A DNA stretch of 31,216 nucleotides. It comes from a virus. A program made the translations under genes and the position numbers. The stretch is from IMG/VR virus record IMGVR_UViG_3300031669_004967, positions 1-31,216 of that record; one strand, given 5' to 3'. How positions within the stretch are numbered: the stretch's first letter is position 1; each line of letters opens with the position of its first letter. The notes below the pieces were generated by a model. The model ran no database searches. It was given only the letters and a program-made list of their open reading frames with translations, and was not told the origin of the DNA. Positions 1 to 31,216 of the stretch are shown one piece after another.

Positions 1-1
1 G

Positions 2-76
2 TATAAGACGAAATTAAAAATTTCAAAAAAAGAGTATAAAGAAAAACTAAAAAAAATTAAACAGAGTAATAAATAA
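2..76 (+). CDS. 3' end of an upstream gene (partial)
   Basis: An open frame enters from the left edge and stops at TAA 74-76, giving a 24-residue Lys-rich tail (starts YKTKLKISKK, ends KQSNK). Lysine-rich C-termini are common in AT-rich phage genes, but the fragment is too short for a family call. It could be a chance open frame in A-rich DNA. It is on the same strand as the genes that follow. Confidence 0.4.
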   Translation, partial: YKTKLKISKKEYKEKLKKIKQSNK

Positions 77-120
77 AAATAAATATTGGATAATAAATTT
101 TTAGAATATTAATTAATAAA

Positions 121-136
121 TTGGAACAAATTAATA
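121..136 (+). promoter_or_regulatory. Putative phage promoter motif, weak copy
   Basis: TTGGAACAAATTAATA resembles the recurring motif TTAGAACAAAATATAAA seen in other gaps of this window. It lies 31 bases before the start of the first glycosyltransferase gene and upstream of its ribosome binding site. It is the most divergent copy with the distal half kept. The promoter role is inferred from recurrence and position only. Confidence 0.3.
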
Positions 137-167
137 AAATAGACCAAAAACACGAAAGGAATTTTAT

Positions 168-2891
168 ATGAAGTTAGTAGATATGTTGAAAAATGAAGGA
201 CAAAATTTAAAAGATGATATAACTAAAAGAACTGATGCCAAGGAATTATTAATTTCTGCAAAATTTAGTGATGGTCATATCCATCATATCTTACCAGATC
301 AAAAAGTTGCAAAAGAATTAGTAGAGGATATAGCTCCTCACGTCAATCTAGAATTTTCATCAGGTGGACAAGGTTCAACAAAGGATCCTCCCTCTGAGGT
401 TGTATTTCACAATAGACAAGCAATTGGAGATGTATTAACATTTACATCAGCAGTTCGTGATTTTAAAGAAGCATTTCCAAATACAAGGGTCGGAGTAATT
501 TCAACAGCTATGCATATTTGGGATAATAATCCAAATATAGATCATCAGTTTAAAGATGCAGATAAGGTTGTTAAAATAGGTCCAGGTTTTCTTACGAATA
601 AATCAAATTACTGGAATCATCATATGTGTAATGCGTTTCGTTTGGATATTCAAAATAAATTAGGTGTCAAGTTTTTACAGGGACCAATTAGACCTGATAT
701 CTGGATGACAAAAGAAGAAATGCAAAGACCTCCTATTATTGATGGTCCTTATTGGATTTTTATTTATGGAGGTGAACCTGGATGGCCAACGAAGCAATAT
801 CATAGATGGCAAGAAGTTATTAACTGTTTAAGGAATGATATTAAGATTGTACAACTAGGTGTCAAGTCTCATCCATATCCTGTATTAAATGGTGTAGTAG
901 ATTATGTAGGAAAGACAGAAAATAGAGATACTGGTATTCGTGATTTATTTAATATCTTTCTTCATTCACAAGGAAGTTTTGGTCTTGTATCTATGCATAT
1001 GCATCTGTCTGCTGTTTTTGGTAACCCTTGTGTTGTTGTAGCAGGAGGTCGAGAACCAGCATGGTTTACCCACTATTATGGTCATCAATATGTTGAAAGA
1101 AATGGAACCTTGCCCTGTGTACAACATACTGCATGCTGGGCGTGTAAATTAGAAGGATGTAAAAATCTTGTAAGTTTTGAAGATAGAAAAATTCCTAAAT
1201 GTGTTGATATTATTGAACCTGAAGAAATTGCTACAGCAGTTAGAAATTACTATACAGGGGGCAGATTAGAATATGGAAAGAAAATTCCAAACACATTCTT
1301 TAAAAATATTACAGGCGAAAAGAGGGTTTTTGTTGCACCAAAACCTGAAGCTGTTGATGAAGATTTATTAAATAAGTATGGATTTAAATGGGGTGGTGGT
1401 AGTGTAACAGATAGAGATTGGTTATTTATCAGAGATATCTTTAAAAAGTATAATGTAAAAACTGTTATTGAATTTGGTTGTGGTTTGTCAACCTTACTTT
1501 ATAGTACATTAGTTGATAAAGTAATATCATTTGAAACGCAACCTGGATGGATTAAGAAAATTTCTAGTATGATTCCTAAAGATAAAGATGTTAAAATCTA
1601 TCATTGGGATGGAAAGAATTTTAATCTTCCTCTAGGAGAACCAAATAGATTTGATTTTGCATTTGTTGATGGACCCGCCGGAGGACCAAATAGGGAATGG
1701 TCAACGAAAGCTGCGTCAGAATTATCTGACCTTGTTGTTGTTCATGATGCTGGTCGAGTTCCTGAAAGAGAATGGCAGAAAAAACACCTAGAAGGTAAAT
1801 ATACAATGAAATCTAAAGGTGGGCACCGATGCCATTTCTGGGTCAAGAATGAAAGTACAAATCCAGAAATACCAAAGTTAGAGCAACGAGAGATAGCTAA
1901 AATTGATGTAGATACACAGAAACCATTAGCAAGAGTTATTTCCACATGTCGTGGATATGGGGGAAGTGAAAGATCAACTCTCTATATTATGAAAATGTTA
2001 AGAGAAAAAGGTTATAGAGTTGATCTTATATCAACAGGTAACATCTGTACTCCTTATTTAAATGATATACCAGAAGGAGTACGAAAAACAGATTGGTCAA
2101 CAATACAAGAACCTGCTGATGTAACTATACTTTATTGCAGTGATACGATCTGGGGATATCACAAACCACCGTGGACTGATGTTATGCCAACATTAAATAC
2201 TAAAAGAAAGGTTATGGTATTAAACTTTAAAATTGGTGGAGCAGGAAATGTTGAATGGACAAAAGGATGGGATAAGTATATGTTTCTTAGCTCAGAACAC
2301 GAAGGTGAATTATTACAAAGACTTCCAGATGTTAAAACAGTTGTTATGCCTCCACCAACAGATCTTACAGAGTATTTTAAAATCCAACCCAATTATGAGT
2401 TTCCTCTTAGACTTATTAGACATAATTCACAACGCGATGCAAAACATCATCCAAATACAAATACTCATATTAGAGAAGTTTTAAGAATGGATAACTCAAT
2501 TCAATTTCATTACATGCCGGCATTTAGTGAAACATTTGAGCATCCAAATATCTTTAAGTTTAAGGTAAATGAATTGAAGGTTCATGATTTTCTATCTCGT
2601 GGGAACCTGTTCATGTACAAATTGCCTGACTCGTACACAGAGGGCGGTCCAAAAGTGATCCTTGAGGCGATGGCGAGCGGTCTTCCTTGTATAGTTGATA
2701 ACCACTCTGGTCCTAAAGATAGGGTTGATGATAATACAGGTTGGAGATGTGATACGTGGGAAGACTACAAAAGAGTTATTCAAGAGGTTTTAGACAATCC
2801 CCTTCTGTTAAAAATCAAGGGACGTGAAGCTAGAATAAAAGCTAAAAAAGAATTTTTACCTGAACGATGGATTGAGGAGATATTGAAATGA
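168..2891 (+). CDS. Three-domain glycosyltransferase / methyltransferase / glycosyltransferase
   Basis: This 907-residue protein appears to fuse three enzymes. Residues about 70-365 look like a GT-B, GT9-type (heptosyltransferase-like) glycosyltransferase, with the stretch GEPGWPTKQYHRW near 201 and a C-terminal nucleotide-sugar lobe near 275-295. Residues about 400-575 look like a class I SAM methyltransferase, with motif I VIEFGCGLST near 433 and a DFAFVDGPAGG acidic motif. Residues about 595-907 look like a GT4-type glycosyltransferase, with GGSERS near its start and the E-x7-E signature EGGPKVILE at E825 and E833. ATG 168 is preceded by AAAGGA at good spacing. The ATGA overlap with the next gene points to translational coupling. 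It probably builds or caps a glycan in the infected cell; donor, acceptor and target are unknown. Confidence 0.8.
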   Translation: MKLVDMLKNEGQNLKDDITKRTDAKELLISAKFSDGHIHHILPDQKVAKELVEDIAPHVNLEFSSGGQGSTKDPPSEVVFHNRQAIGDVLTFTSAVRDFKEAFPNTRVGVISTAMHIWDNNPNIDHQFKDADKVVKIGPGFLTNKSNYWNHHMCNAFRLDIQNKLGVKFLQGPIRPDIWMTKEEMQRPPIIDGPYWIFIYGGEPGWPTKQYHRWQEVINCLRNDIKIVQLGVKSHPYPVLNGVVDYVGKTENRDTGIRDLFNIFLHSQGSFGLVSMHMHLSAVFGNPCVVVAGGREPAWFTHYYGHQYVERNGTLPCVQHTACWACKLEGCKNLVSFEDRKIPKCVDIIEPEEIATAVRNYYTGGRLEYGKKIPNTFFKNITGEKRVFVAPKPEAVDEDLLNKYGFKWGGGSVTDRDWLFIRDIFKKYNVKTVIEFGCGLSTLLYSTLVDKVISFETQPGWIKKISSMIPKDKDVKIYHWDGKNFNLPLGEPNRFDFAFVDGPAGGPNREWSTKAASELSDLVVVHDAGRVPEREWQKKHLEGKYTMKSKGGHRCHFWVKNESTNPEIPKLEQREIAKIDVDTQKPLARVISTCRGYGGSERSTLYIMKMLREKGYRVDLISTGNICTPYLNDIPEGVRKTDWSTIQEPADVTILYCSDTIWGYHKPPWTDVMPTLNTKRKVMVLNFKIGGAGNVEWTKGWDKYMFLSSEHEGELLQRLPDVKTVVMPPPTDLTEYFKIQPNYEFPLRLIRHNSQRDAKHHPNTNTHIREVLRMDNSIQFHYMPAFSETFEHPNIFKFKVNELKVHDFLSRGNLFMYKLPDSYTEGGPKVILEAMASGLPCIVDNHSGPKDRVDDNTGWRCDTWEDYKRVIQEVLDNPLLLKIKGREARIKAKKEFLPERWIEEILK

Positions 2892-3493
2892 GAAGTTCAT
2901 ATAAAGAGAATAATTATGGTGATGTTTTATTGTCTCTTATAATTGGGAAGAAACCAGAGATGTGTGTGGAGGTTGGAGTTTTAGATGGTTATAGCACTTT
3001 GCATATTGCTCGGGGTCTAAAATTTAATAAAGAAGTATCTGGAGTTGAGGGAAAATTATGGTCCTGGGATTTATGGGATGAATATGAATATAAGCATGGA
3101 AATGAGGATGAGGTTCAAAAATTAATTGATGATGAAGGACTTACAGATTTTGTTAATTTAAGTTCAGGTGATGCATTTGATGTTTCACATATAATTGCAT
3201 CTCGTACAGTTGATTTTCTTCATGTTGATATAAGCAACAATGGAAATATATTAAAGAAAGTTATGAATTTTTGGAGTCATAGATTGAGAGAATGTGGGAT
3301 AATTGCATTTGAAGGGGGAAGCGAAGAAAGGGATAATATTGAATGGATGGTTAAATATCATAAACCTAAGATAAGAGAAGAATTAAAAAATAATAAAATA
3401 ATAAAAGAAGACTTTGGATATTATATAATGTCTGCTTTTCCTTCAATGACAATATTTCAAAAGAAAGGATGTTTAAATGAAATCTATAGATGA
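2888..3493 (+). CDS. Class I SAM-dependent methyltransferase-like protein
   Basis: The 201-residue protein carries a methyltransferase motif I (VEVGVLDGYST) at about residues 27-37 and an acidic strand DFLHVDIS near residue 110, as in the Methyltransf_24-type Rossmann families found in sugar-biosynthesis clusters. Its ATG overlaps the stop of the three-domain gene by four bases, so the two are probably translated together. Its 3' end overlaps the next gene by 17 bases. A sugar or glycan O-methyltransferase role is inferred from context; the substrate is unknown. Confidence 0.65.
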   Translation: MRSSYKENNYGDVLLSLIIGKKPEMCVEVGVLDGYSTLHIARGLKFNKEVSGVEGKLWSWDLWDEYEYKHGNEDEVQKLIDDEGLTDFVNLSSGDAFDVSHIIASRTVDFLHVDISNNGNILKKVMNFWSHRLRECGIIAFEGGSEERDNIEWMVKYHKPKIREELKNNKIIKEDFGYYIMSAFPSMTIFQKKGCLNEIYR

Positions 3494-4112
3494 TTTTCAT
3501 AAGTATTATGAAAAAAATAGAATGTGGGAAAATACAAAATGGTTGGGTATTCCAATTTGGAAATTGCCATTTGATGCATTTGTTATCCAAGAATTAATAT
3601 ATAAGGTTAAACCTGATTATATTATTGAGACAGGAACCGGATTTGGCGGTTCATCAATTTTTTATGCTTCAATTCTGGAGTTGATGTATCATGGTCAGGT
3701 TATAACAATAGACACTGATCATACAAAACTACAACTTTCTATGTGTTATAATTCTGGTGTTCTATCGAGAATAAATTGCGTTACTAGAAATAGTATTGAT
3801 CCTGATATAGTTAAAGTGGTTAGTAGATATGCTACCAATAAACGATGTATGGTTATTTTAGATTCATGGCACAGTTATGATCATGTTTTAAAAGAGATGG
3901 AATTGTATTCACAATTTGTTGCAGTTGGTTCTTATATGATAGTAGAGGACTCACATGTAAGTGGTCATCCAGTGAAATGGGAATATGGGAAAGGTCCTTT
4001 TGAGGCAGTGAAGAAATTTTTAAAAACAAATGATGATTTTGAGATAGATAAAGAATGTGAGAAATTTCTCATGACATTTAATCCCAATGGATATTTAAGG
4101 AAAATAAAATGA
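3477..4112 (+). CDS. CmcI-like (cephalosporin hydroxylase family) methyltransferase
   Basis: The 211-residue protein has the layout of the CmcI/rhamnosyl O-methyltransferase family: N-terminal MWENTKWLGIPIWKLPFD, then the SAM-binding strand IIETGTGFGGSSIFYA near residue 51, ITIDTD near 76, VILDSWHSYDHV near 123 and IVEDSHVSGHP near 156. The D-S-x-H and E-D-S-H residues match the metal and substrate site of that family. Despite the family name, phage and cell-surface members are usually sugar methyltransferases. The start overlaps the previous gene by 17 bases and is preceded by AAAGAAAGGATG, which supplies a binding site. It probably methylates a glycan made by this cassette. Confidence 0.75.
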   Translation: MKSIDDFHKYYEKNRMWENTKWLGIPIWKLPFDAFVIQELIYKVKPDYIIETGTGFGGSSIFYASILELMYHGQVITIDTDHTKLQLSMCYNSGVLSRINCVTRNSIDPDIVKVVSRYATNKRCMVILDSWHSYDHVLKEMELYSQFVAVGSYMIVEDSHVSGHPVKWEYGKGPFEAVKKFLKTNDDFEIDKECEKFLMTFNPNGYLRKIK

Positions 4113-4267
4113 GTTGTCCTACGTGCAAATCAACGGAAATTTACGTATTAGGGACCACGACATCCACAATGGATTCAGGTTGGTTAAAATGTTATTGCTG
4201 CGGTCAGGTTTTTCGAGTTTATAAGGGATATAAAGATGACAGTAAAAACAGTAAAAATCTAAAATAA
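4109..4267 (+). CDS. Mini zinc-ribbon protein (52 aa)
   Basis: A 52-residue frame starts at ATG 4109, overlapping the previous stop in an ATGA junction. It begins MSCPTCKSTEIYVLG and has a second cluster LKCYCCGQVFRVYKG, giving two cysteine pairs (C3/C6 and C28/C30/C31) about 22 residues apart, as in a zinc ribbon. The tail is Lys/Asn/Ser-rich. It fills the space before the aminotransferase gene exactly. A metal-binding fold is likely; the function is unknown. It may bind nucleic acid or stabilise a partner enzyme. Confidence 0.65.
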   Translation: MSCPTCKSTEIYVLGTTTSTMDSGWLKCYCCGQVFRVYKGYKDDSKNSKNLK

Positions 4268-4288
4268 AGGAAATGTAAGGAGATTGAA

Positions 4289-5389
4289 ATGATACCCCTA
4301 TTTAAGGTAATGATGAGTGAGAAGGTACGAGAGCCATTAATTGAAACTTTGTATTCTGGTTATATAGGACAGGGTCCAAAAGTAACTGAATTTGAAATTG
4401 CTCTTTCCAATAAATTTAATAATCCATATGGATTAACAACATCTGCAGGAACACATGCTTTACATTTAGCTTTACGTTTATCTGGAGTTGGACCCGGCGA
4501 TGAGGTTATTACAACCCCTCTAACCTGTACAGCAACAAATTTTCCAATACTTATGCAGGGTGCTGATATTGTATGGGCAGATGTTAAAGAGGATTTTAAC
4601 ATTGATCCTCTTGATGTTGAAAGAAAAATAACCGAAAAAACAAAAGCTATTATTTGTGTGCATTGGGGAGGATATCCCTGTGATATGAAGGAGTTACATG
4701 ATATCGCAGTGAAACATGATATTAAATTAATTGAAGATGCTGCTCATACTTATGGTTCAACTTATTGTAAAACCATTATAGGAGATTGTAAATATTCCGA
4801 CTTTGTAATGATGAGTTTTCAAGCAATAAAACACCTTACAACAGTTGATGGTGGCGTTTTATTTTGTCGAAATTATTCTGATTATGAAAGAGGAAAGCTT
4901 CTAAGATGGTATGGTATTAATAGAGAAAGTTTACGTCGGGATATGAGATGTGAGGAAGAGATTTTAGAATATGGTTATAAATATCATATGAGTGATGTTT
5001 GTGCTACCATTGGTTTATATAATATGAGTTTAGCTGACGAGAATGTTAAGAAGTGTCAAGAGAACGCTATCTACTATAATAAAGAGCTATCTAATATTAG
5101 TGGAGTCAATTTAACTCAAACTAAAGATGATAGAGAGTCATCATATTGGTTATATAGTTTGCTGACGAAAGACAGAGATGGATTTTCAAAAATGATGACT
5201 GATAGTGGTATTCACGTCTCCAAGGTGCACGAGCGAAATGATATACATGCTTGTGTTAGAGATTTTGAGTGTGATAGTTTACCTGTACTAAATTCCATTA
5301 ATAAAGAATTAATATCAATTCCAGTTGGTTCATGGGTGGATGAAGAATCTAGAGAATATATTGCACAGAGAATATCGGAAGGATGGTAA
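4289..5389 (+). CDS. DegT/DnrJ/EryC1/StrS-family sugar aminotransferase
   Basis: This 366-residue, near full-length PLP enzyme would transfer an amino group to a nucleotide-linked keto-sugar. Visible family features are GYIGQGPKVTEFE near residue 24, TSAGTHALHLAL near 51-62, the PLP-ring aspartate in IEDAAHTYGS (D150) and the Schiff-base lysine in MMSFQAIKHLTTVDGG (K181). ATG 4289 follows AAGGAG at six bases. Its presence implies that the glycan contains an amino sugar. No dehydratase that would supply the keto-sugar is seen here, so that step must come from the host or from outside the window. Confidence 0.9.
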   Translation: MIPLFKVMMSEKVREPLIETLYSGYIGQGPKVTEFEIALSNKFNNPYGLTTSAGTHALHLALRLSGVGPGDEVITTPLTCTATNFPILMQGADIVWADVKEDFNIDPLDVERKITEKTKAIICVHWGGYPCDMKELHDIAVKHDIKLIEDAAHTYGSTYCKTIIGDCKYSDFVMMSFQAIKHLTTVDGGVLFCRNYSDYERGKLLRWYGINRESLRRDMRCEEEILEYGYKYHMSDVCATIGLYNMSLADENVKKCQENAIYYNKELSNISGVNLTQTKDDRESSYWLYSLLTKDRDGFSKMMTDSGIHVSKVHERNDIHACVRDFECDSLPVLNSINKELISIPVGSWVDEESREYIAQRISEGW

Positions 5390-5394
5390 ATAAA

Positions 5395-6099
5395 ATGGAA
5401 GTAACATTTAAACATGGTGGCGGATGTGGAGACATGATTTATGGTCTAGCTACTATGTATAATCTTGGTGGCGGAACTCTTCATTTAAATATTGATCAAG
5501 ATAAGAAATTTTATAGATCATTATTAGAAGCTCAACCTTATGTAAAGGGTCTGATATATCATTCCTTCCTTGCACCCCAGTGGAAAGCATTTGATGTAGT
5601 TTATAATTTAGATGAATTTAGAAACCAACCATTTAACACTTATACAATATTAGAATGTCATGCGATGGCATTTAAATTAAATTTTAATTTAGATGCTCCC
5701 TGGTTATTCAATATTCAACCTAAATATGTTGCTGATATTATTATCAATGATACAGGCAAATTGAGGTGGGAAGGTATTACAATTGATTGGGAAGAACTTC
5801 GAGGATTTGAAGATAGAGCAGTATTTGTTGGTCTTGATCATGAGTATAAAAACTTCTGTGAAAATAGAAAATATAATATTAAGAGATATGAGATAAAAGA
5901 TGCTATGGAGTTTGCTGAAATTATTAAAGGATCAAAGTTTTATTTGGGTAATCAGTCAACAGGACTTGCTATAGCTGAAGGATTAAAAGTTCCACGATTT
6001 GCAGATTTATATTTAGGAAGATCCAAACAATATCCCAAAGGAAAGACAGGTCATTGGAAATTAGAAAGTGAATTGGTGAGGAGGTATTTAGATGTCTAA
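5395..6099 (+). CDS. GT-B-like glycosyltransferase (heptosyltransferase-like)
   Basis: About 234 residues. The N-terminal strand and glycine loop HGGGCGDMIYGLATMYNLGGG resembles the first Rossmann motif of GT9-like proteins (compare GDxI), and the C-terminal GNQSTGLAIAEGLKVPR resembles their nucleotide-sugar lobe. It is shorter than classical heptosyltransferases (about 320-350 residues). An upstream in-frame ATG at 5383 lies directly on the GGAAGGA ribosome site, so ATG 5395, ten bases after it, is preferred. The gene overlaps the sulfotransferase-like gene by eight bases. Glycosyl transfer is likely; donor and acceptor are unknown. Confidence 0.6.
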   Translation: MEVTFKHGGGCGDMIYGLATMYNLGGGTLHLNIDQDKKFYRSLLEAQPYVKGLIYHSFLAPQWKAFDVVYNLDEFRNQPFNTYTILECHAMAFKLNFNLDAPWLFNIQPKYVADIIINDTGKLRWEGITIDWEELRGFEDRAVFVGLDHEYKNFCENRKYNIKRYEIKDAMEFAEIIKGSKFYLGNQSTGLAIAEGLKVPRFADLYLGRSKQYPKGKTGHWKLESELVRRYLDV

Positions 6100-6727
6100 A
6101 GTATTTTTAGTTTTTGGACCAGAGAGTTCAGGAAATAATTTAACATCATTAATATTAAAGACGATGTCCTGCTATTGGGAAGAACCTCAACTGTTGGACA
6201 AATTTATTGTTGGAGAAATGAGTTTAGCTGGAATTACTGATAATCCAAATTTAGTGTTAAGACGAAGTGTTCCTTATGGAAGAGAATGGTTTGATCCAAC
6301 GACTGCTTCTTTAGAATTTGAAAGATGCGGATATAAAATGTACACTATTGTTTTACAAAGAGAGTGGATGGCAACTATGTTATCTAATTATTATCATAGA
6401 GCTTCAGATGTTGGAGAAGCTTGGAATACATTAGTTTCAGCAGAAATACATATTGCAAAATTCTTACATTTGCTTAAACCATTTTATATTTTAAATACAT
6501 CTGCATTAATGAAGGATCCTGAACCTTGTATAAAAGGTCTGGAAATATTTACAGGACTGAAATGGCCAAAAGATGTTCCTTACAATAGTATTATAAAAGA
6601 TTCTGATATTGGAAGACACCAGTTATTGTTAGATCATGGATTTAATTCTATTGACCGGATGATACATAAGAAGTATATAACAAGACCGAAAGCAGTGGTG
6701 AAGAGAACTAGTGCAAAAGAGAGATAG
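6092..6727 (+). CDS. Sulfotransferase-like P-loop protein
   Basis: The 211-residue protein opens with a beta strand and P-loop-like turn, FLVFGPESSGNNLTSL (residues 5-20). This resembles the PAPS-binding loop of sulfotransferases more than an ATPase Walker A, because the GK[ST] lysine is missing. Further on come IVLQREWMATMLSNYYHRA near 89-107, a possible 3'-phosphate-binding stretch, and the helix-rich C-terminus typical of the fold. ATG 6092 overlaps the preceding stop by eight bases and follows GAGGAGG. Within the cassette it may sulfate the glycan. A nucleotide kinase-like fold is a less likely alternative. Confidence 0.6.
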   Translation: MSKVFLVFGPESSGNNLTSLILKTMSCYWEEPQLLDKFIVGEMSLAGITDNPNLVLRRSVPYGREWFDPTTASLEFERCGYKMYTIVLQREWMATMLSNYYHRASDVGEAWNTLVSAEIHIAKFLHLLKPFYILNTSALMKDPEPCIKGLEIFTGLKWPKDVPYNSIIKDSDIGRHQLLLDHGFNSIDRMIHKKYITRPKAVVKRTSAKER

Positions 6728-6736
6728 GAGAATAAA

Positions 6737-7783
6737 ATGGTTGTAGAAAGTAATAAATTTCATCTAAATGATTTTCCTTTGAGAGCTGATAAAGCAATAG
6801 TTGTAACATCTTGGGATGGTCATAGATTATTTCTTAAAAAGACACTAGAAAAATATATGGAAACTGGAGCTTATGTAATATGTAGTTATGATTGTAAGGG
6901 AGAGTTTCCAAGTTCTGATATTATGAAAATTCCACACTCTTGGGTATTTAAACATAGAACTTATGGAGCAGATAAAAGAATTGGTTGGTTATGGGATACA
7001 GTCTATGCTGCTGGTGTGTTATTAAGAATGAATGAAGTGAGAGTTGTATTTACAGCAAACGGAGATTGTATATGGGAGAATCCAAAAGGAATAAATGATA
7101 TTGTTAAATTACTGGGTAATGATTGTGATATGATGGCATCCTCTACTGAACCAAATCTAACTCATACTTGTAGTGTTATGTTTAAAGCGTATATATATCA
7201 AAGACTTGCGGATTTTATTACAGACACTCTAAAACATAATATACCAAAATCATATAGTCCAGAAGTTATCTTAAGAGATTTTATAAATCATAATAATATC
7301 AAAAATGGGATTGCTCCAATACAACCAATCTATCCTCCTAATCATAGATATAAAGGAGTGGATCATTATAATGCATATGAAGAAGATAGCACATGGAAAA
7401 GAATTTTGGGATTTAGAAATCTTGGAGCTGAACATAAACAATCACCTGTAGAACATTTAGAACCTATTCCAAAAAAATATATTGATTTCAAACACGACTA
7501 TTTTACAAAGCATGAAATGGTGTTACATAAATATTATGAAACAAATGATAGAAGATGGTTATATAAATATTGGGCAGAAGGAGAGGATTCATATTGGAAT
7601 AGAAGATATTATCCAATAGAATATTATGGAAAGGAACCACTACATGATGATTCAAAAAGGAATGAGCTTGGACCTCCATCTGAAAGATTAAACCATTTCA
7701 TTAGACAAGAGTTTCAATCATTTGTTTTAAAGGATGAAGAATATTATGAGAAATGGAAAGATGTAATAGAAGGGAGTAATTAA
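6737..7783 (+). CDS. Putative GT-A-like glycosyltransferase, paralogue 1
   Basis: The 348-residue protein has a central stretch RVVFTANGDCIWENP (about 102-116), a DxD-like element placed as in GT-A enzymes, after an N-terminal alpha/beta half starting at AIVVTSWDGHRLFLKKTL. The same ANGDCI-x-E-x-P core occurs in the next gene, so the two are probably related. The C-terminal third is rich in Tyr, Trp and charged residues. A TAGGAG ribosome site precedes ATG 6737, and the stop overlaps the next ATG by one base. I do not recognise an exact family; the transferase role is inferred from the motif and neighbours. Confidence 0.5.
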   Translation: MVVESNKFHLNDFPLRADKAIVVTSWDGHRLFLKKTLEKYMETGAYVICSYDCKGEFPSSDIMKIPHSWVFKHRTYGADKRIGWLWDTVYAAGVLLRMNEVRVVFTANGDCIWENPKGINDIVKLLGNDCDMMASSTEPNLTHTCSVMFKAYIYQRLADFITDTLKHNIPKSYSPEVILRDFINHNNIKNGIAPIQPIYPPNHRYKGVDHYNAYEEDSTWKRILGFRNLGAEHKQSPVEHLEPIPKKYIDFKHDYFTKHEMVLHKYYETNDRRWLYKYWAEGEDSYWNRRYYPIEYYGKEPLHDDSKRNELGPPSERLNHFIRQEFQSFVLKDEEYYEKWKDVIEGSN

Positions 7784-8652
7784 TGACAATAACTAGAGCT
7801 TTATTGAAGGATGAAAAAATATCTGCTAAAGATCGTGCATATTATAAAGATATTTTGAAGGGTTATGAAGAATGTGACAAATTTGCTATTAAGGCATTGA
7901 AACCTTTGGGAATACTATTAACCTCGCATCCTGGAAATAGACCATTTCTAACAGCATCAGTTAAATCTCATAAGAAGCTTGGTTACTGGTTAGCAGTTGT
8001 TTATGATAACTATTGGAATCCCATTCATAAGGGTGCCTCATTTGATGGTCTAATGCCAAAGAGAGAAGTGTTTGATGAAATTGATACATTTATAATTTCA
8101 AGATATCAAACCTGGGGTGGAGTTCTATACCCTTATTTTTGGTGTTTAAAATTTGGTCTTCAAACCATGGGTAGTTTTGAATATGTTTATTGTGCAAATG
8201 GGGATTGCATATTAGAGAAACCTGAAAACTTTAACCAACTAATGGATATGATGGGTGATGCTGATATATTTGGAGTTGGTTGGGAGGAGAATAATAAAAG
8301 ACCCCTATTTAATACAACTGGATTTATTGCTAAAACTGTTGCTATTAATGCTATGATGAAACACTTTCAAGATCATTTAATTCCTTTAGACAACTATGAA
8401 AAATACGCTCAACAGATGGGGAATACAGAAGCACGTTTTGCTAGAGCTATAATAGATTTGGATTTGAAGTGTGTTAAACCCAAAGAAAATCCATTCAATA
8501 CACAAGTATGGAAACCTGGAGTCGGGACTTGGTATAAGACTGTAGGATTTAGACATATTCATGGTGAGTATAACTATCAAATGAGATATGGAAAAAAAGA
8601 AGAAATCCCTTGGGATTATATTGATGAAAAATATTTAAATAGAAAGAAATAA
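7783..8652 (+). CDS. Putative GT-A-like glycosyltransferase, paralogue 2
   Basis: The 289-residue protein has GILLTSHPGNRPFLTASVKSH near residue 45 (compare the paralogue's VVTSWDGHRLFLKKTL) and YVYCANGDCILEKPENF near 139-155, so order and spacing of the motifs match the preceding gene. A following DADIFGVGWEENNKRPLFNTTGFIA stretch fits the acceptor side of a GT-A fold. Its ATG overlaps the previous stop (TAATG). It is the last gene of the glycan cassette; a 52-base gap with a promoter-like motif follows. Substrate unknown. Confidence 0.5.
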   Translation: MTITRALLKDEKISAKDRAYYKDILKGYEECDKFAIKALKPLGILLTSHPGNRPFLTASVKSHKKLGYWLAVVYDNYWNPIHKGASFDGLMPKREVFDEIDTFIISRYQTWGGVLYPYFWCLKFGLQTMGSFEYVYCANGDCILEKPENFNQLMDMMGDADIFGVGWEENNKRPLFNTTGFIAKTVAINAMMKHFQDHLIPLDNYEKYAQQMGNTEARFARAIIDLDLKCVKPKENPFNTQVWKPGVGTWYKTVGFRHIHGEYNYQMRYGKKEEIPWDYIDEKYLNRKK

Positions 8653-8653
8653 A

Positions 8654-8670
8654 TAAGAACAAAATATAAA
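8654..8670 (+). promoter_or_regulatory. Putative phage promoter motif
   Basis: TAAGAACAAAATATAAA is a near-perfect copy of the recurring motif. It sits in the gap between the glycan cassette and the Ser-rich fibre gene, 34 bases before its ATG and upstream of its GAGGGG ribosome site. The TATAAA half resembles T4-type late promoters. Confidence 0.5.
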
Positions 8671-8704
8671 ATACCAATATAACGACTAGAGGGGTTCCTA
8701 TTAT

Positions 8705-9817
8705 ATGCTAAGAGATAATATTATAAGGAGTATTAGCGGAAGTAGTAATATCCAATGGAGAGGTTCTTGGTCTGATGGTACTGCTTATATTATAAATGAT
8801 CTAGTTGAGAATAATGGGAATTCTTATATATCAACAATTAATCACACTTCGACAATTAATGATGAACCGGGTGTTGGTGTTAATTGGACATTAAATTGGG
8901 ATTTATTTGCTTCAGGTGGAGCAGATGGATCTGATGGTGCACCAGGTGTGGATGGTGCTGATGGAATTGACGGAGAGAGTTTCACCTGGCGTGGTTCTTG
9001 GTCTATAGATACCACATCTTATCTTATCAATGATGTAGTCTATAACAATAGAAGTTCTTATATTTCAATAAGTGATCATAGTCCGTCATTAGATACTGAA
9101 CCAGGCGATGGAACATCTTGGATAACTGTTTGGAATCTAATGTCGTTGGGTGGTCAAGATGGTATTGATGGTGCAGATGGTATTCCAGGTGCTCCAGGTG
9201 TAGATGGAATAGACGGAGAAGATGGTGCTCCAGGTGTAGATGGTACCGATGGAAGAGATGGAACTTTTACTAGATGTGATCAATTAATTCTTGAAATGGA
9301 GATGGAGTTTAAAACTTCATATCTATGCTACTATAAAACGTTTACATATGATTCTAGCAAACAATTAACTGATATAGATATATGGAGCGATTCTACAGCG
9401 AATGTAAGATTGTTTCATAAAGATTTCTTATATGATTCAAAAAAGAATTTAATTCAGACTGATTTAACAAGAATTTCAGATGGAGCATTATTAACAAGTA
9501 TATTTAATTATAATTCTTCTAAACAGTTAATATCAATAGAAAGAACAGGATATTGTTCTTGTAGTTCTAGTAGCAGTTCGATATCAATTTCTTCATCATC
9601 TCAATCTATTAGCTCAAGCTCAAAATCTAGTTCAAGTTCTGTCTCATCTAGTTCAAGCTCAAGTTGGAGTTCAAGTTCATCATCTATTTCATCAAGCAGT
9701 AGATCAAGCAGTTCAATTTCAAGTTCAAGTAGTTCTGTAATTTTTGAGATGGTGAGAATTATACATAGTGGAGAAGAGAGAATAACACATGATGGAGATT
9801 TAAGGTTACTATATTAA
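8705..9817 (+). CDS. Fibre-like protein with carbohydrate-binding, collagen-like and poly-Ser regions
   Basis: 370 residues in a modular order. Two related modules (about 16-70 and 93-150) each start WRGSWS and continue YxIND-V-x-NN-x-SYIS...EPG-G, which resembles CBM5/12-type carbohydrate-binding modules. Each is followed by a collagen-like Gly-x-Asp/Pro repeat (about 73-92 and 152-187). A YD-repeat-like region (about 200-280) has YDSSKQL, YDSKKNL and YNSSKQL. A Ser-rich stretch of about 60 residues (about 284-344) precedes a short charged C-terminus ending GDLRLLY. Collagen-like repeats in phage fibres usually trimerise. The protein is probably an adhesion or side fibre. The Ser stretch may be a flexible linker or a glycosylation substrate, since the glycan cassette lies immediately upstream. 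Confidence 0.65.
   Translation: MLRDNIIRSISGSSNIQWRGSWSDGTAYIINDLVENNGNSYISTINHTSTINDEPGVGVNWTLNWDLFASGGADGSDGAPGVDGADGIDGESFTWRGSWSIDTTSYLINDVVYNNRSSYISISDHSPSLDTEPGDGTSWITVWNLMSLGGQDGIDGADGIPGAPGVDGIDGEDGAPGVDGTDGRDGTFTRCDQLILEMEMEFKTSYLCYYKTFTYDSSKQLTDIDIWSDSTANVRLFHKDFLYDSKKNLIQTDLTRISDGALLTSIFNYNSSKQLISIERTGYCSCSSSSSSISISSSSQSISSSSKSSSSSVSSSSSSSWSSSSSSISSSSRSSSSISSSSSSVIFEMVRIIHSGEERITHDGDLRLLY
9188..9243 (+). repeat. Direct repeat in collagen-like coding region
   Basis: The 20-base unit GGTGCTCCAGGTGTAGATGG occurs exactly at 9188-9207 and 9224-9243, with near copies at about 8936-8955. It encodes GAPGVDG units of the collagen-like region. Such repeats can expand or contract and so change fibre length. 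Confidence 0.7.
9551..9736 (+). repeat. Low-complexity Ser-coding tract
   Basis: An imperfect AGTTCA/AGCTCA hexamer-like tract encodes about 60 residues, nearly all Ser, broken by single Ile, Gln, Lys, Val, Trp and Arg residues. Both Ser codon families (TCN and AGY) alternate. Exchanging one family for the other needs two base changes, so Ser itself may be under selection, although expansion of an AGTTCA unit would also produce this pattern. Confidence 0.75.
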
Positions 9818-9829
9818 GAGGATATTAAA

Positions 9830-10444
9830 ATGGCCAAAACAATACCACAATTAAATCTACCTTCACTTCCTTTAAATGATAGTGATTTATTAGAAGGTTC
9901 CCAAGATAATACAGCATCTGTTAAAATAAGTATCTTAGAACTAGAGGGTAAAATTTTAGATGGTGCTACAAAAGTCTGGACTTATACTACAATAGTTAGT
10001 ACAACATCTGGAACTTCAATAACTGTGACTACATCAATTCCATCCGATGCTATGGAGGTTGAAGTAATGCTAAATGGAGTAAGCACTAACACAAGTAGTC
10101 AACCTCCTGTTATAAGACTTGGAGACGCGGGTGGGGTTGAATTGACTGGATATACTGGGGTTGTTAGGGGTCCAAATGGAGAATCTGCTGTTACAGATGG
10201 ATTTTATACATTTAGGGTAAACGCTTGGAATGCAGCTGATATAGTATCTGGTAGATTTAGATTAACAAGGTGGGATCCGAATTTACATTTATGGATGGCA
10301 GATGGAATATCAAATATTATATCTAAGTTGAGTACATTTTCGGGAAGGAAAACTACATCACAGTCATTAACTACAATATCTCTATCAACGCCAAGTGGGG
10401 TAGCAACATTTGATTTAGGATCTGTAAGGGTAAGATATAGATAA
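9830..10444 (+). CDS. Phage tail/fibre structural protein
   Basis: The 204-residue protein has the N-terminus common in phage fibre and baseplate accessory proteins (IPQLNLPSLPLNDSDLLEGSQDNTA), which often anchors a fibre. A beta-rich domain follows, with SGTSITVTTSIPSDAMEVEVMLNGVSTN near 60-87, the LGDAGGVELTGY stretch near 97-108, and a C-terminus ending TFDLGSVRVRYR. Proteins with this arrangement are frequent in phage and prophage tail regions, and their exact role is rarely known. It starts 12 bases after the Ser-rich fibre gene behind an AAGAGGA site, so the two are probably co-transcribed. Confidence 0.6.
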   Translation: MAKTIPQLNLPSLPLNDSDLLEGSQDNTASVKISILELEGKILDGATKVWTYTTIVSTTSGTSITVTTSIPSDAMEVEVMLNGVSTNTSSQPPVIRLGDAGGVELTGYTGVVRGPNGESAVTDGFYTFRVNAWNAADIVSGRFRLTRWDPNLHLWMADGISNIISKLSTFSGRKTTSQSLTTISLSTPSGVATFDLGSVRVRYR

Positions 10445-10467
10445 TTGGTATTTAACTGTATTAAAAG

Positions 10468-10480
10468 TTAGAACAAAATG
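10468..10480 (+). promoter_or_regulatory. Putative phage promoter motif, partial copy
   Basis: TTAGAACAAAATG keeps the upstream half of the recurring motif but lacks the TATAAA half. It ends only two bases before the AAGGAG ribosome site of the next gene. If it is a promoter, its transcript would lose most of the leader, so this copy may be weak or have another role. Confidence 0.3.
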
Positions 10481-10500
10481 AAAAGGAGAATGGTTTAATT

Positions 10501-10776
10501 ATGAATGATAATGAACCTATAATCAAACTATTAGAAAAAGATGAAAGAACAGAGAAGAAAGTTCATAAGATGGATCCAAATAAAACTATCTATGAAATGA
10601 TGCGTGTTAAAATAGATAAACTTTTAGATGATTTTATAGAATATTATTATCCAAAAGGTGGTCGTTCTATTACAGTTACTATTGAAGTAGGAAAAGAAAC
10701 TGGAACAGATTCTCACGAAGATGAATTTGAATATAGTGATACTATGAAGGTAGTTCATAAAGTTGGAATCAAATGA
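10501..10776 (+). CDS. Small charged protein of unknown function
   Basis: 91 residues, rich in Lys, Glu and Asp, with no signal peptide or membrane segment. A predicted helical N-terminal half (IYEMMRVKIDKLLDDFIEYYYP) is followed by beta-like GGRSITVTIEVGKETG. AAGGAG lies about 12 bases upstream of ATG 10501. The last four bases overlap the start of the YkgJ-type gene (ATGA), suggesting coupled translation. I do not recognise a family. It could be a partner of the downstream metal-binding protein. Confidence 0.6.
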   Translation: MNDNEPIIKLLEKDERTEKKVHKMDPNKTIYEMMRVKIDKLLDDFIEYYYPKGGRSITVTIEVGKETGTDSHEDEFEYSDTMKVVHKVGIK

Positions 10777-11219
10777 TAGAATGTGATGGTTGCACCCTTT
10801 GTTGTAAATTTCCAGTGATACCAGAAGTGAACAGCAAAGTTAATGAATATTGTCAATATTGTAAAGAAGAAGTTGGTTGTGAAATTTATGAAGAAAGACC
10901 AGAATCTTGTCGTATATATGAATGTGCTTGGAAGCAGATGATAAGTCAAATGTTAATTGTTAGTAAAGAATTGAGACCAGATAAATGTCATGTCTTATTT
11001 GAAAAATATTCTGATAATGTAATTGTAGGAGTTACAGAAAAAGAATTATCTTTATTAGTGTTAAACCAAATAAACTTTTTCAGGAGGGAAGGAATATCTA
11101 TCTTAATTGTTGACTATAATAAAAAGTCAAAAACCTTCTTTTTGGCAGCAGGACATAATAGAGACTTTGTAAGGGAGCAAATTAATGGCGGCACCAAGCT
11201 ACACAGAAGATTTAAGTGA
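10773..11219 (+). CDS. YkgJ-family cysteine-cluster protein
   Basis: The 148-residue protein starts with the CxxCxxCC signature (C4, C7, C10, C11) and continues with C27, C30, C36, C46 and C51 in the order typical of the YkgJ/CxxCxxCC family, including GCEIYEERPESCRIYECAW. Members probably bind zinc or iron-sulfur, and their biochemical role is unsettled. Phage members are unusual enough to note, and this one lies between fibre genes. The next gene starts 35 bases before its stop in another frame. A role in protein maturation or metal-dependent modification is possible but unproven. Confidence 0.8.
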   Translation: MIECDGCTLCCKFPVIPEVNSKVNEYCQYCKEEVGCEIYEERPESCRIYECAWKQMISQMLIVSKELRPDKCHVLFEKYSDNVIVGVTEKELSLLVLNQINFFRREGISILIVDYNKKSKTFFLAAGHNRDFVREQINGGTKLHRRFK

Positions 11220-13407
11220 TATAGCAACCGGGGATGAAGCGTCAGGTTGGGTCGAATTAACCGGAACAGATCAGGATAGTGAAGTATATAATGTTCAAGG
11301 TGCCCCCGCTTATCAAGATGGTGAATATCCATATATTCAAGGAAGTTATGCTGTTACACAGGACACAACTAAAAATACTGGTATTGGTTCTTTAGCTTAT
11401 AATTCAGGTGGTATAACAGTTCCTACTGATGGAGCAGTATTTGTATGGCATAACTATTCTTCACCATTTGCTTTTGGAACTTACGCTCAAGGTGGATTTA
11501 GAATTGTTCTCGGATCTGGTTTGAGTGATTTTAATGTTTGGTACACAGGTGGACAGGATAGAGATAGTTATCCTTATGGTGGATTTGTAAATCATGTAGT
11601 AAATCCAACGATAACAAGAGACAATTGGGCAGGTACAACCACAGGTACAATAAATTATGTTGGCAGTGCTGTATATGTACTAACTGGTCCTGGTAAGGGC
11701 GAACCCCACCAGGTAGATGTAATGAGATATGGTCGTGGTTCTGCGATATTTGAACTTGGTGATGATGTTGGGGGTGGATATGCAACAATTGCTGGATTTG
11801 CCACACAAAATGATGATCAAAATAACAGATGGGGTTTGATACAGGCAACTCCTGGTGGTTATCTTTGGAAAGGACGTATGCAGCTTGGATCAGTATCAAA
11901 TCCTGTTTATTTTGTAGATACAAATAAAGCTATATTTATTCAATGGACTCCAAAAGTTACAGCAAATTTTAACCTAATTGAAATTATTAATATAGACTCA
12001 TATGTTTCAATGGTTGGTTTTACATTTCAGGTATTAGATACAAGTACAGCATCACGTGGACGATTTTTAATGTCATCGCCTGCTACTGTTTATATGGATT
12101 CATGTACGTTTATAGATATGGATACATTTATATTTGATTCAACTGCGGATTTTCATCCAGTTGAAATTATTAGTTGTATCTTTAGACGATGTAATCAGGT
12201 TACACAGGGTGGAGCTGAATTTGACGGATGCTTATTTACTAATAGTGATGCTGCAGTTTCATTATTGGTTGAAAATTTAAATCTTATAACTAATTGTGAT
12301 TTTATTAGCGATGGTTCAAACCATGCAATGGAATTAGATTCTAATCATGCAGGTGGCAGCTTTACCTTATTGAATTGTAATTATACAAATTATGCTGAAA
12401 GTGATGGTTCGTCTGGAAACGAATGTATTTATAATAATTCAGGTGGTCATGTTACTATAAATGTTTCTGGAGGTGAAATACCAACAATTAAAAATGAAAC
12501 AGGATCTACAACCTCTGTTGTTGCTTCCATTATTTGGACGTTTGTAATAAAGAATCAAGCAAATGAAACAGTGACTGGTGCAGAGTTTAGAGTTTATAAT
12601 TCTGGAACACAAACTCAAGTTTATGGAGTTGAATCTTCAGCGACTGGAACAGAGGTTTATAATTTTGATCAATCTTTAGCAGGAAATGCTGTTGATGTAG
12701 TTGTTCTCGATGTTCCAGACTATTTATACTTTAGACAGACCTTGTTAAGACCTAGTGGTAATCAAAGTACCACTTTGGTTTTAGCTGTAGATAGATGGTA
12801 TTCAAATGAAATAACAACAAAAACTAGAACTTGGGGCGGTAGACCTAATGATGATTTTACAGGAGTTGTGGATACATATATTGATAATCAAAATCCAGCA
12901 ACACCATATGGAAACAGTGTTGATTTAAAATTAGCATCAGATATAAGTGGTATTCAAGAAATTTTATTTAGACCAAATATAACAACCATTCCATTTGGAG
13001 CTACAATAAATTCAGCAAATCTATATCTTTATATCTATAGCAATACATATTTAATTACTAGAAGTCTTACTGCTTATCCATTAAAGAGAAACTGGGTCGA
13101 ATCCGAAGCAACTTGGAATGTTTACTCTACTGGAAATAGCTGGCAAAGTGCTGGAGCAGGTGGAGCTAATGATAGAGGAACAGCAGATGCACCAACTACA
13201 TCTATAACTAATGGACAGACTGGTTGGATTTCATTAGATGTTTCTGATAGTCTTCAAGATTATTTTGATGAGGTAATATCCGTCCATTATGGATGGTTAC
13301 TTATACATGGTGGTGGTGGTTCAGGTGAAGTGGTTTTAATACATAGTAGGGAATATACAGTAGATACAAGTTTAAGACCATATTTAGAAATAAATTATAC
13401 TACATAA
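11185..13407 (+). CDS. Large virion protein with beta-helix and C-terminal DNRLRE domain
   Basis: 740 residues. The N-terminal about 250 residues are Gly/Thr/Tyr-rich and beta-like. Residues about 265-440 look like a right-handed parallel beta-helix (repeated strands such as IISCIFRRCNQV, FDGCLFTNSDAA, ITNCDFISDGSN, LLNCNYTNYAES), a fold used by tail spikes for glycan binding or cleavage. An Ig-like segment follows near 455-540. The last about 180 residues fit the DNRLRE family (DTYIDNQNPATPYGN, IPFGATINSANLYLYIY, NWVESEATWNVY). ATG 11185 follows AGGGAG, so the 35-base overlap with the cysteine-cluster gene looks genuine. Probably a spike or fibre protein; enzymatic activity cannot be judged. 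Confidence 0.65.
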   Translation: MAAPSYTEDLSDIATGDEASGWVELTGTDQDSEVYNVQGAPAYQDGEYPYIQGSYAVTQDTTKNTGIGSLAYNSGGITVPTDGAVFVWHNYSSPFAFGTYAQGGFRIVLGSGLSDFNVWYTGGQDRDSYPYGGFVNHVVNPTITRDNWAGTTTGTINYVGSAVYVLTGPGKGEPHQVDVMRYGRGSAIFELGDDVGGGYATIAGFATQNDDQNNRWGLIQATPGGYLWKGRMQLGSVSNPVYFVDTNKAIFIQWTPKVTANFNLIEIINIDSYVSMVGFTFQVLDTSTASRGRFLMSSPATVYMDSCTFIDMDTFIFDSTADFHPVEIISCIFRRCNQVTQGGAEFDGCLFTNSDAAVSLLVENLNLITNCDFISDGSNHAMELDSNHAGGSFTLLNCNYTNYAESDGSSGNECIYNNSGGHVTINVSGGEIPTIKNETGSTTSVVASIIWTFVIKNQANETVTGAEFRVYNSGTQTQVYGVESSATGTEVYNFDQSLAGNAVDVVVLDVPDYLYFRQTLLRPSGNQSTTLVLAVDRWYSNEITTKTRTWGGRPNDDFTGVVDTYIDNQNPATPYGNSVDLKLASDISGIQEILFRPNITTIPFGATINSANLYLYIYSNTYLITRSLTAYPLKRNWVESEATWNVYSTGNSWQSAGAGGANDRGTADAPTTSITNGQTGWISLDVSDSLQDYFDEVISVHYGWLLIHGGGGSGEVVLIHSREYTVDTSLRPYLEINYTT

Positions 13408-13408
13408 G

Positions 13409-13425
13409 AAAGAACATATTATAAA
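13409..13425 (+). promoter_or_regulatory. Putative phage promoter motif, divergent copy
   Basis: AAAGAACATATTATAAA sits directly after the spike gene. It shares the AGAACA and TATAAA halves of the recurring motif and is 64 bases before the next ATG, with a second promoter-like element (13448-13455) between. Confidence 0.35.
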
Positions 13426-13447
13426 GATTATTTACAAAGACATAAAA

Positions 13448-13455
13448 TATAAATA
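13448..13455 (+). promoter_or_regulatory. T4-type late promoter box TATAAATA
   Basis: TATAAATA matches the T4 late promoter consensus exactly. It lies 33 bases upstream of ATG 13489 and upstream of the AGGAGG ribosome site. In T4 this box is read by gp55 with the gp33/gp45 system; whether this phage has them is not visible here. The octamer is AT-only in an AT-rich genome, so chance is possible, but the position fits. Confidence 0.5.
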
Positions 13456-13488
13456 TGTTATTAGTATCTATATTAGGAGGAAATAAAA

Positions 13489-14850
13489 ATGGCAAAGATA
13501 GTTGATCCAGATGATCTAAATCAAGAAACTGAGGTTTTTATTGATACAACTGCGCGAACTATTGCTTTAGTTGTAGCAGGTAATTTATCTACTGATGGTG
13601 TTGCGTTACAAACTTTTTATTCATTTTTAAAGGAGGAATGGAGAACAGATGCAAACTTAATTAAGTTTCCATTCCCAATGGTACCAATTACTGACGAACA
13701 GATGGACTTTGTTGATAGTTGGGATCTTCTTGATTCAGCTTCAAGATTGTTGATTCGAGATGGTGGTTGGTCTGTCCAAGGAGCTGCTTCTGAACAGGAG
13801 TGGATGAATGTTACAACACTTGGTGCGTTTGATGATTCTGGTGTTGACTTGGCATACTACATTCAGGCAGCTGATCAAACAAATGTTGCTTATTTTAATT
13901 TAACCGGTGAAGTAAACCAAGCTGTTCAAATTTATGGAGATGCTGATAATGGTAACTTTAATTATAGAAGTTACTTTAAGATTTTCCTAAGAGAAGAACA
14001 AAAAACTTATAACAGCTATAATCTATTGACAGAACAGAATTTATCAGTTCTGACATATAGAAAATATGCTATGCCTCTATCAAATGGAACAGATATTAAG
14101 GTAACACATACAGATGCACAAATTGAAGGGGATGCTCCAACATATGGTGGTATTACGGTTACGTATTATGGAACTCCACAAAGTAGAGTTATTAATGGTG
14201 TTCCTTATGATTTTAGTATCATCATTAATGCTAATAATAAGGCGAAAGAATATGTATATGAAAAAGTCCAGTATTTGTTGAGACAACAAGCAGATATTGA
14301 CTCTGGTGATGGTTTCTGGTGGGGTCAAACAGCAGATGAGATGCTACAGTTTATTGGTGATGATCTATATACTAAACTTACATCTCTTGGTGGTGTTTAT
14401 ATTGATAATTATATTGTTGGCGATACAAACTCATTATTCTTTGCTGATGATTCATTTCTTGGAACATATAGAGCTCACGCTTTTATTGCCACTGGTTCAA
14501 TTGCATTTAATGATAATATCCAGGATGATGCTGATGCTAAATATTGGATGTTTTTCACAAGTACACCAGCTGGAAATTATGGTACAGAGAATGCTATTAT
14601 AGTTGAAGATGCTACTGCTGTTCAAATTACGGGAGATGTTAATGCACAAGCATCTATTGATTTTACATTTGACTATGATAATAATGCACAGGGATCAAGA
14701 ACTCCTGTAACAGATGCTGCTGTAACAGTTGTTGCTATTGGATTATTGACAGCACAGTTTGTTAAGGTAACATCAACTCTTGTTAGAAGTAAAACTAATA
14801 ATATTTCTGTGGTTGCACCACTGGAAAGAAACTACAGTAATCCAACATAA
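13489..14850 (+). CDS. Virion structural protein (large)
   Basis: The 453-residue protein begins with an alpha/beta module (residues about 15-60, EVFIDTTARTIALVV...ALQTFYSFLKEEWR) that resembles the start of the smaller protein encoded at 14937, so the two may share a building block. The rest is beta-rich, Asp/Asn/Thr-rich and lacks signal peptide, membrane segment or catalytic motif. Its strong AGGAGG site and late-promoter box suggest high late expression, as for a major virion component. I cannot say whether it belongs to neck, tail or fibre attachment. Confidence 0.6.
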   Translation: MAKIVDPDDLNQETEVFIDTTARTIALVVAGNLSTDGVALQTFYSFLKEEWRTDANLIKFPFPMVPITDEQMDFVDSWDLLDSASRLLIRDGGWSVQGAASEQEWMNVTTLGAFDDSGVDLAYYIQAADQTNVAYFNLTGEVNQAVQIYGDADNGNFNYRSYFKIFLREEQKTYNSYNLLTEQNLSVLTYRKYAMPLSNGTDIKVTHTDAQIEGDAPTYGGITVTYYGTPQSRVINGVPYDFSIIINANNKAKEYVYEKVQYLLRQQADIDSGDGFWWGQTADEMLQFIGDDLYTKLTSLGGVYIDNYIVGDTNSLFFADDSFLGTYRAHAFIATGSIAFNDNIQDDADAKYWMFFTSTPAGNYGTENAIIVEDATAVQITGDVNAQASIDFTFDYDNNAQGSRTPVTDAAVTVVAIGLLTAQFVKVTSTLVRSKTNNISVVAPLERNYSNPT

Positions 14851-14880
14851 GCGAATAGGTGAATTTGTAGGGTCTCTATT

Positions 14881-14906
14881 ATTGAGGGGATTAAGTTCCC
14901 CTCAAT
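14881..14906 (+). terminator. Strong stem-loop without U-tract
   Basis: ATTGAGGGGA (14881-14890) pairs perfectly with TCCCCTCAAT (14897-14906) around the six-base loop TTAAGT. The next bases are GGCCTAAAATAAAAC, so there is no U-run for intrinsic termination. It may slow polymerase, protect the upstream mRNA 3' end or be a processing site. It lies in the gap between the two structural genes at 13489 and 14937. Confidence 0.55.
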
Positions 14907-14936
14907 GGCCTAAAATAAAACAAGAGGAGAAATCAA

Positions 14937-15440
14937 ATGGCAGATGTTACCTTTGATGGTACAGCAAGATTAATTATTGTTAATAATGGAATAACAGAAC
15001 TCGATGTTGCTGACGTATACTCTTGGTGGAAGGAATGGGTTTTAGAATCAGATAATGCAAAGTATTTAAGTGCATTTAGAACGACTGGAGGTGACCCTAT
15101 TTCAGGGACTTTAAATATTTCAGCATATTTTTTCTTAACCAATGGTTGGAGAATGAGACCAGATGAAGTTGATCATACTCTAACTGTGAATGGTAATTTA
15201 TATGTTGAAGGAGGTGTGGATTTTCCATTTGTTACAACTATAGATCCATGGACAGTTTTAGTTACTCTACAAGTTTCTCCACAATCTCAAAGAGTATCTA
15301 CTGGAATTGGAACTGTTGAAGAAGTTCAACAAGCTGTCTGGTCTAAGGATTTGGCAGATTATGAAAGCGACGATGATACCGCTGGTCAGGATATTAAGGA
15401 TATCAAGCGTAATACTGGTTTAATTCCAGCTACATTATAA
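14937..15440 (+). CDS. Small virion protein related to the 13489 gene product
   Basis: 167 residues, starting ADVTFDGTARLIIVNNG and continuing YSWWKEWVLESDNAKYLSAFRTTGGD, a pattern common in uncharacterised phage tail-region proteins. A middle beta-rich part with FFLTNGWRMRPDEVDHTLTV is typical of that group. The C-terminus (VEEVQQAVWSKDLADYE...) is helical and may dock on a partner. AGAGGAG precedes ATG 14937. A virion role is inferred from family resemblance and location. The N-terminal module is similar to residues 15-60 of the larger upstream protein. Confidence 0.6.
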   Translation: MADVTFDGTARLIIVNNGITELDVADVYSWWKEWVLESDNAKYLSAFRTTGGDPISGTLNISAYFFLTNGWRMRPDEVDHTLTVNGNLYVEGGVDFPFVTTIDPWTVLVTLQVSPQSQRVSTGIGTVEEVQQAVWSKDLADYESDDDTAGQDIKDIKRNTGLIPATL

Positions 15441-15450
15441 GGAGTTTAAT

Positions 15451-15972
15451 ATGCTACAAGGAATTCTCAATCAACCTGTATCTGAACACTTTACAGTTGC
15501 AGATGAGAATGGCAATTTAATTCCTGGTATTCCTCCAGCTCAATTTACTCTCTATGTTTATAATCCAGTAGGTAGTGAAGTATCTGGATCTGTGTCAGGC
15601 ACAATAATAGAACTAGGAAGTGGAAATTATAAATATGTATTTACACCAAATTCGGAGGGCACCTGGTATGTCAATACAACGCATCCAACTTATTTTCCTT
15701 GGGGTAAATCGGATGATGTTCAAGTATTTAATGGAGATTTATCAACAATTTATGATGCTGTTTCAAAGACCCTCGGTCTCTCGCATCATAATATGTATAT
15801 AGATGATCCAACCTATGATGAGTATGGTAATATGATTTTAGCAAGAGTGAGAACATATTCAAATCCTGCATCTGTTGGAACATCAAATGATATAATTGAG
15901 ACATATAGAATTACAGCAGATGGAACCGAATGTGGAAAATTCAACTACTGGCAACAAATTGTAGGAGTGTAA
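15451..15972 (+). CDS. Virion-associated protein with Ig-like N-terminal domain
   Basis: The 173-residue protein has an N-terminal beta-sandwich-like stretch of about 90 residues (FTVADENGNLIPGI...FTLYVYNP...GTIIELGSGNYKYVFTPNSEGTWYVNTTHP), which fits a phage Ig-like fold. A helical link follows, then a conserved-looking C-terminus (HHNMYIDDPTYDEYGNMILARVRTY...IETYRITADGTECGKFNYWQQI). It starts ten bases after the preceding stop behind AAGGAG, and one base separates it from the next gene. It is probably a tail or fibre accessory protein; the exact role is unknown. Confidence 0.6.
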   Translation: MLQGILNQPVSEHFTVADENGNLIPGIPPAQFTLYVYNPVGSEVSGSVSGTIIELGSGNYKYVFTPNSEGTWYVNTTHPTYFPWGKSDDVQVFNGDLSTIYDAVSKTLGLSHHNMYIDDPTYDEYGNMILARVRTYSNPASVGTSNDIIETYRITADGTECGKFNYWQQIVGV

Positions 15973-15973
15973 A

Positions 15974-16186
15974 ATGTCTGTAAGCATTGCAACTGGCGGA
16001 ATGTTTAGGGATTGTTGCGGTGGCGGAGGAGGAACTGGATTCGGTGGAGGAGCACCAGCTGTTGGTCAATTAGCTGAGAAGCAAAGATTTGCGGTTAAGG
16101 TTGATAAGGTTTATTTTAGAGATGTTAAAAGTAAAGATAAAGATTTAAAAGTTTTAGTTAAGCAAATTACGATGAATGATTTTTAA
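15974..16186 (+). CDS. Small Gly-rich protein
   Basis: 70 residues. Residues 8-30 are Gly/Cys-rich (GGMFRDCCGGGGGTGFGGG) and the C-terminal half is basic (KVDKVYFRDVKSKDKDLKVLVK). There is no signal peptide. GTAGGAGTG precedes ATG 15974. The gene is packed between two neighbours with gaps of 1 and 12 bases, supporting that it is translated. Function unknown; the flexible Gly segment and adjacent cysteines may mediate assembly. Confidence 0.55.
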   Translation: MSVSIATGGMFRDCCGGGGGTGFGGGAPAVGQLAEKQRFAVKVDKVYFRDVKSKDKDLKVLVKQITMNDF

Positions 16187-16198
16187 GAGGAAAATAAA

Positions 16199-16873
16199 AT
16201 GTTATATTTAAACCCAGGTAAAGAAAAGATCTTGACATTTGAAGTTGAATTGTCCGGTGCGAATTCCTCAGAAATTAATGGTTTTGTTAGATTCTTTATT
16301 TCAGAAGAAGTTCAACTTGGATTTCCAGTTGTTGTTGGTGATAGTCAAATACAGGCAGTGATTGCTCCATTAAAAAATCTTGTTAAGAAAAGTATTAAAA
16401 ACGGAACAGTGTTTGAAGCGCAACTTGATTTATATACAGAAGATCAAGATTACTTTAGTCCTTGGAAGGGTGAGATTGAAGTAAAAATGCCTGTTACAAT
16501 AGAAGCTAAAATAGCTGGTGAAGGTGGAGAAAGAAAACCAGGTGTAAAAATTAAATCTATTTCAGAATCAAGTGAAAAGGCAAAGACAAAAAAGGAACAA
16601 ATTGTTGAGGAACGTCTGAATAAATATAGAAATGTTAAAACATCAAATGTAAAGACCAAACCAAAAAGCGTTAGCAAAAAGCATACGGTTGAAGATCTTA
16701 AAAAATATGTTAATGAAGATTTTATCTATAAATATATGGCAAGGGTAGGAACTGGGAATAAACGGATTCAAGAGATTGTATATGAACAAGCTGTGAATGC
16801 TGCAGCAAGTGGAGACCAATATAAAGTTTTAAAAGAAGTTGTGAAAATACTTGGTAAAAAAATACCAAAATAA
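16199..16873 (+). CDS. Uncharacterised two-domain protein
   Basis: 224 residues. The N-terminal about 115 residues are beta-rich (MLYLNPGKEKILTFEVELSG...FVRFFISEEVQLGFPVVVGD...VFEAQLDLYTED). A highly charged Lys/Glu/Ser linker (about 120-160) follows, then a helical C-terminus (about 160-224, TVEDLKKYVNEDFIYKYMAR...). AAGAGGA precedes ATG 16199. The layout recalls phage assembly or scaffold-like proteins but I see no diagnostic motif. It could attach a flexible partner to the virion. Confidence 0.5.
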   Translation: MLYLNPGKEKILTFEVELSGANSSEINGFVRFFISEEVQLGFPVVVGDSQIQAVIAPLKNLVKKSIKNGTVFEAQLDLYTEDQDYFSPWKGEIEVKMPVTIEAKIAGEGGERKPGVKIKSISESSEKAKTKKEQIVEERLNKYRNVKTSNVKTKPKSVSKKHTVEDLKKYVNEDFIYKYMARVGTGNKRIQEIVYEQAVNAAASGDQYKVLKEVVKILGKKIPK

Positions 16874-16889
16874 AAGTGAGGAAGTTCAT

Positions 16890-17414
16890 ATGAAAAAATT
16901 ATTTATAGTATTGTATTTAAGCGTATTATTAGTATCTTGCATGGGAAACCAAAAAGTAGGAGTAACACCATGCATTGTTGACAAACCTGATGGAGCTCAA
17001 CTTTCATTAGTTGAGTTTTGTGCTGATGTTAAAATGTTTGGTAGGACGAGTTACATTTGTAGTCTACAAGAAGATTATAAGTTTGACCCTTGTATTATTC
17101 ATAGAGGTATGGAAGTGGTATCCAAAGAAGGTTTGATATTAGAAGGATATACATTTCAAGAATTTGAGGCGTGGGCACAATATACTAAAGATCGTGTTAA
17201 AAATGGCATAACATATGGGGATCTTAAAACTATTGTTTTAGCTCAATTCACTAAGATAAATAAAATGGTAGGATCTCAAGTTTTTCTTTTTGGTGATATG
17301 TTTTTACAACTTCCGCAAGACAAGTTCATTCCAGATGATGATATTATACTTGTAGTATCAAGTATAGATGACCTTGTATCCGAGGTTAGGGGGTTGAGTA
17401 TATGGGTGGATTAA
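16890..17414 (+). CDS. Phage-encoded lipoprotein
   Basis: About 174 residues. The signal peptide MKKLFIVLYLSVLLVSC has a basic start, hydrophobic core and lipobox LVSC (C17), so the mature protein is predicted to be lipidated and membrane-anchored outside the cytoplasm. ATG 16890 is chosen because the signal peptide begins there and GTGAGG precedes it; an upstream in-frame TTG (16851) would bury the signal. The mature part has several cysteines and no recognised domain. It overlaps the next gene by 13 bases. It may assist lysis, as an outer-membrane spanin does, or exclude other phages. Confidence 0.7.
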   Translation: MKKLFIVLYLSVLLVSCMGNQKVGVTPCIVDKPDGAQLSLVEFCADVKMFGRTSYICSLQEDYKFDPCIIHRGMEVVSKEGLILEGYTFQEFEAWAQYTKDRVKNGITYGDLKTIVLAQFTKINKMVGSQVFLFGDMFLQLPQDKFIPDDDIILVVSSIDDLVSEVRGLSIWVD

Positions 17415-17974
17415 ATTGGGATGCTGAAAATCTTAGTCAATATTATATTTATCGTGGTTTAATGGGTAATGGAGATCTTGTAGAATTTACTACTTATTCA
17501 AGAATTGGAAGTATGATAAGAGGGATAACAAAAAAGGATGTTAATCACACTGGCATTGTGTGGTGTGTTCAAGAGTTTGAAGATATTAAAGATAGAAGAT
17601 TTGTAATGGAAGCATTATCTCGAGGTATCGAAATAAACTTATTATCAGACAGATTAAAAAATTATAAGGGAAGTGTATATTGGCACTCATTAAAAAAAGA
17701 ATTTGATGAGTACCGAGATAAGATTGCAAGTATTTGTCTTTTAGCAGAGGGGCGAACAGAAGAAATAAGATATGATTATATATCATTGATTAAAAATATG
17801 TATAAAAAAGTAAATGTTGATGTATCAAAATATAGCTTTTGTTCTGAGTTTGTTCAATGGGTATTAGAGGAAGCTGGGGTATTAGAGAAACAAGAAACAG
17901 CTTTGAGACCGGGTGAATTTGACTCGCTTAACATTTATAAACCAAGAATTCAAATTTACTCATGGAAAGACTAA
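17402..17974 (+). CDS. Permuted NlpC/P60 (YiiX/YaeF-like) cysteine hydrolase, possible lysis enzyme
   Basis: The 190-residue protein has the order of circularly permuted papain-like enzymes: His first in VNHTGIVWCV (H49), an acidic partner in FVMEALSRGIEINLL (E70), and the nucleophile late in SKYSFCSEFVQWVLEEAG (C147). Members cut amide or ester bonds in peptidoglycan, lipids or proteins. It has no signal peptide or wall-binding domain. It lies between two lipoprotein genes and just before a holin, so an endolysin role is plausible, although the fold also occurs in virion proteins. ATG 17402 lies inside the previous gene. Confidence 0.65.
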   Translation: MGGLNWDAENLSQYYIYRGLMGNGDLVEFTTYSRIGSMIRGITKKDVNHTGIVWCVQEFEDIKDRRFVMEALSRGIEINLLSDRLKNYKGSVYWHSLKKEFDEYRDKIASICLLAEGRTEEIRYDYISLIKNMYKKVNVDVSKYSFCSEFVQWVLEEAGVLEKQETALRPGEFDSLNIYKPRIQIYSWKD

Positions 17975-18276
17975 TGAGATTATCAATTATTATATTTTGT
18001 ATATATTCAATCATATTTTATTTTTTAATTTCTTCTTGTACATTTAGACACTATGAGGTTTATTTCAACTATTATGTTGGTAATAATAGATATGCAGAAA
18101 AAATTACAGATAAGGATGTTGAACTTATTAAGAGATCGATAACTGATATAGAAAAGCAAGTTACTAATATTCCACCTGGTTCTGGAAATTTAACTATTTA
18201 TATTCAAGCGGAAGTGCCAAAACATATACAAACAGATGCTAATTTAGATGCATCAGTGCCTCTAGTGGGGAAATGA
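17974..18276 (+). CDS. Small lipoprotein, possible spanin-like component
   Basis: About 100 residues. A signal peptide (MRLSIIIFCIYSIIFYFL) ends in lipobox ISSC (C22 from ATG 17974), so the protein should be lipidated. ATG 17974 overlaps the preceding stop (TAATG), with GGAAAG just upstream; ATG 17962, four codons earlier in frame, is an alternative. The mature part is short, with a helical region (about 45-70) and a Pro/Gly-rich segment. Size, lipidation and position between the hydrolase and holin fit an outer-membrane spanin subunit. No inner-membrane partner is clear. Confidence 0.55.
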   Translation: MRLSIIIFCIYSIIFYFLISSCTFRHYEVYFNYYVGNNRYAEKITDKDVELIKRSITDIEKQVTNIPPGSGNLTIYIQAEVPKHIQTDANLDASVPLVGK

Positions 18277-18279
18277 AAA

Positions 18280-18675
18280 ATGGAAAATGTAATAAATGAA
18301 ATTACGTCAATAATTGCACCAGCTCTAATTACAGCGATTGGAATATTAATAACGTGGGGATTAAATGAGTTAAGAAGATTTGTTAAAAACAAAACTGATA
18401 ATAGAGAAATTGATGCTGCATTTGATCAACTTGATAAGATAATAAAGGGTACGGTCATCAAAGCTGAACAAGTAATGAAAAAATATGGAGCAGATGGTAA
18501 AATTACTGAAGATGAAGCAAGAGAGATAAAGAGATCTGTAGTTGCTGATATTAAATGCCAGTTGCCATTATCAACAGAAGTTTTTTTAAAGAAAGTTATA
18601 AATGATGTTGATGCTCTAATAGATACAAGAGTTGAAGTTGAAGTTTATAAATTAAAAGAAGCTAAAAAATTATAA
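18280..18675 (+). CDS. Holin, LLH-like
   Basis: The 131-residue protein has one N-terminal membrane helix (about 8-28, ITSIIAPALITAIGILITWGL), then a long charged helical region with DADDQ-like spacing and the segment YGADGKITEDEAREIKRSVVADI (about 70-92), which closely resembles the phage holin LLH family. Such holins permeabilise the inner membrane at lysis. ATG 18280 follows GTGGGG, three bases after the preceding stop. With the upstream lipoproteins and hydrolase it forms a probable lysis block. Confidence 0.7.
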   Translation: MENVINEITSIIAPALITAIGILITWGLNELRRFVKNKTDNREIDAAFDQLDKIIKGTVIKAEQVMKKYGADGKITEDEAREIKRSVVADIKCQLPLSTEVFLKKVINDVDALIDTRVEVEVYKLKEAKKL

Positions 18676-18699
18676 AATGTTTTGTGGAGGATATTAGAC

Positions 18700-19284
18700 A
18701 TGAATACAGTTGATTTAAAAATACTTGCAGGTGCTGTCATTGTTGAATGTAAATTAGATAAGCAATCCAAAGGACAGCTATTAGAATGGATTCAAAATGA
18801 AGCATCCAAAGTTGATGTTATGGGATTTCTTTTAGATGGCAGAGTTCAACATTTTGAAGGATATTCTGAACAAATAGTTGTAGATAGATTTGAAGCACAT
18901 GAACTTAGTGAAGGATGGGGAAAAACAATTCTTGGTATGTTTATATTAAGTCCAGTAGGTTGGGTTGCATATAGACTAATTAGAGCTGTCTTTTCTAAAT
19001 CTTCTAGAAAATGTGGAGTTTTATCTATTGGAAAACCAAGGGATTTGTGTTTTATAAGAGTTAAAATGACAAAAGCAGAAAAATTGTTAAGTCTATTTAA
19101 GAGAGAATTAGCAAATTGTTCTAAATCCAAAAATCCTGATAAGTGTAAAGCTAAAGGTAGCGCTCAAATTGATAAATATTCAGCTGAATTAAGACAACTT
19201 CAAGCAAGAATACAAGATATGAAAGGAAGTGGTGGTGGAGTTGAAGTTAGTGCTGGAGGAGGAGCTACTATAAAAACAGGATGA
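18700..19284 (+). CDS. Membrane-associated cysteine-containing protein
   Basis: About 194 residues. ATG 18700 is chosen because TGGAGG precedes it; an upstream TTG (18682) lacks a site. The N-terminal part (about 1-70) looks alpha/beta. A hydrophobic segment near 76-96 (GKTILGMFILSPVGWVAYRLI) may be a membrane helix or fusion-like element. A cysteine-bearing core (KCGVLSIGKPRDLCFIRVK) and a coiled, Lys-rich region with C-x10-C (NCSKSKNPDKCK) follow. The C-terminus is Gly-rich. I do not recognise the family. Confidence 0.5.
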   Translation: MNTVDLKILAGAVIVECKLDKQSKGQLLEWIQNEASKVDVMGFLLDGRVQHFEGYSEQIVVDRFEAHELSEGWGKTILGMFILSPVGWVAYRLIRAVFSKSSRKCGVLSIGKPRDLCFIRVKMTKAEKLLSLFKRELANCSKSKNPDKCKAKGSAQIDKYSAELRQLQARIQDMKGSGGGVEVSAGGGATIKTG

Positions 19285-19299
19285 TGAAAGGAAATATTA

Positions 19300-19866
19300 A
19301 TGGAGTATCCAGAGAAAATTATTGAATTGTTAAGTAATAATATGACAGAAAGATCATTTAAGTTATGGCAAGGAATCAATTCTATGATTCCAGATACTTG
19401 GAGTAGACCAACTTCATCAACGAACAAGTATCATAAAAAATTGAATGGTGAAGTTCCCACAAATGCAGAACATGTTTATGAGATGCTTTATACAGCAGTT
19501 AAGATTTTAAGATTATTTGAAATTAAATTGAAAACATCTGATTGCGATAAGTTGTTATTTGCAATATCTTTACATGATATTTTAAAATATGGAAAGATGG
19601 GCGATCGAAAACATACAGATATAAGTCATGATAAAGAAGCTGCTGATTTAGTTAGTAATAATAAACAAACATTTTTAGAAATATTAACTGAGGAACAGTT
19701 TGCAATTATGGAAGAATGTATGAGATTTCATAGTGGGAGATGGAGTACAAATGTTTTAAAAAATAAACCCTTTTCCTTTAAAGATTATAATCCAGAAACT
19801 CTCTTTGTACATATCCTTGATATGATGAGCGCAGCTGATTTAATTCAGACTGATGTGAGGCAATAA
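19300..19866 (+). CDS. HD-domain phosphohydrolase-like protein
   Basis: The 188-residue protein shows the HD-superfamily metal-site order: H58 (NAEHVYEML), H92-D93 (SLHDILKYG), H105 and H110-D111 (KHTDISHDKEAADL), H144 (RFHSGRW) and a late Asp in HILDMMSAADL. Such enzymes act on nucleotides or other phosphate esters. AAAGGA precedes ATG 19300. Its stop is directly followed by the next ATG (TAAATG), so it is co-expressed with baseplate genes, an odd setting. Nucleotide clearance or signal-nucleotide degradation are possible roles; the substrate is unknown. Confidence 0.75.
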   Translation: MEYPEKIIELLSNNMTERSFKLWQGINSMIPDTWSRPTSSTNKYHKKLNGEVPTNAEHVYEMLYTAVKILRLFEIKLKTSDCDKLLFAISLHDILKYGKMGDRKHTDISHDKEAADLVSNNKQTFLEILTEEQFAIMEECMRFHSGRWSTNVLKNKPFSFKDYNPETLFVHILDMMSAADLIQTDVRQ

Positions 19867-20508
19867 ATGACATTAGCATCTACTATACTTGTAGGAGAGT
19901 TACAAGCGTGGTCTCATTCCTTTATATTAGGTTCAACAATAAATAAGAATGCGGTTCCTTTGCCGGTTGATATTGGGGATGTCTATTTATCGCCTAACTC
20001 ATTCATAGCTCTTCTTTTTAATGATGATTATGATACGGTTACTTATCCAAATTACAAATATTTATATAAAGAAGAAAGTATTTCTTGTTGGCCAAGTACA
20101 GTTAAAAATCGAATTATGATTTATCCAATATCAGCTAAGTATCTTGTTATAGATGATGATGAAGGAACAAATGTATTTACTTTACAATCTGATGATTTTT
20201 CTTTATTGGATGCCTTATTGTCTTATAGAGGAGATTCAACCGGAGTAATAATTGTTGATTCAGTCACAACTTATTTTGATTCAACTGCAAATATTTTATA
20301 TGCGACTTATAATAATTTATCAACTATTTTATCAAAGCTAATTTTTTTATATTTAGATTTAAAACTTAATGACAACTATTCTAATTATAACAATACAACA
20401 TTAGTATCAAACGGAACTATTTTAGAAACTCTCTATGAAATGTATGTTATGGATCAGTATTTTGATTTTATGAGTCTTAGAGAATCGGATATTACCACGT
20501 TTGACTAA
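19867..20508 (+). CDS. Tail/baseplate-region protein of unknown function
   Basis: The 213-residue protein starts immediately after the HD gene. It is rich in Asp, Asn, Tyr and Leu, with no signal peptide, membrane segment or catalytic motif. The central part (FTLQSDDFSLLDALLSYRGDSTG) and the helical C-terminal half (NLSTILSKLIFLYLDLKLND...LETLYEMYVMDQYFDFMSL) suggest a mixed alpha/beta structural protein. It precedes the P2 gpI-like gene by 13 bases, so it probably acts in baseplate assembly. I do not recognise the family. Confidence 0.5.
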   Translation: MTLASTILVGELQAWSHSFILGSTINKNAVPLPVDIGDVYLSPNSFIALLFNDDYDTVTYPNYKYLYKEESISCWPSTVKNRIMIYPISAKYLVIDDDEGTNVFTLQSDDFSLLDALLSYRGDSTGVIIVDSVTTYFDSTANILYATYNNLSTILSKLIFLYLDLKLNDNYSNYNNTTLVSNGTILETLYEMYVMDQYFDFMSLRESDITTFD

Positions 20509-20521
20509 GAGGAGATAAAAC

Positions 20522-22486
20522 TTGTTTACAGTAGACAACTTTTGGGACATATTATCTGCGGCAAGTGGAGACACTGTAGCTGGTATGACTAATGTTCTCG
20601 ATTCTCTTGCTAAAGATTCTAAAGCAAAAGCTGGATTGTATTTTGACTTTGTTCTTGGTGGAGCTCCTCCTAGTAGTTCAGATGACTGGTTACGTTTGAG
20701 AAGTTTTTTACTTGATTGGTATGCAGCACATCAAACCATTGCTTCTGCAAGTTCTAAAATAACAAATGTTGAAACTCTTTCTAATCCTGATCTTGATGAA
20801 TTATTTAGAAGTTTTGGTTTTAATCATTCTACACAATTAAAAGGACCTGACGATAATCCTATTGATTTAAAAATTAATTTCTTTTTAGATCTTGTTAATT
20901 TATATAAGAGAAAAGGAACACCACAAGCAATAGTTGAAGTATTACAATATTATGGTGTTACAAAAGTAGATATATATGAATTTTTTATAAAATTAGAAGC
21001 AGTGGACTCTTTAATTTTTGAAGGAACTGCAATTGCTGGAACAACAACAAATCCTTCCAAACTTACATTTGATTATGATAGATTAACTGCTAATGATCCT
21101 CACTGGTTATATACTCAAGATCAAATATTACAACTTCAACAAATAAATGATATTAACTTACCATCTAAAACTCCTTATTTGGGAATTCGTCCAGTAGCTT
21201 CAATTGATGGTCCTGAAATTGGAATTCTTATAAGACTTGTACAAGATCAATTTCAATATTATTTAGATAATGGTGTAGTCCCAACAGCTAATGCTGAAGT
21301 TAGTGAAATAGGTGAAGTTGTTTCTTTATTAGAACTTTATTTATCAATCGTATATTTATTTAATAAACAATACAACGTTGGTCAAACTGGAGATAGTTTT
21401 ATATGCTATGATGGAACTTCAGTAGCAAATGTCACTGATATAATAGATGAGTTTGAAATTGCAACTGCTAGACCAATAGATAGATCAGGAATTATATCTG
21501 GTCTTACAACATTTTATGATGGATTTACGAGAGAGAATCCAAGAAACTTTTTACAAAATAGATTAGATGCTGAAATGTTTCTTACATTAATAAATCCTTC
21601 ATTGAAGAGTGCATTAGATTCTACCACATTAACAGATTCGGAGTTAATGTTTAGTTTAATGAAAGACCTTTCATCTTGGGTTCGTATCAACCTTGGATAT
21701 GGTTTTGTTAATATGGGTTTTATTATGTTTGGTATAGATTCATTCTTTGAGGATCTTAAACCTGTTATTAACTTTTTCAAACCATATAGAGCAAGATTAT
21801 TATTACTTGAGTTGTTACAAATTGATAACCCTTTATTTAATACGATTATTGTAGAGGATTATGCTGAAACTCCAAGAGTAGAATTTCCTATTTATGATTG
21901 GGTAACAGGAGATGGTAATCCTTGCTGTACACATGAGAATATTGATGCAACTGATAGTTGTACAATTTGTTTGAATGATTCAACTACCAGTTTATTTTAT
22001 CAAAGAGAAACATATGATTGTGATTCTTATTTTGATATTGGTGCTGTAACAGATATAAGACAGACTGATTTCTTTCCATTTATAGAGGAAATTCGATATA
22101 TAAGATTAGTATGTATCCCACCAGATTTCGATTCAACTGCTATTGTTTATAATGAGGTAACAGGAGGTGAGCTAATTGCTGATGGCACATCTACATTGGT
22201 AGTAGATAGTACGTCTGTAGGAATCATTGCTGAACCACGATGTACAGATTCTACAGATGTACTGTTAATATATACACATCCTTCTTTTGAAGGGTGTTCA
22301 GATTCAACAAATTATATAGTTTTGTATGAGGAAGTTACGACTGGAGGATTTGCAAATTTTGATGAACCCGGTACGTTTGATTGTATGTCGGGATTTGATC
22401 AAGCTAGGATACAAATACAGGTTCTTGCTAGTAGCTCATCAAGCTCTGTCTCTTCATCTAGTAGTTCAAGTTCCAGTTCTTTATAG
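20522..22486 (+). CDS. Baseplate/tail protein, P2 gpI-like, with Cys-rich C-terminus and poly-Ser tail
   Basis: The 654-residue protein starts at TTG 20522, supported by GAGGAGA seven bases upstream. A segment at about 126-146 (LYKRKGTPQAIVEVLQYYG) matches the KGTP-x-A hallmark of phage tail protein I-type baseplate proteins. Helices with repeated Asp/Leu follow. Beyond about residue 465 lies a Cys-rich region (GNPCCTHENIDATDSCTICL, ETYDCDSYF, PSFEGCSDST), possibly metal-binding or disulfide-bonded. The last about 18 residues are nearly pure Ser. That tail echoes the 8705 fibre gene. Probably a wedge or fibre-attachment component, larger than the usual P2 gpI. Confidence 0.65.
   Translation: MFTVDNFWDILSAASGDTVAGMTNVLDSLAKDSKAKAGLYFDFVLGGAPPSSSDDWLRLRSFLLDWYAAHQTIASASSKITNVETLSNPDLDELFRSFGFNHSTQLKGPDDNPIDLKINFFLDLVNLYKRKGTPQAIVEVLQYYGVTKVDIYEFFIKLEAVDSLIFEGTAIAGTTTNPSKLTFDYDRLTANDPHWLYTQDQILQLQQINDINLPSKTPYLGIRPVASIDGPEIGILIRLVQDQFQYYLDNGVVPTANAEVSEIGEVVSLLELYLSIVYLFNKQYNVGQTGDSFICYDGTSVANVTDIIDEFEIATARPIDRSGIISGLTTFYDGFTRENPRNFLQNRLDAEMFLTLINPSLKSALDSTTLTDSELMFSLMKDLSSWVRINLGYGFVNMGFIMFGIDSFFEDLKPVINFFKPYRARLLLLELLQIDNPLFNTIIVEDYAETPRVEFPIYDWVTGDGNPCCTHENIDATDSCTICLNDSTTSLFYQRETYDCDSYFDIGAVTDIRQTDFFPFIEEIRYIRLVCIPPDFDSTAIVYNEVTGGELIADGTSTLVVDSTSVGIIAEPRCTDSTDVLLIYTHPSFEGCSDSTNYIVLYEEVTTGGFANFDEPGTFDCMSGFDQARIQIQVLASSSSSSVSSSSSSSSSSL
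22430..22483 (+). repeat. Second poly-Ser-coding tract
   Basis: The final codons of the baseplate gene alternate AGC/AGT with TCA/TCT/TCC and encode SSSSSSVSSSSSSSSSSL. The composition copies the tract at 9551-9736. It is C-terminal here, so it cannot be a linker within this protein. Confidence 0.7.
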
Positions 22487-22534
22487 AACCATAAAAATAT
22501 AAACCAATGAATTTTTATTACAAAGGAGCATAAT

Positions 22535-22684
22535 ATGAATATTGGAAATGTGCCAGTAAAAGAACTTTTACTTGTGCTATACGGAGGTTTATTTGGTTGG
22601 GTGTTAGGTAAATTTCCAGTTAAATGGATCTATGGAGTTTTAGCTATTGCAATATTATTAACAATTGTTTCTGTACTTAAATAA
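22535..22684 (+). CDS. Small two-helix membrane protein (49 aa)
   Basis: ATG 22535 follows AAAGGAGC at seven bases and gives a 49-residue protein. Two hydrophobic segments, about 11-25 (LLLVLYGGLFGWVLG) and 33-48 (YGVLAIAILLTIVSVL), are separated by KFPVK, as in a membrane hairpin. It resembles small holin-like or antiholin proteins, but no family call is possible. It is isolated from the lysis block and precedes a mostly non-coding stretch. Confidence 0.65.
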   Translation: MNIGNVPVKELLLVLYGGLFGWVLGKFPVKWIYGVLAIAILLTIVSVLK

Positions 22685-22697
22685 AGTTTAGAAAAAA

Positions 22698-22752
22698 AAG
22701 AGAAGTGATATAAGGTTAAAACAATCGAATATAATATTTTGTCACTTCTCTT
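22698..22752. terminator. 11-bp hairpin with 33-base loop
   Basis: AAGAGAAGTGA (22698-22708) pairs perfectly with TCACTTCTCTT (22742-22752). On the plus strand no U-tract follows; an A-run lies just before the 5' arm, so on the minus strand it ends in U residues and could terminate minus-strand transcripts. It may also be the 5' boundary of the structured RNA just downstream. Confidence 0.45.
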
Positions 22753-22800
22753 CCATTCATAGTTTACATAAATATCACCCCCTTATAGTTAGTTTTAAAA

Positions 22801-22926
22801 TCAGAGCAGGAGAGATCATCCTTACTGGGATAGAGTCCGGAGATGATCGCTCCGAATACCCCCACCAGCATAGGTCTCCTGCTCTGAAGTCGGAGCGCAT
22901 AGTTTTATAAAAAACAGCGCAACTCC
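22801..22926 (+). ncRNA. Structured RNA candidate with predicted pseudoknot
   Basis: The outer stem TCAGAGCAGGAGA (22801-22813) pairs perfectly with TCTCCTGCTCTGA (22875-22887). Stacked on it is GATCATC (22814-22820) with GATGATC (22842-22848), which encloses CTGG/CCGG (22825-22828/22837-22840). The loop segment CGCTCCGA (22848-22855) is fully complementary to TCGGAGCG (22890-22897) outside the outer stem, which would form a pseudoknot. The same 3' segment can instead pair with GCGCAACTCC (22917-22926), giving a competing hairpin. No protein frame or tRNA features fit, and I recognise no known riboswitch, intron or ribozyme core. The strand is assigned from neighbouring genes. It could be a leader element, a small RNA or an operator RNA. 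Confidence 0.55.
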
Positions 22927-22972
22927 TACCTTATCAATTATTTATATATATAGCAGAATCGTATTTAAATAA

Positions 22973-22988
22973 TTAGAACAAATAAATG
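22973..22988 (+). promoter_or_regulatory. Putative phage promoter motif
   Basis: TTAGAACAAATAAATG is a good copy of the recurring motif. It lies after the structured RNA and 76 bases before ATG 23065, so it would drive the zinc-ribbon structural gene with a leader of about 60-70 bases. Confidence 0.45.
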
Positions 22989-23006
22989 TAAGCAATAAAT
23001 AAACCA

Positions 23007-23044
23007 ACTGACTTTAAGCAAATCCGAGGTCTTAGTCAGTGACC
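23007..23044 (+). promoter_or_regulatory. Leader with two alternative hairpins before a strong ribosome site
   Basis: ACTGACT (23007-23013) can pair with AGTCAGT (23034-23040), or GGTC (23028-23031) can pair with GACC (23041-23044); the two exclude each other. The structure ends five bases before AAGGAGG at about 23051-23057, so it could affect translation of the next gene. Pairing is visible; regulation is inferred. Confidence 0.35.
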
Positions 23045-23064
23045 TGTTAAAAGGAGGAAGTAAA

Positions 23065-23847
23065 ATGACATATAAAGATCAGTTAGTAGCAGAACTCAAA
23101 TTGAATGGTAAAATTCTTCGAATAAAGGATGATACTGTTTACCTACCTTTTGGATCAGAGTATTCCATATTATTAAAAAATTTGAATACTCGTAGAGCAT
23201 CCATTAAAATTGAAATTGATGGGCAGGATGTTTTAGACAATAATGCTTTAGTCATTGATCCAAATACAACCACTGAATTGTCTGGTTTTTTGAAAGGAAC
23301 AACAGCTAGGAATAGATTTAAATTTATTCAAAAAACAAAACAAATTCAAGAGCATCGTGGCGATAAGATTGAAGATGGTTTTATAAGAATTGAATTTGCA
23401 TTTGAAAAACCAGTTGCTGAACCCTGGATTGTTAAAACTATTAATGAAGTACACCATCATTATGATAGTCCTATTAAGTATACTCATTATGGTTCTGTAG
23501 GAGATTGGACTTACAATTCAAGTGGAGATGCTGATAGATCAGTAATAAGAGGTATGTCTGATATTAGATCATTTAATTGTAATGTTGAAGATCTTGGAGT
23601 AACACCTGCCCAGGATGAAGGAATTACTGTAAAAGGATCTCAAATTAATCAGGATTTTAATTATACTTCAATGGGTAAATTAGAGGATCCAAAAGTTATA
23701 ATTATTAAACTTTGCGGTTTAACAAATAGTGGTGGTCAAGTTAATCAACCATTAACTATCAAAGCTGTACTTACGTGTTCTATTTGTGGAACAAAGTCCA
23801 AATCATCAGCTAAGTATTGTTCTAATTGTGGAACTTTTTTAGAATAA
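23065..23847 (+). CDS. Structural-region protein with C-terminal zinc ribbon
   Basis: 260 residues. The N-terminal about 115 residues are beta-rich (KLNGKILRIKDDTVYLPFGSEYSILLKN...ASIKIEIDGQDVL...TELSGFLKG...FIRIEFAFEKP), a pattern seen in uncharacterised phage and bacterial proteins. A His-rich stretch VHHHYD lies near residue 130. The last about 25 residues form a zinc ribbon (TCSICGTKS...KYCSNCGTFLE, CxxC/CxxC). An AAGGAGG site precedes ATG 23065. Function unknown; position before tail genes suggests a virion or assembly role. Confidence 0.6.
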   Translation: MTYKDQLVAELKLNGKILRIKDDTVYLPFGSEYSILLKNLNTRRASIKIEIDGQDVLDNNALVIDPNTTTELSGFLKGTTARNRFKFIQKTKQIQEHRGDKIEDGFIRIEFAFEKPVAEPWIVKTINEVHHHYDSPIKYTHYGSVGDWTYNSSGDADRSVIRGMSDIRSFNCNVEDLGVTPAQDEGITVKGSQINQDFNYTSMGKLEDPKVIIIKLCGLTNSGGQVNQPLTIKAVLTCSICGTKSKSSAKYCSNCGTFLE

Positions 23848-23871
23848 TAAAGAATTCCCGTGGCTGGGATA

Positions 23872-23930
23872 AAGGGTGCAGTTTTTAGGAGTAGATAAAA
23901 TATGCTCTGCTTCGCTGCATCCTTTTTTTC
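23872..23930 (+). terminator. Intrinsic terminator with long loop
   Basis: AAGGGTGCAG (23872-23881) pairs with CTGCATCCTT (23915-23924), with one G-U pair, and is followed by a U-run to 23929. The 33-base loop is unusually long. It closes the zinc-ribbon gene. Just upstream a small TCCC/GGGA hairpin lies at 23855-23869. Confidence 0.7.
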
Positions 23931-23957
23931 GTTTTAGTTTCTAATCTTAAAAGATTT

Positions 23958-23970
23958 TTAGAACAAAATA
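23958..23970 (+). promoter_or_regulatory. Putative phage promoter motif
   Basis: TTAGAACAAAATA is the full upstream half of the recurring motif, followed by CAAAC in place of TATAAA. It lies after a terminator and 45 bases before ATG 24016, as expected for the promoter of a new transcription unit. Confidence 0.5.
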
Positions 23971-24015
23971 CAAACTTTGTACGCTATTGTCAGTAAACAT
24001 AAAGGGAAATTTATT

Positions 24016-24681
24016 ATGGAAAAAAAGGTAAAAACAACTATAGTTGAAGTCCATGATCATTATGGCGACGAATGTTTAGGAGACTCTGTTAATAGAAATA
24101 TGAGTTCCGAAAGAAGACCAATTGGTGAGGTTCATATTTTTGAGGTGGACGAAAATGGGAAAAGACAACTTGTAAGAAAAAATAATTTAGTTGTTTATAA
24201 TGGAAGAGAAATACTTGCTCAAATGCTAATAAAACAGCATAATCCAGATGCTTCAGCTACTTCTAAAAATGCAAAAGATCATTTTCTCTGCTGGTTTGGT
24301 TTAGGCGATGGTGGAGTCTTACCAGCTGATCCATTAGATCCTGTTCCACCAACATTGCTCAATACGGATCTTAATTCTCCTATTTTGATCAATGCAACTG
24401 ATTCAAATTTAGGAGAGAGTGGGTATAAACATCCATTTGATCAAATTGAATATGAAAGAGATCCATTGAATGATGATAAATGGTTAATATTAAAAGTTAC
24501 AGTTACTATCGGAGTTGATGATGCAAATGGTGAACAAATGAGTGAAGCAGGTTTATTTACTGCTACTTCAAATGCTGGAGGTTGGGCGGGTGATTTTTTC
24601 TTATTTGCAAGAATTACTTTTTCATCAATTGTAAAGACTTCTGATAGAAGACTAGTTTTTGTGTGGTATCTTTATGTTTAA
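24016..24681 (+). CDS. Tail-associated structural protein
   Basis: About 221 residues from ATG 24016, which follows AAAGGGA; an upstream in-frame TTG (23977) lies only six bases beyond the promoter-like motif and lacks a ribosome site. Recognisable parts are the beta-rich core LVVYNGREILAQMLIKQ near 60, WFGLGDGGVLPADPLDPVPP near 92-111 and the C-terminus EQMSEAGLFTA...FLFARITFSSIVKTSDRRLVFVWYLYV. This layout occurs in uncharacterised tail-region proteins of contractile phages. The N-terminus carries an EVHDHYGDE segment that may bind metal. Role in baseplate or fibre attachment is a guess. Confidence 0.55.
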   Translation: MEKKVKTTIVEVHDHYGDECLGDSVNRNMSSERRPIGEVHIFEVDENGKRQLVRKNNLVVYNGREILAQMLIKQHNPDASATSKNAKDHFLCWFGLGDGGVLPADPLDPVPPTLLNTDLNSPILINATDSNLGESGYKHPFDQIEYERDPLNDDKWLILKVTVTIGVDDANGEQMSEAGLFTATSNAGGWAGDFFLFARITFSSIVKTSDRRLVFVWYLYV

Positions 24682-24968
24682 CTGTAAAATATGTGATAGA
24701 GAGTTTGTTAAAATAAAATCTTTACAAGCTCATTTTAGTCAATCACATAAATTACATTAAGAAAGATAATAGAAGAAGAAATTTGGTTTATTTGTGTATT
24801 AGTTGTCATGTGACTACTAATGGTAGTAGAAATATTTGGAAAGGATATTTACGTGAGTTAAATAGAGAAATTGTTAGAACTAAGAATCTATCGAGAAAGG
24901 TTGTTTATAAAGTTGAAAAAAATCTAAATTTAGAATATAAACAAATAGTTATAGGTAGGAGGATTTAA
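24674..24968 (+). pseudogene. Decayed HNH homing endonuclease with C2H2 finger
   Basis: Two frames together look like one broken gene. In one frame, ATG 24674 (overlapping the previous stop) gives 28 residues with a C2H2 finger: CKICDREF...SLQAHFSQSH, a common N-terminus of phage HNH proteins. In another frame, from about 24735, the HNH core is readable: VNHINYIKKDNRRRNLVYL followed by CISCHVTTNGSRNIW, then a Lys/Arg-rich tail to the stop at 24966-24968. The expected 50-100 residues between finger and HNH core are missing and the frame changes near 24735-24760, so a deletion is likely. The first HNH His pair reads N-H rather than H-H. A TTG start at 24783 could give a 61-residue fragment, probably inactive. 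Confidence 0.65.
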
Positions 24969-24971
24969 CTC

Positions 24972-26984
24972 ATGTCAAATGTGAGCCCAGGCGTTTATAC
25001 CAAGATTATTGATCTCTCTGCTTTTGTGCAAGCTGTACCGTCAACCATTGGTTTTCTGTGCGGTTTTACACATAAAGGTAGAGATAATGAATTACTATTT
25101 TTAGGTTCAAGATCTGAACTAATTTCAGAATTTGGTGAACCGAATATTGTTGACTTTGGAAAGAGTTATGGACAAGGTCCATATGTAGCATATAATCATT
25201 TAGGAGAATCTGGAGCGTTATTTTGGATTCGTCTATTACCAGATGATGCTACTTACGCTAATTTTAGAATTGATAATCAATTGGTTGGTGATGGTACTTC
25301 AGTAACTTCAATCACTTATGTTGATAGTTTAAATACAAAAGGTGAGATTACAACAAATCTTGAAGTTGATGGTTTAAAAAATCCAATTGCATTCTTAAGA
25401 CCAATTGGAAGAGGTGATTATTATAACTCTTTAGGAATACGACTTACTATACACTCAAACCCAACGATAGATGGAGTTTATGTTCTAGATATATATGAGA
25501 AGCAGTCGGATGATGATGATGTTATAATTGAATCATTTGAAGTTTCATTTGACCCGAATGCTGTAGATTCAGCTGGTGAGTCAGTTTTTATTGGATCTGT
25601 TCTTGAAACATATTCATCTGTTTTAAGAGCGGATATGGAACTTGCAAGTGGAGCTTATACAAGTGGTTATGAACAAGCAGTTAAAACTTATGATAAAGAT
25701 ATTGGAACAACAGTTGTTGTAAAAACATCTGGTTCCGCAACAATTACAGATAATAAGCAAGACTTTTCTGAATGGGAACCTGCTGTAGCAGGGACTGCAT
25801 CTTATGTAGTTATTGCAAAAGATGGAAGAGGAAATGAAATCTATGGATGGTTAGGCGACTCATCAGGTGTTGATGGTGAGACAATGGAAGTCTGGTCAAC
25901 CAATGATTTAAATACAGCAATTCAATCCTGGGCAACGGATTCAACATCTTCAGATTTTACATCTTTTGATACTGATTCATCAATTACATATACAATTAAG
26001 AAATCATACTCAAATATTGCTAGTGCATTTAGTTCATCTGAACCAAAACCTTTAAGAAAAGGTTCTGAAGGATCATTGTGGAAACTTGATAGAAGTCTTA
26101 ATACTGATACTTCTGGAGTTTGGGCAGCATCTTCAGCACCAACTTTACTTGAACAAGGTTATACAGGAATTCTAACAAATCCGAATAATGGAAATTATGT
26201 GGATGAAGTCCTGGATACAGAAAATACTTATTTCTCAATTGTGTATGATGCTGGTTATCCATCAGATACAAAAACAGCTATCAGCACACTTTGTTCGACT
26301 AGAAGAGATTGTGTTGGCATCCTTGATAATGGAGATAATGTATCAGTAACAGCTGCATTAGCAACACGAACAAGTAGTCATCCATATAATAATTATTATG
26401 TATCATTATATGAATCATATAGTAAAGTATCTGATCCATTTACAGGACAAGATATTTGGTTCTCACCGATTTATCATATGTCATACTTGTTACCAAGAAA
26501 TGACAATATTGCACAGCTTTGGTTTGCAGCTGCTGGATTTAATAGAGGTGCAATAGATAACATTAAGGAGCTTAGATATAATCCACGTCTTGGACAAAGG
26601 GATCAGATGTATCTAAAACAACTAAATCCAATTGTTCAATTTTCAGCGGGTTATGTTGTTTGGGGACAATTGACCGCTCAAGCTAAAGCAAGTGCATTAC
26701 AAGATTTAAATATTGTAAGACTTGTTTTATATTGTAAGAGAGCACTTGAGCAATTCTGTAGATATTTTATCTTTGAACAGAATGATCCTATTACCTGGGG
26801 TCAGGTGGGAGGAGCAATAACAGAGTTTCTAGAGGTTATAAAAAACAAACGAGGTCTTGATTCATATTCTATTGATGTTGGGGCAACGGATTATGAAAGA
26901 AAGACAAAGACTTTTCATGTTAATGTAACCTTGGAACCAACCAGAGTGGTTGAGAAAATTGAGTTGAACTTTTTCATTAAGTAA
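24972..26984 (+). CDS. Tail sheath protein
   Basis: The 670-residue protein is recognisable as the contractile tail sheath (T4 gp18-like). Its N-terminus SPGVYTKIIDLSAFVQAVPS is the conserved sheath start. ALFWIRLLPDDATYANF lies near 80-96. The C-terminal third has YVSLYESYSKVSDPFTGQD, the NIVRLVLYCKRALEQFCRY helix and LEPTRVVEKIELNFFIK, which donates strands to neighbouring subunits. Length is close to T4 gp18 (659). TAGGAGG precedes ATG 24972. It ends at a bidirectional terminator. Sheath polymers surround the tail tube and contract to drive DNA injection. Confidence 0.93.
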   Translation: MSNVSPGVYTKIIDLSAFVQAVPSTIGFLCGFTHKGRDNELLFLGSRSELISEFGEPNIVDFGKSYGQGPYVAYNHLGESGALFWIRLLPDDATYANFRIDNQLVGDGTSVTSITYVDSLNTKGEITTNLEVDGLKNPIAFLRPIGRGDYYNSLGIRLTIHSNPTIDGVYVLDIYEKQSDDDDVIIESFEVSFDPNAVDSAGESVFIGSVLETYSSVLRADMELASGAYTSGYEQAVKTYDKDIGTTVVVKTSGSATITDNKQDFSEWEPAVAGTASYVVIAKDGRGNEIYGWLGDSSGVDGETMEVWSTNDLNTAIQSWATDSTSSDFTSFDTDSSITYTIKKSYSNIASAFSSSEPKPLRKGSEGSLWKLDRSLNTDTSGVWAASSAPTLLEQGYTGILTNPNNGNYVDEVLDTENTYFSIVYDAGYPSDTKTAISTLCSTRRDCVGILDNGDNVSVTAALATRTSSHPYNNYYVSLYESYSKVSDPFTGQDIWFSPIYHMSYLLPRNDNIAQLWFAAAGFNRGAIDNIKELRYNPRLGQRDQMYLKQLNPIVQFSAGYVVWGQLTAQAKASALQDLNIVRLVLYCKRALEQFCRYFIFEQNDPITWGQVGGAITEFLEVIKNKRGLDSYSIDVGATDYERKTKTFHVNVTLEPTRVVEKIELNFFIK

Positions 26985-26993
26985 ATCTGAGTA

Positions 26994-27032
26994 AAAAAAG
27001 GACTGACTTATGCATCTAGTCAGTCCTTTTTT
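26994..27032. terminator. Bidirectional intrinsic terminator
   Basis: AAAAAAGGACTGACT (26994-27008) pairs with AGTCAGTCCTTTTTT (27018-27032) around a nine-base loop. A-run and U-run flank the GC core, so it works on both strands. It separates the tail sheath gene from the convergent minus-strand gene that stops at 27042. Confidence 0.9.
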
Positions 27033-27041
27033 CGCTGTTGT

Positions 27042-27551
27042 TTAATCGAGTTCGGTAATTTCGATTAAGGTTCTCTGTCGATCTAATTCAATATCATCCA
27101 ATATTAAAAGATTTTTAATAACACTTTCCATATAATATTTACCATTCTGAATTAGAGGAAAGATATTGACTATATGAATGGTTATATCCAATTCTCCTTT
27201 TTCAATGGTGTGAATAAATTTTTTAAATCCTTCCCTTTTATTACTAGGATATGTTAACTCTTCAAAACTAAATCTCTTGAATGAAGTAACTACTAATCCT
27301 AATTCATCAAGACACATTAAATATGCAGCTGCAGAAGCTACTGCTTGTATTTCTCGTTGATAATTTTCTGCTAATATTGCTGAAATTCTAAGATAACCTG
27401 TTGTTTTAATAACTGCATTTGTCTTGTTAATTATTTCAAGAGAAATAAGTTTGGGATAATCAAAAATACCCATTCTTTCTCGCATTGTCATGTGATCTTC
27501 AATAATAAAATCTTCTGGTATACCAACAAAGTCTGTTATATGTATACCCAC
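27042..27551 (-). CDS. Uncharacterised minus-strand protein
   Basis: 169 residues read from GTG 27551, six bases after GAGGA; an in-frame stop lies just upstream, so the start is firm. The sequence is alpha/beta-like (PKLISLEIINKTNAVIKTTGYLRISAIL, QREIQAVASAAAYLMCLDELGL, LDITIHIVNIFPLIQNG) without signal peptide, membrane segment or known catalytic motif. It is one of only two minus-strand genes in the window, convergent with the tail sheath across a shared terminator. Accessory (moron-like) status is inferred; function unknown. Confidence 0.55.
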   Translation of the reverse strand: MGIHITDFVGIPEDFIIEDHMTMRERMGIFDYPKLISLEIINKTNAVIKTTGYLRISAILAENYQREIQAVASAAAYLMCLDELGLVVTSFKRFSFEELTYPSNKREGFKKFIHTIEKGELDITIHIVNIFPLIQNGKYYMESVIKNLLILDDIELDRQRTLIEITELD

Positions 27552-27577
27552 AGTAATTCCTCATTTCTTATGATCAT
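27536..27577 (-). CDS. Possible 13-residue leader peptide overlapping the 169-aa gene
   Basis: On the minus strand GAGGAATTACT occurs twice, at 27588-27578 and 27562-27552, each followed directly by a start codon (ATG 27577, GTG 27551). The first start gives MIIRNEELLWVYI and stops inside the 169-aa gene. The duplicate initiation region may regulate translation by overlap, or be a neutral short duplication. Confidence 0.25.
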   Translation of the reverse strand: MIIRNEELLWVYI

Positions 27578-27642
27578 AGTAATTCCTCTTTTTCAATGTT
27601 AATTTATTTAAAACCCAATTGAACAACTGGTTGAATCTTTAA

Positions 27643-27894
27643 TTAATTTTTTTCTAAAGTATTAATGGGTAAGTTTGATTTTGGTTTAATAAATTCTTTA
27701 TCTTTATAATAATCATTGTAATAAAATATTCGTTGAACTGCTGATATTATAACTAAGGCAAGTAAGAGAGGTCTGTTTATAAATAGAAGCAATAAAATAG
27801 GAATTGCTAAAATTAATACTCTGTTTATCTCATTAGTTTCATCCCATTTTTGATTAGCTTCTTGTAATACATACTTAAGTTTTTCATAAATCAT
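27643..27894 (-). CDS. Small membrane protein, minus strand
   Basis: The 83-residue protein has an N-terminal amphipathic part (MIYEKLKYVLQEANQKWDETNEI), then one long or two short hydrophobic helices at about 24-54 (RVLILAIPILLLLFI, PLLLALVIISAVQRIF) and a charged tail. AGGAGG on the minus strand lies seven bases before ATG 27894. It is first in the two-gene minus-strand unit. Inner-membrane location is likely. Possible roles are superinfection exclusion or lysis modulation, without direct evidence. Confidence 0.6.
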   Translation of the reverse strand: MIYEKLKYVLQEANQKWDETNEINRVLILAIPILLLLFINRPLLLALVIISAVQRIFYYNDYYKDKEFIKPKSNLPINTLEKN

Positions 27895-27956
27895 TTTATC
27901 CTCCTAAATTATGGGTTAAAAATATAGAAATGATCATCTTTCAATTATTAATATAT

Positions 27957-27966
27957 ATAGATCTAT
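27957..27966. promoter_or_regulatory. Palindromic intergenic site between divergent genes
   Basis: ATAGATCTAT is a perfect 10-base palindrome in the gap between the minus-strand unit (start 27894) and the divergent plus-strand HAD gene. Another, ATGATCAT, is at 27930-27937. They could be operators, but short AT-rich palindromes arise easily by chance. Confidence 0.2.
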
Positions 27967-27988
27967 TTTTTTAAACGAGATGTGGTCA

Positions 27989-28010
27989 TTTTGTTAGAAC
28001 AAAATATAAA
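27989..28010 (+). promoter_or_regulatory. Putative phage promoter motif with dyad symmetry
   Basis: This is the best copy of the recurring motif: TTAGAACAAAATATAAA at 27994-28010. Here its upstream half is also a perfect 7-bp inverted repeat, TTTTGTT-AG-AACAAAA (27989-28004), so the sequence reads similarly on both strands. It lies between divergent genes, 31 bases before ATG 28042. Confidence 0.5.
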
Positions 28011-28041
28011 GTTGATATTCACTCATGGAGCATTTGAATTT

Positions 28042-28530
28042 ATGAATATTTCAAATTATTTAGAAAAAATACAAAATAACGAATCTATTTTTGCTATGGG
28101 TTCTGTTATTAAGAAAAAGAAACGTATTAAATATTTCTCGGAAAAAACTGGTGAGTTTAAAATTAAACGAGCGATGATTGACTTTGATGCTACTATACAT
28201 AAGTATTCAAAAGGTTATCAAGATGGATCAATTTATGATGATCCATTTGATGGTGCAAGAGAGACAATAGATTGGTTGAAAGATTTGGGGTTTGAAATTA
28301 TTATATTTACAACTCGAGCTTCAAAAGAAAATGCAGAAGAAATGGGTGGAGATCATTTAAAAGAAATAAAAAATATTGAAAATTATCTAAGTGATCATAA
28401 AATTTATTTTGATAGAATTACTTCAGACAAGTTGGGAGCCAATTTTTATATTGATGATAAAGCAATTACAATAAAAAATGGAGATTGGAATTCTGTTAAA
28501 AAAGCTATTAGATTGAAAATGAAAGTTTAA
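28042..28530 (+). CDS. HAD-superfamily phosphatase-like protein
   Basis: About 162 residues from ATG 28042, which follows GGAG at 11 bases. A GTG at 27982 would extend the frame through the promoter-like motif and is rejected. HAD motif I is AMIDFDATIHKY (D47, D49), motif II is the strand IIIFTTRAS near 86-94, and the terminal acidic motif is FYIDDKAI (D138, D139). The small size and the short cap-like insert YSKGYQDGSIYDDPFDGAR resemble phage-type HAD hydrolases. A phosphatase acting on nucleotide or polynucleotide ends is plausible; the substrate is unknown. A GGAGG site and tail tube gene follow. Confidence 0.8.
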   Translation: MNISNYLEKIQNNESIFAMGSVIKKKKRIKYFSEKTGEFKIKRAMIDFDATIHKYSKGYQDGSIYDDPFDGARETIDWLKDLGFEIIIFTTRASKENAEEMGGDHLKEIKNIENYLSDHKIYFDRITSDKLGANFYIDDKAITIKNGDWNSVKKAIRLKMKV

Positions 28531-28548
28531 TTTTGGAGGTATTTTAAA

Positions 28549-29271
28549 ATGGGCATTAAAAATTCGTTTGCGAAAGTGCCAAATAATAGATTAACTAGAG
28601 ACTTTGGAGGGACAATTGCTGGAGTGGCAGATCCCTATTTAACTGGTTATCATTTTGTATATTTTGCTGGTATTCCAGTTGCTCTTCCAAAGTATGCAGA
28701 TAATCTAACAACAACTGAAATTAGTAATATTTTAGCAGCTTCATGTTTATCGGTTACACCTCCTGGTGGGACTCTTAATAAAGTTGAGTTTACAGGACTA
28801 GGTGGAATTAAATGGTCCGTTCCGGGAAATATTGATTATGGAAATTCTGTTTCTGTAAAATTTCTAGAATTCAATGGGACTCCAATTCTAAATATTTTTC
28901 ATGGTTGGATAAAAATGATAAGAGATTATCGTTCTGGTGTTTCCAATCTAGTTGATGGTGAAGCTCTTAATGGTTATACTAAATCAACTTATGCGTGTGT
29001 AATGTATTATTGGACAACAGCACCTGATGCAGTAACAGTAGAATATTATGCAGCATATGATGGTGTATTTCCTACAAAAGATCCACAAGATCTTTTTACA
29101 AGTGATGTCGAAACAGTTGGAAGACTCGATGTTGAAATGGAATTTAATTGTGATTATGTATGGCATGAGTCTTGGGTTAAAGAGAAATGCCAAAGTCTAG
29201 CAGAAAATGTATACTCAATTAAAAAGGACGTTATTGAAAATTATGGTGGCATTATTTCGTCATCAACATAA
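28549..29271 (+). CDS. Tail tube protein
   Basis: The 240-residue protein lies downstream of the sheath and upstream of a terminator, as tail tube genes often do. Features include the N-terminus KNSFAKVPNNRLTRDFGG, the long middle IDYGNSVSVKFLEFNGTPILNIFHGWIKMIRDYRSG and the C-terminus VFPTKDPQDLFTSDVETVGRLDVEMEFNCDYV, which matches T4 gp19-like tubes in layout. Stacked hexamers of such proteins form the inner tube. TTGGAGG precedes ATG 28549. Confidence 0.75.
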   Translation: MGIKNSFAKVPNNRLTRDFGGTIAGVADPYLTGYHFVYFAGIPVALPKYADNLTTTEISNILAASCLSVTPPGGTLNKVEFTGLGGIKWSVPGNIDYGNSVSVKFLEFNGTPILNIFHGWIKMIRDYRSGVSNLVDGEALNGYTKSTYACVMYYWTTAPDAVTVEYYAAYDGVFPTKDPQDLFTSDVETVGRLDVEMEFNCDYVWHESWVKEKCQSLAENVYSIKKDVIENYGGIISSST

Positions 29272-29288
29272 TAGATTGATTGATCTAG

Positions 29289-29348
29289 ATATGCCACTTC
29301 CTAATAGAAAAATGTTATTTGGTAGTGGCATATTTTTTAATAAATGAG
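29289..29348 (+). terminator. Intrinsic terminator after tail tube gene
   Basis: ATATGCCACT (29289-29298) pairs perfectly with AGTGGCATAT (29334-29343), followed by U-rich bases to 29348. The 35-base loop can fold further (CC-AATA with TATT-GG). It would end or attenuate transcription after the abundant tail tube mRNA. Confidence 0.8.
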
Positions 29349-29369
29349 AATTGAAAGGAGATAGATGTT

Positions 29370-30152
29370 ATGTTTAAAGGGTTTGATATAAAATATCCGG
29401 AATATGAAATAGTAACACCTCAAACAAATTTGTCATATCATGTTAGATCATTAAATGTTCAAGAGGAAGAACGTCTTAAAGCAAGCGTTTTAACACCAAC
29501 AAAAGCTAATGATCATCTAAACAAATGTATTTTTGATTCATTTGTCAAAAAACCAGATAGTATCCCAAATTATGATACTTGGTTGAAGATGACAACTTTA
29601 AAAGATAGAGATGCTTTGTTATATGGTTTATATCATATCACCTATGAGGATATTAGAAATTATGATATTACCTGTGGAAGTTGTGGTCAAAGTTATGCTG
29701 TAACAGTTAAAGCATCTGAAACATTTAGTATGAACTCTTATCCAGAAGAAAATATTATTGAAAAAGAGTTTGATGTTGAGTTACCAACATCGAAAACTGT
29801 ATTTGCAACTATAAAGCAACCTACTCTTTGGGATGAAATTATGGCTCTTAAAACTCAAAGAGGTAATAAAGAATTAGATATATTCACTGAAACTTTAATT
29901 ATTAAAAAGTTATTTCAAACTCCTGAAGCTGGTGGGGATAGTGTTGTTTATTCTGATAGAGAAGATATTATTGATGCATATAGATCTCTAGCTTCTAAAG
30001 ACAAAAGATATATTTATGCAGAATATAAAAAGGCATTTGGGCAGTATGGAATCGAATTAAATATGTTAAGTAATTGCCATCACTGTGGATATGAGGAATT
30101 AATAAATATAGATTTAGTGGGCAATTTTTTTCGAATGGTGTACTCGCTATGA
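29370..30152 (+). CDS. gp26-like / tail assembly chaperone-like protein (zero frame)
   Basis: 260 residues with two CxxC pairs that can form a zinc ribbon: TCGSCGQS (C102, C105) and NCHHCGYE (C236, C239). A helical part (residues 30-95) has LKDRDALLYGLYHITYED, resembling the T4 gp26/baseplate family. It lies between tail tube and gp25, like gp26 next to gp25 in T4, and also in the position where contractile phages carry tail assembly chaperones. AAGGAG precedes ATG 29370. Near its end the run A-AAT-TTT-TTT-CGA probably allows a +1 shift into a 70-codon extension. It may guide tail or hub assembly. Confidence 0.7.
   Translation: MFKGFDIKYPEYEIVTPQTNLSYHVRSLNVQEEERLKASVLTPTKANDHLNKCIFDSFVKKPDSIPNYDTWLKMTTLKDRDALLYGLYHITYEDIRNYDITCGSCGQSYAVTVKASETFSMNSYPEENIIEKEFDVELPTSKTVFATIKQPTLWDEIMALKTQRGNKELDIFTETLIIKKLFQTPEAGGDSVVYSDREDIIDAYRSLASKDKRYIYAEYKKAFGQYGIELNMLSNCHHCGYEELINIDLVGNFFRMVYSL
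30123..30134 (+). other. Predicted +1 ribosomal frameshift site
   Basis: AATTTTTTTCGA holds seven T's. Zero-frame reading is AAT TTT TTT CGA. A Phe tRNA on the second TTT can re-pair with TTC by moving one base forward, and the next codon becomes GAA; CGA in the A site may be slow. The +1 frame is then open for 70 codons, while the -1 frame closes within 12 codons. The resulting fusion is 324 residues. Confidence 0.5.
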
Positions 30153-30345
30153 TTTAGTAGACGAGTACATATCCCAACTTGAAAAAAATATTTTCTCATG
30201 CATGGAAATGAGTAAACAATCATATGTTGACATTGTTGCAATGCCAGTCCAGAGATTTTACTCTTATTTAAAATGGAAGAGTGATTTAGAAGAGGAAAAG
30301 AAAAAAATAATTACTGAAGAAATTGTTAGTGGATTAAAGAGTTAG
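30133..30345 (+). CDS. +1 frame extension of the chaperone-like gene (70 codons)
   Basis: The open frame begins EWCTRYDLVDEYISQL and continues with MSKQSYVDIVAMPVQRFYSY and YLKWKSDLEEEKKK to TAG 30343-30345. The DIVAMPVQRFY and helix-charged tail resemble the C-terminal domain of tail assembly chaperones (the T part of lambda GT). There is no good start codon with a ribosome site inside it; the first ATG (30202) lacks one. Expression as a fusion by the +1 shift is therefore favoured. Independent low-level initiation cannot be excluded. It fills the gap before gp25. Confidence 0.6.
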   Translation, partial: EWCTRYDLVDEYISQLEKNIFSCMEMSKQSYVDIVAMPVQRFYSYLKWKSDLEEEKKKIITEEIVSGLKS

Positions 30346-30355
30346 AGGATGAATA

Positions 30356-30781
30356 ATGCCAAATTTATTAGATAGATTTAATGCTGTAGTTACTGGAGGT
30401 GAAAGTAGATTATTGGACTTTCTACCAAAAATAACTGCAGCAGGAGATTTTCAAAAAATTAGTAATTTAAATGTAATTATTTCATCATGGAATAATATTT
30501 TAAGTACACCAAGAAGAACACATCTTCACGATCCTGAATATGGAAGCGATTTACATCTAATGGTATTTCAACCTATTGATGATCAAACCGTTGATGAAAT
30601 AAAAAGAGAAATTGAATATAGAATACAAAAATATGATAATAGAGCTCTTATTCAAGATATTTCAGTTAGATTACTTTCTAATAAAAAAGGATTTGAAATT
30701 GATATCTTAATTAAATATGAAGGAGAGCAAGGAACTTTATCTTTAGGTTTTGATGATTCCACAGGTAGAATAACAGGATAA
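30356..30781 (+). CDS. Baseplate wedge protein gp25-like (GPW/gp25 family)
   Basis: The 141-residue protein matches the small gp25/GPW family of contractile tails in size and pattern: WNNILSTPRRTHLHDPEYGSDL near 45-66 (the conserved R..P-x-YG motif), VDEIKREIEYRIQKYDNRALI near 81-101 and a beta-rich C-terminus. gp25 forms part of the baseplate wedge and seeds the sheath. TAGAGGATG precedes ATG 30356, ten bases after the chaperone extension stops. Confidence 0.9.
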   Translation: MPNLLDRFNAVVTGGESRLLDFLPKITAAGDFQKISNLNVIISSWNNILSTPRRTHLHDPEYGSDLHLMVFQPIDDQTVDEIKREIEYRIQKYDNRALIQDISVRLLSNKKGFEIDILIKYEGEQGTLSLGFDDSTGRITG

Positions 30782-30786
30782 AAATA

Positions 30787-31216
30787 ATGCAAAAATATGA
30801 AAGAATATATGACTATATTCATGAGTATCAAGGATTAGTTTATGACTTTTATAGTAAACATTCGGTTGCTTTTTTAACTACTTATTATCATATTGATACC
30901 GATGAAACTATTTGGGAAGATGAGAATGTTTTTGCTGGTTCATATGATAGAGTTGGTGAATATTCAGGAGTTAAATGGAATAAAATTTTATTGCTTCCTG
31001 TTTTTTATATTGATGAGATTAGTACCCCAATGGATGGTCAAGACATTGGTTATGTCAAAGAGAATAATACTACATTTGTTATTCCAAGCACATATGGAAT
31101 AATTCCTCTACCAAATGATAAAATTAAATTAGAACAGGATTATTTAAGACCTACTAATAATGTGTATCCTTTATATAATGTTGGTGGTGTAGAAAAATCT
31201 GTAAATGCTGATAGAC
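30787..31216 (+). CDS. Tail/baseplate-region protein, cut by the window edge
   Basis: ATG 30787 opens a frame with no stop to the right edge (143 codons seen). It begins MQKYERIYDYIHEYQGLV, rich in Tyr and Asp, and continues LTTYYHIDTDETIWEDEN, SGVKWNKILLLPVFYIDE and FVIPSTYGIIPLPNDKIKLE. The pattern is like conserved proteins near gp25 in contractile phages, but I cannot assign a role. AGGA lies about nine bases upstream inside gp25. Length is unknown because the gene is truncated. Confidence 0.65.
   Translation, partial: MQKYERIYDYIHEYQGLVYDFYSKHSVAFLTTYYHIDTDETIWEDENVFAGSYDRVGEYSGVKWNKILLLPVFYIDEISTPMDGQDIGYVKENNTTFVIPSTYGIIPLPNDKIKLEQDYLRPTNNVYPLYNVGGVEKSVNADR

Follow-up and report, generated by a model that had tools for sequence, protein, structure and literature searches.

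Judged by comparative sequence analysis, a small pseudoknotted RNA is encoded in the tail-gene region of an uncultivated phage with a contractile tail; the tail genes themselves are on the other strand. The RNA lies in the window (the whole stretch of DNA analysed, a 31,216-base uncultivated virus record, IMGVR_UViG_3300031669_004967), and its base pairs have been kept through paired mutations in about 25 related viruses. The compact pseudoknotted RNA that an initial annotation of this DNA had placed in a phage tail region is borne out by strong covariation in relatives, while its strand, its 3' boundary and its inner stems had to be redrawn. It is tentatively proposed that the RNA is a stable stand-alone molecule acting in trans.

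Lineage, copies and database searches

The window phage is a contractile-tailed, uncultivated phage of a myovirus lineage, and the identity of its sheath to those of cultivated phages is at most about 31%. Relatives were gathered by scanning viral contigs with the sheath and with the protein encoded downstream of the element (23065-23847), which gave about 85 related loci. Copies of the RNA were found by BLAST, by covariance model R1 and by a pseudoknot descriptor; 30 copies have exact coordinates, all from this one lineage. Two degenerate patterns run against all of IMG/VR hit contigs of the same lineage only, among them three new ones (L106, L111 and L114) with the same tail genes. BLAST of the element DNA against cultivated phages returned AT-rich chance matches only. 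A sheath scan of GTDB genomes yielded one relative, L136 (DAOVGR010000059.1), a contig binned as a Thermoplasmatales MAG that did not match covariance model R1. Misbinning of this contig is possible, as is an archaeal host for the lineage. Genes of glycosyltransferase and sugar-aminotransferase type occupy positions 168-5389 of the window, and long serine-rich runs are located at or near the ends of two tail-region proteins (9500-9817 and 22430-22486).

At the gathering threshold Rfam 15 recognised nothing on the element in the window or on the copies in the contigs of 12 relatives, a search that covered both sequence groups. Permissive searches gave weak sub-threshold matches only, to miRNA or other RNA models; the match to MIR529 (E 0.008, 20.9 bits against a cut-off of 75) is not credible. 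A tRNA and tmRNA search of the whole window found none. The element itself showed no ARAGORN cloverleaf and no RF00005 match, in agreement with the initial annotation, which had seen no tRNA here. Within the window record the only repeats of the element are the P1 arms themselves, and searches of the open-licence literature showed no such RNA family. The new class of phage RNA envisaged at first stands as a new family, but one confined, as far as searched, to a single uncultivated lineage.

Architecture and covariation

On the minus strand the fold has an outer stem P1 of 13 bp with two further stems inside it, P2 of 4 bp and P3 of 5 bp; a pseudoknot of 6 bp joins the P3 loop to the P2'-P1' linker (Table 1). 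The order of the strands is P1 P2 P3 PK P3' P2' PK' P1'. Conserved internal loops read UGGRG, CYUAUC and UAA, with variation across sequence group 2. P1 is the perfect 13-bp inverted repeat already noted in the initial annotation, and the high GC content noted with it was also found (56% in 22806-22895, most of the flanks having 24-33%). The covariance model gives the window element 104 bits, the window being one of the sequences from which the model was built.

Table 1 Features of the RNA, its transcript and neighbouring RNAs (window coordinates unless a contig is named)
Feature	Position	Strand	Basis
Type A element, the 87-nt core of the structured RNA (5' end 22887)	22801-22887	-	Covariance model, copies in relatives, covariation
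P1 5' strand, 13 bp with 22801-22813	22875-22887	-	All cells paired in 13 sequences
P1 3' strand	22801-22813	-	Inverted repeat, covariation
P2 5' strand CUGG, partner 22825-22828	22865-22868	-	100% paired
P2 3' strand CCAG	22825-22828	-	Covariation
P3 5' strand CGGAG, partner 22838-22842	22850-22854	-	96.9% paired
P3 3' strand CUCCG	22838-22842	-	Covariation
Pseudoknot 5' strand GAUCAU, within the 7-nt P3 loop	22843-22848	-	100% paired
Pseudoknot 3' strand AUGAUC, P2'-P1' linker	22814-22819	-	Covariation
Upstream hairpin, same minus transcript	22892-22926	-	Predicted fold; not found in L004/L005
Probable promoter motif, TTWATATATATAG on plus = CTATATATATWAA on minus	22941-22953	-	Motif count against shuffles
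Remnant ribosome-binding site GGGGGTG and ATG, then immediate TAA	22764-22786	-	Sequence
Probable intrinsic terminator, hairpin and T8	22692-22752	-	Inverted repeat, sequence
tRNA-like RNAs	L007 directly after 5308; L118 after 4032; L119 2082-2150	-	Fold
Second RNA-like unit	L132 about 1750-1960 (two copies); L009 about 5165-5240	-	

On the evidence of compensatory changes that keep its pairs, such as the initial annotation had suggested looking for in related phages, the element is a structured non-coding RNA. In an alignment of 13 relatives trimmed to P1, 99.4% of the cells at the 28 pairs hold standard pairs. There are 83 double-change cells, and 23 of the 28 pairs are changed on both sides, compared to 12.7 in shuffles; none of 500 shuffles matched the pairing, double-change or covariation scores of these sequences. 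Pairing fell to 42-57% when partners were slid by 1-3 columns, a control that is somewhat favoured because the alignments were made by MAFFT without structure and the structure was read from the same sequences; the double-change count is the stronger fact. An alignment of 11 sequences has 94.9% of its cells paired and both-sided change in 23 of 28 pairs. Both sides are altered in 12 of the 13 pairs of P1 (across 13 sequences) and in 4 of the 5 pairs of P3. P2 occurs among the relatives as CUGG/CCAG, UCGG/CCGA, UCAG/CUGA and CCAG/CUGG, and the pseudoknot as GAUCAU/AUGAUC, GGUCAU/AUGACC, GGUUAU/AUAACC, GGUUAC/GUAGCC and GGUUGC/GCAACC. Not one of 3000 shuffled versions of the element showed the complete conserved architecture, and at GC of at least 20 the window has it once, on the minus strand. 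It was recovered in 27 of the 30 copies, including the very diverged L042, L025 and L087. The window has minus-strand frames of 35 aa and 41 aa. The alignments show stops or indels that interrupt the 35-aa frame in L004, L005, L060, L073 and L122, and no conserved open frame, as expected of a protein-coding gene, was found.

Folding energy alone cannot give the strand, since the fold beats shuffles on both (0 of 200 shuffles as good; z -4.4 on the plus strand and -4.8 on the minus strand). G·U cells, however, far outnumber A·C cells (27 against 4), and the RNA is therefore assigned to the minus strand. The initial annotation had read a plus-strand RNA with a pseudoknot between CGCTCCGA and TCGGAGCG and a switch between two states, which is now almost certainly wrong. 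Its pairings are present in this one sequence: the 8-bp complementarity of CGCTCCGA (22848-22855) and TCGGAGCG (22890-22897) exists. It is not a conserved pseudoknot, however, as L004 and L005, the nearest relatives, lack TCGGAGCG, and the plus-strand fold was rejected. Compensating G·U pairs are found on the minus strand only, and P2 and P3, the true inner stems missing from the earlier reading, covary and occupy the same bases. The two-state switch was rejected as well. Its supposed competitor, GCGCAACTCC, is an arm of a separate, non-conserved hairpin upstream in the minus transcript. The 7-bp pairing GATCATC/GATGATC, within a 12-nt, 92% repeat, does exist, yet it forms the true pseudoknot and not an inner stem. 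The element ends at 22887 instead of extending to 22926.

Operon and settings of the copies

In most relatives a short minus-strand operon lies between two plus-strand tail-region genes. The operon genes are small and differ among phages; they include zinc-ribbon-like and pilin-like proteins as neighbours of the RNA, and Pfam searches of the operon proteins mostly gave no match, apart from PilX_N and N_methyl, which matched two of them. In L004 (4612-4758) and L025 (5733-5912) the same minus operon encodes small, basic and glycine-rich proteins of the type MPGRDGKGPKGGGPRDGRG, that of L025 without a Pfam match. The element is located at or near the 3' end of this accessory operon, commonly 3-40 nt past the last stop codon (about 12 nt in L060, 9 nt in L061, 3 nt in L026 and 4 nt in L083) and a few nt from the convergent plus-strand gene.

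The motif TTWATATATATAG/CTATATATATWAA is present in the divergent region of most relatives. The window holds exactly two copies (the second at 27948-27960) while 100 shuffles hold none, and both adjoin the starts of the two minus-strand units; the motif is therefore probably their promoter. The second copy lies between a minus-strand gene pair (27042-27894) and the plus-strand gene at 27982. Between the first copy and the element no protein gene is left in the window, and where the window has a remnant ribosome-binding site L004 and L005 have a small ORF of the MPKRDG type. P1 of the window copy has no U-tract (TTTTAAAA) and a separate, probable terminator is found downstream. The window still has the promoter motif, the RNA and the terminator, and no shared coding frame. 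As the genes of the operon are gone while these three are kept, the RNA itself is probably the product.

P1' runs into at least 6 U in 18 of the 30 copies, and P1 can therefore act as a terminator; the other 12 are without a U-tract. Separate terminators were found further downstream in L007, L118, L131, L132 and L135. L126 and L127 carry a plain terminator hairpin at the corresponding site and no element. The copy of L106 is flanked on both sides by co-directional genes, and in L132 two copies form a tandem. In L131, P1' adjoins a tRNA-Arg(CCG) without spacer (element 4158-4238, tRNA 4084-4157), and in L007, L118 and L119 a tRNA-like RNA follows 0-2 nt after the type A element, which is shortened in L119. 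These tRNA-like RNAs fold as cloverleafs with acceptor, D and T arms, but their anticodon loops are only 4-5 nt long. Type A elements of L132 and L009 are accompanied by another repeated RNA-like unit (GTGAGTCCNGAWTGGGNTAATGC..CCCGAATTAGA..CGCTCAC), whose pattern was found in no other contig of IMG/VR. An apparent coding C-terminus in L009 (YVSPDWVNAIPN) was rejected, being part of this repeat common to L132.

Another pseudoknot, of H-type, is located on the plus strand of the window at 23007-23045 (ACTGACT/AGTCAGT and AGGTC/GACCT) and precedes the ribosome-binding site of gene 23065-23847 by a few bases. About 38 contigs have kept it, and in 31 sequences it covaries, with 37 double-change cells and pairing in 99.7% of all cells; a search in the window gave no Rfam match. 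This pseudoknot is likely a translational operator or regulator of the virion-region gene.

Candidate functions and known RNAs

Because of the 12 copies without a U-tract, the separate terminators and the tandem, intercistronic and tRNA-adjoining copies, an RNA acting in trans was ranked first among the possible functions, followed by a 3'-end stabiliser or terminator, a ribozyme and lastly a 5'-UTR regulator. The first of these is our best guess and it is put forward with reserve. The window operon would have lost its proteins, and its promoter would make a transcript of ~245 nt with this RNA as the sole conserved content. The pseudoknot closed by P1 would form a compact nuclease-resistant body that accumulates as a stable small RNA, acting in trans most likely via a putative protein partner that reads the pseudoknot and the three internal loops. 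The frequent fusion with a U-tract would make the RNA its own terminator. The adjoining tRNAs and tRNA-like RNAs of some relatives suggest that it might be released by 5'-tRNA processing (RNase P). Conceivably, it plays a role in the same cargo as these RNAs, possibly as a decoy against host RNA-targeting defence. One study connects alterations in the anticodon loops of phage tRNAs with escape from tRNA-targeting defence (PMC10264068). A bolder version, which we regard as doubtful, is a new trans-acting class of phage RNA, carried as cargo with tRNA-like RNAs whose anticodon loops have shrunk to 4-5 nt and countering RNA-targeting defence of the host as a decoy or inhibitor, or else a new self-cleaving ribozyme that processes the cluster.

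Against a role in trans count the restriction of the RNA to one lineage and the short minus-strand frame that is open in about half of the group-1 copies. The 18 U-tract fusions among the 30 copies and the plain hairpins at the site in L126 and L127 would fit a pure 3'-end function, as does the position of the element close behind the stop codon of the last minus gene in many contigs. The RNA would then be an elaborate 3' end without function in trans, in which P1 and the U-tract terminate the operon and the pseudoknot shields the mRNA from exonucleases. This is somewhat unlikely, given that 12 copies have no U-tract, several of them with another terminator downstream. It is also at odds with the copies that stand in tandem or between genes, with the conservation of unpaired internal-loop bases and with the retention of the element in the window, where no gene lies upstream. 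In 18 of the 30 copies the GC-rich stem with 6 or more U behind it resembles an intrinsic (Rho-independent) terminator; however, the interior is 61 nt long, structured and covarying, not a small loop. Regulation in cis of the small ORF in L004 and L005 (MPKRDG/IPKKDG type), with the element as a riboswitch or protein-binding leader in the 5'-UTR, is the least probable of the four. The ribosome-binding site GGAGG/GGGGGTG some 15-30 nt past P1' in these two contigs, with its remnant in the window, is consistent with such a leader, but behind most copies comes a U-tract, a tRNA or a convergent gene instead of an ORF, and the ORF of the window is ATG-TAA.

A small self-cleaving ribozyme with the general shape of twister, trimming the 3' end of the operon or the 5' leader of a tRNA, is improbable. 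Twister RNAs have stacked stems P1-P2-P4 with internal loops, and their terminal loop pairs with the P2'-P1' linker. The three stacked stems of the element, its loop-to-linker pseudoknot and its conserved internal-loop bases recall this topology. The conserved bases themselves differ between the two, the internal loops vary within group 2, and neither the twister model nor any other Rfam ribozyme model matched the window or the contigs of the 12 relatives. Furthermore, the single 6-bp pseudoknot of the element uses up the loop, whereas twister has a double pseudoknot (PMC10226581). The zero or near-zero gap to the 5' ends of tRNA and tRNA-like RNAs in L131, L118, L119 and L007 would suit a processing ribozyme, with a precedent in the theta (HDV-like) ribozymes of gut phages, which sit at phage tRNA 3' ends (PMC10879173). 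Like these, the element is a small pseudoknotted RNA beside phage tRNA genes, but it lies 5' of the tRNA, not 3', has a different stem crossing and no Rfam match, and most copies are without a neighbouring tRNA. The HDV order is a nested double pseudoknot in which P1 crosses P2, with P3 and P4 between; the strand order of the element does not fit it, and membership of the HDV-like or theta ribozymes was rejected. Twister is nearest in shape and theta nearest in setting, and the element probably belongs to neither.

Phage mimics of ToxI-type RNAs exist (PMC3475682). ToxI-type RNAs consist of repeats of about 36 nt beside a toxin gene; no such gene was noticed beside the element. The element shares with ToxI-type (type III toxin-antitoxin) RNAs the small pseudoknot, the tandem arrangement in L132 and the phage context, but it is a larger unit, closed by P1, and has no Rfam match. 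With phage tRNAs and tRNA-like RNAs it has the 3' cluster and the strand in common, but it is not a cloverleaf, is without CCA and is recognised as tRNA by neither ARAGORN nor Rfam.

These results add a pseudoknotted RNA family with good support, 30 members and a covariance model that works, from a lineage without close cultivated relative. In the window the RNA seems to be the sole conserved product that remains of the operon. That it recurs next to tRNAs, tRNA-like RNAs and terminators where the cargo operon ends makes a testable case for phage RNAs that are products themselves.
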